Part shown: positions 1 through 64,000 of the stretch, piece after piece
Layout: every line of letters begins with the position of its first letter
Position numbering within the stretch: the first letter of the stretch is position 1
Assembly: GCF_030696885.1 (NCBI RefSeq)
Contig: NZ_JAUYRI010000024.1
Span: forward strand, 62,001 to 126,000
Direction of reading: 5' to 3'
DNA: 64,000 bases
From: Thiobacillus sp.
GTDB lineage: Bacteria > Pseudomonadota > Gammaproteobacteria > Burkholderiales > Thiobacillaceae
Position numbers and translations under genes: made by a program
Notes under the pieces: generated by a model
The model's database searches: none
The model's input: the letters and a program-made list of their open reading frames with translations, nothing else
What the model was told of the DNA's origin: nothing

Positions 1-512
1 AGATAATGCGGCGACATGGTGCGCAGCTTGCCGCCGAACAGCATCGACATCATCAGCGTCTCGGCAAGGTCGTCGAGGTGTTGCGCCAGCGCGATGACGT
101 TGCAGCCCTGCTCGCGTGCGACGCGATACAGGATGCCGCGCCGCATGCGCGAACAATAGGCGCAGTAGGAATCGGAATCCTTGGTCAGCGTCTTTTGCGC
201 GTCTTCAAGGATGGGCTGCGACTCCAGAAAATAGGGGACGCCAAGCCCGGCCATGTAAGCCTTGAGCGGCGACGGATCGTATTGGTCGGATTGCGGGTCG
301 ACGGTGGCTGCCAAGAGTTCGAACTTCACCGGCGCCTTCTGCTGCAGGTGATGCAGCGTATGCAGCAGCGACAGCGAATCCTTGCCGCCCGACAGTCCCA
401 GCAGGATGCGGTCGCCGCTGCGGATCATGCGGTAGTCGCCGATCGCGCGCCCGGCGGCGGTGGCCAGCGAACGGGCGGGCTTGACCCAACCGCTGGGGAG
501 GTCGGGACTCAT
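1..512 (-). CDS. ttcA: tRNA 2-thiocytidine(32) synthetase TtcA, partial (C-terminus off the left edge)
   Basis: Reading the minus strand from the ATG at 512 gives about 170 residues of a PP-loop ATPase. The ATP-binding SGGKDS motif lies at residues 41-46, and a CAYC pair (Cys117 and Cys120) fits the Fe-S/catalytic cysteines of TtcA, which thiolates C32 of some tRNAs in the cytoplasm. An AQHLDDLAETL segment follows, also typical of the family. TtcA proteins are usually around 300 residues, so a bit more than half is visible. The start codon overlaps the msbA stop as ATGA, so the two genes are probably translationally coupled. The identification rests on these motifs and the family is well characterised. 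Confidence 0.88.
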   Translation of the reverse strand, partial: MSPDLPSGWVKPARSLATAAGRAIGDYRMIRSGDRILLGLSGGKDSLSLLHTLHHLQQKAPVKFELLAATVDPQSDQYDPSPLKAYMAGLGVPYFLESQPILEDAQKTLTKDSDSYCAYCSRMRRGILYRVAREQGCNVIALAQHLDDLAETLMMSMLFGGKLRTMSPHY

Positions 513-2251
513 GCAGAAAACTGCAGCGCGTGCAGCTGCGCGTAGCGGCCTTTTCTGGCGATCAGTTCGGCGTGGCTACCGATCTCGACGATGCGGCCGC
601 CTTCGAGCACCACGATGCGGTGGGCGCGTTCGATGGTGGACAGTCGATGCGCGACGACCAGCGTGGTGCGGTTCTCCATCAGCGTTTCGAGCGCGGCTTG
701 CACGTGGCGCTCGGATTCGTTGTCGAGCGCCGAGGTGGCTTCGTCGAGGATCAACAGCGGCGCGTTTTTTAGAATTGCGCGGGCAATCGCAATGCGTTGA
801 CGCTGGCCGCCGGACAGTCGCATGCCGTTCTCGCCGATCAGGGTTTGCAGGCCGTCGGGCAGCGCCTGGATGAACTCCCAGGCGTGCGCCGCGACGCAGG
901 CGGCGCGGATTTCTTCCGCGGTGGCGTCGCGTCGGGTGCCGTAGGCGATGTTGTGCGCCAGCGTGTCGTTGAACAGCACCACGTCCTGCGACACCAGCGC
1001 AATGTGGCCGCGCAGATTCTGCAGGCGCAGGTCGCGGATGTCGATGCCGTCGAGGGTGATCGTGCCGTCGTCGGGGTCGTAGAAACGCGGCACCAGATTG
1101 GCCAGCGTGGTCTTGCCCGAGCCCGAAGCGCCGACCAGCGCCACGGTTTCGCCGGGCGCGATGTCGAGCGTGATGCCGTCGAGCGCCGGGGTGGTCTTGC
1201 CGGGGTAGGTCAGGCTCACGCCGTGCAGTGTCAGGCGTCCCTCGACCCGGTCGAGGCTGCGGGTGCCGCTGTCGCGTTCAGCGTCCTGGTCGAGCAGCGT
1301 GAAAATGGTTTCGGCCGCGGCGAGGCCGCGCTGCAGCTGGTCGTTGACGGCGGTGAGCCGTTTCAGTGGCGCGAACAGAAGCAGCATGGCCATGAAGAAG
1401 GCAACGAAGCCGCCCACGGTCGTGGTGTTCGCGCTGGCCTGGCCGGCAGCGATGTAGACGATGATCGCCAGCGCCACCGCCGCGATGAACTGGATCACCG
1501 GCTCGTACACCGCGTTGGCGGCGACGCGCTTCATTTCAAACACGCGCGCCAGATTCGCGGCGTGGCGGAAGCGCGTCTGCTCGTAGTCCTCGCCGCCGTA
1601 CAGCTTGACGACGCGGTGTCCACCCACGGCCTCGTCGACCACCTGGGTGAGGTCGCCAATATTTTGTTGCGCCTTGCGCGACAGGCCGCGCAGGCGCGTG
1701 CTGGCCATGCGGACGATCCACAGAGTCAGCGGCACCATCGCGAACACGATCAGCGTCAGCTGCCAGTTCAGCCACAGCAGGTAGCCCAAGAGCCCCAGCA
1801 CCGTGACCGTGTCGCGCACCAGCGTGGTGAGCGAACTGGTGGCCGACTGCGTGACCTGGGTGACATTGAACGCCAGATGCGCAATCAGCTGCCCGCTCGG
1901 GTTCTGGTCGAAGTAGCGCGTCGGCAGCGTCATCAGCTTGTCGAACATCGCGGCGCGCAGGTCCATCACCAGCCGGCTGCCGACCCACGCCATGCAATAG
2001 GTGCTGACGAAGCTGGTGATGCCGCGCACCAGGAACAGCGCCAGCAGCAGGATCGGAATCCAGCGGATGAAGTCGGGGTCCTTGGCGACGAAGCCCTGGT
2101 CCAGCAGCGGCTTGAACAGCGCGGGCAGCATCGGCTCGGTGGCAGCGGTGAGCACCAGCGCGACCAGCGACAGCGCGAACATGCGCCAGTAGGGCTTCAC
2201 ATAGCCCAGCAGGCGCAGGTAGAGGGCACGGCTGTCCGGTGTCGGCGTCAC
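509..2251 (-). CDS. msbA: Lipid A export ABC transporter MsbA
   Basis: A 580-residue fused ABC exporter that flips lipid A-core across the inner membrane using ATP. The N-terminal half (about 1-330) carries six hydrophobic segments. The C-terminal half has Walker A GASGSGKTT near residue 370, the signature LSGGQRQR, Walker B LLILDEATSALD and an H-loop histidine in VVAHRLST. The open frame runs further upstream, but I place the start at the GTG at 2251. It overlaps the mgtE stop as GTGA and gives the usual MsbA length (about 580), and everything upstream in this frame is mgtE read out of frame. Confidence 0.93.
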   Translation of the reverse strand: MTPTPDSRALYLRLLGYVKPYWRMFALSLVALVLTAATEPMLPALFKPLLDQGFVAKDPDFIRWIPILLLALFLVRGITSFVSTYCMAWVGSRLVMDLRAAMFDKLMTLPTRYFDQNPSGQLIAHLAFNVTQVTQSATSSLTTLVRDTVTVLGLLGYLLWLNWQLTLIVFAMVPLTLWIVRMASTRLRGLSRKAQQNIGDLTQVVDEAVGGHRVVKLYGGEDYEQTRFRHAANLARVFEMKRVAANAVYEPVIQFIAAVALAIIVYIAAGQASANTTTVGGFVAFFMAMLLLFAPLKRLTAVNDQLQRGLAAAETIFTLLDQDAERDSGTRSLDRVEGRLTLHGVSLTYPGKTTPALDGITLDIAPGETVALVGASGSGKTTLANLVPRFYDPDDGTITLDGIDIRDLRLQNLRGHIALVSQDVVLFNDTLAHNIAYGTRRDATAEEIRAACVAAHAWEFIQALPDGLQTLIGENGMRLSGGQRQRIAIARAILKNAPLLILDEATSALDNESERHVQAALETLMENRTTLVVAHRLSTIERAHRIVVLEGGRIVEIGSHAELIARKGRYAQLHALQFSA

Positions 2252-3690
2252 AGCAGCAGCAGGGTGGCGAGCCCGAGAAAGATGAAGAAGCCCATGCTGT
2301 CGGTGGTGAAGGTCAGCAGCACCGACGAGCCGACCGCCGGGTCGCGCTTCATGCGCTCCAGCGTCATCGGAATGAAAATGCCGGCCAGCGCGGCGACGAT
2401 CAGGTTGAGCAGCATCGCCAGCGCCATCACCCCGCCCAGCGCCATGTTGTCGTACAGCAGCCAGGCGAACACGCCGACCACCGAGCCCCACAGCAGGCCG
2501 TTGAACAGGGCGACGCCCAGCTCCTTCACGATCAGGCGGCGCGCGTTGGCCTGGGTGATCTGGCCGAGCGCGAGGCCGCGCACGATCAGCGCGATGGTCT
2601 GGTTGCCGGAGTTGCCGCCGATGCCGGCGATGATGGGCATCAGCGCCGCCAGCGCCGCCAGTTTTTCGATCGATCCTTCGAAGGCGCCGATCACACGCGA
2701 GGCGATGAAGGCCGTGGCAAGATTGATCGACAGCCACATCCAGCGGTTCTTCGCCGAACGCCACACCGTGGAGAACAGGTCTTCCTCTTCCTTCAGACCG
2801 GCCATCGACAGCATGTCGGCGTCGGCCGATTCGCGGATGTAGTCGACCACCGCGTCGACCGTGAGACGTCCGATCAGTCGCCCCTGCGCATCCACCACCG
2901 GCGCCATCACCAGGTCATAGCGTTCGAAGGCCTGCGCCGCCTCCTGCGCCTCGTCCTCCGGGTGGAACCTGACGAAATCCTCGACCATCACCGCCGCCAC
3001 CGAGGCTTCGGGGTCGGCGGTCAACAACCTTTTCAGCGGCAGCACGCCGATGATCTCGTCGATCCGGTCCACCACGAACAGCTTGTCGAGCTGGTCCGGC
3101 AGCTCGCCCAGGCGGCGCAGGTAGCGCAGCGCGACTTCGAGCGTGACATCGGCGCGGATCGTCACCATCTCGAAATCCATCAGCGCGCCCACCGTGTCCT
3201 CCGGATAGGCCAGCGCCGACTGCAGGTGCGCACGCTTTTGCGCGTCGAGACTGATGAGCAGTTCTTCGATCACGTCGCGCGGCAGGTCGGCCGCGATGTC
3301 GGCGATCTCGTCGGTGTCGAGTGATTCGGCCGCGGCCAGGAGCTCCGCCTTGTCCATGGTCTGGATCAGCGATTCGCGCACCGAGTCGGAGACTTCCAGC
3401 AGAATTTCGCCGTCGTTTTCCGCGTTGACCAGACTCCACACCAGCCGGCGTTCGTCCAGCGGCAGGGCTTCCAGGATGTAGGCGATGTCGGCCGGATGCA
3501 GGTCGTCCAGCTTGCGCTGCAACTCCGTCAGGTTCTGCTTGTGCACCAGGTTCTCGACCAGGCTCTGGCGCGGCCCGCCCTGCTTGTGGACGAGCTCCTC
3601 CACCAGCCGCATCCGGGCGAGCAGGTCCTGCACCTGCGCGAGGTGGGCTTCGAGGTTGTCCTGCGACTGAGTTTCGAGCGTATCGGTCAT
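2248..3690 (-). CDS. mgtE: Magnesium transporter MgtE
   Basis: A 480-residue MgtE-family Mg2+ channel of the inner membrane. The N-terminal acidic superhelical domain (about residues 20-140) and a CBS-domain pair (about 140-265) form the cytoplasmic Mg2+ sensor. The C-terminal part (about 300-480) has five hydrophobic segments including the GIGGNSGNQT pore motif. The ATG at 3690 is chosen because the protein then starts MTDTLETQ, as family members do; the longer open frame upstream codes for nothing recognisable. It overlaps msbA by four bases (GTGA), suggesting cotranscription. Confidence 0.93.
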   Translation of the reverse strand: MTDTLETQSQDNLEAHLAQVQDLLARMRLVEELVHKQGGPRQSLVENLVHKQNLTELQRKLDDLHPADIAYILEALPLDERRLVWSLVNAENDGEILLEVSDSVRESLIQTMDKAELLAAAESLDTDEIADIAADLPRDVIEELLISLDAQKRAHLQSALAYPEDTVGALMDFEMVTIRADVTLEVALRYLRRLGELPDQLDKLFVVDRIDEIIGVLPLKRLLTADPEASVAAVMVEDFVRFHPEDEAQEAAQAFERYDLVMAPVVDAQGRLIGRLTVDAVVDYIRESADADMLSMAGLKEEEDLFSTVWRSAKNRWMWLSINLATAFIASRVIGAFEGSIEKLAALAALMPIIAGIGGNSGNQTIALIVRGLALGQITQANARRLIVKELGVALFNGLLWGSVVGVFAWLLYDNMALGGVMALAMLLNLIVAALAGIFIPMTLERMKRDPAVGSSVLLTFTTDSMGFFIFLGLATLLLL

Positions 3691-3778
3691 GATCGGGCCG
3701 GGTGCGAACGCCCGATTGTAGCGCGTTACCGCGGTTATCCGGGTCGAACGCCGGGGTGCGCGCGGTCGGGCCGCGAGG

Positions 3779-4480
3779 TCAGCGCGGCACCTGCGCGTGA
3801 TGCATGTAGCGCAGGATGACCGCGACGCGACGCTGATAGGTGCGCGAGCCGCGGTTGTATTCGTACAGCCGCGGGTTGGGCACCATTGCGGCCATGCGGG
3901 CGGCCTGGTCGCGGCTGAGCTTGGCGGCCGAGGTCTTGTAGTAGCGGCGGGCGGCGGCTTCGGCGCCATAGATGCCGTTGCCCCACTCGATCACATTCAG
4001 ATACACCTCGAGGATGCGGCGCTTGCTCCAGGTGGATTCGATCATCAGCGTGATGATGGCTTCCTGACCCTTGCGGATGAAGCTGCGTTCGCCGGAGAGG
4101 AACAGGTTCTTGGCGAGCTGCTGGCTGATGGTGGAGCCGCCGGCGACGAGCCTGCCCTTCTTCAGATTCTTTTCGACGGCTTTCTGGATGCCTTCGACGT
4201 CGAAGCCATCGTGCTCGAGGAATTTCGCGTCTTCGGCGGCGACGATGGCGCGTTTCAGATGGGGCGAAATCTGGTCGTACGGCACCCATTTGTGACGCAG
4301 TTCGGCGTCGGGATTCTTGTCCTGCTGGCGCGCCAGCCCGGCGGCCATGAAAGCGGTCGATTTGGGATTGTGATCGATCCACCACAACACATGGGCGAAG
4401 ATCCACAGCTGATAGATCAGCACCAGCGCGATCGCCGCCGCCACGCCCTTGCCGAGCCAGCGCAATGCGGTGCGGATCAT
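3779..4480 (-). CDS. mtgA: Monofunctional biosynthetic peptidoglycan transglycosylase
   Basis: A 233-residue single-domain glycosyltransferase family 51 enzyme that polymerises lipid II into glycan strands at the periplasmic face of the inner membrane. There is one N-terminal membrane anchor (about residues 13-33). The GT51 domain follows, with the catalytic-type Glu83 in AAEDAKF, the [13 protein letters not shown] motif and the [10 protein letters not shown] segment. There is no transpeptidase domain, which separates it from bifunctional PBPs. The ATG at 4480 overlaps the aroE stop (ATGA). Length and motifs match MtgA well. Confidence 0.93.
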
Positions 4481-5274
4481 GTGCGCAAGGCCGCGATGAC
4501 CGGGGCGGTGTCGGGGCGCACGCCGCGCCACAGGGTGAACGCCTCTGCGGCCTGTTCGACCAGCATGCCCAGCCCGTCGGCGGTGGCGGCGCCGTGGCTG
4601 CGCGCGAAATCGAGGAAGGGCGTGTCGCGGCCGTACATCATGTCGTAGGCCAGCGTGTCGGCGGTGAAGACGCGCGGCGACAGCGGCGGCAATTCGCCGG
4701 CGAGACTGGCAGCGGTGGCATTGATGACAATATCGAAAGGGGCGTCCGCCGCATCGAAACTGCACGCGCGGACCCCGCGGCCGAACAGCGCGGCCAGGTC
4801 CTGTGCGCGGCTGACCGTGCGGTTGGCGATCACCACCTCGGCAGGCTGCTGGGCGAGCAGGGGCTCGATCACACCGCGTGCCGCGCCACCCGCGCCGACC
4901 AGCAGGACGCGCTTGCCTGCCAGCACGCAGCCCAGATTGCGGGTGAGGTCGGCCACCAGCCCGGCGCCATCGGTGTTGTCGCCAAAGATGCCATCAGCAT
5001 CAAAGCGCAACGTGTTGACCGCCCCGGCACGCTCGGCGCGCGAGCTCAAGCGGCCGGCCAGCCGGAAGGCCTCTTCCTTGAACGGCACGGTGACGTTGGC
5101 GCCGCGTCCGCCCGCGGTGATGAACGCGGCCACGCTGTCTGCAAAGCCGTCCTTCGGTGCGAGGATCGCCTCATACGTCATGTCCTGCACGGTCTGGCGG
5201 GCAAAAGCGGCATGAATCTGCGGGGATTTGGAGTGGGCAATCGGGTGCCCGAATACGGCGTAGCGGTCTGTCAT
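4477..5274 (-). CDS. aroE: Shikimate dehydrogenase (NADP+)
   Basis: A 265-residue AroE that reduces 3-dehydroshikimate to shikimate in aromatic amino-acid biosynthesis. The substrate serines sit in SKSP (Ser15, Ser17), the catalytic Lys66 in [11 protein letters not shown], and the catalytic Asp102 in NTDG. The NADP-binding loop VGAGGAARG is near residues 126-134, followed by the NRT motif that usually reads the NADP phosphate. The length is standard. It is the first gene of a tightly packed aroE-mtgA pair. The 92 bases upstream hold a 15-bp tandem repeat rather than an obvious promoter. Confidence 0.95.
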
Positions 5275-5287
5275 GGCCGCGCTATTT

Positions 5288-5362
5288 TAATCGAGGCGAG
5301 TCTAATCGAGGCGGCTCAAACCGAGGCGGCTCCAATCGCGGCCGATCCAACTGGGGCGCATC
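5288..5362. repeat. 15-bp imperfect tandem repeat, five copies
   Basis: Five head-to-tail 15-bp units (5288-5302, 5303-5317, 5318-5332, 5333-5347, 5348-5362) with consensus YAATCGAGGCGGCTC fill the gap between the end of the rhodanese gene and the start of aroE. Copies 1-3 are the most alike and copies 4-5 have drifted. The array is a multiple of three and open in several frames, but lies outside both flanking genes. It probably arose by slippage. Confidence 0.85.
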
Positions 5363-5366
5363 TTGA

Positions 5367-5822
5367 TCAGCTTTGTGTCCACGGCAGGCCGTGGAACTTC
5401 CAGCCGTTGATTTCGTTGCGGTGGCCGGTGGTCTTGTTGAGATCGCCCTCGAAGCCTTCCAGCATGTTGTAGCAGCTGCCGCGCCCCACTTCGGCGCAGG
5501 CTGCAGCAGCCCGATGCGAACGCACGTTGGTGCGGCACATGAAAATCAACAGTGACTCCGGATCGGTGGCCTGGGCCAGCTGAGTGAAAAAATGCGGATT
5601 CTGCACCCAGCCCGGCCAGGATTGCCACTCGACATGGACTGCGCCCGGTATCACGCCATTGAGATCGATTTCCGCGCGCGAACGCACATCCACCAGGCGC
5701 GCGCCGGGGGCCAGCTGCAGCAGTTCGTGCGCCTCGTGCGGCAGGAGGGCGCCGGCATACGGCCAGGCGTGATCCTGGCTGCGCCCGTGAGCGGTATCCA
5801 GCAGCGCGGTGATGCGTCCCAT
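5367..5822 (-). CDS. Rhodanese-like domain protein (single domain)
   Basis: A 151-residue cytoplasmic protein with one rhodanese fold. VDVRSRAEIDLNGVIPGAVHVEW (around residues 44-66) is the typical CH2A-like stretch. The active-site loop CRTNVRSH places the sulfur-accepting Cys96 followed by arginines, consistent with thiosulfate or another sulfane-sulfur donor. The C-terminal YNMLEGFEGDLN is the usual helix after the active site. Such proteins are common in sulfur oxidisers, but the physiological donor and acceptor cannot be read from sequence. Its 5' end faces glnA across the NtrC/sigma-54 region. Confidence 0.85.
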   Translation of the reverse strand: MGRITALLDTAHGRSQDHAWPYAGALLPHEAHELLQLAPGARLVDVRSRAEIDLNGVIPGAVHVEWQSWPGWVQNPHFFTQLAQATDPESLLIFMCRTNVRSHRAAAACAEVGRGSCYNMLEGFEGDLNKTTGHRNEINGWKFHGLPWTQS

Positions 5823-5878
5823 GATGATTTCCTTGTAGGGCTCAGTTCAGTATATGAAAGACGCTCTCCGATGCAATC

Positions 5879-5926
5879 CGCACCAAAATAGTGCGGTAGC
5901 GGTCTCCGGCGCACGATTAAAGTGCA
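5879..5926. promoter_or_regulatory. Two NtrC-type enhancer sites upstream of glnA
   Basis: Two dyads match the NtrC consensus TGCACC-N5-GGTGCA. Site 1 is CGCACC-AAAAT-AGTGCG (5879-5895) and site 2 is CGCACG-ATTAA-AGTGCA (5910-5926). Both keep GCAC and GTGC seven bases apart. Their centres are 31 bp apart, about three helical turns. They lie about 140 and 109 bp upstream of the start predicted from the sigma-54 element at 6001-6016, close to the -140/-108 arrangement known for enterobacterial glnA. Confidence 0.75.
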
Positions 5927-6000
5927 AGCTAAAGGGCGCGCGCTGCACTATCCTGCTGCATGGGCCTTATGGCACAATGATTTGCGTCCGCATTCGTACA

Positions 6001-6016
6001 TGGCATGGTTGCTGCT
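6001..6016 (+). promoter_or_regulatory. Sigma-54 (-24/-12) promoter of glnA
   Basis: TGGCATGGTTGCTGCT differs from TGGCACG-N4-TTGCW at two positions and keeps GG (6002-6003) and GC (6014-6015) exactly 10 bp apart. The predicted transcription start is near 6027, giving about 70 bases of leader before the glnA ATG. The two NtrC-type dyads upstream support the call. Confidence 0.72.
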
Positions 6017-6096
6017 AAGTTAAGTTCATCACGGCACGCAGGCAGGTGCCGTCAATAGTTTCGTTACCCTTTTTATTCAGATCGAGGAGATTCAGC

Positions 6097-7506
6097 ATGG
6101 CCGTGGCCGATGTGCTCAAAAGAATTCAGGACGATGAAGTCAAGTTCGTCGACCTGCGCTTTACCGATACCCGTGGCAAGGAACAGCACGTTTCGATTCC
6201 CGCCCGCATTGTGACCGAAGACTGGTTTGAGGACGGCCATCCCTTCGATGGTTCTTCGATCGCCGGCTGGAAGGGCATTCAGGCATCCGACATGCTGCTC
6301 AAGGCAGATCCGGATACAGCCTACATGGATCCCTTCTTCGATGAGCCCACGCTGATCCTGACCTGCGACGTGATCGAGCCGTCCGACGGCAAGGGTTACG
6401 AGCGCGATCCGCGTTCGGTGGCGCGTCGTGCCGAGGCCTACCTGAAGTCGACCGGCATCGCCGATACCGCCTACTTCGGCCCCGAGCCCGAGTTCTTCAT
6501 TTTCGATTCCATCACCTGGCACGACGACCTGTCGGGCTGCGGCGTGAAGATCAATTCCGAGGAAGCCTCGTGGTCGTCCGCTGAAAAATTCGAGAACGGC
6601 AACACCGGTCACCGTCCCGGCGTCAAGGGCGGCTATTTCCCGGTGCCCCCGGTCGACAGCCTGCAGGACATTCGTGCCGCCATGGTGCTGGCACTGGAAG
6701 AAGCCGGCGTCCCGGTCGAAGTGTTCCACCACGAAGTGGCGACCGCCGGCCAGTGCGAAATCGGCACCATGTTCAGCACGCTGACCAAGCGCGCCGACTG
6801 GACGCAGATCCTGAAGTACATCGTGCACAACGTCGCCCACGCCTACGGCAAGACCGCGACCTTCATGCCCAAGCCCATCGTTGGCGACAACGGCTCCGGC
6901 ATGCACGTTCACATGTCCTTGTGGAAAGACGGCAAGAACCTGTTCGCGGGCAACGGCTACGCCGGACTGTCCGAACTGTGCCTGTACTACATTGGCGGCG
7001 TCATCAAGCATGCCAAGGCGCTGAACGCGATCACCAACCCGTCGACCAACTCGTACAAGCGTCTGGTGCCTGGTTTCGAAGCCCCGGTGATGCTGGCCTA
7101 CTCGGCCCGCAACCGTTCGGCCTCGATCCGCATCCCGATCGCCGCTTCCGAGAAGGCGCGCCGCATCGAGACCCGTTTCCCGGACCCCACTGCTAACCCG
7201 TATCTGTGCTTCGCTGCACTGATGATGGCCGGCCTCGACGGCATCCAGAACAAGATCCACCCCGGCGATCCGTCGGACAAGGATCTGTACGACCTGCCGC
7301 CGGAAGAGGACGCCAAGGTTCCGAAGGTCTGCCACAGCCTGGAAATGGCGCTGGACGAGCTCGACAAGGACCGCGAGTTCCTGACTCGTGGCGGTGTGTT
7401 CACCAACGACATGATCGACGCCTACATCGAACTGAAGATGCAGGATGTCACCAAGTTCCGCATGACCACGCACCCGGTCGAATTTGCGATGTACTACTCG
7501 CTGTAA
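6097..7506 (+). CDS. glnA: Type I glutamine synthetase
   Basis: A 469-residue GlnA that makes glutamine from glutamate, ammonia and ATP, the main entry point for ammonia. The active-site stretches [38 protein letters not shown] and the NRSASIRIP loop are all present. Tyr398 in [10 protein letters not shown] corresponds to the adenylylated Tyr397 of the enteric enzyme (numbered without Met), so GlnE-type control is likely. The ATG at 6097 is preceded by a GAGGAG ribosome site; the longer open frame upstream has no such site. Regulation is probably NtrC/sigma-54, from the sites upstream, and ntrBC lie just downstream. Confidence 0.97.
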
Positions 7507-7526
7507 GGCCTGCGCAAGCAGCACAG

Positions 7527-7552
7527 AAGGGCGGCCGTCGGCCGCCCTTTTT
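7527..7552 (+). terminator. Rho-independent terminator after glnA
   Basis: A 10-bp stem (AAGGGCGGCC / GGCCGCCCTT) with a three-base loop runs straight into a short T tract (7548-7552). It lies 20 bases after the glnA stop, so most glnA transcription probably ends before the DUF4124 gene and ntrBC. Confidence 0.85.
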
Positions 7553-7622
7553 CATGGGCGGCCGACGGTCAAGATTGCCGCCCTGTGTCCGTTAAATGAG
7601 GGGTACGCTACACTCGTTGCCC

Positions 7623-8090
7623 ATGCCCATTGTCCGCCTTTCCCTTCTGCTGAGCCTGATTCTGTCTGCCCCTGCGCAGGCGGAAATCTATAAATACGTC
7701 GACGAGAACGGCCAGGTGACGTTTACCGATGTCTACAAGAAGGGCGCCCAGCGGATCGATCTTCCGGGCGCGCCGAAGCCGCTGGCGCCCGCCGGCAAGG
7801 CACCGGCCCGGGCCTCCACGCCCAGTCCCGCGAATTTCCCGCGCATCGATGCCGGCACCCAGAAGCGCCGTGACGACATCCGCCGCCAGGTGCTGCAGGA
7901 CGAAATCGACGGCGAGCGCCGCAATGCCGAAGAAGCGCGGCGTCAGCTGACGCTGGGCGAACGCCTGCAGCCGGGTGAGCGCGCCAACGACACCAGCTAT
8001 GTCAATCGGGTGAACCGGCTGCGCGCCGCGCTGCAGCAGCACGAACAGAACGTCACCGCGATCCAGCGCGAACTCGCCAACCTGCGCTAG
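7623..8090 (+). CDS. DUF4124 domain-containing exported protein
   Basis: A 155-residue protein starting with a Sec signal peptide (residues 1 to about 20, ending APAQA). The DUF4124 signature AEIYKYVDENGQVTFTD follows, then a Pro/Ala-rich linker and a C-terminal charged coiled-coil region (about 80-155). The ATG at 7623 is chosen because it puts the signal peptide at the N-terminus. DUF4124 proteins are common in beta- and gammaproteobacteria and have no settled function. A gene of this type between glnA and ntrB is a frequent betaproteobacterial arrangement. Confidence 0.82.
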   Translation: MPIVRLSLLLSLILSAPAQAEIYKYVDENGQVTFTDVYKKGAQRIDLPGAPKPLAPAGKAPARASTPSPANFPRIDAGTQKRRDDIRRQVLQDEIDGERRNAEEARRQLTLGERLQPGERANDTSYVNRVNRLRAALQQHEQNVTAIQRELANLR

Positions 8091-8241
8091 CCTGAGTGCC
8101 TCGCAGCGCGGGGGCACTGCCTGATCGATCCGGCCGCATTCTGCCGTATGCGGGGCGCTGCGCCGGCCCGCCCGTCATCATCCGTAGCAGTCCGACACCC
8201 GCAATACGCACGCTGGCACAATCAGTGCTTCAATAGAGTGC

Positions 8242-9297
8242 ATGAGCATGTCGTCCTCCCCCCCAACCGACTTTTCCGGGCTCGATTGCCTGTCGACCGG
8301 CACCCTGGTGCTCGATGCCGAAGACGGCATCGTCTACGTCAACCCGGCGGCGGAAACCCTCTTGGGCATGTCCGGCGTGCTGCTGGTGGGCGACCACGCG
8401 GACCGCGTGTTCGAGCGCAGCCCCGAGCTCCTGGCCGCGATCCGGACCGTGCGCGATGCGCAGGAAACGGTGATCGAACATGAACTCGACGTGGTGGTGG
8501 GCGGGCATCCGCCGATCCGCCTGGGCTGCAACCTGTCGCCGCTGGAGGCGCCGCAGCTGGGCGTGCTGATCGAAATGCGCGCGGTCGATCCGCACCTGCG
8601 TATCGCCCGGCTGGAGCAGGCGCGCCTGCAGCAGGAGGCCAATCGCGAATTGCTGCGCAATCTGGCTCACGAAATCAAGAATCCGCTCGGCGGCATCCGC
8701 GGCGCCGCACAGTTGCTGGAGCACGAACTGCCGCGCGAGAGCCTGCGGGAATACACCCAGGTCATCATCAAGGAATCCGACCGCCTGCAGTCGCTGATGG
8801 AGCGCTTGCTGACGCCGCACCGAATGCCCCGTTTTGGTGCGGTCAATATTCACGAAGTACTGGAACGGGTTCGCAGCCTGATTCTGGCCGAAACGCCAAG
8901 CGTGACGCTGCGGCGCGACTATGACATCAGCCTGCCCGAAATCCGCGCCGACGCCGAACAGCTGATCCAGGCCACGCTGAACATCGCGCGCAACGCCGTA
9001 CAAGCCATGCACGGTAACGGCGAGATCATCTTCAAGACCCGGGTCGCGCGGCAGATCACGCTGGAAAGCCGGCGCTACCGGCTGGGCCTGCGAATCGAGA
9101 TCATCGACAACGGCCCGGGCATTCCCGATGACATCCGCGAGCAGATTTTCTATCCGCTGGTCTCGGGCCGTGAAGGCGGCAGCGGACTCGGTCTCGCGGT
9201 CTCGCAAACCCTGGTTGCGCAGAACCACGGCACCATCGACTGCGAGAGCCGCCCGGGCCGCACTGTGTTTGCCATTTTTCTTCCCTTGCCCGACTGA
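8242..9297 (+). CDS. glnL: Nitrogen regulation sensor kinase NtrB
   Basis: A 351-residue soluble histidine kinase/phosphatase that controls NtrC according to nitrogen status, through PII in characterised systems. An N-terminal PAS-like region (about 10-110) is followed by the H-box LAHEIKNPLGGIRGAAQLLE with phospho-acceptor His143. The HATPase_c domain has N-box NIARNAVQAMHG, G1 DNGPGIP and G2 GREGGSGLGLAVS. There are no membrane segments, as expected for NtrB. It is eight bases upstream of ntrC. The gap between the DUF4124 gene and this start (8091-8241) shows no clear promoter to me. Confidence 0.95.
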   Translation: MSMSSSPPTDFSGLDCLSTGTLVLDAEDGIVYVNPAAETLLGMSGVLLVGDHADRVFERSPELLAAIRTVRDAQETVIEHELDVVVGGHPPIRLGCNLSPLEAPQLGVLIEMRAVDPHLRIARLEQARLQQEANRELLRNLAHEIKNPLGGIRGAAQLLEHELPRESLREYTQVIIKESDRLQSLMERLLTPHRMPRFGAVNIHEVLERVRSLILAETPSVTLRRDYDISLPEIRADAEQLIQATLNIARNAVQAMHGNGEIIFKTRVARQITLESRRYRLGLRIEIIDNGPGIPDDIREQIFYPLVSGREGGSGLGLAVSQTLVAQNHGTIDCESRPGRTVFAIFLPLPD

Positions 9298-9305
9298 ACC
9301 CCGCC

Positions 9306-10718
<1,413 letters not shown>

Positions 10719-10734
10719 TGCTGCGTGCAGCAAT

Positions 10735-10765
10735 AAAAAAGCCGACCCTGTGGGTCGGCTTTTTT
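10735..10765. terminator. Bidirectional terminator between ntrC and grxD
   Basis: A six-A run, an 8-bp stem GCCGACCC/GGGTCGGC with a three-base loop, and a six-T run form a symmetric intrinsic terminator. It can serve both ntrC (plus) and grxD (minus), which converge here. Confidence 0.93.
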
Positions 10766-10781
10766 ACGCGTGTGGGTTGCT

Positions 10782-11102
10782 TCAGGCGGCTTGCGCTTCT
10801 TCCAGCAATTTCTGGATTTCGCCCTTCTGGTACATCTCGATCATGATGTCGGACCCCCCGATCAGCTCGCCCTTGACGTAGAGCTGCGGGAAGGTCGGCC
10901 AGTTGGCGTAGTACTTCAGGTTCTCGAAAATTTCCGGATCGGCGAGCACGTTCACCGCCAGAAAATCCTTCACGCCGCAGGCCTGCAGCACTTGGGCCGC
11001 GCGCGACGAAAAGCCGCACTGCGGAAACTGGGGGGTGCCTTTCATATACAGCACGACGGTATTGCTGGTGACTTGCTCACGAATGCGGTCTAGCGCGGTC
11101 AT
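10782..11102 (-). CDS. grxD: Monothiol glutaredoxin (Grx4/GrxD type)
   Basis: A 106-residue CGFS-type glutaredoxin with its active-site Cys29 in PQCGFS. The glutathione-binding residues in WPTFPQLYVKGELIGGSDI are conserved. Proteins of this class bind a [2Fe-2S] cluster with glutathione and a BolA partner, and work in Fe-S delivery and iron sensing rather than classical disulfide reduction. The length equals the bacterial family. It is the distal gene of the minus-strand run and is followed by a good terminator. Confidence 0.95.
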   Translation of the reverse strand: MTALDRIREQVTSNTVVLYMKGTPQFPQCGFSSRAAQVLQACGVKDFLAVNVLADPEIFENLKYYANWPTFPQLYVKGELIGGSDIMIEMYQKGEIQKLLEEAQAA

Positions 11103-11164
11103 CTTGGGCTCCTGATAATACTTGACTGGAATAGTCGGGAATTATACCCGTGACGGGGCTGCCG

Positions 11165-12262
11165 TCAAGCGGCTTTGGGGGTGCGCTGCAACGGGCTGAT
11201 GAACGCCTTGTGGAACAGATGCGGAATCAGCAGGTACGCGGGCATGCGCAGCCAGTGGGCACGGACGAAGGCGGCCAGCCGTGCGGCGGGGGTGTAGGCA
11301 TCGGCGCAGCTCGCATGGTCGGGCGCCAGCACGCGGGTGAAAATGCGGTCCATCAGCGCGCGGGTGACGCGGCCGGGCGCATGGACATCGAGTGCGACTA
11401 TCACGCTGTCGGGCACCGGCGTATCGAGGAAATGCCGCGCATAGCGCAGCGCGTAATACAGCGAACGACCGAGCTGCAGTTCATCGGCGCGCGTGACCAG
11501 GCGCGTCCAGAAGCCCGCGTCGTCGGACGCATCGCGCAGCAGCAGATCGAGGTCGGTCAGGTCGCGCAGGCCGTGCGGCAATTCGCCGTCATGGAACACA
11601 TGGGTGGCCGAATGCAGGATGCGGTCTTCCGGTGCCAGCACCTGGACGCCCGGCAGGCCGTCGACGGGGACGGCGCGTCTGTGCAGCAGTGCCGTGTCCG
11701 GGTGGTAGCGCGCGGTCTCGGGCAGGATGGCATGGTGCAGGTCGATCACGGTGTCGCGCTGCACATGCTGCAGCGGCGGGATTTCATGCATCCAGCGGCG
11801 GTAGTAGCGCTTGTCGTATTCGGACAGGCCGCTGGCGTGCCAGCCGGCCAGCATCAGCGCCGACTCTGCCCGCGCCAGCTGTTCGCGCGGCACCAGCAGG
11901 TCGATGTCATTGAACAGGCGGCCCTCGGCCGCGGGCAGGCCGGCGGCGACATAGGCTGCGCCTTTCAGCACGATCAGCGGACAGTCGAGATCACGCAGCG
12001 CGCGGCGCACTTGCTGCAGTTCCCAGCGTACGGCGACTTGCTGCTTGGCGGCCAGCGTTTCGGCGGCCTCGAAATGCCAGCGTGCCGCCGCCGGAATGGC
12101 GGACGTCAGTTCGTTCCGGCGGAAGCGATGCGCCAGCCGCGCCAGCAGGCCGGCAGCGCGCGCCTGCCGCACCAGCACGTCCCACTCGCTCATGGAATAG
12201 CGGGCGATCGACCCGGGCGTGCGCAGCGTACGGGCCAGCAGGGTGTCGGAGAGGGGCAACAT
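11165..12262 (-). CDS. Nucleotidyltransferase-family protein of the HprK-like/PqqD-like operon
   Basis: A 365-residue protein resembling the uncharacterised nucleotidyltransferase family NTP_transf_5 (PF14907). Near residues 120-150 it has LIVLKGAAYVAAGLPAAEG followed by RLFNDIDLLVP. The latter is a nucleotidyltransferase-type metal-binding DxD (NDID) after a Lys-Gly turn. The rest is helical with no membrane segments. The ATG at 12262 is one base beyond the stop of the HprK-like gene, so it is surely cotranscribed. The substrate is unknown; a nucleotide transfer onto a protein or small molecule handled by the operon is an inference. Four genes in this order suggest one shared pathway. Confidence 0.72.
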   Translation of the reverse strand: MLPLSDTLLARTLRTPGSIARYSMSEWDVLVRQARAAGLLARLAHRFRRNELTSAIPAAARWHFEAAETLAAKQQVAVRWELQQVRRALRDLDCPLIVLKGAAYVAAGLPAAEGRLFNDIDLLVPREQLARAESALMLAGWHASGLSEYDKRYYRRWMHEIPPLQHVQRDTVIDLHHAILPETARYHPDTALLHRRAVPVDGLPGVQVLAPEDRILHSATHVFHDGELPHGLRDLTDLDLLLRDASDDAGFWTRLVTRADELQLGRSLYYALRYARHFLDTPVPDSVIVALDVHAPGRVTRALMDRIFTRVLAPDHASCADAYTPAARLAAFVRAHWLRMPAYLLIPHLFHKAFISPLQRTPKAA

Positions 12263-12263
12263 G

Positions 12264-13184
12264 TCAGGGGGCGCGCCGCTCGGCAAGGCGATCAAACTCG
12301 GCGACCGCCTCGCTCAGATCGCCATAGTGGAAATCGAAGCACTGCGTCTGGTCGATCAGGGCGGCGCCGACGCGGAAACCGTCGGCGCCCAGGTGGCTGT
12401 AGTTGAACGCGTTCTGCGCCAGAAACATGAAGGTCTGCGCCTGCGAGCGCGGTGTGAGCGTGGCCGGTGCGCCGGCTTCCCATTTTGGAAAGATCACCCA
12501 GCCGGGACGCGCCGTTTCGTGCTGGCGCAGCACGCTGTCGCGTGGCGGACGCATGTGGGCGACCGTGCCCTTGATGGTGTCGTGTGAGGCGCGGTTGATG
12601 TAGACGTTCGGCTCAAACTGGCGGATTACGTCAATCGACTGGTTCTTCAGGCTGACCGGACGCGGCAAGGGCTGGATCAGGCCAGTCTTGCGATTGATCA
12701 GGGTCAGTTCGTCGGAGAGCAGGCGCCAGCCCGACAGCACCAGACCTGCGGTCAGCGTGCTTTTGCCAGATCCGGGTGGCGCCGGCAGGATCGCCGCCAT
12801 GCCGTGCTTCTCAACGACGGCGGCATGAATGATGAGGTACTGGTGCGCCTGGGTCGACACGCACCAGTTGAGCCCCCATTCCAGCATCGGAAACGCCTGG
12901 TCGCGCGGCAGCGGTTTGAACGGCTGCCTGCCGTCAAAGTTGAACGCAACCTGCGGCCGCAGCCAGCGGCGCAGCGTGGGCGGCGGGTTCACGCTGACGT
13001 GAAAATCGGCGAAGGCCTCGTGGGCGTTGCGCACCTCGAATTGGCCGTAGAGTTCGGTCAGGCCTTCGGCTACAAAAGGAATGCGCGACTGCACGCGCAG
13101 CGAGAATGGTCCGGTGCGCAGCCAGACACCGGCGCCGGCCAGTTGCCGACGCAACTCGGCAGGAGGCAGTTGCAGCAGTTTCAT
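12264..13184 (-). CDS. HPr kinase-related P-loop kinase (HprK-rel-A type)
   Basis: A 306-residue protein with the P-loop ILPAPPGSGKSTLTAGL (Walker A at 135-143) preceded by HAAVVEKHG, the layout of the HPr kinase/phosphorylase C-terminal domain. SGWRLLSDELTL after the P-loop matches the second HprK block. The HprK N-terminal domain is absent and no HPr or PTS gene is nearby. Members of this relative family are known from small gene sets with a PqqD-like and a nucleotidyltransferase protein. The substrate is unproven. Its start overlaps the PqqD-like stop (ATGA). Confidence 0.78.
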   Translation of the reverse strand: MKLLQLPPAELRRQLAGAGVWLRTGPFSLRVQSRIPFVAEGLTELYGQFEVRNAHEAFADFHVSVNPPPTLRRWLRPQVAFNFDGRQPFKPLPRDQAFPMLEWGLNWCVSTQAHQYLIIHAAVVEKHGMAAILPAPPGSGKSTLTAGLVLSGWRLLSDELTLINRKTGLIQPLPRPVSLKNQSIDVIRQFEPNVYINRASHDTIKGTVAHMRPPRDSVLRQHETARPGWVIFPKWEAGAPATLTPRSQAQTFMFLAQNAFNYSHLGADGFRVGAALIDQTQCFDFHYGDLSEAVAEFDRLAERRAP

Positions 13185-13453
13185 GCGGATTCCAGCAGAC
13201 CGGCTTTGCGCAGGCTGTCGAGTGTGTCTGAAACCACCTCATGCAGCTGCGGCGTGTTTTCCACGCTCAGCCGTTCTGCAAGCAGCCCGGCAAGCATTGT
13301 TGCATGGCAGCCGGGGTGGTCGCGACAGATCTGGTAGAGCGTCAGGGTCAGCGGCTTGAGATAGTGGGTGTCGCCCGACGCCGCATCGTAGACGACCGCT
13401 TCATCCCCCCAGCATTTCAGCAGGCGTGGCGGGGCCGTTGCAGCCTGCGTCAT
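13181..13453 (-). CDS. PqqD-like small protein
   Basis: A 90-residue protein with the PqqD-type winged-helix pattern: an early strand pair (EAVVYDAASGDTHYLKP), a helical middle and a C-terminal helix ending LDSLRKAGLL. In known systems PqqD-like domains bind leader peptides and present them to modifying enzymes. Here it sits between an exported Cys-rich protein and an HprK-like kinase, four bases after the former and overlapping the latter. That placement makes peptide recognition a reasonable inference. No radical SAM enzyme is present, so the modification would not be PQQ-like. Confidence 0.75.
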   Translation of the reverse strand: MTQAATAPPRLLKCWGDEAVVYDAASGDTHYLKPLTLTLYQICRDHPGCHATMLAGLLAERLSVENTPQLHEVVSDTLDSLRKAGLLESA

Positions 13454-13457
13454 CGCA

Positions 13458-14096
13458 TCAGTTCAGCGGGCAGCCGCGCTCGTTCAGCATCACGAGCGAA
13501 TCCATCAGTGCTGCGCCGTTGTGCATGTTGGCTTGGAACAGGTTGATGATTTCACCGGAGGTGTAGCCGTAATTGACGTTCGGGTGCGCAGCATTCAGCA
13601 GCGCGGCCACGGCATGGAATCCCAGGTTGGGGGAAATGGGATCGGGGCCGATCTTGCCGATCGCATTGCCATTCGGCTTAGCCTGGCAATTGCCGCCATC
13701 GGCGTCGCCGTAACCTTCGCCGCCGCCACGCAGCCCCAGCACCTGAAGCAGCGTATAGGGCTTGTTGTTTTGGGGGTTGATGTATTGCGTCACCCCAAAC
13801 ACCGTATTGAAGATGTCATCCGGGCTGAAACCGGTGGCAGCCCAGGAATCGAGGTGCTGGCATTGCATCCAGTAGCCCGGGGTGCAGCCATCGCAGGTGA
13901 CCTTGGGTGCCGACAGGTTGCCGGATGCCATGCCGGAGATGGTGCACTGGTTGGCCCACACCGGCCGGCTGGCCAGCGTGAACACGGCGCCGGCGCCGAG
14001 CGCAGCGCCTGCCAGTTTGCGGCGACCGGGGTTGATGGCGTCGCTTTGCGGTGCCTCGGACGGGTTATCCTGGTTTTCGGGTGTGCGGTCAGACAT
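13458..14096 (-). CDS. Tat-exported Cys-containing protein of unknown function
   Basis: A 212-residue protein whose N-terminal 24 residues are polar and acidic. A twin-arginine segment GRRKLAGAALGAG (Arg25, Arg26), a hydrophobic stretch and a likely signal-peptidase site after VWA (Ala49) follow. The mature part has six cysteines (51, 68, 71, 79, 137, 209), four of them in the first 31 mature residues as C...CxxC...C. The rest is Gly/Asn-rich with no domain I recognise. As first gene of an operon with PqqD-like, HprK-like and nucleotidyltransferase genes, it may be the protein the others modify, or simply an exported partner. Tat export suggests it folds or acquires a cofactor before transport. 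Confidence 0.7.
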   Translation of the reverse strand: MSDRTPENQDNPSEAPQSDAINPGRRKLAGAALGAGAVFTLASRPVWANQCTISGMASGNLSAPKVTCDGCTPGYWMQCQHLDSWAATGFSPDDIFNTVFGVTQYINPQNNKPYTLLQVLGLRGGGEGYGDADGGNCQAKPNGNAIGKIGPDPISPNLGFHAVAALLNAAHPNVNYGYTSGEIINLFQANMHNGAALMDSLVMLNERGCPLN

Positions 14097-14231
14097 GACT
14101 AGCCTCGATATGATCTTGGGTTCAATGTAGATGCAGCAAGAATCGCACCAATATACAGTGAACCGTCCAAAATGCCCATTACACGCGGCCTTGATCGGTG
14201 CGAACCGGATCGGCAGCGGATCAAGTGTAAA

Positions 14232-15074
14232 TTATTCCGACACTACCGCGCCGCTGACGCGCAGGATGCCAGCGAGGTCCGGCCAGCTCTGCACGCAGAC
14301 GTAGCCGCCACACTCCAGCAGGGCGACGACCGCCTCCGCCTGGTCGTGACCGTGCTCCAGCAGCAGGGTGCCGCCGGGTTCGAGGTGGGTCCGCGCGGCG
14401 GTAATCAGATGTCGCAGGTCGTCGAGCCCGTCATTGCCGGCGGCGAGCGCGCCGATTGGCTCGAAACGCACGTCGCCGCGCGTCAGATGCGGGTCGGCGG
14501 CAGGGACGTAGGGCGGGTTGCTGACAATGAGGTCGAAGTGCCGGCCGGCGAGCGCGTCAAACCAGTCGCTGGCCAGAAACGCGACGCGGGCGTCGAGGAT
14601 TCCGGCATTGTGTCGGGCGATGGTCAGCGCCGCTGCCGAACGGTCCACCGCCGTCACACGCGCATGCGGACGTTCCAGCGCCAGCGTGATGGCGATGCAG
14701 CCGCTGCCGGTGCCGAGATCGAGCACGTTCAGGGCCTGGTTGGCCGGAATGCGCGCCAGTGCGAGGTCGACCAGCAGTTCGGTGTCGGGGCGTGGAATCA
14801 GCACGTCGGGCGAAACCTGGAAAGGCCGCCCATAGAACTCGCGTGTGCCCACAAGGTAGGCAATGGGTTCGCCCGCCAGTCGACGGGCCAGCAGGCCCTC
14901 GAAGGGCGTGATCTGCGTTTCGGCCAGCGGGTCGGTGTCGTGCGCGATCAGCCAGGCCGGCGTCACATTCCAGGCAAACGCCGCCAGCACGCGGGCTTCC
15001 AGCCGCGCTGTCCGTGTGTCCAGACCGAGCGCAGCGGCGAGTTGACGGCTGGCGGCGCCGAGGCAGTCGGCCAC
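14232..15074 (-). CDS. prmC: Release factor glutamine methyltransferase PrmC
   Basis: A 280-residue SAM-dependent enzyme that methylates the glutamine of the GGQ motif in release factors. The SAM-binding motif LDLGTGSGCIAI and the substrate-glutamine motif IVSNPPY are both present, with the N-terminal helical domain of PrmC before them. I choose the GTG at 15074, which gives the family length. A second in-frame GTG at 15125 would add 17 residues, overlap prfA by 8 bases and translate through a simple repeat, so it is less likely. Following prfA is the normal context. Confidence 0.92.
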   Translation of the reverse strand: MADCLGAASRQLAAALGLDTRTARLEARVLAAFAWNVTPAWLIAHDTDPLAETQITPFEGLLARRLAGEPIAYLVGTREFYGRPFQVSPDVLIPRPDTELLVDLALARIPANQALNVLDLGTGSGCIAITLALERPHARVTAVDRSAAALTIARHNAGILDARVAFLASDWFDALAGRHFDLIVSNPPYVPAADPHLTRGDVRFEPIGALAAGNDGLDDLRHLITAARTHLEPGGTLLLEHGHDQAEAVVALLECGGYVCVQSWPDLAGILRVSGAVVSE

Positions 15075-15086
15075 CGTTAGCGGCCC

Positions 15087-15110
15087 TGACCCCTGACCCC
15101 TGACCCCTGA
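15087..15110. repeat. TGACCCC heptamer repeat between prfA and prmC
   Basis: Three full copies of TGACCCC plus a fourth partial copy occupy the short gap between the prfA stop and the prmC start. The array may act as, or interfere with, the prmC ribosome site, since in the sense strand it reads GGGGTCA repeatedly. Confidence 0.85.
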
Positions 15111-15117
15111 ATCCTGC

Positions 15118-16197
15118 TTACTCACCCGACAGCGTGGCCAGCAGCTCGGCCTGATGCTCGGCCGCCAGCGCATCGAGCAGCTCGGTCAGGTCGCCGTCCA
15201 TCACTGCGTCGATCTTGTACAGCGTGAGGTTGATGCGGTGGTCGGTGATGCGGCCCTGCGGAAAATTGTAAGTGCGGATGCGGTCGGAGCGGTCGCCGCT
15301 GCCGATCAGGCTTTTGCGGGCGCTCGCCTCGGCGGCGTGCTGCGCCTGCAGTTCGCGGTCCTTCAGGCGCGCGGCCAGCACGCTCATGGCTTGCGCCTTG
15401 TTCTTGTGCTGCGAGCGGTCGTCCTGGCATTCGACCACCAGCCCCGTGGGCAGGTGGGTGATGCGCACCGCCGAATCGGTCTTGTTGATGTGCTGGCCAC
15501 CCGCGCCGGACGCGCGGTAGGTGTCGATGCGCAGGTCGGCCGGATTGATGTCGATTTCGCCGACCTCGTCGGCTTCCGGCATCACGGCCACGGTGCAGGC
15601 CGAAGTGTGGATGCGGCCCTGCGATTCGGTTTCCGGCACGCGCTGCACGCGGTGGCCGCCGGATTCGAACTTCAGCCGCGAATACGCGCCGTGGCCGACG
15701 ATGCGGATGATGGCTTCCTTGTAGCCGCCGACTTCGCCGGGGTTATCCGACACGATCTCGACCTTCCAGCCGCAGCGCTCGGCGTAGCGGGTGTACATGC
15801 GCAGGAGGTTGCCGGCGAACAGCGCCGACTCGTCGCCGCCGGTGCCGGCGCGGATTTCCAGGAAGATGTTGCGCTCGTCGTTGGGGTCTTTCGGCAATAG
15901 CGCGGTTTGCAGTTCAGTTTCCAGTCGGCCGATTTTTGCCTCGCAGTCGGCCAGTTCGGCTTCGGCGAGTTCGCGCATGTCCGGGTCTTCGAGCATGCCG
16001 CGGGCGGATTTCTGGTCCGCTTCAAGCTCTTTGTAAGTGCGGTAAAGCGCCACCACCGGGGTGAGGTCGGCGTGCTCGCGGGTCAGCTTGCGGTAGCGGT
16101 CCATGTCGCCGGCGATTTCCGGTTGCGACAGCAAGGCGTCGAGTTCCTCCAGTCGCTCGTCGGCACGAGCGAGCTTGTCGGCCAGCGAGGCCTTCAT
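15118..16197 (-). CDS. prfA: Peptide chain release factor 1
   Basis: A 359-residue class I release factor reading UAA and UAG. Domain 3 carries the catalytic GGQ in [20 protein letters not shown], whose Gln is the target of PrmC encoded just downstream. The codon-recognition domain precedes it, and the standard C-terminal helix with [13 protein letters not shown] follows. Length and order (hemA-prfA-prmC) match most proteobacteria. The gap to hemA is 13 bases, so the three are probably one transcript. Confidence 0.97.
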
Positions 16198-16210
16198 TTC
16201 TCAGTCTCCC

Positions 16211-17464
16211 TCAATTGTCTCGGCTCAGCCCGTACAGCTGGCTGATCAGGCGGGCGATCTGGTCGCGCTCGTCGCGCGGGGCGTGGCTGAGCGCGTGGGT
16301 CGGCGCGTGCAGCAGCTTGTTGGACAAGGCGTGGCTCATCGCCTCGATCACCGCGCGCGGGTCTTCGCCGCGCGCCAGCGCCTTTTCGGCCTTCTCGATT
16401 TCATGGCGGCGATGACGCTCGGCGCTGTCGCGCAAGGAACGGATCACCGGCACCAGTTCGCGGCCTTCCATCCAGTGCACAAAATTCTCGACGCTGGTTT
16501 CAATAATGGCCTCGGCCTGCGCCACCTGCGCCACGCGGTTGTCCATGCCTTCGCGCACCACCTGGCCGAGGTCGTCCACGCTATACAAAAACACATCATC
16601 CATGTCGGCGACTTCGGCCTCGACGTCGCGCGGCACGGCGAGGTCGACGATGAAGATCGGCCGGTGGCGGCGCTGCTTGATCGCACGCTCCAGCATGCCC
16701 TTGCCGAGGATGGGCAGCGGGCTCGCGGTCGAGGTGATGATGATGTCGTAATGGGGCAGCTCATCCGGCAGGTCGGTGAGCGGAATGACTCCGGCGTTGA
16801 AGCGTTCGGCCAGCGGGCGTGCGCGCTCGGCGGTGCGGTTGGCGACGGTCATCTTGCGCGGATGCTGCCCGGCGAAGTGGGTGATGCACAACTCGATCAT
16901 CTCGCCGGCGCCGATGAACAGGCAGGCCTGGTCCCGGATGCTGGGGAAGATGCGCTCGGCGAGCCGCACCGCGGCGGCGGCCATCGACACCGAATTGGCG
17001 CCGATTTCGGTGCTGCTGCGCACTTCCTTGGCGACCGAGAAGGTGCGCTGAAACAGCTTGTGCAGCAACAGGCCCAGCGTGCCGGCGTCCTCGGCCGCCT
17101 GCACGGCCTGCTTCATCTGGCCGAGGATCTGTGTTTCGCCGAGCACCATCGAGTCGAGTCCGGCGGCGACGCGGAAGGCGTGCTGCGCGGCTTTCTCGCG
17201 CGGCAGCGCATACAAGTAAGGTGCGAGCTCGCGCCGTTCGATATGGTGGAAATCGGCCAGCCATTGCGCCACCTCGTCGGGGGCGGGCGTGTTGACATAC
17301 AGCTCGGTGCGGTTGCAGGTCGACAGGATCGCGACTTCGGACGCGCGCCGGCTTTGCGTCAGTTCATGCAGCGCCTGCACCAGCTTTTCGGGGCCGAACG
17401 CGACCTGCTCGCGGATCGCGAGCGGTGCGGTGTGGTGGTTGACCCCGAGGGTGAGAAGCTGCAT
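16211..17464 (-). CDS. hemA: Glutamyl-tRNA reductase
   Basis: A 417-residue enzyme reducing glutamyl-tRNA to glutamate-1-semialdehyde, the first step of tetrapyrrole synthesis by the C5 route. The active-site Cys50 lies in [11 protein letters not shown] and the NADPH domain has IGAGEM; the C-terminal dimerisation helix is present. Demand for tetrapyrrole is high here because dsrAB need sirohaem and dsrJ needs haem c. There is no overlap with the neighbouring dioxygenase gene. Confidence 0.96.
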
Positions 17465-17514
17465 GACGGCAGATGGCCGAAAAATGAAGACCGCTATTTT
17501 ACTTTACCCGCCGC

Positions 17515-18471
17515 CTAAGCTGGGCGCGCAGGGAAGTTCAGGCGGTCGTAATAGCGGCCGCGATAGAGCAGGCGGCGGTGTTCCGGCGAATCGGAAAATG
17601 CGCTACGGGTGTGCAGCACGTTGTTGCAGAGGAGGCCCATGCCGGGTTGCAGGCGCGCGGTCAGGATGTATTCGGAGCCGGCGAGGATGTCGGCCAGGAC
17701 CTTGACTGCCGCTTGCGTCGCCGTGTCGGCCTTCCACACGATCGAGCGGGTGCGTGCAGTGTAGCGCATGGTCAGAAAGCCCAATTCGGGATCGACCGCG
17801 AACACCGGGCCGCTCTGCTCGGCACGGGCAATTGATGGATTATGGCCCGGCGATTGCTCCCTCGCCCCCTGGGAGAGGGTTGGGGAGAGGGGTGACTCGT
17901 CCATGCGCGCGGGAATGGTCATCGCGTCGGGCTGCATCAAGGCGGCGATGTAATCGGGATTGGCGTCACGCAGCTGGATGTAGGCGATCTCGTGGTCGAG
18001 CAGCGCGTTCTCACCGCCAGCCTCGGCGTCCTGCACGCAGTGCAGCATCATCCCAAGAATGCGGCGGTCGAGCGTGTTGTAGTAGCCGTCGGTGTGCCAG
18101 TTGATCGGCTTGTGGGTGTAGGGAATAAAGTCGCCGCGCACGCCGCTGTCTTCGTCGGCGGCCGGGGTGATGCTGGACAGCCCGTCTTCGTCGGCCAGGT
18201 AGTTGCCTTCGAGCCGCACCAGGCCGAGTTGCTGGCCGAGTTGTCTGGGGATCGACTTGTCGGCGGCGGCCAGGTGCGGCGCGCTGTAGATCACCATGTT
18301 GGCGCGTGCGCAGCACGCTTCGAGGGCGGAAATTTCCGCGGTCGTGAGATGGCGTGGATCGGCCAGCGGCACGATCAGTTCGTCAACGCTGCGCGGATAT
18401 GCGGCGAGCCTGGCGTCGCGCCAGGCGCGGTAGCCGGATTCGTTGGCGAGATCGAAAGGGGACGCGGCCAA
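17515..18471 (-). CDS. TauD/TfdA-like Fe(II)/2-oxoglutarate dioxygenase
   Basis: About 318 residues with the metal-binding facial triad of this superfamily: HTD (His126, Asp128) in INWHTDGYYN and a distal His in CNNVLHTRSAF. The 2-oxoglutarate-binding Arg lies in HRRLLYRGRYYDRLN. The substrate is unknown; relatives act on sulfonates and other small molecules. I place the start at the TTG at 18471, four bases after the stop of the upstream gene; a longer start at 18528 would overlap that gene. Residues around 205-235 come from a REP-like repeat inserted in frame (17856-17895), so that loop is absent from the core fold. Confidence 0.75.
   Translation of the reverse strand: MAASPFDLANESGYRAWRDARLAAYPRSVDELIVPLADPRHLTTAEISALEACCARANMVIYSAPHLAAADKSIPRQLGQQLGLVRLEGNYLADEDGLSSITPAADEDSGVRGDFIPYTHKPINWHTDGYYNTLDRRILGMMLHCVQDAEAGGENALLDHEIAYIQLRDANPDYIAALMQPDAMTIPARMDESPLSPTLSQGAREQSPGHNPSIARAEQSGPVFAVDPELGFLTMRYTARTRSIVWKADTATQAAVKVLADILAGSEYILTARLQPGMGLLCNNVLHTRSAFSDSPEHRRLLYRGRYYDRLNFPARPA
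17856..17895. repeat. REP-like GC-rich repeat inside the dioxygenase gene
   Basis: The stretch with CTCGCCCCCTGGGAGAGGG followed by TTGGGGAGAGGGG is of the CCCTCTCCC / GGGAGAGGG kind dispersed between genes of many proteobacteria. Here it lies within an open reading frame and is translated as SPLSPTLSQGARE-like sequence, apparently without breaking the frame. Confidence 0.6.
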
Positions 18472-18475
18472 GGAT

Positions 18476-19096
18476 TTATTCCGGCGGCAGCATGTCCGGT
18501 GAACCAAAGCCCCGCTTGACTGGTGCATCGGACAGCAGGCCCTTGAAGCTTTTGCGCACCGTGCCCATCATTTCGGGCATCTCGATGTCCATGATCTGGT
18601 CCATGATCCAGGTCTTGTCGCTATCGCCCATCTCGTCGCGGATCTGCAGGCTGAGGAAGCGCAGCGCCGGGAAGCTGGCTTTTTCCTCATCCGGGAACTC
18701 GAACTCGGCGTAGTCGTTGAAGCGGCGGTTCAGAAAGTCGATGAACTCCGCCTTGAAATTGCGATTGCCGTCCGGGCCGACCACGCTGATGATGTTTTCT
18801 TCCATCAGTTCGCCCAGCCGCTTGGCCACCGCCTGCAGCACCGCGGTGCGGCGCTCCGGCGTCAGCGTAGCGTAGGCCATACGGTCGCAGTAGTGCACCA
18901 GGAAAGCGAGGAATTCGGCGATCAGCTTGAAGCCGCGCGCCGGCGTGATGATGTCGTAGTTTTCGCGGCCGAGGTTGTCCACCGCCTTGTCGGCGACGCG
19001 CCAAGTGGTGGTGGCCACCGCAGTGGCGATTTCCTCGGCGCTGCGCTCGCCGTCTTTCTTGAACCAGATGGTGCGGACTCTGACGGGTTTGACCAT
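18476..19096 (-). CDS. Conserved-looking 206-residue protein of unknown function
   Basis: A 206-residue soluble protein starting MVKPVRVRTIWFKKDGERSA, with a strong AAGGAGC ribosome site before the ATG at 19096. It is mostly helical and charged, without signal peptide, membrane segment or metal motif; a single Cys occurs in FLVHYCDRM. I do not recognise a family. It lies between a sulfurtransferase gene and a TauD-like dioxygenase in the gene set divergent from dsr, which hints at a link to sulfur metabolism but nothing more. Confidence 0.75.
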   Translation of the reverse strand: MVKPVRVRTIWFKKDGERSAEEIATAVATTTWRVADKAVDNLGRENYDIITPARGFKLIAEFLAFLVHYCDRMAYATLTPERRTAVLQAVAKRLGELMEENIISVVGPDGNRNFKAEFIDFLNRRFNDYAEFEFPDEEKASFPALRFLSLQIRDEMGDSDKTWIMDQIMDIEMPEMMGTVRKSFKGLLSDAPVKRGFGSPDMLPPE

Positions 19097-19124
19097 GGTG
19101 TGCTCCTTACTATGCAGCGGTGCG

Positions 19125-19973
19125 TTATTCGCCGGTGGCGACGGGGCGGGCGGGTTCGGTGATCCACTCGCTCCACGAGCCGGGATACAGCCGTGAACCG
19201 GGAAGCCCGGCGATTTCCATCGCCAGGATGTTGTGGCAGGCGGTGACGCCCGAGCCGCACATGTGGAGCACCTGCCAAGCCGGCTTGCCCTTGAGCAAAG
19301 CCTGGTAGTTCTCGCGCAGCGCCTCGGGCGGCAGGAAGGTGCCGTCGACGTCGAGATTCTCGTCGAACGGGTAGTTGATGGCGCCGGGAACGTGGCCGGC
19401 AACGGGGTCGAGCGGCTCGAACTCGCCGCTGAAGCGGCGATCCGGTCGCGCGTCGATGATGAGTTGTTCGCCGGTCTTCGATGCGTGCAGAACGTCATCG
19501 GCGGCCACGATTTGAGTCGGCTCGGGCAGGCAGGCGCAAGCGCCCCGGTGCGTTGCCGGGATGTCGGCATCGACCGGGCGTTTTTCGCGTGTCCATTTCG
19601 GGTAGCCGCCGTCCAGCAGGGCGACGCCGGGGTGGCCGAGCCAGCGCATCATCCACCACAGGCGGACGGCCATGGCGCCGTAGCTGTCGTCATACACCAC
19701 CACCTGCTTGTTGACGCCGACGCCCCACGCGCAGAGTTTTTCGGTCAGCACGCGCGGATCGGGCAGCGGATGCCGTCCGGTGCCCGATCCGACGGGGGCG
19801 GACAGGTCGTCGTCCAGATGCACGTAGCGTGCACCCGGGATGTGTGCTTTCTCGTAGGCCTGTCGACCGGCGCTGGGGTCGGTGAGGGTGAAACGGCAAT
19901 CCAGAACGATCCAGTTCGGATCATCCAGATGCGCGGCCAGGTCTTCAGTGGTAACGAGGGTGTTGGAAAACAT
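19125..19973 (-). CDS. sseA: 3-mercaptopyruvate/thiosulfate sulfurtransferase (two rhodanese domains)
   Basis: A 282-residue tandem rhodanese. The N-terminal domain (1 to about 140) is inactive-type with Asp in VVVYDDSYGAMA. The C-terminal domain has the active loop HMCGSGVTA with Cys239. CGSGVTA is the loop typical of 3-mercaptopyruvate sulfurtransferases, though thiosulfate activity cannot be excluded. The family transfers sulfane sulfur to acceptors; in a sulfur oxidiser it may feed the TusA/DsrE-type relay. It lies two genes from a DsrC paralogue in the same minus-strand set. Confidence 0.9.
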   Translation of the reverse strand: MFSNTLVTTEDLAAHLDDPNWIVLDCRFTLTDPSAGRQAYEKAHIPGARYVHLDDDLSAPVGSGTGRHPLPDPRVLTEKLCAWGVGVNKQVVVYDDSYGAMAVRLWWMMRWLGHPGVALLDGGYPKWTREKRPVDADIPATHRGACACLPEPTQIVAADDVLHASKTGEQLIIDARPDRRFSGEFEPLDPVAGHVPGAINYPFDENLDVDGTFLPPEALRENYQALLKGKPAWQVLHMCGSGVTACHNILAMEIAGLPGSRLYPGSWSEWITEPARPVATGE

Positions 19974-19983
19974 AGGTTGGGAA

Positions 19984-20064
19984 CTAGGCGCTAGGAAATA
20001 GGAATTAGGGGCTAGGGCCAGCGCTGAGCCCCCTGGATCCTAGCCCCTAGATCCTAGTCCCTAA
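19984..20064. repeat. CTAGG-rich simple and inverted repeat between sseA and the DsrC-like gene
   Basis: Repeated CTAGG/TAGGA words (about 19984-20016) are answered by CCTAGCCCCTAGATCCTAG (about 20038-20058), giving an imperfect inverted repeat with TAGGGGCTAGG as the best-matching arm. It fills the whole gap between the two genes. It may fold in RNA, but there is no T run to make it a classic terminator. Confidence 0.65.
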
Positions 20065-20397
20065 TCAGTATCCGCCCTTGCCGAAAGGCTTGGGCAGGCC
20101 GGCGACGCGGCAGCCCTGGCGGGCAGGCATGTTGGGGAACAGCTCGTACAGCTTCTTCTTCCAGTCCACGCCTTCATGCATCTCGTCGAGTTCGGCGACC
20201 ATGTTGCGGAAGTTGGGGGTCTGGCCGTCTTCACGGTACTTGTCGCGCAGGTAGTTGATGACCTGCCAGTGCTCGTCGGTCAGCGTGATTTTTTCAGCCT
20301 CGGCGATGACCGGGGGGACATCGTCGCTGAAGTTGGCTTCCAGCAGGAAGTTCTCTTCACCGGTTTCGAGCTCTTCGCCGTTAACAACATAAGACAT
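20065..20397 (-). CDS. DsrC/TusE-family protein lacking the penultimate Cys
   Basis: A 110-residue DsrC-family paralogue with the family core (LTDEHWQVINYLRDKY...NM..EL) and a C-terminal arm GCRVAGLPKPFGKGGY. The upstream Cys of the arm is kept (Cys96), but the penultimate Cys that carries persulfide in DsrC is replaced by Gly-Gly-Tyr. True DsrC in this window (25346-25681) ends CKIAGLPKPTGCI with both cysteines. This variant therefore cannot form the DsrC intramolecular disulfide or trisulfide, and a regulatory or adaptor role (the RspA-type idea) is an inference. It sits between sseA and a Cas6-like gene. Confidence 0.88.
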   Translation of the reverse strand: MSYVVNGEELETGEENFLLEANFSDDVPPVIAEAEKITLTDEHWQVINYLRDKYREDGQTPNFRNMVAELDEMHEGVDWKKKLYELFPNMPARQGCRVAGLPKPFGKGGY

Positions 20398-20452
20398 GCT
20401 TTCTCCTTTCAGGGTGGGTGGTTAAAGATTCGCCGGCAAGCCGGCTAGGGGT

Positions 20453-21061
20453 TTAATGGTTGACCGGCATGACCGGTGCAATGGATTTATGCGGGATGAA
20501 AATCCCGCAGCCTAACAAACGGTTGCGTCCCATGCCTTCGTCCTGCAGCTGCAGGGACTTGTGCGGCGGCACGTCGTGCAGCATCAGACTATAGCCATGG
20601 ATCGGGCCGGACGTGGTTTGCAGGGTTTGCAACCTGCCGCAGATAAACCCGCAGCGGATCTGGAAATGGCCGTCCAGTTCGCGCATCACGTCCTGCACGA
20701 ATTGTTCTTCAGTGGCGCTGCCGGTGTCAACGAAATGCGCGTAGATATTGGCGAACGCGGTGAACGCGCGGGTCTTGAAGCTGCCGAGCTGCAGGGTATG
20801 CCCGGCCAGATCGAGCGTCTGCCCGATCATTTTCTGCATGTCGTCGACCCGGGTCTTGGGCACGCGCAGGTACAGCTTGGTGCGCCGGTTGATGTTCAGC
20901 GTCGCGTCGCCTTTGTTGGTTTCGGCGCCTTTCAGGTGCTGGATGCCGGTGCCGCCCTCTTCGCCCAGCCATGGCAGCAGGTGCAGCAACGCGTCGGACA
21001 GCAGTTGCGCATTGTCGGTCGGGATGGTCGTGCCGACCAGATCGAACTGCAGGTCGATCAT
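20453..21061 (-). CDS. Cas6/Cmx6-like RAMP protein, stand-alone
   Basis: A 202-residue protein resembling the Cas6/Cmx6 (type I-MYXAN) family. It has an N-terminal strand MIDLQFDLVGTTIPTD, two further ferredoxin-like units and a C-terminal glycine-rich loop GMGRNRLLGCGIFIPHKS of the kind that contacts crRNA repeat hairpins. His27 and His42 are candidate catalytic residues by position only. No repeat array or other cas gene is in the window. The ATG at 21061 has GGAGGA 13 bases upstream; a GTG at 21109 would overlap the stop of the 73-residue gene (GTGA) and add 16 residues. Genes around it are sulfur-related. Confidence 0.68.
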   Translation of the reverse strand: MIDLQFDLVGTTIPTDNAQLLSDALLHLLPWLGEEGGTGIQHLKGAETNKGDATLNINRRTKLYLRVPKTRVDDMQKMIGQTLDLAGHTLQLGSFKTRAFTAFANIYAHFVDTGSATEEQFVQDVMRELDGHFQIRCGFICGRLQTLQTTSGPIHGYSLMLHDVPPHKSLQLQDEGMGRNRLLGCGIFIPHKSIAPVMPVNH

Positions 21062-21105
21062 GTGGGGGGTGTATTCCTCCGGCTTGTTTTCAGGCCAGTC
21101 CCAGG

Positions 21106-21327
21106 TCACGGTGCATCCCCGGCGTTGTCCTTCGCCCAGGCCTGCATCAGGTCGGCCCACTTCTGTGCGCTGACCGGGTCGACGTCGAAAATGGTGAAAC
21201 GCTTGTTTTCGCGGATGCGGATGCGCAGAAACGGCACCCCGCCCGACTCGTGGGTCAGGTGCTGGAACTCGATTTCCTGACCGCCAAACGGCAGTCGCAT
21301 CTTGTCTAGGGGCGTAATTTCGGGCAT
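21106..21327 (-). CDS. 73-residue protein of unknown function, first gene divergent from dsrA
   Basis: A small acidic/basic soluble protein (MPEITPLDKMRLPFGG...). It looks like a compact beta-rich fold with a C-terminal helix (SAQKWADLMQAWAKD). There is no Cys, metal motif or signal peptide. I do not recognise it. The ATG at 21327 is used because the longer frame upstream reads through promoter-like AT-rich sequence. It is 45 bases before the ATG of the Cas6-like gene (or overlaps its alternative GTG), so the two are probably coexpressed. Confidence 0.65.
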   Translation of the reverse strand: MPEITPLDKMRLPFGGQEIEFQHLTHESGGVPFLRIRIRENKRFTIFDVDPVSAQKWADLMQAWAKDNAGDAP

Positions 21328-21686
21328 GGATTCAATTCGTGTCGCGTCTAAAGGTGGCGGATGCACTGCATGCCATGCGTCCAGATGGGTGCAGCGCCCG
21401 GCGCTTCAACCCTGCTGAGCACAGGGGCTTGCGTTTGCAACAATATTTTAATACTCTTATCGATTCTTGTGACCGGGCTGTAATGTCTCACCCTTTGCGA
21501 GAATGAGGCATTACCGCGTTGGGGCAAATGATCTACTCCTTTTGGGTAGGTTCATACCTACCTCAAGGGAGTAACCGATTTACCCATGAGAATGATGGTG
21601 GCGTCGGTGCCAAGTCAATACGATGTTGGAATACCGTTGGGCCATTCGGCTGAGCGGGCATTTCGAAATGTTCTAGGAGAGAAGAG
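21328..21686. promoter_or_regulatory. Divergent control region between the 73-residue gene and dsrA
   Basis: This 359-base gap has no gene. It includes an AT-rich block (about 21436-21470) in otherwise GC-rich DNA, probably a promoter area, and a 40-bp dyad at 21534-21573. Just before dsrA is an AGGAGAG ribosome site (about 21675). I could not assign confident -35/-10 elements. Confidence 0.6.
21534..21573. promoter_or_regulatory. 40-bp imperfect dyad upstream of dsrA (candidate operator)
   Basis: Inner arms GGTAGGT (21545-21551) and ACCTACC (21556-21562) flank TCAT. Outer arms TACTCC (21534-21539) and GGAGTA (21568-21573) are placed symmetrically, with five unpaired bases on each side. The symmetry fits a dimeric regulator such as a MerR- or ArsR-type protein, or a leader hairpin in the dsr mRNA. 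Confidence 0.6.
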
Positions 21687-22991
21687 ATGGCAAAGCAAAT
21701 GATTGATACGCCCAATCTGGACGAGCTCGAGAAAGGCCCGTGGCCCAGCTTCGTGACCGGCCTCAAGCGTCTGGCTAAAGATAACGACATGATGGTTGAC
21801 CTGATGGGTCAGCTGGAAACCTCCTACAAGACCAAGTTCGGTTACTGGAAGGGCGGTACGGTCGGTGTGTTCGGCTACGGCGGCGGCGTGATCCCCCGTT
21901 TCACCGAACTGAAGGACGAGAACCACAAGCCCCTGTTCCCCGAGTGTGCTGAGTTCCACACGCTGCGTATCCAGCCGCCTGCCGGCATGCATTACAGTTC
22001 CGACCTGCTGCGCAAGATGTGCGACGTCTGGTCCGCCACCGGTGGTTCGGGCCTGATCGCGTTCCACGGCCAGTCCGGCGACATCATGTTCCAGGGCATC
22101 AAGACTGCTGACGTGCAGCCCGCGTTCGACGCCTTCAACGAAATGGGTTTCGACCTCGGCGGTGCCGGTCCCGCACTGCGTACCTCGATGTCCTGCGTTG
22201 GCGCTGCCCGCTGCGAAATGTCCTGCTACGACGAAGCCAAAGCTTTGCGCACCGTCATCAACAACAACCTGGACGACATGCACCGTCCGTCCCTGCCGTA
22301 CAAGTTCAAGTTCAAGTTCTCCGGCTGCCCGAACGACTGCGTCAACGCGATCCAGCGTTCCGACATGGCAACGATCGGCACCTGGCGCGACAACATCCGC
22401 GTCAACGAAGGTCAGGTTCAGGCCTACTACAAGGCCCACGGCATGAACGATCTGGTCAACGACGTGATCAGCAAGTGCCCGACCAAGGCCATCACCCTGG
22501 TGGCTTCCGACAAGTTCAAGGCCAGCGCAACCGTTTCCGCTGCCAGCCTGGGCGACGGCAACACCCTGTGCATCGACAACAAGAATTGCGTGCGCTGCAT
22601 GCATTGCCTCAACGTGATCCCCGGCGGCCTGCTGCCCGGTAACGACAAGGGTGTGTCGATCCTGGTCGGTGGCAAGGGCGTGCTGAAGATCGGCGCGACC
22701 ATGGGCACCGTGGTGATCCCGTTCATGAAGCTCGAGTCCGACGAAGACTTTGAAAAGCTGAACGAGCTGGCCCGCAACATTCTCGACTTCTTCGCGGAAA
22801 ACGCGCTGGAGCACGAGCGTACCGGCGAAATGATCGAGCGTATCGGCCTGACCAACTTCCTCGAAGGTCTGGACATCCCGGTTGATCCCAACATGATCAA
22901 AGAGCCGCGTTCCAACCCCTACTTCCGTTCCGACGACTGGGACGAGCAGGTCGAGAAATGGAACGAGTACAAGCAGTCGACTGCTGCTTGA
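21687..22991 (+). CDS. dsrA: Reverse-type dissimilatory sulfite reductase, alpha subunit
   Basis: A 434-residue alpha subunit of the cytoplasmic alpha2beta2 siroheme enzyme that oxidises DsrC-bound sulfur to sulfite in sulfur-oxidising bacteria. The siroheme/[4Fe-4S] cysteines are in SCVGAARCEMSCYDEAK and SGCPNDCVNA. An additional ferredoxin-type cluster motif CVRCMHCLNVIPGG lies near residue 300. Length is as expected. The start has a strong AGGAGAG site. It opens the dsr operon; the gene order dsrABEFHCMKLJOPN is that of sulfur oxidisers, and dsrEFH is absent from sulfate reducers. Confidence 0.97.
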   Translation: MAKQMIDTPNLDELEKGPWPSFVTGLKRLAKDNDMMVDLMGQLETSYKTKFGYWKGGTVGVFGYGGGVIPRFTELKDENHKPLFPECAEFHTLRIQPPAGMHYSSDLLRKMCDVWSATGGSGLIAFHGQSGDIMFQGIKTADVQPAFDAFNEMGFDLGGAGPALRTSMSCVGAARCEMSCYDEAKALRTVINNNLDDMHRPSLPYKFKFKFSGCPNDCVNAIQRSDMATIGTWRDNIRVNEGQVQAYYKAHGMNDLVNDVISKCPTKAITLVASDKFKASATVSAASLGDGNTLCIDNKNCVRCMHCLNVIPGGLLPGNDKGVSILVGGKGVLKIGATMGTVVIPFMKLESDEDFEKLNELARNILDFFAENALEHERTGEMIERIGLTNFLEGLDIPVDPNMIKEPRSNPYFRSDDWDEQVEKWNEYKQSTAA

Positions 22992-23001
22992 GTTTCGCTT
23001 G

Positions 23002-23033
23002 CCGCGGGTCTCGGTGCGAGCCCGGACCCGCGG
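23002..23033 (+). other. GC-rich hairpin between dsrA and dsrB
   Basis: CCGCGGGTC (23002-23010) pairs with GACCCGCGG (23025-23033), a 9-bp stem with a 14-base loop and no T tract. It lies within the 82-base gap, so it is probably an mRNA stability or processing element rather than a terminator. Confidence 0.7.
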
Positions 23034-23073
23034 ATTAATTAGCTTCGCGCATTAAACCAGTTGGAGATAAATC

Positions 23074-24144
23074 ATGGCAGAACTACGTCCGCCTATCGAA
23101 TCCGGCGCACCGGATCCGATGCCCTACATGCACCCCGTGATGGTGAAGAACTATGGCAAGTGGGCTTTCCACAGCCATCCGAAGCCGGGTGTCCTGTATC
23201 ACCGCGCTGAATCCGGCGACGAAATCTGGACCGTCAAGGCCGGTACGGCACGCCAGATGGACCACTACACCATCCGCGAGCTGGCCGACATCGCCGACCA
23301 GTTCGGTGACGGTTTCGTGCGTTTCACCGCGCGTTCCAACATCGAATACATGGTTGCCGACGGTTCCAAGGTCGAGCCGCTGATCAAGGCACTGAACGAC
23401 AAGGGCTACCCCATCGGCGGTACCGCCAACTCGGTGTCGATGATTGCGCACACCCAGGGCTGGCTGCACTGCGACATTCCCGGCACCGACGCTTCCGGCG
23501 TGGTGAAGGCGCTGATGGACGAACTGTACGATGACTTCGTCAAGTGCGAGATGCCCAACCGCGTCAAGCTGTCCACCTCCTGCTGCGAAATCAACTGTGG
23601 CGGCCAGGCCGACATCGCGATCATCGTTCAGCACACCAAGCCGCCGAAGATCAACCACGATCTGGTCGCCAACGTCTGTGAGCGTCCCTCCGTCGTGGCA
23701 CGTTGCCCGGTGGCTGCAATCCGTCCCGCACTGGTGAACGGCAAGCCCTCGCTGGAAGTCGACGAGAAGAAGTGCATCTGCTGCGGCGCCTGCTTCCCGC
23801 CCTGCCCGCCGATGCAGATCAACGATCCCGAGCACTCCAAGATTGCGATCTGGGTGGGTGGCAAGAACTCCAACGCCCGTTCCAAGCCGACCTTCCACAA
23901 GCTGGTCGCTGCCGGCCTGCCGAACAACGCACCGCGTTGGCCGGAAGTGGGCGAAGTGGTCAAGAAGATCCTCGCCACCTACAAGGAAGACGGCAAGCCG
24001 TGGGAGCGCATGATCGACTGGATCGACCGCATTGGCTGGCCCGCATTCTTCGAGAAGACCGGCCTGCCCTTCACCAAGTATCACATCGATAACTGGCGTG
24101 GTGGTCGTGCCAACCTGAACGCGTCCGCGCACATCCGCTTCTAA
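23074..24144 (+). CDS. dsrB: Reverse-type dissimilatory sulfite reductase, beta subunit
   Basis: A 356-residue beta subunit partnering DsrA. It has the sirohaem-domain cysteine motif TSCCEINCGGQADI and the ferredoxin insert CICCGACFPPCPPM. The N-terminal region (1-60) is the DsrB/DsrA paralogue fold. A GGAGAT ribosome site lies before the ATG. In the complex only one type of siroheme is usually catalytic. It follows dsrA after an 82-base gap with a hairpin and is followed by another before dsrE. Confidence 0.97.
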   Translation: MAELRPPIESGAPDPMPYMHPVMVKNYGKWAFHSHPKPGVLYHRAESGDEIWTVKAGTARQMDHYTIRELADIADQFGDGFVRFTARSNIEYMVADGSKVEPLIKALNDKGYPIGGTANSVSMIAHTQGWLHCDIPGTDASGVVKALMDELYDDFVKCEMPNRVKLSTSCCEINCGGQADIAIIVQHTKPPKINHDLVANVCERPSVVARCPVAAIRPALVNGKPSLEVDEKKCICCGACFPPCPPMQINDPEHSKIAIWVGGKNSNARSKPTFHKLVAAGLPNNAPRWPEVGEVVKKILATYKEDGKPWERMIDWIDRIGWPAFFEKTGLPFTKYHIDNWRGGRANLNASAHIRF

Positions 24145-24164
24145 GCGATTTGGATGCTGTCAGC

Positions 24165-24189
24165 GCCGCCGCAGCCTGTCTGCGGCGGC
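24165..24189 (+). other. GC-rich hairpin between dsrB and dsrE
   Basis: GCCGCCGCAG (24165-24174) pairs perfectly with CTGCGGCGGC (24180-24189) across a five-base loop CCTGT. It lacks a T run, so readthrough is likely. It may shield the dsrAB part of the mRNA or be a processing site. Confidence 0.75.
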
Positions 24190-24232
24190 CGCTTGATAAC
24201 AATGACTGGATTTTTCGGAGTTAGAGCTAGCC

Positions 24233-24592
24233 ATGCAATTCGGCATTCTTGTAAACGAAGGGCCTTACACCCATCAGGCCAGTGACACCGCTTATCTCTT
24301 CGCCCGTACGGCGATCGAGAAGGGCCACACCGTCCCGCGCGTTTTTTTCTACCACGACGGCGTGAACAACTCCACGCGTCTGGCAACGCCCCCGCAGGAT
24401 GATCGCAACGTTTCGGCACGCTGGTCCAAGCTGGCTGCAGAACACGGCGTCGATCTGGTTGTCTGCGTGGCGGCTGCGCAGCGTCGCGGCATTAACGACG
24501 ATGTGCTGGCACCGGGTTACCGGATTTCCGGTCTGGGTCAGCTGGTTGAAATGGGCATTCAGTACGACCGTCTCGTGACGTTCGGCGATTGA
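24233..24592 (+). CDS. dsrE: Sulfurtransferase subunit DsrE
   Basis: A 119-residue subunit of the cytoplasmic DsrE2F2H2 hexamer, a TusBCD homologue. The essential persulfide-carrying Cys78 is at the expected position in VVCVAAAQRRGI. DsrEFH passes sulfur to DsrC, and its presence marks the oxidative direction of the pathway. It starts the dsrEFH trio 88 bases after dsrB. Confidence 0.95.
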   Translation: MQFGILVNEGPYTHQASDTAYLFARTAIEKGHTVPRVFFYHDGVNNSTRLATPPQDDRNVSARWSKLAAEHGVDLVVCVAAAQRRGINDDVLAPGYRISGLGQLVEMGIQYDRLVTFGD

Positions 24593-24616
24593 TGGCCAAA
24601 GATTGAGATATTCGAA

Positions 24617-25012
24617 ATGAGCGATATGGACGAAATGGACGACGGCTCCGGCATCGTCAAGAAATTCATGTTCCTGAACCGCAAGGCGCCGCACGGTACC
24701 GTGTATGCGCTGGAAGGTCTGGAAGTGGTTCTGATTACGGCTGCTTTCGATCAGGATGTAAGCATGGTCTTCACCGATGACGGTGTCTTCCAGCTGATGA
24801 AGGGCATCGACAGCAAGGGCATCGAGGTCAAGGATTTCTCCAAGACCTACCGTGCGCTGGAAGGCTACGACATCGAGAAGCTGTATGTCGACCAGGCGTC
24901 GATGGATGCACGCGGCCTGACCGAAGATGACCTGATTGTGGATGTGACGGTGCTCTCCGTCGATGAGATGGCAAATCTCATGGCCGAGCAAGACGTCGTG
25001 ATCAGCTTCTAA
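24617..25012 (+). CDS. dsrF: Sulfurtransferase subunit DsrF
   Basis: A 131-residue DsrE/DsrF-like (TusC) subunit. It has the family sequence KKFMFLNRKAPHGTVYALEGLEV and contains no Cys, as in other DsrF proteins, so it is structural rather than sulfur-carrying. It lies 24 bases after dsrE and 10 before dsrH. Confidence 0.94.
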   Translation: MSDMDEMDDGSGIVKKFMFLNRKAPHGTVYALEGLEVVLITAAFDQDVSMVFTDDGVFQLMKGIDSKGIEVKDFSKTYRALEGYDIEKLYVDQASMDARGLTEDDLIVDVTVLSVDEMANLMAEQDVVISF

Positions 25013-25022
25013 GGGGATAGAC

Positions 25023-25322
25023 ATGCTGCATATTGTGAATAAATCGGCCACAGAGCGCAGTTCGCTGGACAGCTGCCTGCGCATGGCCACCAAAGGTTCT
25101 GCTGTATTGCTGATCGAAGACGCGGTGTACGCGGCGACGAACGGCAACACGGCAGCGGCGAAAATCCAGGCGGCGGCGGCTGACCTCAAGATTTACGCAC
25201 TCGGTCCTGATCTGGCGGCGCGCGGCATGGCCGGGCGCGTGCTGGACGGAGTCAATGTCGTGGATTACGGCGGTTTTGTGGATCTGGTCGCAGAGCACAG
25301 CAACTGTCAGTCTTGGCTGTAA
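25023..25322 (+). CDS. dsrH: Sulfurtransferase subunit DsrH
   Basis: A 99-residue TusB homologue completing the DsrEFH hexamer. Cys18 in SSLDSCLRMA is the family cysteine near the N-terminus; a second Cys is close to the C-terminus (NCQSWL). The sequence SAVLLIEDAVYAAT is typical. A GGGGATAG ribosome site lies before the ATG. dsrC follows after 23 bases. Confidence 0.94.
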   Translation: MLHIVNKSATERSSLDSCLRMATKGSAVLLIEDAVYAATNGNTAAAKIQAAAADLKIYALGPDLAARGMAGRVLDGVNVVDYGGFVDLVAEHSNCQSWL

Positions 25323-25345
25323 CTTTTAATCAAAGGAGTATTGCT

Positions 25346-25681
25346 ATGCCCATGGTGAACATCGCCGGTAAGGAAGTCGAAGTCGACGAGGAAGGCTATC
25401 TGGTCGACCTGTCGCAGTGGAACGAAGACATCGCCAAGTACATGGCTGTCGAAGAGAAGGTCGAACTGACCGACAGCCACTGGGAAGTGGTCAACTTCCT
25501 GCGTGAGTACTACGCCGAATACCAGATCGCTCCCGCTGTTCGCGTTCTGACCAAGGCAATCGGCAAGAAGCTCGGCCCTGAGAAAGGCAACAACAAGTAC
25601 CTGTACGAGTTGTTCCCCTACGGCCCCGCCAAGCAGGCTTGTAAGATCGCCGGCCTACCCAAGCCGACTGGCTGTATCTAA
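25346..25681 (+). CDS. dsrC: Sulfur carrier DsrC
   Basis: A 111-residue protein with both cysteines of the C-terminal arm: Cys99 and the penultimate Cys110 in CKIAGLPKPTGCI. DsrC receives sulfur from DsrEFH, presents it to DsrAB, and its trisulfide/disulfide is thought to be handled by DsrMK. The ATG at 25346 has a clear AAAGGAG site; the longer open frame is not used. A paralogue lacking the last Cys is encoded at 20065-20397. A terminator-like hairpin follows, so dsrC may be expressed at a different level from dsrM. Confidence 0.97.
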   Translation: MPMVNIAGKEVEVDEEGYLVDLSQWNEDIAKYMAVEEKVELTDSHWEVVNFLREYYAEYQIAPAVRVLTKAIGKKLGPEKGNNKYLYELFPYGPAKQACKIAGLPKPTGCI

Positions 25682-25701
25682 GTTCCAGTAATGCCTTCGG
25701 G

Positions 25702-25724
25702 TCGCCCCGGTCTGTTCGGGGCGA
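25702..25724 (+). terminator. Terminator/attenuator-like hairpin after dsrC
   Basis: TCGCCCCG (25702-25709) pairs with CGGGGCGA (25717-25724) across seven bases, followed by the T-rich TTCGATTTT. It is a weak intrinsic terminator or processing stem in the 138-base gap between dsrC and dsrM. Confidence 0.65.
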
Positions 25725-25819
25725 TTCGATTTTCGGGCTGTGTTTCCCAATCGAATGCGGACGGCCATGTCAGGTCGTGCGTTTGATTCGCAAACACAAC
25801 GTTGTTTAGGGGATAGCGC

Positions 25820-26554
25820 TTGTCTACAGTGACGATGATTTATGCCGGGATGTTCTACATCGCCACCCTCTTGCTGGTGGTCGGCCTGGCTTACAAGATT
25901 TTCGACTACAGCCGCACACCTGCGCCGCTGAAGATCCCGACCACGCCTGCGCCGACGACGCAAACAGGCGTGGTGTACCGGATGGCGAAGGAAGTCGTGC
26001 TGTTCGAGTCGCTGTTCAAATCCAACAAGTGGATCTGGGTGTTCGGCTGGCTGTTCCATTTCGGACTGCTGCTGGTGCTGCTGCGTCATCTGCGCTATTT
26101 CACCGAGCCGGTATGGTTCTGGGTCGGCATCATCCAGCCGTTCGGCAAATACGCCAGCATCATGATGGTGGTGGGTCTGCTGGGTCTGCTGGCACGCCGT
26201 TATCTGGTCGACCGCGTGCGTTACATTTCGACGCCGTCCGACATCCTGATGCTGGTGCTGCTGATTGCGATCGGCGTGACCGGCATGCTGATGACCTTTG
26301 TCGTGCATACCGACATCGTCGCGCTCAAGGCCTTCTTCATGGGGCTGATGTACCTGGATGTGCAACCGGTTCCGCAGGATCCGATCCTGCTGATTCATCT
26401 GGCCCTGGTGGCGCTGCTGATGGTGATTTTCCCGATCAGCAAGCTGCTGCATGCGCCGGGCCTGTTCTTCAGTCCCACGCGCAACCAGGCGGACAATCCG
26501 CGCGAGCATCGCCATGTGGCGGCGTGGGCAGCCCGTCTGGATCAGAAAAACTGA
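25820..26554 (+). CDS. dsrM: Membrane haem b protein DsrM
   Basis: A 244-residue integral membrane protein with about five to six hydrophobic segments, resembling the NarI-type diheme cytochrome b subunit. His residues in the predicted helices (for example WLFHFGLLLVLLRHLRYF) are candidate haem ligands. It exchanges electrons between the quinone pool and DsrK in the DsrMKJOP complex. The start is a TTG at 25820 after GGGGATAG, since the ATG options lie within the first helix. Confidence 0.93.
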   Translation: MSTVTMIYAGMFYIATLLLVVGLAYKIFDYSRTPAPLKIPTTPAPTTQTGVVYRMAKEVVLFESLFKSNKWIWVFGWLFHFGLLLVLLRHLRYFTEPVWFWVGIIQPFGKYASIMMVVGLLGLLARRYLVDRVRYISTPSDILMLVLLIAIGVTGMLMTFVVHTDIVALKAFFMGLMYLDVQPVPQDPILLIHLALVALLMVIFPISKLLHAPGLFFSPTRNQADNPREHRHVAAWAARLDQKN

Positions 26555-26604
26555 TTCGTTGACATCGATTAACGAACACCGAAGTACGGACAGAGGACTC
26601 TCAA

Positions 26605-28128
26605 GTGGCTGCTGCTGAATTTGACATTCCGGAAATCAAGGACGAGATCGAGATTCCCAAGCTGCGGGAAGGCGCGACTGCGCACGCGAAGAGCTTCATC
26701 GCGCCGCAGGCGGTCCAGGATGCAATGGGATACCCGCACGAACTGGGCGAGGACTGGAAAGAGCGTGCCATCGACAAGATGGGCGATCTGCTGGGCAAGT
26801 ACCGTTCGCTCAAGGTCTTCCTCGACGCCTGCGTGCATTGCGGCGCGTGTACCGACAAGTGCCATTACTACCTCGGCACCTCCGATCCCAAGAACATGCC
26901 GGTGGCGCGCCAGGATCTGATGCGCCAGGTCTACCGCCGCTACTTCACCACCGCGGGCAAGCTGTTCCCCAAGCTGGTGGGCGCCAAGGACCTGACCAAG
27001 GACATCCTCGACGACTGGTACAACTACTACCATCAGTGTTCGGAATGCCGTCGCTGCTCGGTGTTCTGCCCGTACGGCATCGACACCGCCGAGATCACCA
27101 TGGCCGGCCGCGAGATTCTCAACCACGTCGGCATGGGGCAGAAGTATTCCAACGAAATCCTGAACAAGGTTCACCGGATCGGCAATAACCTCGGTCTGCC
27201 CGGCCCCGCGCTGGAAGACACGCTCGAAGGTCTGGAAGAAGACATCGAAGCCGACACCGGCGTGGCGGTGAAAATGCCGATTGACGTCAAGGGCGCCGAA
27301 GTGCTGCTGGTCACCCCGTCGGCCGACTTCTTCTCAGAACCGCACGTCGAGTCGCTGATCGGCTACGCCAAGGTGTTCCACGCCGCCGGCATCAACTGGA
27401 CGCTGTCCTCGCATGCATCGGAAGCCGGCAACTTCGGCCTCTTCAACGGCAACTACGAGAACATGCGCAAGGTCGCCCTGCGCATTCGCGATGCCGCGCT
27501 CGAACTCGGCGTCAAGCGCATCGTGGTCGGCGAGTGCGGCCATGCCTGGCGAGTCGCCTACAGCTTCTGGAACACGCTGACCGGTATCGGCTATGGCGGC
27601 AACGACCCGTTCTCGATCGAACTGCAGAAGCAGCTCGACCCGACCTACCCGCAGCCGCAGCACATCTGCGAGCTGACCAACGACCTGATCAAGTCGGGCA
27701 GGATCAAGGTCGATCCGTCGCTGAATGACGATCTGATCGTGACCTATCACGACTCGTGCAACGTCGCCCGCGCCTCGCGCATGGGCACCGAGCCGGGCGG
27801 TCAGTTCACGATTCCGCGCGAGCTGATCCAGTCGGTGGTGAACAACTTCCACAACATGGCGGATGACACCATTTACGAATCCACCTTCTGCTGCGGCGGC
27901 GGCGGTGGCCTGCTGACCGACGACCTGATGGAAGTCCGGGTCAAGGGCGCACTGCCGCGCGCCACGGCGCTGAACAACGTAGTCAAGGAACACCAGGTCA
28001 ATTTCATGGCCACCATCTGCGCCATCTGCAAGGCGCAGTTCACCAAGGTTTTGCCCAAGTATGGCTTCGACATGAGCATGGTGGGCGGTGTGCATCAATT
28101 GGTTAGCAAAGCGATCAAGCTGGACTAA
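26605..28128 (+). CDS. dsrK: Iron-sulfur protein DsrK (heterodisulfide-reductase-like)
   Basis: A 507-residue HdrD-like catalytic subunit. Two [4Fe-4S] binding motifs CVHCGACTDKCHYY and CSECRRCSVFCPYG are near residues 75-155. Two CCG-type segments follow, with FCCGGGGGL near residue 430 as the likely special cluster that handles DsrC disulfide/trisulfide. It starts with GTG at 26605, preceded by GAGGAC. It acts on the cytoplasmic face with DsrM. Confidence 0.94.
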   Translation: MAAAEFDIPEIKDEIEIPKLREGATAHAKSFIAPQAVQDAMGYPHELGEDWKERAIDKMGDLLGKYRSLKVFLDACVHCGACTDKCHYYLGTSDPKNMPVARQDLMRQVYRRYFTTAGKLFPKLVGAKDLTKDILDDWYNYYHQCSECRRCSVFCPYGIDTAEITMAGREILNHVGMGQKYSNEILNKVHRIGNNLGLPGPALEDTLEGLEEDIEADTGVAVKMPIDVKGAEVLLVTPSADFFSEPHVESLIGYAKVFHAAGINWTLSSHASEAGNFGLFNGNYENMRKVALRIRDAALELGVKRIVVGECGHAWRVAYSFWNTLTGIGYGGNDPFSIELQKQLDPTYPQPQHICELTNDLIKSGRIKVDPSLNDDLIVTYHDSCNVARASRMGTEPGGQFTIPRELIQSVVNNFHNMADDTIYESTFCCGGGGGLLTDDLMEVRVKGALPRATALNNVVKEHQVNFMATICAICKAQFTKVLPKYGFDMSMVGGVHQLVSKAIKLD

Positions 28129-28188
28129 GTCCGGGGCCCTGATTGCGATTTATCTATCTTTAGTAACGTAGGCGTTAGGAGAACCAAC

Positions 28189-30147
28189 ATGGCTGTCACG
28201 ACGAACAAAGCAAAAACCGAAGGCTTGGAATGGCGTCGCTATAAGGAAGGCGAGAAAGAAGGCAGCTTCCGCTCTTCCCAGGACAAGATTTTCCAGTCGA
28301 GCTGGACGCACAAGTGTCCGGAATACATGCTTTCCACGCCGCCCTGCCAGGGCTCCTGCCCGGCCGGTGAAGACATTCGCGGTTACCTGAACATCGTGCG
28401 CGGCATCGAAAAGCCGCCGGCAGGCGTGACCTGGCAGGAATACGCCTTCCGCCGCGTCACCGAAGCCAACCCCTTCCCCGGCGTGATGGGCCGCGTCTGC
28501 CCGGCACCGTGTGAATCCGGTTGTAACCGCAACATGGTCGAAGACCATGTCGGCATCAACGCAGTCGAGCACTTCGTGGGCGACTGGGGTATCGAAAACA
28601 ACATGACCTACACGTCGACCGCTGCCGAAACCGGCAAGAAAGTCGCGATCATCGGCGCCGGTCCTGCCGGCCTCGCCGCTGCCTACCAGCTGCGCCTGCG
28701 CGGCCATGGCGTGACCATTTTCGACGAGCACGAAGAGCTCGGCGGCATGATGCGCTACGGCATTCCCGGCTTCCGCACCCCGCGTGAAATGCTCGATGCC
28801 GAAATCAAGCGCATCATCGACCTCGGTGTCGAAACCCGTCTGAAGACCCGCATCGGTTCTGACGTGACCTTCGACGAGATCGAAAAGCAATACGACGCCA
28901 TCTTCATGGCGATGGGTGCACAGGCGGGCCGTCCGCTGCCGGTGCCCGGCGCCGAAGCCCCCAACTGCGTGACCGCCGTCGCCTTCCTGCGCGCCTTCAA
29001 CGAAGGCCGCCTGCAGCATGTCGGTAACCGCGTCGTGGTCATCGGCGGTGGCGACACCTCGATCGACGTCGCCACCGTTGCCCGTCGTCTGGGCAATGTC
29101 ACCAAGAGCGGCACCCATGACGACCGTCCGGAAGCCGTCATCGCCGGCCACATGGCGTCCGACGTCGCCTCGATCTCCGCCCGCGAAGGCGCCGAAGTGG
29201 TGCTGGTGTCGCGTGCCACCATCGACAAGATGGCTGCGAACAAGCACGAAGTCGAACATGCCCAGCAGGAAGGCATCGAAATCATCGGCGGCGTCACCCC
29301 GGTCGGTGTGGTGGTCGACGACAAGGGCCGTGCCACCGCCCTGCGCGTGGCCGACTTCGTGATGGAAGGCAAGGAAACCAAGATCGTCGAGGGCACCGAG
29401 CGTGACCTGCCGGCCGACCTGATCGTGTCCGCAATCGGCCAGGGCGTCGACTTCACCGGCCTCGAGCAGTTCAACAACAACAACGGCCTGATGAAAGCCG
29501 ACAAGAACTACCGCTTCCCCGGCAAAGAGCACATCTTCGTCGGCGGCGACGTGCTGCGTCCGCACCTTTTGACCACCGCAATCGGCCATGCTTCGATTGC
29601 TGTGGACGGTATCGATGCCTTCCTGAAAGGCAAGGAACTCGACAAGCGCCCGAAAGTGGACGTTCACCACTTCGACGAAATCCGCAAGTGGCTCGAAACC
29701 GGTCACGAGTACAAGGAAGTCAAGGGCCAGATCTGGGGCACCGATGACCGCAAGGACATCCTGCACAACTTTGAAGACCGCTCGGCGCGCCACATCATTC
29801 CGCACGACGACCTGTTCCTCGGCCACTTCCCCAACGTGCCGCGCAACATCCGTGAGGTGACCGTGCTCGACAAGGAAGGCGCGCTGGGCAACTTCGAGGA
29901 GCGTCTGCACGCACTGTCCGAAAAGGACGTGGTTGTCGAAGCCAAGCGCTGCATGTCCTGCGGTCAGTGCTTCGAATGCGACAACTGCGTGGTGTACTGC
30001 CCGCAGGTCGCGGTGTTCAAGGTGAAGAAGAAGGACAACCCCACCGTGGGTCGTTACGTCGACACCGATTACGCCAAGTGCATCGGCTGCCACATCTGTG
30101 CCGACGTCTGCCCGACCGGCTACATCATCATGGGTATGGGTGACTAA
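28189..30147 (+). CDS. dsrL: NAD(P)H:acceptor oxidoreductase DsrL
   Basis: A 652-residue iron-sulfur flavoprotein related to glutamate synthase small subunits. The N-terminal part has the cluster motif CPAPCESGCNR. FAD-binding (IIGAGPAGLAAAYQLR) and NAD(P)-binding (VIGGGDTSIDVAT) motifs follow. The C-terminus carries two [4Fe-4S] motifs, CMSCGQCFECDNC and CIGCHICADVCPTGY. In sulfur oxidisers DsrL takes electrons from DsrAB-catalysed sulfur oxidation to reduce NAD(P)+. It is consistent with the oxidative direction of this pathway. Confidence 0.95.
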   Translation: MAVTTNKAKTEGLEWRRYKEGEKEGSFRSSQDKIFQSSWTHKCPEYMLSTPPCQGSCPAGEDIRGYLNIVRGIEKPPAGVTWQEYAFRRVTEANPFPGVMGRVCPAPCESGCNRNMVEDHVGINAVEHFVGDWGIENNMTYTSTAAETGKKVAIIGAGPAGLAAAYQLRLRGHGVTIFDEHEELGGMMRYGIPGFRTPREMLDAEIKRIIDLGVETRLKTRIGSDVTFDEIEKQYDAIFMAMGAQAGRPLPVPGAEAPNCVTAVAFLRAFNEGRLQHVGNRVVVIGGGDTSIDVATVARRLGNVTKSGTHDDRPEAVIAGHMASDVASISAREGAEVVLVSRATIDKMAANKHEVEHAQQEGIEIIGGVTPVGVVVDDKGRATALRVADFVMEGKETKIVEGTERDLPADLIVSAIGQGVDFTGLEQFNNNNGLMKADKNYRFPGKEHIFVGGDVLRPHLLTTAIGHASIAVDGIDAFLKGKELDKRPKVDVHHFDEIRKWLETGHEYKEVKGQIWGTDDRKDILHNFEDRSARHIIPHDDLFLGHFPNVPRNIREVTVLDKEGALGNFEERLHALSEKDVVVEAKRCMSCGQCFECDNCVVYCPQVAVFKVKKKDNPTVGRYVDTDYAKCIGCHICADVCPTGYIIMGMGD

Positions 30148-30149
30148 GC

Positions 30150-30647
30150 GTGGCAGGCAAAATGAAACGTCTCCTGGTGCTGGGCGCGGTCGTTCTGACG
30201 ACTGCGGCGCTGGCCTGGGCCGGGTCCGAGACCCAGCCGAAGGCCGGCGGCGCGCCCAAACCGGTGATCGAAAAAGCCGTCAAGGGCGAGCAGTGCGTTG
30301 AAGACACCGACTACATGCGGCGCAACCACATGAAGGTTCTCGACGGGCACCGCGACAAGACCGTGCACGAGGGGATTCGCACCCCGAAGCACAGTCTCAA
30401 GGAGTGCATAAACTGCCACGCCAGCGAAACGACGGGCAGTGTTGCAGCGTCGAAGGACGATTTCTGCATCAGCTGTCACAGCTATGCATCGGTGAAAATC
30501 GACTGTTTCGATTGCCATTCCACCAAGCCACAAGGCTCGGCGGCGATGCATCCGCTGAATGCCGAAACGGCACACTACAAGCACAAGCTGGCTGCACAGG
30601 CGGCAAGCAAGATCAGTGCTGAAGAGATGGCGGGGGTAGCACCATGA
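30150..30647 (+). CDS. dsrJ: Periplasmic triheme cytochrome c DsrJ
   Basis: A 165-residue protein with an N-terminal signal/anchor (about residues 5-25) and three CxxCH haem sites (CINCH, CISCH, CFDCH) in the central part. It is the periplasmic cytochrome of DsrMKJOP. The GTG at 30150 directly follows the dsrL stop; an ATG at 30162 would lose only four residues. Its end overlaps dsrO (ATGA). Confidence 0.93.
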   Translation: MAGKMKRLLVLGAVVLTTAALAWAGSETQPKAGGAPKPVIEKAVKGEQCVEDTDYMRRNHMKVLDGHRDKTVHEGIRTPKHSLKECINCHASETTGSVAASKDDFCISCHSYASVKIDCFDCHSTKPQGSAAMHPLNAETAHYKHKLAAQAASKISAEEMAGVAP

Positions 30648-31423
30648 GCGAATTGAAACCAATGTCCGAACAGGCGCCGGCATCGCCCGAGCGCCGTCGT
30701 TTTGTGGGAACGGCTGCGGCAACCGCGGCCGGTCTCGCGATCGCGCCCGGCGTCGTCCTGGTCCAGGTGGCGCATGGCCGCCCCGAAGATCAGGCTGTCA
30801 GCAGCGCGGTGCGCTGGGGCATGCTGATCGACGCGACAAAATGCGCCAACGGCTGCAACGACTGCGTCACCGCATGCAGCACCGAAAACGGCTGGACGCC
30901 GGTGGCCGAAAGCAAGCATCCGAGACAGGCGCCGCAATGGATCCGCAAGCTGGAACTGCAGGACCCGCTGACGCAGATGGAAACCAGCCTGCCGATGCTG
31001 TGCCAGCACTGCGCCGAACCGCCCTGCGTGGACGTGTGCCCGACCGGCGCGTCGTTCAAGCGCGCCGACGGCATTGTGCTGGTCGACCGCCACACCTGCA
31101 TCGGCTGTCGCTACTGCATGATGGCCTGCCCGTACAAGGCGCGCTCGCTGGTGCACGAGCACCTGAACGACACGCAGAAGGCCGACGTGCCGCGCGGCAT
31201 CGGCTGCGTCGAGTCGTGCACGTTCTGCGTGCAGAAGGTCGATCGCGGCGACGGCAACACGGCGTGCGCCGAGGCGTGTACCGCCGCCGGCCACAATGCG
31301 CTGCTGTTCGGTGACATGAATGACCCCGACAGCGAGATTTCCAGGCGCCTGCGCGAACTGCCGACCAAGCAGGTGCGTGCCGACCTCAATCTCAATCTTG
31401 GCGTTCGCTACCACGGAATCTAA
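30644..31423 (+). CDS. dsrO: Periplasmic iron-sulfur protein DsrO
   Basis: A 259-residue ferredoxin-like electron-transfer protein with a twin-arginine signal (ERRRFVGTAAATAAGLAIAPG, Tat type). Several [4Fe-4S] cysteine motifs follow (CANGCNDCVTAC, CQHCAEPPCVDVCPTG, CIGCRYCMMACPY, CTFCVQKV). It passes electrons between DsrJ and the membrane subunit DsrP. The start overlaps dsrJ. Confidence 0.94.
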   Translation: MSELKPMSEQAPASPERRRFVGTAAATAAGLAIAPGVVLVQVAHGRPEDQAVSSAVRWGMLIDATKCANGCNDCVTACSTENGWTPVAESKHPRQAPQWIRKLELQDPLTQMETSLPMLCQHCAEPPCVDVCPTGASFKRADGIVLVDRHTCIGCRYCMMACPYKARSLVHEHLNDTQKADVPRGIGCVESCTFCVQKVDRGDGNTACAEACTAAGHNALLFGDMNDPDSEISRRLRELPTKQVRADLNLNLGVRYHGI

Positions 31424-31429
31424 ATCAAC

Positions 31430-32632
31430 ATGGCAAGCATCACTTTCCGCGAAGTAGAAGGCAGCAGCATGAAATACTGGCTGCTGCTCGGGGGCCTGGG
31501 TCTGTTCGTGCTGTTCGGCGCACTGGCCTGGAACCACATGCACCACTACGGCCACGTCGTCACCGGCATGGACAACCAGATCGTCTGGGGCCTGCCGCAC
31601 GTGTTCGCGGTGTTCCTGATCGTCGCCGCCTCCGGTGCGCTCAACGTCGCCTCGATCGCCTCGGTGTTCAACAAGCCGATGTACAAGCCGCTGGCGCCGC
31701 TGTCCGCGATCCTGTCGCTGGCGCTGATGCTGGGCGGCCTGCTGGTGCTGGTGCTCGACCTTGGCCGCTCCGATCGCCTGATCGTGGCGATGACGCACTT
31801 CAACTTCAAGTCGATGTTCACCTGGAACGTGTTCCTGTATTCCGGGTTCTTCGCGCTGGTCGGCATCTACCTGTGGACCATGCTCGACCGCAACGTCAAG
31901 TCCTGGTCCAAGGCGGCGGGCACCGCGGCCTTCATCTGGCGCCTGACGCTGACCACCGGTACCGGTTCGCTGTTCGGCTTCCTGATCGCGCGCGACCTGT
32001 ACGGCTCCGCGATGCTGGCGCCGATGTTCATCATCATGTCGTTCGCCTACGGCCTGGCGATCTACCTGATGGTGCTGGCCGCGTCCTATGCCTGGACCAG
32101 CCGTCCGCTCGGCGACGTGGTGATGATGCGCCTGAAGACCCTGCTGGTGGTATTCGTCTCGGCGGTGCTGTATTTCGTCGTCGTCCACCACATGACCAAC
32201 CTCTACTTTGCCAAGTACCACGCGGTGGAAGCCTTTGTCCTGCGCGACGGCGGCATCATCACCGCGCTGTTCTGGGTGGGCCAGATCCTGATCGGCTGCG
32301 TCGCGCCGCTGGTCATCCTGCTGAGTCGCCTCGGCAGCCAGCGCAACTGGATCATGATTGCGTGCGCGCTGGTCATCCTCGGCGGCATGGCGCAGATGTA
32401 TGTCACCATCATCGGCGCACAGGCCTTCCCGCTGGACATGTTCCCGGGGTTGATCGAGTCGAGCAGCTTCTATGACGGCGTCGTGCACAGCTACGCGCCG
32501 AGCATGGCCGAACTCTTCCTCGGTCTCGGCGGCGTCGCGATTGCACTCCTGGTGACCGTGTTCGCGATCAAGGTGCTGCGCCTGCTGCCGGCCAGCCTGG
32601 ACGACGCGACAGTCGCCAAGCTGGAGCACTGA
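31430..32632 (+). CDS. dsrP: NrfD-like membrane subunit DsrP
   Basis: A 400-residue integral membrane protein of the NrfD/PsrC family with about ten hydrophobic segments and no cofactor motifs. It is the second quinone-interacting subunit of DsrMKJOP. It follows dsrO by six bases. A GC-rich hairpin follows before dsrN. Confidence 0.93.
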   Translation: MASITFREVEGSSMKYWLLLGGLGLFVLFGALAWNHMHHYGHVVTGMDNQIVWGLPHVFAVFLIVAASGALNVASIASVFNKPMYKPLAPLSAILSLALMLGGLLVLVLDLGRSDRLIVAMTHFNFKSMFTWNVFLYSGFFALVGIYLWTMLDRNVKSWSKAAGTAAFIWRLTLTTGTGSLFGFLIARDLYGSAMLAPMFIIMSFAYGLAIYLMVLAASYAWTSRPLGDVVMMRLKTLLVVFVSAVLYFVVVHHMTNLYFAKYHAVEAFVLRDGGIITALFWVGQILIGCVAPLVILLSRLGSQRNWIMIACALVILGGMAQMYVTIIGAQAFPLDMFPGLIESSSFYDGVVHSYAPSMAELFLGLGGVAIALLVTVFAIKVLRLLPASLDDATVAKLEH

Positions 32633-32639
32633 TCCATGG

Positions 32640-32665
32640 CCCTGCCGGGCGAACGCCGGGCAGGG
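32640..32665 (+). other. GC-rich hairpin between dsrP and dsrN
   Basis: CCCTGCC (32640-32646) pairs with GGCAGGG (32659-32665), and after one G-G mismatch an inner GGC/GCC pair encloses a GAAC loop. There is no T tract. The dsrN ribosome site lies at its 3' edge, so it may modulate dsrN translation. Confidence 0.6.
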
Positions 32666-32676
32666 GATTGCCTGGC

Positions 32677-34095
32677 ATGAACCAGCAGACCGGATCAAAC
32701 GACATGGCAAAACGCGGGGCTCGCATGCCCCGCGTCTTCATTTCGGCTGCGCATAAATCGTCCGGCAAGACCACGCTCACGCTTGGCCTGGCGGCCGCCC
32801 TGCACGCGCGGGGCCATGCGGTGCAGCCGTTCAAGAAGGGCCCCGACTACATCGATCCGCTGTGGCTCGGCATGGCGGCGCAGCGGCCCTGCTACAACCT
32901 CGATTTCCACATGATGCAGCGTGCCGAAATCGAACAGCAGTTTGCCCGCGCCGCGGCCGACGCCCGCATCAGCCTGATCGAGGGCAACAAGGGCTTGTAC
33001 GACGGGCTTGATCTCGACGGCAGCAACAGCAATGCTGCGCTCGCCAAGCTGCTGGATGCACCCGTGGTGCTGGTGATCGACGCGCGCGGCATGACACGCG
33101 GCGTCGCGCCGCTGATCCTGGGTTACCAGGCCTTCGATCCTGACATCCGCATCGCCGGCGTCATCCTCAACAATCTTGGTGGCAGCCGTCACGAATCCAA
33201 ATTGCGGGCGGTCATCGAGCATTACACCGATGTCGACGTGATCGGCGCCGTGCAGCACGACGCCAGCATGCAGATCGCCGAGCGCCACCTCGGGCTGGTG
33301 CCGGCCAACGAGCAGAACGCCGCGCGCGCGCGCATCCAGCACGTCGGTGAGCGCGTGGCCGCGCAGGTCGATCTGGCGCGGCTGCTGGCGATTGCCGACA
33401 GCGCGTCGGCAATGCACGTTTCACCGCCGGCCGACACGGCTTCTACCGCCGCACCGGTGCGCATCGGCATTGCGCACGATTCGGCCTTCGGCTTTTACTA
33501 CAGCGAGGACCTCGACAGCCTGCGCGCCGCCAACGTCGAGCTGGTCGACATCGACACCCTGCATGCGCAGGCATTGCCCGACGTCGACGGCCTCATCATC
33601 GGCGGCGGTTTTCCGGAAATGTTCATGGCCGAACTGGAAGCGAATGACCCGCTGCGCAAGGCGATACGCTGCGCCATCGAAGCGGGGCTGCCGACCTATG
33701 CCGAGTGCGGCGGCCTGATGTACCTGTCTCGGCAGCTCAGCTGGCAGGGGCAGACGCACGAGATGGTGGGCGTGGTGCCGGGCGACACCGTGATGCACGA
33801 GCGGCCGGTGGGACGCGGCTATGCGCGTCTGCAGCCGACCGGCGCCGACCGCTGGCAGGAGACCGCGCCGATTCCCGCACACGAATTTCACTATTCGTCT
33901 CTGGAAAACCTGCCGGCCGACGCCATCTATGCTTATCAGGTGACGCGTGGCCATGGCATCGACGGCCGGCATGACGGCTACCAGCAGCACAATCTGCTGG
34001 CCGCTTATGTGCATCGCCGAGGCAGTGGCGCGCAGGGCTGGATCGCGCCGTTTTTGAACCAGGTGCGTGCGCACAAGGCGCGCGCCGCCGCTTAA
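32677..34095 (+). CDS. dsrN: Sirohaem amidase DsrN (cobyrinate diamide synthase-like)
   Basis: A 472-residue CobB/CbiA-like amidotransferase. Near the N-terminus is a P-loop-type AAHKSSGKTTLTLGLAAAL, and a glutamine amidotransferase domain (about 255-460) has the nucleophile region PTYAECGGLMYLS. In sulfur metabolism DsrN converts sirohaem to sirohaem amide, the DsrAB cofactor. Start choice is uncertain: ATG 32677 has GGGG about ten bases upstream, while ATG 32704 is also possible. It precedes dsrR and cysG, so cofactor synthesis is encoded with its enzyme. Confidence 0.92.
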   Translation: MNQQTGSNDMAKRGARMPRVFISAAHKSSGKTTLTLGLAAALHARGHAVQPFKKGPDYIDPLWLGMAAQRPCYNLDFHMMQRAEIEQQFARAAADARISLIEGNKGLYDGLDLDGSNSNAALAKLLDAPVVLVIDARGMTRGVAPLILGYQAFDPDIRIAGVILNNLGGSRHESKLRAVIEHYTDVDVIGAVQHDASMQIAERHLGLVPANEQNAARARIQHVGERVAAQVDLARLLAIADSASAMHVSPPADTASTAAPVRIGIAHDSAFGFYYSEDLDSLRAANVELVDIDTLHAQALPDVDGLIIGGGFPEMFMAELEANDPLRKAIRCAIEAGLPTYAECGGLMYLSRQLSWQGQTHEMVGVVPGDTVMHERPVGRGYARLQPTGADRWQETAPIPAHEFHYSSLENLPADAIYAYQVTRGHGIDGRHDGYQQHNLLAAYVHRRGSGAQGWIAPFLNQVRAHKARAAA

Positions 34096-34114
34096 CCACT
34101 TTGAGGGAACACCC

Positions 34115-34441
34115 ATGATCAAGATCACCGACGCCGCAGCCGAGCAGATTCGCGTTGCCAACAACAACCCCGACGTGTTCGACATGGTCTTGCGCGTTGC
34201 TGCCTATCAGGAAGACGACGGCAGTGTGAACTACGGCATGGGCTTCGACATCGAGCGCGAGGCCGACGAGCACCTGATCATCAACGGCATCGAAGTCCTG
34301 ATCGCCGCATCCAGCACGCCCTACCTGCAGGGCGTCACGCTCGATTTCGTTGAGATGAATCCGGGCGACATGCGCTTCATTTTCATCCCACCGCTGTCCG
34401 CCGAACCCGAACCCGAAGACGACACCCCCGCCGCCGAGTGA
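34115..34441 (+). CDS. dsrR: DsrR, A-type carrier-like protein without cysteines
   Basis: A 108-residue protein with the IscA/SufA fold signature (MIKITDAAAEQIR...) but none of the three Fe-S-binding cysteines of that family. This agrees with DsrR in sulfur-oxidising bacteria, where it affects dsr gene expression or protein levels by an unclear route. The ATG at 34115 follows a GAGGGA ribosome site. The C-terminus is Pro/Glu-rich. Four bases separate it from cysG. Confidence 0.9.
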   Translation: MIKITDAAAEQIRVANNNPDVFDMVLRVAAYQEDDGSVNYGMGFDIEREADEHLIINGIEVLIAASSTPYLQGVTLDFVEMNPGDMRFIFIPPLSAEPEPEDDTPAAE

Positions 34442-34445
34442 ACCC

Positions 34446-35885
34446 ATGAACTACCTGCCCATCTTTCTCGATCTGCGCGACCGCCACTGCCTGGTGGTGG
34501 GCGGTAGCGAAACCGCTGCACGCAAGTCCGAGCTGCTGCTGCGCGCCGGTGCCTATGTCGACGTTGCTGCACCCGCGCTGCACGAAGGCTTTGCGCGGTT
34601 GCCGCATGCCGATCATCTGAAGCGCATCGCGGATGCCTTCACGCCCGCGCTGCTCGACGGCAAGGACGCGGTGATCGTGGTCGAGGAGGACAAGGCTGCT
34701 GCCAAAGTCATCGCCGATGCAGCGCGCGCGCGCCACATTCCGGTCAACGTGGCCGACAAGCCGGCGCTGTGCAGCTTCATCCTGCCGTCGATCATCGACC
34801 GCTCGCCGATCATGGTGGCGGTCTCCAGCGGCGGCGAATCGCCGGTGCTCGCGCGCATGCTGCGCGCACGGCTGGAAACGATGATCCCCGCCGCCTACGG
34901 TCGCCTCTCTGCGCTGGCGTCTCGTTACAAGGACCGCGTGCGCGCCGTCATCAAGCCGGAACAACGCCGCGCCTTCTGGGAAAAAGTCTTCCTGTCGCCG
35001 GTTGCCGAAATGGTGTTCTCCGGACGCGACGTCGAGGCCGAGCAGGAACTCGACGCCATGATCAAGGACGGCGCCGAACACGACATCCCGCGCGGCGAGG
35101 TATATCTGGTCGGCGCCGGCCCCGGCAATCCTGACCTGCTGACCTTCCGCGCGCTGCGCCTGATGCAGCAGGCCGACGTCATCGTTTACGACCGTCTGGT
35201 CTCGCAGCCGATACTCGACATGTGCCGACGCGATGCCGAGCGCGTCTACGTCGGCAAGGAGCGCGACGACCATGCTGTGCCGCAGGAAGAGATCAACCTG
35301 ATGCTGGTGCGCCTGGCCAAGGAGGGCAAGCGCACGCTGCGCCTGAAAGGCGGCGACCCCTTCATCTTCGGCCGCGGCGGCGAGGAAATCGAAACCCTGG
35401 TCGAGCACGGCGTGCCCTTCCAGGTGGTGCCGGGCATCACCGCCGCCGCCGGCGTGGCGTCCTACGCGGGCATCCCGTTGACGCACCGCGACTACGCGCA
35501 GTCGGTCGCCTTCGTCACCGGCCATCTGAAGGAAAACACCTTCAACATGAACTGGGAAGGCATCGCGCGCCGCGACCAGACCATCGTCATCTACATGGGG
35601 CTGAAAGGCCTGCCGCTCTTGTGCGAGGCGCTGATCAAGCACGGCCTCACCGCCGACACTCCGGCCGCCATCATCCAGCACGGCACGCTGCCCACGCAGC
35701 GCGTCATCACCGGCACCCTCACCACGCTGCCGGCGCTGGCGGAAGCGGCCCAGCTCAAGGCCCCCACGCTGATCATCGTCGGCAATGTCGTCAAGCTGCG
35801 CGAAAAGCTCGGCTGGTACCAGCCCGAACTGCACAGCGAGCAGGCCCACCGCACGCCGCTCGAAACGCCGGACCACCTGCGCTGA
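34446..35885 (+). CDS. cysG: Sirohaem synthase CysG (dehydrogenase/ferrochelatase and uroporphyrinogen methyltransferase)
   Basis: A 479-residue fusion. The N-terminal CysGB half (1 to about 215) begins NYLPIFLDLRDRHCLVVGGSETAARK with a NAD-binding loop. The C-terminal CysGA half has VYLVGAGPGNPDLLTFRALRLMQQADVIVYDRL and GGDPFIFGRGGEE, the SAM-binding uroporphyrinogen-III methyltransferase motifs. It makes sirohaem for DsrAB. Its position immediately downstream of dsrNR suggests coregulation; in Allochromatium the next gene would be dsrS, not present here. Confidence 0.95.
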   Translation: MNYLPIFLDLRDRHCLVVGGSETAARKSELLLRAGAYVDVAAPALHEGFARLPHADHLKRIADAFTPALLDGKDAVIVVEEDKAAAKVIADAARARHIPVNVADKPALCSFILPSIIDRSPIMVAVSSGGESPVLARMLRARLETMIPAAYGRLSALASRYKDRVRAVIKPEQRRAFWEKVFLSPVAEMVFSGRDVEAEQELDAMIKDGAEHDIPRGEVYLVGAGPGNPDLLTFRALRLMQQADVIVYDRLVSQPILDMCRRDAERVYVGKERDDHAVPQEEINLMLVRLAKEGKRTLRLKGGDPFIFGRGGEEIETLVEHGVPFQVVPGITAAAGVASYAGIPLTHRDYAQSVAFVTGHLKENTFNMNWEGIARRDQTIVIYMGLKGLPLLCEALIKHGLTADTPAAIIQHGTLPTQRVITGTLTTLPALAEAAQLKAPTLIIVGNVVKLREKLGWYQPELHSEQAHRTPLETPDHLR

Positions 35886-35892
35886 TCGCGGG

Positions 35893-36714
35893 ATGAACTC
35901 CGCCGCCCTGCAGCTGGCCAGCCGGGCCGATATCGAAGCAGAAATCGCGACCCTGCGGCAGTCCGGGCGCCACATCGTGCCGGTGCGCTGGCAGGGCCAG
36001 CCCGCCTGGCTCAAGCTCAGCGTGCCGCAGCCGCCCGCCTGGCGTTATCAGCTGCTGGCCGGCATGGCCCGGCTGCTGCAGCATCCCGCGATGCAGCCGG
36101 TGCGGCCGCACGGCGGCGCCACCGGCATCCGCAACGAAGCGCGCCGCCTCGACAGCCTGGCCGATGCCGGCCTGCGGGTGCCGCAGCTGCTGGCGCATGA
36201 CGAGCACTGGCTGCTGATCTCCGACATCGGCCACACCACGCTCGAAATGCTGCTGCGCCGCAGCGAAGCGGAAACACAAATGGAACACTGGCAGCACGGC
36301 GCCGGCTACATCCTGCAGGCGCATCGGGCGCGCCAGTATCTGAGTCAGGCGTTTGCGCGCAATCTGGTGTGGTCGCCCGAACACGGCTTCGGTGCGATCG
36401 ACTTCGAGGACGATCCGATCAGCGCGATGACGCTGGCGCAGGCGCAAATCCGCGACTGGCTGCCGTACTTCTTCTCCACCGCCATTCACTTCAAGGATCG
36501 GCTGCCCGAACTGTGCGCAGCGATCCAGTCGGTGCTGGCGCAGGAAGACAGCACCGTGCGCGCCGGCGTGATCACCGCGCTGCGTCGCACCGCCTGGCTG
36601 CGCGCATTGCGCTGGCTGCCGGCGCGGATGCAGCGGCGCGACGTGTTGAAGACCCAGTGCTATGGCGAGCTGGCGCGCCTGTGCAGCAGGGCGTCCGCCT
36701 CCGCGCCGGCATAA
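35893..36714 (+). CDS. Protein kinase-like protein (RIO/BUD32/Kdo-kinase-like fold)
   Basis: A 273-residue soluble protein. A nucleotide-lobe VPVRWQGQPAWLKL with a Lys after strand 3 and IDFEDDPI in the position of a DFG motif suggest a small atypical kinase of the RIO or LPS-kinase kind. A canonical HRD loop is not obvious: HRARQYLSQAFARNLVW precedes the acidic motif. The substrate is unknown. The ATG at 35893 lies eight bases after cysG. Being last in the dsr run may reflect coexpression only. Confidence 0.6.
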   Translation: MNSAALQLASRADIEAEIATLRQSGRHIVPVRWQGQPAWLKLSVPQPPAWRYQLLAGMARLLQHPAMQPVRPHGGATGIRNEARRLDSLADAGLRVPQLLAHDEHWLLISDIGHTTLEMLLRRSEAETQMEHWQHGAGYILQAHRARQYLSQAFARNLVWSPEHGFGAIDFEDDPISAMTLAQAQIRDWLPYFFSTAIHFKDRLPELCAAIQSVLAQEDSTVRAGVITALRRTAWLRALRWLPARMQRRDVLKTQCYGELARLCSRASASAPA

Positions 36715-36731
36715 ACCCTGCGCCGCCACGT

Positions 36732-38468
36732 TCAGGAGTGGGACGGCGCGGTCTCCTGCGCCGCTTCCTTCGCCCGCATCTGGATTTCGATGTGTTCGCC
36801 GACATGGCGCACCATGCTGTCGGCCAGCTCGCGTTCGCCCACCCGCACTTCGACCGCATGCTCGCGGCGTAGCAGGTCGGCTTCGTCCTCGCTGTGGCTG
36901 CGCACCACGATATGGATGCGCGGGTTGAGCGTGCGCGCAATCTCGATCATCTTGCGTGCCTTGAAGGCGTCGGGCGTGGCAATCACCAGCATCTGCGCGC
37001 GGGCGACATGCGCCTGGATCAGCACCGCTGGCTCGAACGCATCGCCGACCACGGCGTGGATGCCGCGGCGGCGCAGCTTTTCGACCGCCTCGCGCTGCTG
37101 CTCGGCCACCACATAGGGCACGCCGCGCGCATCAAGCGTTTCGGCAATGCGCTGGCCCACGCGGCCATAGCCCACCAGCACCACGTGGCCGCTCAGCGTA
37201 TGCGAGGCCACGTCGGCAGGCAGCTCGGACAAGGGGTCGTCGGGATGCTCCAGCTTGCGCGCCAGCGCCGAATAGCTGCGAATCCAGGCCTGCGCCGGCT
37301 CCACCGCCTGGAACAGCAACGGGTTGAGCGCAATCGAGATCAGCGCACCGGCCAAGATCAGGCTGTGGCCTTCGACCGGCAGCACGCCGAGTGCCATCCC
37401 GAGGCCGGCCAGAATGAAGGAGAACTCGCCGATCTGCGCCAGGCTCGCCGAGACGGTCAGCGCAGTATTGAGCGGATAGCGAAACGCCAGCACCAGCAGA
37501 AACGCTGCCAGCGACTTGCCGAACACGATAATGGCCACCACCGCCAGCACCTGCAGCGGCTGTTCCAACAGAACATTGGGGTCGAACAGCATGCCGACCG
37601 AGACGAAGAACAGCACCGCAAAGGCGTCGCGCAGCGGCAGGGATTCTTCGGCTGCGCGATAGCTCAGCGCCGATTCGCGCAGCACCATGCCGGCGAAAAA
37701 CGCCACCACCGCAAACGACACGCCGAACACCGCCGACGAACCATAGGCAATTCCCAGCGCTGCCGCCACCACGCATAGCGTGAACAATTCGCGCGAACCG
37801 GTGCGCGCCACCTGCCACAGCAGCCAGGGAAACACGCGCCGCCCCACCACCAGCATCAGCACAATGAACAGTGCCACCTGGCCGAGCGTGATCGCCAGCG
37901 TGGTCAGCAGCGAGGATACGTCGGTTGCGCCGGCGGCGCTGCCCAGCGTCGCGGCCAGCGGCGGCAGCAGCACCAGCACCAGCACCATCACCAGGTCTTC
38001 CACCACCAGCCAGCCCACCGCAATGCGGCCGTTCGGCGTGGCCAGCACGCCGCGGCTTTCCAACGCCTTCAGCAGCACCACCGTGCTCGCCACCGACAGC
38101 GACAGCCCGAACACCACGCCCGCCATCAGGTCCCAGCCCCACCAGTGGGCCAGGCCCATGCCCATTGCGGTGGCCACGGCAATCTGCACCACCGCCCCGG
38201 GCAGCGCGATCTTCTTCACCGACAGCAGGTCGTCTAGCGAGAAATGCAGTCCCACGCCGAACATCAGCAGCATCACGCCGATCTCGGCCAATTGCCCGGC
38301 CAGCGCGGTGTCGGCCACAAATCCCGGGGTGTAGGGCCCGAGCACGATGCCGGCCAGCAGATAGCCGATCAGCGCAGGCAGCTTCAGGCGCACCGCAACG
38401 AAGCCGAAAATCAGCGCCAGCCCGAGCGCGGCGGCAATCGTGGTAATGAGGTCGACGCTGTGGGGCAT
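36732..38468 (-). CDS. Kef/YbaL-type cation:proton antiporter with RCK domain
   Basis: A 578-residue CPA2 antiporter: about 12-13 hydrophobic segments over residues 1-380, then a linker and an RCK_N/TrkA-N domain beginning VVLVGYGRVGQRIAETL (about 415-545), which binds nucleotides to gate transport. The length matches YbaL/RosB more than glutathione-gated KefB/C. It converges with the kinase-like gene and is divergent from nifJ. Confidence 0.88.
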   Translation of the reverse strand: MPHSVDLITTIAAALGLALIFGFVAVRLKLPALIGYLLAGIVLGPYTPGFVADTALAGQLAEIGVMLLMFGVGLHFSLDDLLSVKKIALPGAVVQIAVATAMGMGLAHWWGWDLMAGVVFGLSLSVASTVVLLKALESRGVLATPNGRIAVGWLVVEDLVMVLVLVLLPPLAATLGSAAGATDVSSLLTTLAITLGQVALFIVLMLVVGRRVFPWLLWQVARTGSRELFTLCVVAAALGIAYGSSAVFGVSFAVVAFFAGMVLRESALSYRAAEESLPLRDAFAVLFFVSVGMLFDPNVLLEQPLQVLAVVAIIVFGKSLAAFLLVLAFRYPLNTALTVSASLAQIGEFSFILAGLGMALGVLPVEGHSLILAGALISIALNPLLFQAVEPAQAWIRSYSALARKLEHPDDPLSELPADVASHTLSGHVVLVGYGRVGQRIAETLDARGVPYVVAEQQREAVEKLRRRGIHAVVGDAFEPAVLIQAHVARAQMLVIATPDAFKARKMIEIARTLNPRIHIVVRSHSEDEADLLRREHAVEVRVGERELADSMVRHVGEHIEIQMRAKEAAQETAPSHS

Positions 38469-38601
38469 GGTTGGGAAGAGGCGGGCACCTATGACTTTCG
38501 ACGCTGCGATTTTACAGGACGCCTGATGTCGCCGACTTGAGACGACTCATTCCCGAGTCGGGACTAGAATGAAAGATGAACCTGTCAGGTAAATGCCCGC
38601 C

Positions 38602-41600
38602 ATGACCATCAAGCTCCACCCGCAAGGGGTAGGCCGTGGTTTTAAAGACGCTATCCCAAGGGATACACCTTCGGATAAAGCGTCAACAACCACGCTCACC
38701 CTCGATGGCAACGAAGCCGTCGCCCGCATGGCCTATCTCGCCAACGAGGTGATCGCGATCTATCCCATCACGCCGGCGTCCGCCATGGGCGAATGGGCCG
38801 ACGAATGGGCCGCCCAGGGCAAGCCCAACCTGTGGGGCGCGGTGCCGAAAATCATCGAGATGCAGTCCGAAGGCGGTGCCGCTGGCGCGCTGCATGGCGC
38901 GCTCACCGCCGGTGCGCTGGCGACCAGCTTCACCGCGAGCCAGGGTTTGCTCCTGATGATCCCCAACCTCTACAAGATTGCCGGCGAGCTCACGCCCTTC
39001 GTCCTGCACGTCGCCGCGCGCGCGGTCGCCACCCACGCGCTGTCGATCTTCGGCGACCAGTCCGACGTCATGGCGTGCCGCGCTACCGGCTGCGCGCTGC
39101 TCGCGTCCAATTCGCCGCAGGAAGCGCAGGACATGGCAGTCATCGCGCAGGCGGCGACGCTCGCCGGGCGCATCCCGGTGATCCACTTCTTCGACGGCTT
39201 CCGCACCTCGCACGAAGTGGCCAAGATCGCCGCGGTCGAGGCCGACACCGTCGCCGCCCTGCTCGACGCCGAGCTGATTGCCGCGCACCGCGCCCGCGCG
39301 CTGTCGCCCGAGCATCCGGTGCTGCGCGGCACCTCGCAGAACCCGGACGTGTTCTTCCAGTCGCGCGAGCGCGCCAACCCCTACTACGATGCGTTTCCGC
39401 AGATCGTGCAGGATGCGATGGACCGCTTCGGCGAACTCACCGGCCGCCATTACACGCTGTTCGACTATGTCGGCGCGGCGGATGCCGAGCGGGTGATCGT
39501 GCTCATGGGATCGGGCGCCGAAACCGTGCACGAGACGGTCGAGCACCTGCTTGCCCGTGGCGAAAAAGTGGGCGTGCTGAAGGTGCGCCTGTACCGGCCG
39601 TTTTCGCCCGGCGCGCTGCTCGCTGTGCTGCCCGCCACGGCAAACGCCATTGCCGTGCTCGACCGCTGCAAGGAGCCGGGATCGGACGGCGAGCCGCTGT
39701 ACAAGGACGTGGTGACGGCGCTGGCACAGGCCGCGGCGGATGGCGTTCGCGTTATGCCGCGCGTGATCGGCGGCCGCTACGGCCTCGCCAGCAAGGAATT
39801 CACCCCCGGCATGGTCAAAGCCGTTTTCGACGAACTGTCGAATGCCGCGCCCAGGCGCGAATTCACGGTCGGCATTCTCGACGACTTGACGCATCTCTCG
39901 CTGCCGTGGGATGCGGACTTCCGCACCGACGCCTCGTGCCAGTTGCAGCACGCTGTGTTCTGGGGCCTGGGCGCCGACGGCACGGTGTCGGCCAACAAGA
40001 ACTCGATCAAGATCCTCGGCGAAGCGACCGATCTGCAGGCGCAGGGCTACTTCGTCTACGACTCGAAGAAATCCGGCGCAGTCACCGTGTCGCACCTGCG
40101 CTTCGGCCCGGCGGTGATCCGTTCCACCTATCTGGTCGAGCCCGGCATGGCCGGCTTCGTCGCCTGCCACCAGCCGATGTTCGTGGACCGCTACGCACTG
40201 CTTGAACACGCCGCGCCCGGTGGGGTTTTCCTGCTCAACACCCCGGCCATGCCCGATGCGGTGTGGGATACGCTGCCGCACACGCTGCGCGTGCAGATCG
40301 TCGAGAAGCACCTGCAGCTGTGGGTGATCGACGCCTACGCTGTCGCCGCCGAGGCAGGCATGGGACGGCGCATCAACACCATCATGCAGACCTGCTTCTT
40401 CGCCATTTCCGGCATCCTGCCGAAGGAGCAGGCGATTGCCGCGATCAAGCAGGCGGTCGACAAGACCTATGGCAAGAAGAGCAAGCGACTGGTCGAGCTC
40501 AACTACAAGGCAATCGACATGACCCTGGCGGAGCTGCATCAGGCCAGCATCCCGGCAGAGACGGAAAGCGTCGAAACAGAGCGCGCTTCCGCCGCAACGG
40601 TGGATACCCCCGACTTCGTGCGCGACCTCACGCTGCCGATCTACCACGGCGACGGCGACGCGCTGCCCGTGTCGCGCTTTCCCGCCGATGGCACCTATCC
40701 CCTCGGCACCGCGCGTTTTGAAAAGCGCAACATCGCGCTGGAAATCCCGGTGTGGGACGCCGACCTTTGCACCCAGTGCGGCAAATGCGTGTTCGTCTGT
40801 CCGCACAGCGCGATCCGCGCGCGGGCCTTCAAGGCCGAGGACGCGGCCGAGGCACCGCCGACCTTCAAGCACGTGCCGGCGAAGAGCAAGGACTTCCCCG
40901 CCGGCACCCATATCAGCTATCAGGTGGCGCCGGAGGATTGCACCGGCTGCGGCGATTGCGTCGAGGCCTGTCCGATCCACGACAAATCCAATGTCAGCCA
41001 CCGCGCGGTGAACATGGCGCCGATCGACCCGCTGCGCGATCCCGAGCGCGACAACTTCGCCTTCTTCCTGCGCCTGCCCGAATTCGACCGTAGCGCGATC
41101 AAGCACGGCACCATCCCAGGATCGATGCTGCTCGACCCACTGTTCGAGTTTTCCGGGGCCTGCGCCGGCTGCGGCGAGACGCCCTATATCAAGCTCGCCA
41201 CGCAACTGTTCGGCGACCGCATGCTGATCGCCAACGCCACCGGCTGCTCGTCGATCTACGGCGGCAACCTGCCGTCCACGCCCTACACGGTGAACGGCGC
41301 CGGCCGCGGCCCGGCGTGGAGCAATTCACTGTTCGAGGACAACGCCGAATTCGGTCTCGGTATGCGGCTCAGCTCAGATCAGTTGATGGACTACGCGAAG
41401 CAACTGGTGCGTGAACTCGCCACGGACATCGGCGGCGATCTCGTCGAAGCGCTGGTCAACGCCGACCAGCGCGAGGAAGCCGGCATCGTCGACCAGCGCG
41501 GTCGCGTCGCGGCGCTGGTCGACAAACTGGCGGCCTCCCAGCACCCGCGCGCGAAGGAACTCGCCAGCGTCGCCGAATGGCTGATCCGCCGCTCGGTGTG

Positions 41601-42258
41601 GATCATCGGCGGTGACGGCTGGGCCTACGACATCGGCTACGGCGGCCTTGACCATGTGCTGGCGCTGCCCTACGACGTCAACATCCTGGTGCTCGACACC
41701 GAGGTCTATTCCAACACTGGCGGGCAGACCTCCAAGGCCACCCCGATCGGCGCCGTCGCCAAGTTCTCCGCCGGCGGCAAGGCCACCGCGAAGAAGGATC
41801 TGGCCAAACTGGCATCCGACTACGGCCACGTCTATGTCGCCACCGTCGCCTACGGCGCCAAGGACGTGCAGACCCTGCGCGTGTTCCACGAGGCCGAGGC
41901 CTACCCCGGCCCCTCGCTGATCGTCGCTTACAGCCCGTGCATCGCCCATGGCTACGACATGCTCTACAACCAGCGTCAGCAGGAACTCGCGGTGAAAAGC
42001 GGCCACTGGCCGCTGATCCGCTTCGACCCGCGGCTGGCGGAGGCGGGCGGCAATCCCTTCAAGCTCGATTCCGCCGCGCCGAGCCAGCCGATCAAGACCT
42101 TCATGGAATCCGAAACCCGCTTCGCCATGCTGCAGCGCAGCCATCCGGAGGCGGCGCAGCGTTTCCTCGAACAGGCGCAAGCTGACGCCGAGCGGCGCTT
42201 CAAGGCCTACCAGGACATGGCAGAGGGCCATGCCGACGCATCCAAAAAGGACGCCTGA
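38602..42258 (+). CDS. nifJ: Pyruvate:ferredoxin (flavodoxin) oxidoreductase NifJ
   Basis: A 1218-residue single-chain PFOR. Domain I begins TLDGNEAVARMAYLANEVIAIYPITP (about residues 30-60). A ferredoxin domain follows near 715-800, with CTQCGKCVFVCP and CTGCGDCVEACP. The C-terminal TPP domain has GDGWAYDIGYGGLDHVLA and cluster cysteines in CAGCGETPY. It links pyruvate oxidation to low-potential electron carriers, or runs in reverse for CO2 fixation. About 33 extra residues precede the usual start and come from a segment with inverted repeats (38647-38684). No later start codon lies in frame. Confidence 0.93.
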   Translation: MTIKLHPQGVGRGFKDAIPRDTPSDKASTTTLTLDGNEAVARMAYLANEVIAIYPITPASAMGEWADEWAAQGKPNLWGAVPKIIEMQSEGGAAGALHGALTAGALATSFTASQGLLLMIPNLYKIAGELTPFVLHVAARAVATHALSIFGDQSDVMACRATGCALLASNSPQEAQDMAVIAQAATLAGRIPVIHFFDGFRTSHEVAKIAAVEADTVAALLDAELIAAHRARALSPEHPVLRGTSQNPDVFFQSRERANPYYDAFPQIVQDAMDRFGELTGRHYTLFDYVGAADAERVIVLMGSGAETVHETVEHLLARGEKVGVLKVRLYRPFSPGALLAVLPATANAIAVLDRCKEPGSDGEPLYKDVVTALAQAAADGVRVMPRVIGGRYGLASKEFTPGMVKAVFDELSNAAPRREFTVGILDDLTHLSLPWDADFRTDASCQLQHAVFWGLGADGTVSANKNSIKILGEATDLQAQGYFVYDSKKSGAVTVSHLRFGPAVIRSTYLVEPGMAGFVACHQPMFVDRYALLEHAAPGGVFLLNTPAMPDAVWDTLPHTLRVQIVEKHLQLWVIDAYAVAAEAGMGRRINTIMQTCFFAISGILPKEQAIAAIKQAVDKTYGKKSKRLVELNYKAIDMTLAELHQASIPAETESVETERASAATVDTPDFVRDLTLPIYHGDGDALPVSRFPADGTYPLGTARFEKRNIALEIPVWDADLCTQCGKCVFVCPHSAIRARAFKAEDAAEAPPTFKHVPAKSKDFPAGTHISYQVAPEDCTGCGDCVEACPIHDKSNVSHRAVNMAPIDPLRDPERDNFAFFLRLPEFDRSAIKHGTIPGSMLLDPLFEFSGACAGCGETPYIKLATQLFGDRMLIANATGCSSIYGGNLPSTPYTVNGAGRGPAWSNSLFEDNAEFGLGMRLSSDQLMDYAKQLVRELATDIGGDLVEALVNADQREEAGIVDQRGRVAALVDKLAASQHPRAKELASVAEWLIRRSVWIIGGDGWAYDIGYGGLDHVLALPYDVNILVLDTEVYSNTGGQTSKATPIGAVAKFSAGGKATAKKDLAKLASDYGHVYVATVAYGAKDVQTLRVFHEAEAYPGPSLIVAYSPCIAHGYDMLYNQRQQELAVKSGHWPLIRFDPRLAEAGGNPFKLDSAAPSQPIKTFMESETRFAMLQRSHPEAAQRFLEQAQADAERRFKAYQDMAEGHADASKKDA

Positions 42259-42259
42259 C

Positions 42260-43273
42260 ATGATCGACCTCTCCACCGATTACCTCGGACTCAAGCTGAA
42301 GAACCCGCTGGTGCCTTCCGCCTCGCCGCTGTCGCGCGACCTCGATACCGCGCTGCGGCTGGAGGATGCCGGCGCCGCGGCGCTGGTGATGTATTCGCTG
42401 TTCGAGGAGGAACTGCAGGCGGAGGACGCGATGCTCGACCGCTTCCTCACGCACGCCGACCTCGGTCACGGCGAAGCGGACAGCTTTCTGCCCGACCACG
42501 GCGAATTCCGGGGCGGGCTCGAGCGTTACCTGTCGCACCTGCACCAGCTCAAGCGGCGGCTCGAAATTCCCGTGGTAGCCAGCCTCAACGGCGTGTCGCC
42601 CTCGGGCTGGGTGGCGCTTGGCCGCGAACTGGAGTTGGCTGGCGCCGATGCGCTGGAACTCAACGTCTACCATGTCGCCGCCGACATGCAGCAGTCCGGC
42701 CACGCAGTGGAAGCGCGCTACCTGGAGCTGCTGGCCGACCTGCGCCGCGTCGTCAGCCTGCCGATCGTGATGAAGCTCTCGCCCTATTTCTCGTCGCTGC
42801 CCAATTTCGTCAAGCAGCTGCAGACCGCCGGGGCGCAGGGTGTCGCGCTGTTCAACCGCTTCTACCAGCCTGATATCGACCTCGACGAATTGCGCATGAC
42901 CGACCAGCTGCATCTGTCGTCCGCCGACGAAGCGCTGCTCCGCATCCGCTGGATCTCCATCCTGCATGGCCGCACGCAACTCACGCTCGCCGCCACCGGC
43001 GGCGTTCACAGCGAGAGCGAGGCGCTCAAGCTTTTGCTGGCCGGTGCCGACGTCGTGCACCTCGCTTCCTGCCTGCTCGCGCACGGCCCCGGCAAGCTCA
43101 CCGACATCCTGGCGGGCCTGCAGCACTGGATGGAGGAAAGGGAATATGAATCGGTCGCCCAGATGAAGGGCAGCATGAGCCAGCAGAACCTGCCCGACCC
43201 CTCGGTTGTCGCGCGTGCCAGCTATCTAAGGGTATTGGACAGCTTCACGGCGAAACCGGGCGTGTGGTCATAG
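42260..43273 (+). CDS. Dihydroorotate dehydrogenase-like protein
   Basis: A 337-residue TIM-barrel FMN protein of the DHOD class. It shows LKLKNPLVPSASPLSRD near the start, the NGVSPSGW loop, LNVYHV around residue 135 and a phosphate-binding ATGGVHS near 250. The true PyrD Cys/Ser base is not obvious. It lies one base after nifJ, a pairing seen in several bacteria where the two are coexpressed, so a redox role tied to NifJ is more likely than pyrimidine synthesis. Confidence 0.85.
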   Translation: MIDLSTDYLGLKLKNPLVPSASPLSRDLDTALRLEDAGAAALVMYSLFEEELQAEDAMLDRFLTHADLGHGEADSFLPDHGEFRGGLERYLSHLHQLKRRLEIPVVASLNGVSPSGWVALGRELELAGADALELNVYHVAADMQQSGHAVEARYLELLADLRRVVSLPIVMKLSPYFSSLPNFVKQLQTAGAQGVALFNRFYQPDIDLDELRMTDQLHLSSADEALLRIRWISILHGRTQLTLAATGGVHSESEALKLLLAGADVVHLASCLLAHGPGKLTDILAGLQHWMEEREYESVAQMKGSMSQQNLPDPSVVARASYLRVLDSFTAKPGVWS

Positions 43274-43430
43274 GGTTTGGGGCAGGGCTGTCGCAGAAGG
43301 AGTCGGCAGTGTCCTGCAGGCAAGCGTGAACGCGCGTGCCCTCCACGCTAGATCCGATCCGGACCGTCGCGCCCTCGAGGGCGGAGCCAGACCGCGCTTC
43401 GTAGTGAGCCTGCGTGCAAAGCAAGACAGG

Positions 43431-43460
43431 AAAAGCACTGTAAAAACAGGGCTTTTCTCT
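43431..43460 (+). terminator. Probable terminator downstream of the nifJ operon
   Basis: AAAAGC-A-CTGT pairs with ACAG-G-GCTTTT around an AAAA loop (43431-43456), leading into TCTCT. It lies within the 233-base gap (43274-43506), in which no gene is apparent. Confidence 0.6.
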
Positions 43461-43506
43461 GTTTGGGCTACGTCTCAGGTCCCCATAATACAAATGGAAT
43501 TCCACT

Positions 43507-46500
43507 ATGACCGAGCCAAGCCCGATGCCGACCCATGCCACCCTGCAGCATTCCGAGCCCGATGCGATCGCGCAGCTGCTGCAGCAGGCGCTCACGCATC
43601 ATCACGCTGGCCGCTTGCTTGAGGCCGGGACGCTTTACCAGACCCTGCTGCAAAGCCAGCCCGATCACGCGGAGGCCAATTACAACCTGGGCGTAATCGC
43701 AGTACAGGCGCAGCAGCCCGAGGCCGGCTTGCCGTATTTCGTGGCGGCACTGAATGCCGATCCGACGCATGGGCGCTACTGGGTGAATTACATCGATGCC
43801 CTCGTGCAGGCCGGCCAGCAGGACGAGGCGCGTACCGTGCTGGCGCTCGCCCGGCAGCAGGGTCTGGAAGGCAGCGAAGTGGATACGCTGGCGGCGCGGC
43901 TGGGCGACGACGCATTGGTCACAGCACAAGCGGGCCCGGTGGGGCAGGCCGCGTCAGGCGCTGCACCGACCGGTGCTGCATCCGGCGACAGCCCCGGGCG
44001 CGAGGACATGGAAGCACTGATGGCGCTGTATGCGGAAAGGCAGTACGCGGCGCTTGCAGAACGCGCACAACGCATGACTGCGCAGTATCCGCTACACGCG
44101 TTCGGCTGGAAGATCCTGGGCGTTGCGCTGAAGCTGCAGGGCAAGGGCGAGCAGGCACTGGAACCCTTGCAGCAGGCTGCGGCGCTGGCGCCCGCCGACG
44201 TCGAAGCTCACTACAACCTGGGCGTCACCCTGCAGGAACTGGGTCGTCTCGACGCAGCCGAGGCCCGCTACCGTCAGGCGCTGGAGATCGAACCGGTCTA
44301 CGCCGACGCCTACCTCAATCTGGGCGTGACGCTGAGCAAACTGGGCCGGCTGGACGAGGCCGAGGCGCGTCTGCGACAGGCACTCCTGCTCAGGCCGAAT
44401 TACGCCGAAGCGCACAGTAACCTCGGTGCCACGCTGCTGGAACGGGGCCGGCTCGACGAAGCCGAGTCGAGCTACCGGCAGGCGCTGCAACTGGCACCGG
44501 ACAATGCGCGGGCGCACACCAATCTGGGCATCACCCTGCAGCGGCTCGAACGATTGGATGAGGCCGAAACCAGCTGCCGGCGGGCCGTGCAGCTCCTGCC
44601 GGACGATGCCGAGGCGCACGGCAATCTGGGTAACGTCCTCCGGGAAGGCGGGCGTCTGGACGAAGCCGAGGCGAGCTTCAGACAGGCGCTGCGCATCCGT
44701 ACGGACGATGTCACGATGCACAATAATCTGGCGATCACGCTGCAGGAACTGGGCCGGCTGGACGAAGCGGATACGCATTTTCAGCTCGCGCTCTACCTCG
44801 ACCCGAATGATGCCCGCAGCTACGAGAACCGGGCCAACCTGCTGCGCTTCATGGAACGCCTGGACGAAGCCGAAACAAACTATCGCAAGGCCCTGCAGAT
44901 CGCGCCGGAGGATGCCGGGCTGCACCTGAATATGGGCAAGCTGATGCGCGTCATGAACCGGCTCGACGCGGCCGAGGCCAGCTTCAGGCGCGCGCTGGAA
45001 ATCCGCCCGGATGAGGTCAACGCGCTCAACAACCTGGGCGTCACGCTGCAGTACCTGGGCCGGCTGGACGAGGCGGTGGCCTGTTATCGACGCATTCTGC
45101 AGGTCAAGCCGAACAACGCCGGTGCGCTGGCCAATCTGGGCGCGGCCCTGCTGAGCCTGGGCCGGCTGGACGAAGCCGAGGCGTGCTCGCGGCAGGCACT
45201 GCAGATCAACCCGGACCATGCGACGCTGCACAGCAATCTGCTGTATTACCTCTCGCTCAGCGCGTCGACTGATCCGCATGCGCTGTTCCTCGAGCATGTC
45301 AGGTTTGGCGAGCAGTTCGAACCCGCGCTCAGGCCGCACTGGCCGGCGCACACGCAAACACGCGATCCCGAACGCCGCCTGCAGGTCGGCTTTGTCTCGG
45401 CCGATTTCTACAACCATGCGGTCGCCACGTTCATCGAGCCGATGATCGCGCAGCTGTCCGGCCATCCGCAGTTGTCGCTGCATGCCTACTACAACAATTT
45501 CTTCGACGACGAGGTGACAGCGCGCCTGCGCGGGCACTTTGCCCACTGGAACCCGATCGCCGGCCTGTCGGATGCGACGCTGGCAGACAAGATCCACGCG
45601 GACGGCATCGACATCCTGATCGACCTTTCGGGGCACACCGGCGAGAATCGCCTGCTGGTCTTCGCGCGCAAGCCGACGCCGATTCAGGCCACCTGGATGG
45701 GCTATCCCGGCACCACAGGCATGCGCGCCATGGACTACTACCTGGGCGACCGGCTCTTCCTGCCGCCCGGTGAGTTCGAAGATCAGTTCACCGAAAAGAT
45801 CGTGTATCTGCCGGCCAACTCGCCTTACCTGCCAGTCAAGGATGCCCCACCGATCGGCAGGCTGCCTGCACTCGACAATGGCCATCTCACCTTCGGCAGC
45901 TTCAGCCGGCCGAACAAGCTCAGCCCGACCGTCATTGCCGTATGGGCGCAACTGCTGCGGGCATTGCCCGATTCCAGAATGCTGTTGGTCGGGATTCCCG
46001 AAGCGGGCAGCTGCGAGACCCTGATCGAATGGTTCGCGGCGGAAGGCATCGCGCGCGAACGTTTGAGCCTGCATCCCCGCTGCAAGCTCGATGTCTATCT
46101 GGCCCTGCACCACCAGGTCGACATCTGTCTCGATACCTTCCCCTGCAATGGCGGCACCACGACCCTCAATGCATTGTGGATGGGCGTGCCGACGCTCACC
46201 CTTGCGGGCAGCACGGCAGCGGGGCGCTCAGGCGCATCGATTCTCGGCCACGCGGGCCTGGAATCGTTCGTGGCCCACGACACCGCCGACTTCCTGGCGA
46301 AGGGGGTGTCGTGGAATGAACAGCGTGCCGAGCTGGCGGACATCCGGGCAGGCCTGCGGGAACGCTTTGCGCAGTCTGTCCGCGGGCAGCCGGCGCTGGT
46401 TGCAGCGGGGGTGGCGCGCGCCCTGCGCGTGATGTGGCAACGCTGGTGCGCGGAACTGCCGGTGGAATCGTTCGAAGTGACGCTGCAGGACATCCAACAC

Positions 46501-46524
46501 GCGACGCCGGAGAACCATGCATGA
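43507..46524 (+). CDS. TPR-repeat SPINDLY-family (O-GlcNAc transferase-like) glycosyltransferase
   Basis: A 1005-residue protein. Residues about 15 to 590 are around 14-16 tetratricopeptide repeats with the repeated [16 protein letters not shown]...P..A..NLG pattern. The C-terminal half is the SPY/OGT catalytic domain (GT41): [55 protein letters not shown] and the UDP-sugar-binding region [24 protein letters not shown]. It probably glycosylates proteins such as surface or appendage proteins, or acts in glycan assembly. It heads a likely operon with a DegT aminotransferase and others, overlapping its start (ATGA). Confidence 0.9.
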   Translation: [1005 protein letters not shown]

Positions 46525-47642
46525 AGCGATCACCAGATGCACAGCCGATCTACGTCACGCAGCCGTCGCTGCCGCCGCTGGAGGAGTTCATCCCCTATCT
46601 GCAGCAGATCTGGGACAGCAAGCGCCTGACCAACGGCGGCCCGTTTCACCAGCAACTGGAGCAGGCCCTGTGCGACTACCTGGGCGTGCAGCATATCGCC
46701 CTGTTCGCCAACGGCACCCTCGCGCTCGTCACCGCCCTGCAAACCCTGCGCATCACCGGCGAGGTCATCACCACCCCCTACTCATTCGTGGCGACCGCGC
46801 ATTCGCTGCTGTGGAACGGAATCCGGCCGGTGTTCGTGGATATCGATCCGCTCACGCTCAATATGGACCCGGAACGGATCGAAGCCGCGATCACCCCGCA
46901 AACGACCGCCATCATGCCGGTGCATTGTTATGGGCATCCGTGCGATGTCGAACGCATCGAAAAAATTGCCGACAACTACGGGCTCAAAGTCATCTACGAC
47001 GCGGCGCATGCCTTCGGCGTGCACTGTCGCGACGGCAGCGTGCTCGACCATGGCGACCTGTCGGTGCTGAGTTTTCACGCCACCAAGGTCTTCAACACCT
47101 TCGAGGGCGGCGCCATCGTCTGCCACGACGCCAAGACCAAGCAGCGCATCGATCACCTGAAGAATTTCGGTTTTGTCGATGAGGTGACGGTCGTCGCGCC
47201 CGGCATCAACGGCAAGATGAGCGAGATCATGGCCGCCTTCGGCCTGCTGCAGCTCAAGGGCATCGACGCCGTCCTGCAAAAGCGCCAGGCTGTCGATGCC
47301 CGCTACCGCGAAGCGCTGGCCGGAGTCGTGGGGATCGATTGCCTGCCCGCGGGCGACGAGCAATCCAACTACGCCTATTTCCCGGTCCTGGTGCGCCCCG
47401 ACTACCCGCTCAGCCGCGATGACCTGTATCAAAAGCTGCAGGACCACGACATCCATGCGCGACGGTATTTTTACCCCTTGATCAGTGACTTCCCGATGTA
47501 CCGGGGCATGCCGTCTGCCGCGCCGGCCAACCTGCCGGTGGCGCGCGCCGCGGCCGAGCAGGTGATCTGCCTGCCGATCTATCCGGACCTCAGCGCCGAC
47601 CAGGTGGATGTCATCGTCGCAGTGATCGCAGGGCAGCGTTGA
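46521..47642 (+). CDS. DegT/DnrJ/EryC1/StrS-family sugar aminotransferase
   Basis: A 373-residue PLP-dependent enzyme with the catalytic Lys189 in SFHATKVFNTFEGGAIVC and the active-site Asp160 in KVIYDAAHAFG. This family aminates keto-sugar nucleotides. The start overlaps the SPINDLY-family gene's stop (ATGA) and the stop overlaps the next start (TGATG). The exact sugar is unknown. Confidence 0.92.
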   Translation: MKRSPDAQPIYVTQPSLPPLEEFIPYLQQIWDSKRLTNGGPFHQQLEQALCDYLGVQHIALFANGTLALVTALQTLRITGEVITTPYSFVATAHSLLWNGIRPVFVDIDPLTLNMDPERIEAAITPQTTAIMPVHCYGHPCDVERIEKIADNYGLKVIYDAAHAFGVHCRDGSVLDHGDLSVLSFHATKVFNTFEGGAIVCHDAKTKQRIDHLKNFGFVDEVTVVAPGINGKMSEIMAAFGLLQLKGIDAVLQKRQAVDARYREALAGVVGIDCLPAGDEQSNYAYFPVLVRPDYPLSRDDLYQKLQDHDIHARRYFYPLISDFPMYRGMPSAAPANLPVARAAAEQVICLPIYPDLSADQVDVIVAVIAGQR

Positions 47643-48601
47643 TGCAGTGGAAAAAACTCGGGAAGATTTTCGATCCCACCCAGGTCAGCCTGCCGCATGG
47701 CTGCACGGCGTTTTCGCAGGCGCCCCAGGCGCTGGTGTTCGAGGATTTCGTGCGGATCTATTTTTCCACCCGGTTCCGCGAGCCCGACGGAAAATACCTG
47801 AGCCATATCGCCTTCGTCGATATGAAAAAGAATTTCCGCGACATCATTGCCGTGTCCGCCCATACCGTCATCGAACTGGGCAAGCTCGGCTGCTTCGACG
47901 AGCACGGGATTTTCCCGATGAACGTGGTGCGTCACGGCGACCTGGTTTACGGCTATACCTCCGGCGTCAACCGGCGGGTCTCGGTGCCGGCGGACGGCGC
48001 CATCGGGCTGGCGATCAGCCGCGATGACGGCTTTAGCTTCCAGCGCCTCGGCGACGGCCCGGTGCTCGCTCCCTCGCTGCACGAGCCCTGCATCGTCGTC
48101 GATCCTTTCGTCAAAATCTGCGGCGACACCTTTCACATGTGGTACGTCTTCGGGCTTGGCTGGAAGCGGCTCGCACCGGACGCCGCACCGGACCGCGTTT
48201 ACAAGATCGGACATGCCACCTCGCGCGACGGCGTCCACTGGACCAAGGAAGAGGGGCGGCAGATCCTCGGCAACCGGCTGGGCGACGACGAATGCCAGGC
48301 ACTGCCGACCGTGATCGCGATCGACGGCCGCCATCACCTGTTCTTCTGCTATCGCCAGTCGTCCGACTTCCGCACCAATCGCGACCGCGCCTACCGCATC
48401 GGCCACGCCTGGTCCGACGACCTGGTCGACTGGGTGCGCGACGACGACACGCTGGCGCTCGACGTCAGCGCGGGCGACTGGGATTCCGACATGCTGTGCT
48501 ACCCGCATGTGTTCGAATGCGACGGTCGAATTTACATGCTCTACAACGGCAACGCGTTCGGCCGCGACGGCTTCGGCCTGGCGGTGCTGGAGCAGCCATG
48601 A
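47642..48601 (+). CDS. Glycosidase-like five-bladed propeller protein (copy A)
   Basis: A 319-residue protein resembling GH43/GH130-like five-bladed beta-propeller families: repeated strand pairs with WYVFG..W, KIGHATSRDGVHW and GHAWSDDLVDWVRDD, and several conserved acidic residues. It starts MQWKKLGKIFDPTQ, nearly like copy B (MFAWKKLGNVFNPT) encoded on the minus strand at 49374-50342. No signal peptide is seen, so it acts in the cytoplasm. Whether it is an active glycosidase, phosphorylase or a binding protein is unknown. Confidence 0.75.
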   Translation: MQWKKLGKIFDPTQVSLPHGCTAFSQAPQALVFEDFVRIYFSTRFREPDGKYLSHIAFVDMKKNFRDIIAVSAHTVIELGKLGCFDEHGIFPMNVVRHGDLVYGYTSGVNRRVSVPADGAIGLAISRDDGFSFQRLGDGPVLAPSLHEPCIVVDPFVKICGDTFHMWYVFGLGWKRLAPDAAPDRVYKIGHATSRDGVHWTKEEGRQILGNRLGDDECQALPTVIAIDGRHHLFFCYRQSSDFRTNRDRAYRIGHAWSDDLVDWVRDDDTLALDVSAGDWDSDMLCYPHVFECDGRIYMLYNGNAFGRDGFGLAVLEQP

Positions 48602-49347
48602 CGCCGGATTTTCAGACGTTCTCGCACAGTGAGGCCGCGACACCCGGCACGTCCCGGATCGTCGGCATCATGCAGCCCTATTTCTTTCCCTACTTCGAGC
48701 AGTTCCGGCTGATCGCCGCGTGCGACCTGTGGGTGGTGTTCGACACCGCGCAGTTCTCGCGCAAGTCGTGGATGACGCGCAACCGCATCCTCAATCGCGA
48801 CAAGGGCACCGCCTACGTTTCGGTGCCGGTGCAGCACACCGGCCTCGATACCAGCATCCGGGACGCGCTGATCGACCCCGCCCAGGACTGGCGCGGCCGC
48901 TTGCTGGACAAGCTCAAGGTCTACCAGGCCGAGGCCCCGCACTACGCTGCGGTGCGCGCACTCGTCGGCGACAGCCTCGCCGGACCCCACGACAGCCTCG
49001 CCGCGCTGAACACCACCATACTGCGCGCGGTGTGCCAGCATCTGGGCATCGCCACCCCGATCGAGGTGGCCTCAACCCTCTCCATCGAGCTGCCGGCCGC
49101 GTGTGCACCGGGCGAGTGGGCGCTGCATATTTCAAAACAGCTGGGGGCGACCGAATACCGCAACGCCTCCGGCGGCCGGGCGCTGTTCGACGAGGCGCTC
49201 TACGCCCGCCACGGCATCGCGCTGAGTTTTCACGAACACCGCCCGCAACGCTACGCCACCGGCAGCTTCGAATTCGTCGCCGACCTCTCGGTCATCGACT
49301 GGCTGATGTGGAACGACCGCGAGACTTTGCAGGCATGGCTGGACTGA
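48598..49347 (+). CDS. WbqC-family protein
   Basis: A 249-residue WbqC-family protein, recognised by IVGIMQPYFFPYFEQFRLIAACDLWVVFDTAQFSRKSWMTRNRIL near the start. WbqC-like genes occur in O-antigen and other glycan clusters; the family is thought to act in sugar modification with aminotransferase partners but lacks a settled reaction. It overlaps copy A by four bases. Confidence 0.85.
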   Translation: MTPDFQTFSHSEAATPGTSRIVGIMQPYFFPYFEQFRLIAACDLWVVFDTAQFSRKSWMTRNRILNRDKGTAYVSVPVQHTGLDTSIRDALIDPAQDWRGRLLDKLKVYQAEAPHYAAVRALVGDSLAGPHDSLAALNTTILRAVCQHLGIATPIEVASTLSIELPAACAPGEWALHISKQLGATEYRNASGGRALFDEALYARHGIALSFHEHRPQRYATGSFEFVADLSVIDWLMWNDRETLQAWLD

Positions 49348-49373
49348 GCCGGATGCTTGCCCGGAGGGCGGGC

Positions 49374-50342
49374 TCAGCGCCCGCTGCGGCCCGTCATTTC
49401 GGCGATGCCGAAGCCCTCGCGGCCGAAGTTGTTGCCGCAGTAGAAGAGCAGGATGCGTCCGTCCAGCTCGATGGTCTGGGAGGACGCCATCATCTGCGAA
49501 TCCCAGCCCGCCGCCGAGACGTCGATCCCCACCTGGGCGTCGTCGCGCACCCACTCGATCAGGTCGTCGGACCACGCATACCCCAGGCGGTACATGGACG
49601 CGGGATCGCTGCGGAAGCCGACGGGCTTGCGGTAGCCGAACACGGCATGCCATCGTCCGTCGAGAAAAAAGGGCAGGAAGATGTCCTGGCACTCGTCTTC
49701 CGAACGGGTCGGGACGATCGGCCTGCCGTCGCGCGTCCAGACGATGCCGTCATCCGAGGTCGCGTGCACGATCGGGAAGACCGCTTCGGGCTGCCCTTCG
49801 TGAATCAGCCATTTCGTCCCGGTCATGTACCACATGTGCCAGATGCCATCGATGATGCGCACCGCCGGGCTGTTCACCAGATAGGGCTCGTTCAGCGTCA
49901 GACCGAGGACCGGCCCTTCGCCCAGCTTGCTGAACGTCTCGCCGCCGTCGTGGCTGACGGCCAGCCCGATTGCGGTGGTATAGGGCACGGACGCCATTCT
50001 CGACCACCCGGTGTAATACAGATACACCGCATCCCCGCTGCGCACCACGCTGCTCGGCATGATGCCGAATTCGTCGAAGGCGCCCGCGCCGCCGAGCGGA
50101 AGCAGCGGCGCGTCAGCGATCTTCACCACCCGCGTGAGGTCGTCGCGTGCCAGGTCGACATAGCCGGGGTAGGAGACGTACTGCAGGTCGGCGTCCCGCT
50201 GCGGCCGACAGGCGAAGTAGACGCGCAGCGTGGCGTCGTCCCGCACGAAGGGCGTCGGGCACTGCGCGTATTCCTGCATCCACGGATGCGGCCGGCGCAC
50301 GGTCGGATTGAACACGTTACCGAGTTTTTTCCAGGCGAACAT
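49374..50342 (-). CDS. Glycosidase-like five-bladed propeller protein (copy B)
   Basis: A 322-residue paralogue of the propeller protein at 47642-48601, on the opposite strand. Both share WKKLG..F.PT, HATS.DG..WT and WSDDL.DWVRDD, and DVSA..WDS.M near the end. It likely has a related but distinct substrate. It is transcribed with the acyltransferase gene to its right, facing the plus-strand operon. Confidence 0.75.
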   Translation of the reverse strand: MFAWKKLGNVFNPTVRRPHPWMQEYAQCPTPFVRDDATLRVYFACRPQRDADLQYVSYPGYVDLARDDLTRVVKIADAPLLPLGGAGAFDEFGIMPSSVVRSGDAVYLYYTGWSRMASVPYTTAIGLAVSHDGGETFSKLGEGPVLGLTLNEPYLVNSPAVRIIDGIWHMWYMTGTKWLIHEGQPEAVFPIVHATSDDGIVWTRDGRPIVPTRSEDECQDIFLPFFLDGRWHAVFGYRKPVGFRSDPASMYRLGYAWSDDLIEWVRDDAQVGIDVSAAGWDSQMMASSQTIELDGRILLFYCGNNFGREGFGIAEMTGRSGR

Positions 50343-50384
50343 GGGCCTACGCCTGCCGCATGCGGACGACCCGGGCGCGCCGCA

Positions 50385-51083
50385 TTATTTGCGGCCGGGG
50401 CCGATCGCCGCCATGCGGGTCATGCGCAGGAATTCGTCGCTCGCCAGCCGGAACTTCTCGGTGCCGGGGGCGATGAACACGCTGCGCGCCGGTGTGCTCT
50501 TGAGCACCAGGGTGGCCGCCCCGAGGAAGGAATCGGCGCCGATCGACAGCTCGCCGCCGACGGTGGCGTTGAGGCCGACGAAGCAGCGCTCGCCCAGCGT
50601 GGCGACGCCGCCGAGCGTTGCCCCGGCGGCGATCCAGCAATGGTCGTGTACCGTCGAATGGTGGCCGATCAGGACGTTGTTCCACAGCGAGACGTTGTGG
50701 CCGATCTTCGCGCCGGGCTGGATGCCGACGCCGTCGAGGATGAGGCAGTTCTCACCCACCTCGACCCAGGGGCCGAGGTCCGCGCGCGGGCTGACGTAGC
50801 TCGCCAGCGTGTAGCCCTTGGCCTTGGCTTCCGCGCATTTTTGCGCGCGCACGGCGTTGAGCTCGTGATAGCCGATCGCCGCGAACAGCGCGACCGACTC
50901 CGGCGGATAGTGGCGCTCGATCGTTTCGAAAGGCACGACGGGGAGCCCGTAGTGCGTGCCCGAGGGCGGCAGCCACGCCGCGTCGCAGGTGAAGCCCACC
51001 ACCTCGTACTCGCCGTCGCGGATGAAGTGGTGGTAGGCGACGTCCGTGATCTTGCCCACCCCGAAAATGACCAGCCGTTTCAT
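50385..51083 (-). CDS. NeuD/PglD-like sugar O- or N-acyltransferase (hexapeptide repeat)
   Basis: A 232-residue protein. The N-terminal Rossmann-like unit (KRLVIFGVGKITDVAYHHF) is followed by a left-handed parallel beta-helix with hexapeptide repeats (about residues 100-200), including ILDGVGIQPGAKIGHNVSLWNNVLIGHHSTVHDHC with a catalytic-type His pair. The family acetylates amino- or sialic-acid-type sugars using acetyl-CoA. It pairs with the propeller copy B gene and opens toward the divergent 187-base gap before the methyltransferase gene. Confidence 0.85.
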   Translation of the reverse strand: MKRLVIFGVGKITDVAYHHFIRDGEYEVVGFTCDAAWLPPSGTHYGLPVVPFETIERHYPPESVALFAAIGYHELNAVRAQKCAEAKAKGYTLASYVSPRADLGPWVEVGENCLILDGVGIQPGAKIGHNVSLWNNVLIGHHSTVHDHCWIAAGATLGGVATLGERCFVGLNATVGGELSIGADSFLGAATLVLKSTPARSVFIAPGTEKFRLASDEFLRMTRMAAIGPGRK

Positions 51084-51270
51084 CGTTCGCCCCCTGTGTT
51101 CGGTCGGACTTCACGCCTGGCCGGGGCCGCGCGGAAGACCCGCGAAGCGTATCAGCAGCCCTTCCGGATGTGCAAAAATTTTTGCCCGGGCCTGCACATT
51201 GCAAGGATGATGGCCGAAATAAACCTGAAACCGCGAGCCGGCAAAGCGCCGGCCCGCCCAAGGAGACAAC

Positions 51271-52287
51271 GTGCGCTTAGGTGAAGAACAGTTCTATGTC
51301 GACCCCGCCACGCTCGAGCCGCTGACGCTCGAGCAGGCGGCGTGCGAGGGCGACCAAGTCGTCTCGGGTGTGCTGCGGAGTCCGTCCGGACACCGCTTTG
51401 AAATCGCCGGCGGCGTGCCCAATTTCGTTTACCCGTTCGAACTGCCGAAGGCCGACCGCGAGGCGCGCCAGCAGTCCGAGGACCGCGTCGAGGGTTATGA
51501 CCGCTACCTGCCGCTGACCTTCCGCACCTATGGCGAGGACGAACAGGCGGTGCGCAATGCCATGGTCGACAAGCTCGACCTCAAGCCCGGCGCCGTCGTG
51601 CTGGAGACCGGGTCGGGAACGGGGCGCGATTCCGAAATCATCGCGCAGCGGCTCGGCGCCGACGGCAGGCTCTACATTCAGGACATCGCACCGTCCTTCC
51701 TGGCGAAGAACATCGAGCGCATGCGCAGCGCCACGCCGCACGTCGAGCCGGCGCTGGCGAACGGCTATTACCTGCCCTTTGCCGACAACAGCTTCGATGC
51801 CTGTTTCCATTTCGGCGGCATCAATGCCTTCGCCGACATCCAACGCGCCTTCTCCGAAATGGCGCGCGTCACCAAGCCCGGCGGCAAGATCGTGGTCGGC
51901 GACGAGAACATGCCGCCGTGGCTGCGCGAGACCGAATTCGCCCGCATCCTGATCAACTCCAACCCCGAGTTTGCCTACACGCTGCCGCTCGACAAGTTGC
52001 CGGTCGAGGCGCGCAAGGTGCGGCTGGAATGGATCATCGGCGGCGTCTTCTACGTCATCGACTTCGTCGTTGGCGAGGGCGAGCCCGTGGCCGACTTCGA
52101 CTTCGCCATCCCGGGCGTGCGCGGCGGCACCCACCGCACCCGCTACCACGGCCACCTCGAGGGCATCACACCGGACGTCAAGCGCCTGGCCTACGAAGCG
52201 CGCGCGAAGACCGGCAAGAGCATGCACCAGTGGCTCGACGACGTGGTGCGCGAAGCCGCGCAGCGCGATCTCGGAAAGCCGGACTGA
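51271..52287 (+). CDS. Class I SAM-dependent methyltransferase with Trm112-like N-terminus
   Basis: A 338-residue protein starting with GTG at 51271 (AAGGAGAC site). The first 55 residues resemble Trm112-like domains (G.LRSPSGHRFEIAGGVPNFVYP) but without its Cys pairs. A class I methyltransferase follows with VLETGSGTGRDSEIIAQRLG and the acidic ribose-binding Asp in YIQDIAPSFL. The substrate is unknown; the cluster suggests a sugar or glycan intermediate. Confidence 0.8.
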   Translation: MRLGEEQFYVDPATLEPLTLEQAACEGDQVVSGVLRSPSGHRFEIAGGVPNFVYPFELPKADREARQQSEDRVEGYDRYLPLTFRTYGEDEQAVRNAMVDKLDLKPGAVVLETGSGTGRDSEIIAQRLGADGRLYIQDIAPSFLAKNIERMRSATPHVEPALANGYYLPFADNSFDACFHFGGINAFADIQRAFSEMARVTKPGGKIVVGDENMPPWLRETEFARILINSNPEFAYTLPLDKLPVEARKVRLEWIIGGVFYVIDFVVGEGEPVADFDFAIPGVRGGTHRTRYHGHLEGITPDVKRLAYEARAKTGKSMHQWLDDVVREAAQRDLGKPD

Positions 52288-52305
52288 GCGGCCGCGCCAC
52301 CGATC

Positions 52306-53391
52306 ATGCAAGCCCCGATGGCGTGTGCAACGCTGATCTTCCCCGCAGTCAACCAGGCCGCGCTCGACTATCTGGAGCAGGCACGCAGCCACGGCGAGCA
52401 GGTGGTTTGCGCTGCCTCGGTGGCCAACGACGAGGTCGCCGCCGCAGCGGGCGCGCTGCACCGCCTGCCATCGATTCACGATGCCGAGTTCGCCGCGCGT
52501 TTTATCGCACTGGCGGACGCGCATTCAGTCTGCCGCCTGCTGTGCCCGGTCTCCACCGTGCATGCCTTCATGGCACGCTTTCTGGCCGCGCATCGCCCCG
52601 ACATCACCCTGATCGGGGAATCGCCGGTTCAGCAGCAGATCGAGCGCCATCGCCAGCTGATGGCGCGCACCCAACGGCTGATGCCGCTGGTGACCCTGTG
52701 CGCGGTAGGCCACAGCGCGCTGTCGCCGCTGGAAGTGGCGGGGATGCTGCGGCAAGCATCGCTGATCTACGGCGAATCGAACGACGACAAGCTGGCCGCG
52801 ATGATGGGCATCTTTGCCAGCGCGCCGGCGGGCGACGTGATCGAGATCGGCTCGCTGATGGGACGTTCCGCCTTCGTGCTGCTGTATCTGGCCTGGCGCC
52901 ATCGCACCGGGCCGGTGCTGACGGCCGATCCCTGGCGCGCGGCCGACTGCGTGCAGCGCGAATCGCCCGACGCCCTGCAGAACGTGACCGACGAATGGGA
53001 CTACGAAGTGCTGAGCGAGGGCTTCATGGTGAACATGGTGCCGCTTCGTGCCGACGACCACGCCCATCTGCGCCTGCCTTCCGAGCGGGCCTTCGCTGTC
53101 TATGCCGGGGGCGAGGCCATCCTGTCGCCGCTCGGCCGGCGCGTCGACTATTCGGGCCGGATCGCGGTCATCCATATCGACGGCAACCACGACTACGCCT
53201 GCGTGAAGCAGGACTGCGAGCTGTGGCTCGGGCGGATGGTGCCGGGCGCCTGGCTGATCCTCGACGACTACGTCTGGGCGCACGGCGACGGCCCCCATCG
53301 GGTGGGCGACGAACTGCTGCGCGACCAGCCCGACCGCATCGAATGCGCCTTCACGTGTGGCAAGGCGCTGTTTGTCAAACTACGTTACTGA
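52306..53391 (+). CDS. Methyltransf_24-type SAM methyltransferase
   Basis: A 361-residue protein. Its C-terminal half (about 155-361) is a Methyltransf_24-like domain: GDVIEIGSLMGRSAFVLLYLA (SAM loop) and VIHIDGNHDYACVKQDCELWLGRMVPGAWLILDDY. The N-terminal ~150 residues form a helical region I do not recognise. It lies 18 bases after the preceding methyltransferase gene. The substrate is unknown. Confidence 0.78.
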   Translation: MQAPMACATLIFPAVNQAALDYLEQARSHGEQVVCAASVANDEVAAAAGALHRLPSIHDAEFAARFIALADAHSVCRLLCPVSTVHAFMARFLAAHRPDITLIGESPVQQQIERHRQLMARTQRLMPLVTLCAVGHSALSPLEVAGMLRQASLIYGESNDDKLAAMMGIFASAPAGDVIEIGSLMGRSAFVLLYLAWRHRTGPVLTADPWRAADCVQRESPDALQNVTDEWDYEVLSEGFMVNMVPLRADDHAHLRLPSERAFAVYAGGEAILSPLGRRVDYSGRIAVIHIDGNHDYACVKQDCELWLGRMVPGAWLILDDYVWAHGDGPHRVGDELLRDQPDRIECAFTCGKALFVKLRY

Positions 53392-53448
53392 GGTGAAATC
53401 CCCCATGTTGAGCCCGTCCGTTTTCTGCCGAGATCGCACAATACTGCC

Positions 53449-53676
53449 ATGAGCCTAGAAAAGAACATTGCCGACGTTTTTGCCCTGCCCGAATCGTCCG
53501 TCGTCGATTCCCTCACGCTGATTGATATACCGACCTGGGATTCGCTCGCGCACATGATGCTGATCGTGCGGCTCGAGGAGGCCTACCAGGTCCAGTTCAC
53601 CGGCGACGAGATCGCCGACCTGAAGTCCGTCGGCGACGCGCGGGCCATCCTGCAGGCGCACGGAGTCGCGCCATGA
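53449..53676 (+). CDS. Acyl carrier protein (stand-alone)
   Basis: A 75-residue four-helix carrier protein with the phosphopantetheine attachment Ser32 in WDSLAHMML. It is not the fatty-acid AcpP, whose motif is DSLDTV. It lies four bases overlapping the SDR gene and just before the adenylating enzyme, implying a dedicated acyl or aminoacyl carrier. Confidence 0.87.
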   Translation: MSLEKNIADVFALPESSVVDSLTLIDIPTWDSLAHMMLIVRLEEAYQVQFTGDEIADLKSVGDARAILQAHGVAP

Positions 53677-54425
53677 AGATCGCCGGCACGCGCATCCTGG
53701 TGACCGGCGGCGGCGCGGGGATCGGGCGCTATCTGGCGGAGCAGCTGCTTGCCGAGTCGGCCGACGTTGCCGTGCTGGAACTGGACGCGGCGCGCTGCGC
53801 CGAGCTGTCCGCGGCATCCGGCGGGCGCATCCGGGTCCAGCCCTGCGACGTCAGCGATGCCGCTGCCGTCGACGCGGCGCTGCAGGCTCTGGCCGACGCC
53901 GGCTTCGAGCCCGACGTGCTGGTCAACAATGCCGGCATCATCCACAGCGAGCCGCTGGTGAACATGCTGTCGCGCGGCGAGCGGGTGCATGCGCGCGAGT
54001 CTTGGCAGCGCGTCATCTCGACCAATCTCGATTCCGTTTTCTTCGTTACCGGGCGCGTCGTCGACCGCATGCTCGCGCGCCGCTGCAAGGGCGTGGTGAT
54101 CTCGATCAGCTCCATTGCCGCCAACGGCAACGCCGGGCAGTCGGCCTACGCCGCCGCCAAGGCCGGCGTGAATGCGCTCACCCGCACCTGGGCCAAGGAG
54201 CTGGGCGCGATGGGCCTGCGCTTCGTCGCGATCGCACCGGGCTTTATCGACACCCCGTCGACACGCGCCGCACTCAGCGAAGCCACGCTTGCGCGCCTGC
54301 AGCAGCAGATTCCGCTGCGCCGCCTGGGCGAGCTCGAACACCTCTACCTGGCGCTGCGCCATGTCATCGAGAACGACTACCTGACCGGCACCGTGCTCGA
54401 AGTCGACGGCGGCCTGGTGATCTAG
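53673..54425 (+). CDS. Short-chain dehydrogenase/reductase (FabG-like)
   Basis: A 250-residue SDR with the NAD(P) loop TGGGAGIG (11-18) and NNAGI. The Ser...Tyr-x3-Lys triad is visible in SISSIAANGNAGQSAYAAAKAG. The C-terminus LTGTVLEVDGGLVI is typical of FabG-like ketoreductases. Next to an ACP and an adenylating enzyme, it may reduce an ACP-bound group, or a sugar-nucleotide. Confidence 0.87.
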   Translation: MKIAGTRILVTGGGAGIGRYLAEQLLAESADVAVLELDAARCAELSAASGGRIRVQPCDVSDAAAVDAALQALADAGFEPDVLVNNAGIIHSEPLVNMLSRGERVHARESWQRVISTNLDSVFFVTGRVVDRMLARRCKGVVISISSIAANGNAGQSAYAAAKAGVNALTRTWAKELGAMGLRFVAIAPGFIDTPSTRAALSEATLARLQQQIPLRRLGELEHLYLALRHVIENDYLTGTVLEVDGGLVI

Positions 54426-54433
54426 CCGGCACG

Positions 54434-56005
54434 ATGTCCATGCCTGTCGCCACCCCGCTCGGCATCGCCTTCCGGGACGTCGTGGCGCAGCACGCGGCGC
54501 GGCCCGCGCTGATCTACCCCGAAACCGGCGAACGCGTTAGTTACGCCGAACTCGCCCTATTGGTCGAGCGCATCGCCGCCGAATTGCGCGCGAGGGGGCT
54601 GCGCGAGGGCGACGTTGCCGTGCTGTTCCACGACAAGTCGCCTGCCGCGTACGCCGCCATGCTGGCCTGCCTGCGGCTGGGCGTGATCTACGTCAACCTC
54701 GACCCCGACAGCCCATGGGAACGGCTGCACCGCATCCTCTCCACCTGCCGGCCGCGGCTGGTCGTTAATGCGTTTGCGGCGCTGCCCTATGCGGCTGAAC
54801 TGGAAGCGGACGGCTATCGCAACACGCTGCATCTGCGCGATCTGCCGCCGCCGGCCGCACTACCAGACGGGCAGCCGGCCGCGCCGCCGGAGGGCCAAGT
54901 AATCGACGGCGCCAGCCCGGCCTACATCATGTTCACCTCCGGCTCGACCGGCATGCCCAAGGGCGCGGTCATGTCGCATGCCAACCTGCTGGGGTTCATC
55001 GCCTGGGCGCAGACGCGTTTCGGAATCACGCCGGGCGACGTGCTGACCAACGTCAATCCGATCTACTTCGACAATTCGGTGTTCGATTTCTACTCGGCCC
55101 TGTTCTCGGGCGCAGCGCTGGTGCCCGTCACTGCCGAACAGGTGCGCGACACACGCCGCCTGGTGCGGCTGGTGGGCGTTGCGGGTTGCACGATCTGGTT
55201 CTCCGTGCCTTCGCTGCTGGTCTACCTGCTCACCACGCGCGCGCTCGCGGCGTCGGATTTTCCGGCGATCCGAAAAATCGTCTTCGGCGGCGAGGGCTTC
55301 CCCAAGACCAAGCTGCGCCAGCTCTACGACCTATTCGGCGCACGCGCCGGTCTGGAAAACGTCTACGGCCCCACCGAGTGCACCTGCATCTGCTCGGCCC
55401 ATGCCATCGGCGCCGCCGATTTCGATGACATGCAGAACCTTGCCCCGCTGGGCCTGCTGGCCGAGAACTTCGATTACGAGATCCTGCCGCTGGACGCGCG
55501 CGACCCCGATTTCGGCGAGCTGTTCCTGCGCGGTCCGCAGGTCGGCCTGGGCTACTACAACGACCCCGAGCGCACCGCCCGCGCGTTCATCCAGAACCCG
55601 CACCAGGCACACCCCACCGACATCGGCTACCGCACCGGCGACCTGGTGCAAAGGGATGCCCGGGGCTGGCTGCACTTCAGGGGGCGCGCCGACTACCAGA
55701 TCAAGCACATGGGCTACCGCATCGAGCTGGAGGAAATCGAGGCCGCGTTCAACAGCGTGTCCGGCGTCAAGGAATGCGCCGTCATCTACCAGAAACTGGG
55801 CGACGGGCTGGGGCAGATCCTCGCCTTCGCCGCCACCAATCCGGCGCTATCGTCGCAAGACCTGTTGCAGCGGGTGGCCACCATCGTGCCGCCCTACATG
55901 GTGCCCCGTCGCGTGCGGCTCATCGATCCGCTGCCGAAAAACGCCAACGGCAAGATCGACCGGCCCGCCCTGCAGGCGCTCGCGGCCTTGCCCGGAGCGC
56001 CGTAG
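54434..56005 (+). CDS. ANL-superfamily adenylating enzyme (amino-acid/acyl-ACP ligase-like)
   Basis: A 523-residue adenylate-forming enzyme: A3 motif MFTSGSTGMPKGAV, A5 ENVYGPTECT, A7 YRTGDLVQ, A8-like GRADYQIKHMGYRIELEEIE and the catalytic Lys in NANGKIDRPAL near the C-terminus. The A4 region IYFDNSVFDFY keeps an Asp where amino-acid-activating domains bind the alpha-amino group, so DltA-like aminoacylation is possible. It follows the ACP and SDR genes closely. Confidence 0.87.
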   Translation: MSMPVATPLGIAFRDVVAQHAARPALIYPETGERVSYAELALLVERIAAELRARGLREGDVAVLFHDKSPAAYAAMLACLRLGVIYVNLDPDSPWERLHRILSTCRPRLVVNAFAALPYAAELEADGYRNTLHLRDLPPPAALPDGQPAAPPEGQVIDGASPAYIMFTSGSTGMPKGAVMSHANLLGFIAWAQTRFGITPGDVLTNVNPIYFDNSVFDFYSALFSGAALVPVTAEQVRDTRRLVRLVGVAGCTIWFSVPSLLVYLLTTRALAASDFPAIRKIVFGGEGFPKTKLRQLYDLFGARAGLENVYGPTECTCICSAHAIGAADFDDMQNLAPLGLLAENFDYEILPLDARDPDFGELFLRGPQVGLGYYNDPERTARAFIQNPHQAHPTDIGYRTGDLVQRDARGWLHFRGRADYQIKHMGYRIELEEIEAAFNSVSGVKECAVIYQKLGDGLGQILAFAATNPALSSQDLLQRVATIVPPYMVPRRVRLIDPLPKNANGKIDRPALQALAALPGAP

Positions 56006-56062
56006 GCCGGGTGCTGTTTCAGCCGCCGCGCGCGGCTCGGTGTGCGGTCGCAGGGCAGGGCT

Positions 56063-56551
56063 TCACAGGTAGGCCAGCAGTCGCCCGCAGCCAATCACCC
56101 CCACCCACACCAGCAGCGAGATGCCGGCCGCAAGGCGCGCGCGGCGCGGCGTTGCACCGCCCCACGCAGCGGCCCCGCGCATCACGCCACGGTGGAACCA
56201 CCAGGCGTTGAGTCCGGCCGCAAGGATCAGCGCGAGCTTCAGCTGGAACGCGGGGTTTACGATCATCTCGGTCGCATGCGCGGAAAACAGCAGCAGCCCG
56301 CTCGGCACCACCACCGCCAGCCCGGTGCGCGACCAGGGCAGCAGAAAGCGCGCCAGTGCATTCAGGTCCAGCCCGCGCGCCACGCCCAGCAGCCGCAGGT
56401 CGAACATCGCCGCCGCGCCCACCAGCAGCACAAAGCCCAGGATGTGTACCACCTCGACCGCCGGATAGAGCCACAGCGCTTCGCGCATCGCCGCGGCCGG
56501 CGCCGTCGTCTCCAGCCACACCAGCAGCACCGGCCCGACCGGCTCGGGCAT
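56063..56551 (-). CDS. DUF6644-type membrane protein
   Basis: A 162-residue membrane protein with about four hydrophobic segments. The pattern REALWLYPAVEVVHILGFVLLVGAAAMFDLRLLG resembles the DUF6644 family, with His in the second helix possibly binding haem or copper. Its start overlaps the DUF6152 gene's stop by one base. Function unknown. Confidence 0.7.
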   Translation of the reverse strand: MPEPVGPVLLVWLETTAPAAAMREALWLYPAVEVVHILGFVLLVGAAAMFDLRLLGVARGLDLNALARFLLPWSRTGLAVVVPSGLLLFSAHATEMIVNPAFQLKLALILAAGLNAWWFHRGVMRGAAAWGGATPRRARLAAGISLLVWVGVIGCGRLLAYL

Positions 56552-56901
56552 CAGCGCAATTCGACCGTGTTGCCGGCCGCGGTAATTCGCTCGGCGCGCA
56601 GCTCGGCCGCGGTTTCACGGTGCGGATGGCCCACCACCGTCACCGTCGACCCCACCGCGATCGCCTCGCGCACCAGGCCGCGGCGCTCCATCCGTGAAGG
56701 CGGTGCCAGCACCACGATCCAGGTCTTGTCGGGGGTTTTCAGCTTCACGTAGCCATGCGGATGCATATAGCCCGACTCGGCCACCTCGCCGGTGAGCGTC
56801 AGCGTCTGGCCGGCGTCATAACCGCTCCAGCCGTGATGGGCCTGCGCCGTGGCCGACAGGGTCAGCGCGGCGCCAAAAAGCAGAGCATTCAATCGGTTCA
56901 T
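56551..56901 (-). CDS. DUF6152-type periplasmic protein
   Basis: A 116-residue exported protein. Signal peptide at residues 1-20 (ending ATAQA), then HHGWSGYDAGQTLTLTGEV, the typical mature N-terminus of DUF6152 with a His-His pair that may bind metal. The beta-rich domain has HPHGYVKLKTPDKTWIVVLAPP and a VTVVGHPHR near the end. Such genes occur next to DUF6644 membrane proteins. The start at 56901 keeps the signal sequence intact; an AAGGAG site lies before it. Confidence 0.78.
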   Translation of the reverse strand: MNRLNALLFGAALTLSATAQAHHGWSGYDAGQTLTLTGEVAESGYMHPHGYVKLKTPDKTWIVVLAPPSRMERRGLVREAIAVGSTVTVVGHPHRETAAELRAERITAAGNTVELR

Positions 56902-57020
56902 GGGGGGTCTCCTTTCCAAAAACTGCATGCGTCTTTGGTACAGCCGCGGAGGGCTGTCCGGTGGGGCCGGGTGGGGTCACGCGGCTTGGGGTGTGACCGG
57001 ATTTTTTAGCGGGAGTGCCG

Positions 57021-57058
57021 TGGTGTTGCAATCAGGCAGTTGCCTGATTGCAACACCA
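57021..57058. repeat. 38-bp near-perfect palindrome
   Basis: TGGTGTTGCAATCAGGCA (57021-57038), a GT spacer and TGCCTGATTGCAACACCA (57041-57058) form an 18-bp perfect inverted repeat. It lies about 50 bases after the mscS stop (minus strand), with no T tract on either side. It could be an operator, a structured 3' end, or a mobile-element footprint. Confidence 0.9.
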
Positions 57059-57109
57059 TGTATCTCGACCTGATGCAGGGAGGATTGGGTGATCGACGCC
57101 CATGTGCCT

Positions 57110-58555
57110 TCAACTGTTATCTGCAGACGACGACGGCGTTAAGAGATTCTCCCCAGGGGTCCAGGATCTGCGCGCCTGTTCTTTGATTTCCCCGGCTTCG
57201 CTTTGCAGGCCAGCTTCTCCCTTGGTCGCGACTGTTTCGGGCTCGGCGGTCGGCTTCGCCAGGGCTCGGTCGGCGGGTTCCGCAGCGCCTTCGCTTTCCA
57301 TCATGCGGACAGGCACACCGTGAGGGAAGATGAGTTCGCGGGCTTCGTCCGGCAGCGAGATTCCCGCATCCTGGAAGGCCCGTTTGACGAGCCGAATGAC
57401 CGACGATTTCACTTTCGCCCAGCTGTGTCGACTGCCATCGAGCCAGAAATAAACACGCAGGTTGACCGTGGACGATCCGAGGTTGTCCACGAGCGCCAAG
57501 GGTTCGGGATCATTCAAAACGGCCGGATGTTCAGCGAGCACCTTCAAGACAACTTCCTGGGCAAAAGAGATGGAATCGTCATAGCCGATCCCCACCATGA
57601 AATCCTCGCGGCGATTGGGATTGCTTGTGAAGTTGCGGATCGTGCTTTTGAAGACGGTCGAATTGGGGATTTGCACTTGATTGCCGTCGGGTGTCGTAAC
57701 TACAGTCGTGCGAGAGGTCAGCCGCTGAACGTAACCCGTGATGTTTGCTACTTCAATCAAATCACCCTCACGAAACGGTTGCTGCAAGCTCAGAAAGAGA
57801 CTGGCGAGAAAATTTTCGGTGATGTCGCGGAATGCGATGCCCAGCACCAAACCGATCAGGCCTGTGCCGCCCACCACCGTAAGCGCGAGTTGCGTGAGCC
57901 CGGCGATACGGAGCACAAGGTATAGGCCGACAAGCATTACAACCAATCCGCCAGCCCGGGCCAGTACTTCGCGCAAAAGCCGGCTGAGGGATCGGCCTAG
58001 AAGCCGGCGACGCAGTACGAACACCGTTAACCTGGCGAAGATCCACGAAATAACAATTACGACCACCGCCACCACGGTCAGGGGCAACATTCGAACGAGA
58101 CCGCGTGCTAAATCATTCAGTACCTGAAAGCTTGGCTCGAAATCCCAAACCGTGGTGGGGGCCACTTCGATTTGATTGACGACGGCAACCACGCCCTCCG
58201 TGTTCTTCGCTAAATCTCCGGCCCACTGCCTGGATTCATCGTTTTCCGTCGTTCCTTTCAGGAAAACGATTCCTTGCTGGACAGTGACCTGGGGCTCGCC
58301 GAACCAGTTTGTTGCTACAAGAATATCTGCGATGCGTTGGCTGATCTCGTCATCCTTGGCGACGGGTCGGACGTCGACTTTACCCGGGGACTCGGGTTTG
58401 CCATCAGGCACTTTCGCCTGCGCCGGCTTATCCTCGCTACCGAATAGCTGTTGGGCAGCAACTGAGTTGAACGCAAAGACGGCGCAGCAGAGGAACGCGG
58501 CGCAGAGGAGTCTGGCCGTTCGAGAGGGGAGCGCCTTGACTAAAGGGTTATTCAT
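57110..58555 (-). CDS. MscS-type mechanosensitive channel with N-terminal BON domain
   Basis: A 481-residue protein: Sec signal (1 to about 35), a BON domain (about 70-135) and three transmembrane segments (about 160-265). The MscS pore/beta domain follows with RDITENFLASLFLSLQQPFREGDLIEV and VVTTPDGNQVQIPNS. A Pro/Glu-rich tail closes it (about 425-481). It releases solutes on osmotic downshock. The start overlaps the upstream DUF4259 stop by 8 bases. Confidence 0.9.
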   Translation of the reverse strand: MNNPLVKALPSRTARLLCAAFLCCAVFAFNSVAAQQLFGSEDKPAQAKVPDGKPESPGKVDVRPVAKDDEISQRIADILVATNWFGEPQVTVQQGIVFLKGTTENDESRQWAGDLAKNTEGVVAVVNQIEVAPTTVWDFEPSFQVLNDLARGLVRMLPLTVVAVVVIVISWIFARLTVFVLRRRLLGRSLSRLLREVLARAGGLVVMLVGLYLVLRIAGLTQLALTVVGGTGLIGLVLGIAFRDITENFLASLFLSLQQPFREGDLIEVANITGYVQRLTSRTTVVTTPDGNQVQIPNSTVFKSTIRNFTSNPNRREDFMVGIGYDDSISFAQEVVLKVLAEHPAVLNDPEPLALVDNLGSSTVNLRVYFWLDGSRHSWAKVKSSVIRLVKRAFQDAGISLPDEARELIFPHGVPVRMMESEGAAEPADRALAKPTAEPETVATKGEAGLQSEAGEIKEQARRSWTPGENLLTPSSSADNS

Positions 58556-58958
58556 TTACGCGACTTTTTAACTCGGCGACGAATGCTAGCCACGTTTCAA
58601 ATTCATCACTTTCCTGCCACAGCTCTTTTAATTCTGAGTTCTCGGCCAAGATGCGCTCAATTACCAGATGGGCTTTCTTCGCAAGGGCCGCAGACGGTTG
58701 GAGTTTCGTTTTCTCAACCCACTCGTCAACCGGCTCGGTGTACGGGTTGCGCTCGCCCCAATTACCTTGTAGCCGAGCGATGGCTTCGATTGCGGCCAGT
58801 GCTTCGCTAGCTTCCGGGGCCTCAACGTATTCAGTGCCTTGGGAAAGCACAGTCTCCAAGGTGCTTTCGACTAACGAGAGGTCGTTTGCATCCTCCAGTC
58901 CAAACGCCCAATCACAAGCATCGTCGTTTCCAAAGACATCAGCTGACCATGCCCCCAT
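58548..58958 (-). CDS. DUF4259 domain protein (integron-like cassette gene)
   Basis: A 136-residue cytoplasmic protein starting MGAWSADVFGNDDACDWAF, the DUF4259 signature. No function is established. AAGGAGAAAC precedes the ATG, which is 30 bases from the predicted recombination point of the attC-like site at 58986-59052, like a gene-cassette start. Its end overlaps mscS, so no attC follows it. Confidence 0.82.
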   Translation of the reverse strand: MGAWSADVFGNDDACDWAFGLEDANDLSLVESTLETVLSQGTEYVEAPEASEALAAIEAIARLQGNWGERNPYTEPVDEWVEKTKLQPSAALAKKAHLVIERILAENSELKELWQESDEFETWLAFVAELKSRVNE

Positions 58959-58985
58959 AAGTTTCTCCTTGAATGACTAACGTAG

Positions 58986-59052
58986 AGCTAACCGGCGGCG
59001 CTTTAGCGCCGTCCAGCGACCGAAGGGAGCGAGGTTGAGCGCCGTGTTAGCC
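58986..59052 (-). mobile_element. attC-like recombination site 1
   Basis: On the minus strand GGCTAAC (R'') at 59046-59052 and GTTAGCT (R') at 58986-58992 are complementary at six of seven positions. Inside them CGGCGCT (59038-59044, minus) pairs with AGCGCCG (58996-59002, minus) as L''/L'. The stop codon of the upstream gene lies within R'', which is normal in gene cassettes. The site is 67 bp, in the usual range. Confidence 0.7.
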
Positions 59053-59604
59053 ATGCGGTTGCCACGAGCCACTAACGTATGAAAAAATCTGTGTTGTAAG
59101 CGGGTGGTCAACGTCTGTGCTGCACCTTGAACATAATTCTTTTAGCTCAGTAATACCTTGTTCGTTTGAAGAATCAGTAAATGCCAAAATATCTCTGGCC
59201 GGGAATGCTGCCACGAAATTATTTGGTGCGAGTTGGCTATACCACTCTGTCCAGAACTCACTCAGAAGAATGAGACTTGCCTCAAAATTCCCGCCCATGA
59301 GAACTACATAGATGTTGCCGTGCTGTTGAACCTTGGTATCTACCTCTGCCAATGAAGCAAGGTTCTGAACTGCTTTTTTATGCAGCTCGTCTTGTGTGAC
59401 CTCGGACGCCACTAAATGCCGCTGTTGGACGTATGAAAAATGTGTGCCCATGTCAACGATATACCCAACCAGCAGCCCATGACCTATGTCTATTAGAACT
59501 GGGCTGTCTTCTGCTGTGAAGTTGAAGACTGGCCCTCCGTCAGGTGCCACGACCTTTAAGTAGGCAATTGCTTGTAGGCAAAAATCACGGTCAGAGGTGT
59601 TCAC
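59047..59604 (-). CDS. Hypothetical protein in an integron-like cassette
   Basis: A 185-residue soluble protein with no recognised domain; it starts MNTSDRDFCLQAIAYLKVV and has a mixed alpha/beta look. It fills almost exactly one cassette: its start is about 15 bases inside the junction of attC-like site 2, and its TAA stop lies within site 1. Codon use looks more AT-rich than the neighbours, consistent with horizontal acquisition. Confidence 0.75.
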   Translation of the reverse strand: MNTSDRDFCLQAIAYLKVVAPDGGPVFNFTAEDSPVLIDIGHGLLVGYIVDMGTHFSYVQQRHLVASEVTQDELHKKAVQNLASLAEVDTKVQQHGNIYVVLMGGNFEASLILLSEFWTEWYSQLAPNNFVAAFPARDILAFTDSSNEQGITELKELCSRCSTDVDHPLTTQIFSYVSGSWQPHG

Positions 59605-59614
59605 AGTTTTTAAT

Positions 59615-59701
59615 GGCTAACGTGTTCGAGTTGAGTGACACCCCGAAGGGGCGTAAGCCGGGAGCGAAGCGAGCGGTGTTCGCTCGAACGAGGCGTTAGG
59701 C
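59615..59701 (-). mobile_element. attC-like recombination site 2
   Basis: An 87-bp imperfect inverted repeat. On the minus strand R'' is GCCTAAC (59695-59701), a perfect RYYYAAC, and R' is GTTAGCC (59615-59621). L''/L' are GTTCGAG and CTCGAAC (59624-59630 and 59683-59689). A central GC-rich stem lies between them. Confidence 0.78.
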
Positions 59702-60160
59702 GCAGATGGCCATGCATCCACGGAACTGGTTTGGATCACGCTTCCCCCTCCCTTTGTTTGTGTATGCGGCGATCGCAAAACTCGCCTCCGCAAACTTGTT
59801 ATTCAGCGCGAAGCGTAGTGAACGTCGTCCGCATCAACGTCTTTGAGTTATGCGGCGAACGTTGCACTACGCTTCGCTCAATAGCATTTTTATAAGTCGT
59901 TGTAAATTTATCAAATTCCGTTCCACATCATCCGTCACGACGGGTGTGAAAATGCTCGCGAAGAAATCTCGCGGTCGTGCAAGGCTATCTGAGCTTAACG
60001 TTAAGTAGCCATCCTAAATGACGCTTTATAAGCCGTCATTCGAGATTCTGTTTTTGAAAATTGATTAGAAAACAGTTTCTTATTCATTTTTAGGGCGTCC
60101 TAATACGAAAGCAAATGGGGCGATTCTGGACGGTGGGGATGCACGCTGCATTCCAAGCAT
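59702..60160. other. Gene-free, AT-richer region with inverted repeats
   Basis: 459 bases without a credible gene; a short frame at its left edge is only attC read as protein. It contains the long inverted repeat at 59798-59885 and a perfect 12-bp palindrome CTTAACGTTAAG (59994-60005). It may be the decayed front of the cassette array. Confidence 0.6.
59798..59885. repeat. 88-bp imperfect inverted repeat
   Basis: GCGAAGCGTAGTG (left, about 59808-59820) is matched by CACTACGCTTCGC (right), with homology extending outward (TTATT/AATAG) and inward through CCGCAT/ATGCGG to a 15-base loop (59835-59849). It is like a degenerate attC or a hairpin element. Confidence 0.65.
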
Positions 60161-60826
60161 TCACCGCCCCTCGCCGCGCCCCCCGGGCGCCACCCGATGT
60201 TCCACAGCAAACACCGCCGCTTCCACCCGCGACGACAGGTTCAGCTTGGCCAGAATATGGCGCACGTGCAGCTTGACGGTGTCGTGGCTGATGTCGAGGG
60301 TGCGGGCGATGGCCTTGTTGGATTCGCCGCGCGACAGGTGGGAGAGGATTTCGCGTTCGCGCGGGGTCAGGGCGTCGAGCAGGGAGGTGGAGTCCTGGCC
60401 TTTTTTGTCGTACAGGTTGACGAGCTTGGCGGTCATCGCCGGGGCAACGACGGTTTCGCCGCGCTGGGCGCGCTGGATGGCGTCGACGACTTCGTCGGGC
60501 TCCATGCTCTTCAACAGGTAGCCGTTGGCGCCGGCGCGTAGCGCGCGGGCCAGGTCGTCTTCGGCTTCGGACAGGGTGAGGATCAGTACCGGCATTTCGA
60601 AGCCGTCGGTGCGCAGCTGCTGCATCAGGGTGATGCCGTCGGTGCCGGGCATGTTGAGGTCGAGGATGAGCACGTCGGGGCGGTGCGCGCGCAGCAGCAT
60701 TTCGACTTCGTCGGGATTGCCGGTGAAGGCGGTGACTTCGATGCTGCCGCTTTGTTCGAGCAGTTCGGCCAGGCCCTTGCGAAACAGGGTGTGGTCGTCG
60801 ACGAGGATGATGCGGGTGTGGCTCAT
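60161..60826 (-). CDS. NarL/FixJ-family response regulator
   Basis: A 221-residue regulator. The receiver domain (about 4-120) has phospho-acceptor Asp56 in VLILDLNMPG. A LuxR/NarL-type DNA-binding domain follows (LTPREREILSHLSRGESNKAIARTLDISHDTVKLHVRHILAKL). Its partner is the kinase gene 44 bases upstream. It could respond to nitrate/redox or another cytoplasmic signal; the target genes are unknown. Confidence 0.88.
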   Translation of the reverse strand: MSHTRIILVDDHTLFRKGLAELLEQSGSIEVTAFTGNPDEVEMLLRAHRPDVLILDLNMPGTDGITLMQQLRTDGFEMPVLILTLSEAEDDLARALRAGANGYLLKSMEPDEVVDAIQRAQRGETVVAPAMTAKLVNLYDKKGQDSTSLLDALTPREREILSHLSRGESNKAIARTLDISHDTVKLHVRHILAKLNLSSRVEAAVFAVEHRVAPGGRGEGR

Positions 60827-60870
60827 GCGGTGGGCTCGGATGCGTTGTGGTCTACGACTTTACACGGGCT

Positions 60871-62076
60871 TTAGCCCGTCGTGGCGCGGAGTCCGTTGTC
60901 GGGAAACACCAGGCGGATGACGGTGCCGCCTGCGGGACGGGATTCGACGATGAGCTTGCCGTTTAGCCGGGCGGCGCGTTCGCGCATGATGGTGAGCCCG
61001 AAGCTTTTGCCCATGGTGGAGGATTCGTCTTTCTTCTTTTGCACCCCAACGCCGTCGTCGGCGACGTTGACGATGTACTGGCCGTCTTCGCGGTCGAGGG
61101 TGATGACGACATGACGCGCGCGGGCGTGCTTGGCGATGTTGTAGAGCGATTCCTGGATGATGTGGAAGACCTGGATTTCCTCGTCGGGCGACAGCGAAAC
61201 GTCCTGTACCAGGTTGAGAAAATCCACGTCGGCGTTGGCCTTTTTGCGAAAGCTCTTGGCCAGTTCCTGGATCGCCGGCACCAGGCCGCGCGGGTTGATG
61301 CGGTCGCGGTACTGGGTGATGAGGTCACGCAGGTCGGCGTAGGCGAGGTCGACTGCTTCCTCGACGTCACCCAGGTAGCGGTTGGCCTTGGGGTAGTCCT
61401 CGTGGCGCATCGCGTCGGACAGCACGGTGAGCCGCATCTTGGCATAGGCCAGCGTCTGCGCGAGCGAATCGTGAATCTGGTTGGCCAGCATCTGGCGCTC
61501 GTTCATCAGCGAGATGCGCATGTTCTCGCGCGTCAGCCGCGCGTTTTCCAATGCAATACCCAAGTGCTCGCTGATCGAGCGGAACAACAGGCGCACGTCC
61601 TCGGGCACGGTGTGCCCCTCGTCGAGGAACAGGTTGTAGACGCCCATGACCTGGTTCTTGTGCATCAGCGGCACCGCCACCACGGTGTTGCAGTTGCCGC
61701 TGAAATAGGCGTCGTTGGCCTGGCGCTTGCAGAAGGCGACGTTGTTCCAGCTGCTGACCGTGACTTCGCGCGCGGCCTTGCCGCACACACCGCAGTCGAC
61801 GCTGACCAGCGTCTCGCTCTCGACCAGATGTGCGGGCAGGCCGACCGAACCGATCAGCCGCAGATGGGTGCGGTCGTCGGTGATCACGCGTACGGCGCCG
61901 GCCTGCGCGCCCGCAAGCCGGATCATGGTCGACAGAAAACGTCCCAGCAGCTGTTCGACGTTGGAATCGGTCGACAGGCTGGTGGTGATTTCCGACAGCA
62001 CCCGCAACGCCGGAATGCTGACGTTGCCCGCATCGGCAGGGGTGTGCTGGATCAGCGGCTGGATGGTGTCTTTCAT
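60871..62076 (-). CDS. Cytoplasmic NarX-like sensor histidine kinase with Cys-rich GAF domain
   Basis: A 401-residue kinase without membrane segments. A GAF-like domain (about 30-180) contains Cys95, Cys98 (DCGVCG), Cys116 and Cys129, an arrangement that could hold a metal/Fe-S cluster or form redox disulfides. A HisKA_3 domain follows with His202 in ANQIHDSLAQTLAYAKMRL and a HATPase domain (VADDGVGVQKKK). The NarX/NreB class is typical of nitrate or oxygen sensing. It is encoded just before the NarL-type regulator. Confidence 0.88.
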   Translation of the reverse strand: MKDTIQPLIQHTPADAGNVSIPALRVLSEITTSLSTDSNVEQLLGRFLSTMIRLAGAQAGAVRVITDDRTHLRLIGSVGLPAHLVESETLVSVDCGVCGKAAREVTVSSWNNVAFCKRQANDAYFSGNCNTVVAVPLMHKNQVMGVYNLFLDEGHTVPEDVRLLFRSISEHLGIALENARLTRENMRISLMNERQMLANQIHDSLAQTLAYAKMRLTVLSDAMRHEDYPKANRYLGDVEEAVDLAYADLRDLITQYRDRINPRGLVPAIQELAKSFRKKANADVDFLNLVQDVSLSPDEEIQVFHIIQESLYNIAKHARARHVVITLDREDGQYIVNVADDGVGVQKKKDESSTMGKSFGLTIMRERAARLNGKLIVESRPAGGTVIRLVFPDNGLRATTG

Positions 62077-62203
62077 GGCACGGGGGGGAAGGTGCAGCGT
62101 TTCGGCATACCCGTATTATGCGCGATCCCCACGGTCCATTGCGCTTTGCGGCCGGTCCGGGCAGGGCGGCGCGGACCGGGCGTCGAGGTCGGGAATGCCG
62201 GGC

Positions 62204-63085
62204 TTACAGCTGTAACGCGTTCTGGCTGACCGGAACGACCCGCCCCCCCACCTGCACTGCACGTCCGCCGGCCGTCGCCTGGGCACGCAGCATCACCAGC
62301 GAAGGCCGGTTCATCTCGTGTCCCTGCTCGATCCGCAGCGACAGGCGGGCATAGTGCCGGTGTTCCAGCAAGTAGGCGCCGAGGAAGGCGGCGCCGTTGC
62401 CGGTGGCCGGGTCTTCGCGCACGCCGTGGGCCTCGAAGAAAAAGCGCGCGCTGAAGTCGCTGAACCGGCCCAGGGTCTCGCTGCAGAACAGATAGACCAG
62501 CGGAGGAAAACCCTGCGCGGCCAGCGGGGCATAGGCAGCGAGGTCAAGCCGGCTGCGGCGCAGCGCATCGAGGCTGCGCAGCGGCACGATCATCGCTGCG
62601 GTGCCGGCCGACACCTGCTGTATCGGCCCGCAGGTGTCGATGTCGTCCGGCGAAATGCCGAGCGCGCGGGCCATCGGTTCGGGCGCGCAGGTGGCGCCCA
62701 GCGTCATCGGCGGCGCCTCGAACCACACGACCGCGTCGCCGTCGTGGGTGGGCTCGAATGCGACGGCCACCTGTCCCACTGCGAGATTGAGCCGGATCGG
62801 GCCGGATGTATTCGCGGCGAGCTGCTGGCGGACCACCCAGGCGGTGCCGAGCAGGGGGTGGCCGGCGAAGTCGATTTCGCGCGCCGGGGTGAAGATGCGC
62901 ACGGCGTAGCCGCCGTTCTGTTCGGGAACCGCGTTGACGAAGGTCGTTTCCGAATAATCGGTTTCGGTCGCGATGCGCTGCATCGTCGCATCGGGGATCG
63001 GGTCCGTCCCGACCACGACGGCCAGCGGGTTGCCCCCGTTGCGGCGTTCGGCAAATACATCGACGATGGTCAGGCGGTGTGTCAT
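62204..63085 (-). CDS. PhzF-family isomerase-like protein
   Basis: A 293-residue protein of the PhzF/YddE family: two similar alpha/beta units, with Glu46 in TDYSETTFV as the family catalytic residue and FAGHPLLGTAWVV, TGNGAAFLGAYLL as conserved blocks. The ATG at 63085 gives MTHRLTIVDVFAERRNGGNPLAVV, the usual start; the longer open frame is not needed. Function unknown; it may act in antibiotic-like metabolism or as a general isomerase. Confidence 0.88.
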   Translation of the reverse strand: MTHRLTIVDVFAERRNGGNPLAVVVGTDPIPDATMQRIATETDYSETTFVNAVPEQNGGYAVRIFTPAREIDFAGHPLLGTAWVVRQQLAANTSGPIRLNLAVGQVAVAFEPTHDGDAVVWFEAPPMTLGATCAPEPMARALGISPDDIDTCGPIQQVSAGTAAMIVPLRSLDALRRSRLDLAAYAPLAAQGFPPLVYLFCSETLGRFSDFSARFFFEAHGVREDPATGNGAAFLGAYLLEHRHYARLSLRIEQGHEMNRPSLVMLRAQATAGGRAVQVGGRVVPVSQNALQL

Positions 63086-63189
63086 GGCTGTGCGGCGCTC
63101 GGTGGCCGGTGCGTCGGGGATAGGCGACGCACCCGGGTAGTGGGAAGCCGCAGACCGGTGCATACCGCGCGGCGGGCGGGGATCTGTGT

Positions 63190-63984
63190 TCAAAATCGCA
63201 GGGCCAGCCCGGCCAGCCAGGTGTGGTCGGCTGCCGGCTCGGTGAGGCCGTGGCGATAGCCGAGGTCGATGTCGAAATCGGGCGTCACCGAGTACACCAG
63301 ACCCAGCACCAGCGACCCCACATTGGCATGGCCGGCCAGTTCGGGGTTGCTTTCGGTGCTGGCATCCGCCACCAGCCGCAGCGACTCGCTCACGCTGTAT
63401 TCGGCAGCCACCGAGGCGTGGTAGATGTGGTTGCGCTGCCCCGGGCCGTCATGGAAATTGCGGGTGTAGCCCAGGTGCAGGTGCAAGGCCCAGGGGTCGA
63501 CGGCGTGGGTCATCACGGCAAACAGGCTGGGGGCGCTGTGGCCCGAGCCGAGGCCGCGGTCTTCATTGCCGGTCGGCAGGCCCAGCCCCGGACGCAGCGC
63601 GATGCTCAGCGGCCCCTCTTCGTAGAAGCGCCACTTGGCCGCGATTTCCATGTCGGCATAGCCTTTCACCCGCGTATTGGTGGCGCCGCGCTCGCTGATG
63701 CGCTCGTAGGGCAGGCCGGCGATCAGATCGAGCGTGTCGGTGAGGCCGTAGGACAGCACGACGGTGAGGTGTTGCCCGCGCGTCCGGGTGTCAGCGGCTC
63801 GGGTTGTGCTTTGGTCGTAGGTGATTTCCAGTTGGGTGCCTCCGGCGCCCTGGGTGCCGGTGTCTTCGGTCAGCAGCGGATGGGCGGCGTGCGCCGGCAT
63901 GGCCCAGTGCGCACACGCGGCCAGGGCGAGCGTATTCATGGTGCGGGTCATTGCGTTCGGGTTCGGGCGGACTTCAGTGCGCAT
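63190..63984 (-). CDS. Outer-membrane beta-barrel protein (MetA-pathway transporter-like)
   Basis: A 264-residue protein with a signal sequence ending MPAHA (about residues 15-33) and then alternating amphipathic strands (LEITYDQS.., LTVVLSYGLTDTLDLIAGLPYE.., LHLHLGYTRNF), ending in Phe as outer-membrane barrels do. It resembles the Phenol_MetA_deg family. Start uncertain: ATG 63984 has GGAG 9 bases upstream, while ATGs at 63951 and 63939 fit the signal peptide better. Confidence 0.72.
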   Translation of the reverse strand: MRTEVRPNPNAMTRTMNTLALAACAHWAMPAHAAHPLLTEDTGTQGAGGTQLEITYDQSTTRAADTRTRGQHLTVVLSYGLTDTLDLIAGLPYERISERGATNTRVKGYADMEIAAKWRFYEEGPLSIALRPGLGLPTGNEDRGLGSGHSAPSLFAVMTHAVDPWALHLHLGYTRNFHDGPGQRNHIYHASVAAEYSVSESLRLVADASTESNPELAGHANVGSLVLGLVYSVTPDFDIDLGYRHGLTEPAADHTWLAGLALRF

Positions 63985-64000
63985 CAGCGGCGGCTCCAGG

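Follow-up and report, generated by a model that had tools for sequence, protein, structure and literature searches.

The window, the whole 64-kb stretch of Thiobacillus DNA that was analysed, contains a gene of the Cas6 family within a cluster that faces away from the dsr genes. The features of this region are listed below (positions in the window, with the strand in brackets).

17515..18528 (-): TauD/TfdA-like 2-oxoglutarate dioxygenase, often part of the divergent cluster
18476..19096 (-): conserved protein of 206 aa, function not assigned
19125..19973 (-): rhodanese-type (3-mercaptopyruvate-like) sulfurtransferase
20065..20397 (-): DsrC-like paralogue, penultimate Cys absent, upstream Cys present (PF04358, 107.3 bits; also TIGR03342)
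20453..21109 (-): Cas6-family protein of the dsr-linked type, 218 aa, GTG start, with Asn33 at the position of the usual catalytic His
21106..21327 (-): small DUF6967 protein, 73 aa (PF22295, 107 bits)
21687..22991 (+): dsrA, facing away from the Cas6 cluster
23002..23033 (+): dsrA-dsrB intergenic hairpin, the leading candidate RNA target
23074..24144 (+): dsrB
24165..24189 (+): dsrB-dsrE intergenic hairpin

The layout described in the initial annotation, a Cas6/Cmx6-like gene beside a DsrC paralogue and a sulfurtransferase and opposite dsrA, was confirmed, and the two hairpins that it had pointed out, at 23002-23033 and 24165-24189, are indeed present. The TGA of the DUF6967 gene and the start of the Cas6 gene share four nucleotides (GTGA). 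Relatives of the C-terminal part of the 206-aa protein were found in 35 of 117 distant loci, and an Rfam scan of positions 15000-45000 yielded no family at the gathering threshold.

The initial annotation had also claimed that a CRISPR array and other cas genes were absent from the 64 kb. In line with this, short-period, CRISPR-like direct repeats were not found in the window. Moreover, the whole genome assembly (3.0 Mb, 99.83% complete) contains a single PF09559 match, and a profile search of that assembly returned neither Cas1 nor Cas5 (PF09704), with all Cas3-core matches below the cut-off. The three families searched thus provided none of the cas genes that go with Cas6 in a type I-MYXAN CRISPR-Cas system.

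Distribution of Cas6 with dsrA and with Cas1

The association between Cas6 and dsrA was evaluated on the basis of profile matches in a sample of 369 genomes from the class. PF09559 was matched in 118 of these, dsrA in 112 over the cut-off (119 when partial genes are included) and Cas1 in 135. Both Cas6 and dsrA were present in 111 genomes, Cas6 without dsrA in 7, dsrA without Cas6 in 8, and 243 had neither. The corresponding odds ratio is about 480, with a p-value of 7e-75 that overstates the independent evidence, as the genomes behind this and all other p-values are related. Several of the 15 exceptions are at contig ends; for instance, TauD is cut by the end in G127 and G186, and dsrA lies at the contig start in G070 and G079. 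In G211, no Cas6 is encoded in about 3.9 kb upstream of dsrA.

The initial annotation had proposed a survey of the gene neighbourhood across sulfur oxidisers, and this survey bore out the arrangement seen in the window: where Cas6 and dsrA share a contig (84 Cas6 genes), the two are divergent with a gap of less than 5 kb in 82 cases. Within the family of the window's organism (46 genomes), Cas6 was found in 41 and dsrA in 39. All genomes with dsrA carry Cas6, the 5 genomes that lack Cas6 all lack dsrA, and in 2 incomplete ones (71% and 81% complete) Cas6 was matched but dsrA was not. The gene could in principle be a chance neighbour that has no function in sulfur oxidation, but the strong co-occurrence, which holds even where Cas6 lies far from dsr, and the coupled absence of both genes within the family argue against this reading, and it was rejected as extremely improbable.

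In a comparison of 398 genomes from the phylum, dsrA was present in 53; Cas6 accompanied it in 5 of 5 genomes of the window's order versus 0 of 48 of other classes. Cas6 therefore characterises the dsr lineage of the Gammaproteobacteria, to which the betas are counted. No relative of the protein was found in phage records. One record labelled as a Rhizobium sp. metagenome-assembled genome (L008) carries a Thiobacillus-like Cas6 with 89% identity; perhaps the record is mislabelled.

The distribution relative to Cas1 is very different from that relative to dsrA. Cas1 is encoded in 50 of the 118 genomes with Cas6 and in 85 of the 251 other genomes, an association that is not significant (p 0.13). 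This bears on the possibility that the protein is a stand-alone Cas6 that processes crRNA from arrays elsewhere in the genome. Its scores with the type I-MYXAN Cas6/Cmx6 models, its nearest outside relatives, which are CRISPR proteins, and the Cas1 genes in part of the genomes would all agree with such a role, and the array search covered the 64-kb window. Nevertheless, a Cas1 match is missing in 68 of the 118 Cas6-containing genomes, the window's own genome lacks both Cas1 and Cas5, and Cas6 is kept even in genomes of 1.0-1.1 Mb. Processing of crRNA in trans was rejected because of the non-significant association with Cas1, and we consider it highly improbable.

Taken together, the distribution and the linkage leave us with great confidence that a domesticated, dsr-bound and CRISPR-independent clade of Cas6 exists in the Gammaproteobacteria, the Betaproteobacteria included. 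The 'domesticated Cas6' of the initial annotation is thus strongly supported by the near-perfect co-occurrence with dsrA, the lack of a significant Cas1 link, the divergent linkage and the purifying selection described below. In fact, since Cas6 is constant with dsr even where cas1 was not found, sulfur metabolism has probably co-opted it for some task in the handling of RNA.

A literature search, covering titles or parts of texts, yielded no paper that links Cas6 with dsr. Both terms occur in PMC5944118 and PMC5728499, where cas6 stands solely under CRISPR in the excerpts consulted; PMC10952691 provides a list of cas genes, and the link is absent from the excerpted part, as it is from those of PMC4164917, PMC3397948, PMC11406059, PMC6397845, PMC11636981 and PMC3368242. 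If true, the association would mean that Cas6 is widely used for a purpose other than CRISPR and has become fixed next to the central energy metabolism of sulfur-oxidising Gammaproteobacteria, as a partner of the textbook dsr pathway that had gone unrecognised. It would also serve as a warning, because such genomes are often annotated with a 'CRISPR-associated' gene where CRISPR may be absent. As culturable Thiobacillus carry the gene, the hypothesis is directly testable in these organisms.

Fold, active site and companion genes

The match to the Cas6/Cmx6 models, which the initial annotation had left to a profile search, was well over the curated cut-offs: the product scores 204.7 bits with PF09559 (cut-off 26.7) and 223.6 with TIGR02807 (cut-off 98.85). 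The protein of the window is modelled with the double RRM-like fold of Cas6 and has the glycine-rich stretch GMGRNRLLGCGIF, of which G192, G194, G200 and G202 are present in 111-115 of the 115 aligned dsr-type sequences. In addition, W5, R76 and R82 are found in 115 of these 115 sequences and G158 in 114; R82 is common to the dsr-type and the cyanobacterial Cas6. The alignment and the model show that the dsr clade has retained the predicted Cas6 fold and the glycine-rich loop and, almost throughout, the catalytic His that is usual in Cas6. Moreover, the Thiobacillus-like genes have a median dN/dS of 0.149 (1016 pairs, 49 sequences), indicative of purifying selection, where dsrA has 0.092.

The catalytic His residues of known Cas6 proteins are located in helix 1 or shortly ahead of it, according to parts of PMC3652601 and PMC3150331. 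All but one of the distant dsr-type members (113 of 114) and all 6 cyanobacterial sequences have a His after the first strand. The copy in the window has Asn33 at this position, and the 48 Thiobacillus-like loci have Asn in 39 cases, Ser in 6 and His in 1, with 2 unreadable. By eye, the His was recognised in L202, which belongs to the window's family, and in two further loci from the window's order, L203 and L204, and a Tyr was seen in L205. The His in L202 excludes a family-wide loss. Given the Asn at the usual catalytic position, cleavage by the copy in the window is doubtful, and to judge from its sequence the protein probably binds RNA rather than cuts it. In one betaproteobacterium (G620), the DUF6967 and Cas6 genes form a single open frame of 295 aa (L204, 6228-7115, - strand), which suggests a fusion.

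The companions of Cas6 were counted in those distant loci for which 1.8 kb or more of sequence was available on the side of the gene in question. Upstream, a 64-aa protein is encoded in 88 of 104 loci, TauD in 74 and a 235-aa protein in 40; downstream, a gene of the DsrC family follows directly in 83 of 107 loci, and 49 of the 107 encode a 69-aa protein. The 64-, 69- and 235-aa proteins gave no match in Pfam or NCBIfam, and a profile comparison of DUF6967 with the 64-aa family was weak (probability 12%). Where Cas6 is separated from dsr, the 64-aa, DsrC-like and 69-aa genes are often still with it (e.g. L158 and L160). The dsr loci L206 and L208-L210 of another class contain TauD, 64-aa and DUF6967-like genes, and Cas6 and the DsrC-like gene were absent within roughly 4 kb upstream; these three genes may thus be older or wider companions of dsr than Cas6 is. 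In Allochromatium vinosum, extra DsrC-like genes are situated away from the dsr cluster in the part of PMC3368242 that describes them, and the arrangement may therefore not hold there.

The initial annotation had ascribed to the DsrC-like protein a tail without cysteines. This was correct in that the last Cys is lost (PFGKGGY), whereas the upstream Cys is kept in the window (QGCRVAGLPKP). Among the Thiobacillus-like loci, 26 of 48 tails were readable, and 20 of those have the upstream Cys. The distant proteins end in ..AGLPESRRKGGY or similar: of the 53 tails that could be read with the pattern, all lack the upstream Cys and 51 are devoid of any tail Cys. Another 37 tails outside the pattern all terminate with KGGY, and six contain a Cys at a different position. 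For the suggestion that Cas6 cooperates with the DsrC-like protein, the support comes from the gene neighbourhood.

These data also bear on an alternative in which the Cas6 fold has lost its action on RNA and acts as a scaffold for the DsrC-like and small cluster proteins. The frequent presence of the DsrC-family and 64-aa genes on either side of Cas6, the loss of the redox cysteines in most readable distant DsrC-like proteins and the loss of the catalytic His in Thiobacillus-like genomes are compatible with it. However, nearly all distant members have the His and the glycine-rich loop, features that a protein with a purely structural role could do without, and we regard this alternative as unlikely.

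The dsr hairpins as candidate RNA

Judging from the conserved sequence features, the dsr-type Cas6 likely acts on hairpin RNA, and the dsr message is our leading guess for the putative partner. Taken singly, the two hairpin-containing spacers of the window do not outperform dinucleotide shuffles in folding (z -1.17 and -1.26). Among spacers of at least 25 nt, a dsrA-dsrB hairpin that exceeds mononucleotide shuffles was seen in 28 of 32 Thiobacillus-like loci, in 46 of the 67 distant loci with linked Cas6 and in both betas. The corresponding numbers are 2 of 22 for loci of other classes that lack Cas6 (drawn from 28 of the 48 dsrA-containing genomes) and 1 of 2 for gammas in which Cas6 was not found. 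More specifically, hairpins of at least 9 bp occur in 38 of the 67 distant Cas6-linked dsrA-dsrB spacers, or 7.13 per kb, versus 0.08-1.05 per kb within genes and 3.25 in the dsrB-dsrE spacer. Some Cas6-containing genomes have a second dsrA copy without adjacent Cas6 (L240-L245), and the hairpin goes beyond shuffles in 0 of 5 of these.

In an alignment of 31 Thiobacillus-like sequences, both sides have changed in 8 of the 9 pairs of the dsrA-dsrB stem and no shuffle reached the observed values, although related sequences alone can give the same signal; every measure of covariation falls when the stem partners are slid. Within 52 distant hairpins, GGGG is restricted to the 5' arm in 18 and to the 3' arm in 2, and 3 are terminator-like. 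The hairpin at 23002-23033 was not among the terminator-like sites in a promoter and terminator scan of 18400-24500. The dsrB-dsrE hairpin (24165-24189) has a stem of at least 7 bp in 33 of 34 Thiobacillus-like versus 9 of 67 distant loci.

Other observations argue against this hairpin as the substrate, as does the dinucleotide-shuffle result for the window's own spacers. In 16 Cas6-containing genomes, dsrAB and Cas6 are on separate contigs, in some cases because of contig breaks, or over 40 kb apart; the hairpin passes the shuffles in 5 of these, less often than in linked loci (p 0.009), and for this set the idea that Cas6 requires the hairpin did not hold up. Strong dsrA-dsrB hairpins without Cas6 occur in L208 and L209 of another class, and the Thiobacillus-like genomes retain the hairpin but not the catalytic His. 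Furthermore, the association is confounded by descent, as the occurrence of the hairpin and that of Cas6 each parallel the dsr type of the Gammaproteobacteria. The proposal that Cas6 processes or controls the dsr mRNA is thus compatible with a recurrent, covarying hairpin that is concentrated in Cas6-linked loci; it is weakened by the 11 of 16 genomes with dsrAB distant from Cas6 or on a separate contig in which the hairpin does not pass the shuffles and, as far as cleavage is concerned, by Asn33.

A domesticated, dsr-linked Cas6 might instead handle another RNA, such as a tRNA, an rRNA, a small RNA or a different message linked to the sulfur-oxidising state. Cas6 persists in genomes with a weak hairpin or none, and in the family f111 it lies far from dsr, without its usual partners, beside genes for RNase III and an Era-like protein (L189 by Pfam; L193 by resemblance). 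Elsewhere, Cas6 adjoins an rRNA methylase gene or is near obgE. In addition, proteins of the DsrC/TusE family have a connection to tRNA thiolation. Against this, no candidate RNA was found, and the housekeeping neighbours vary by lineage and may be due to chance; we consider another RNA possible but doubtful.

The reading that we tentatively prefer, with slightly more reserve than conviction, is that of a recruited, dsr-linked Cas6 that acts on hairpin RNA, with the dsrA-dsrB hairpin as the candidate and a Thiobacillus form that is binding or slow. Distribution and linkage show that the Gammaproteobacteria recruited a CRISPR-independent Cas6 clade, which became a near-constant partner of the oxidative dsr genes. 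In view of the fold, the glycine-rich loop and the usual catalytic His that were kept, this Cas6 would most likely bind hairpin RNA and, in most lineages, cut it. The candidate substrate would be the recurrent, covarying hairpin in the dsr mRNA. By binding or cutting at this site, Cas6 would act with the DsrC-like and small neighbour proteins to determine how stable the message is or how it is processed. As the His is replaced by Asn or Ser in the Thiobacillus-like lineage, the protein is probably an RNA binder or a slow nuclease there. A more specific version, in which Cas6, the cysteine-less DsrC and the small proteins form a dedicated post-transcriptional regulator that couples dsr expression to the sulfur state via the dsrA-dsrB hairpin, by binding only in Thiobacillus, is possible but doubtful.

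Comparison with known systems

The dsr-type Cas6 resembles the Cas6/Cmx6 of type I-MYXAN systems (TIGR02807/PF09559; e.g. on the cyanobacterial plasmids NZ_CP023280 and NC_011737) in that it is a TIGR02807-type product in which the His position and the glycine-rich loop align. The type I-MYXAN protein is accompanied by cas3, cas8/cmx8, cas7 and cas5, whereas the dsr-type is not. The latter is set apart by constant residues (W5, R76 and G158), and in a quick tree the 128 dsr-type sequences separate from 6 cyanobacterial plasmid sequences with a support of 97. Five of these six plasmid genes adjoin annotated cas3, cas8/cmx8, cas7 and cas5, the one from Gloeobacter being the exception. This gene, annotated as Cas6/Cmx6, is near a gene of the PAPS-reductase family (L198, 5977-8175), and the 12.6 kb examined contain no annotated cas genes.

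The neighbouring protein matches the DsrC/TusE family (PF04358/TIGR03342), yet it lacks the pair of conserved C-terminal cysteines of the sulfur carrier DsrC; a further near comparison is a group without cysteines, 'RspA'. The Cas6 of the type I-B CRISPR-associated transposon (PDB 8fcj_B) differs from the dsr-type in that it was solved within the Cascade complex of a transposition system. Finally, the Sulfolobus Cas6 (Sso1437) is active although the usual catalytic His is missing, as described in part of PMC3652601, and the copy in the window likewise lacks this His; according to the same part, Sso1437 processes CRISPR RNA, a role that is highly improbable for the dsr-linked type.
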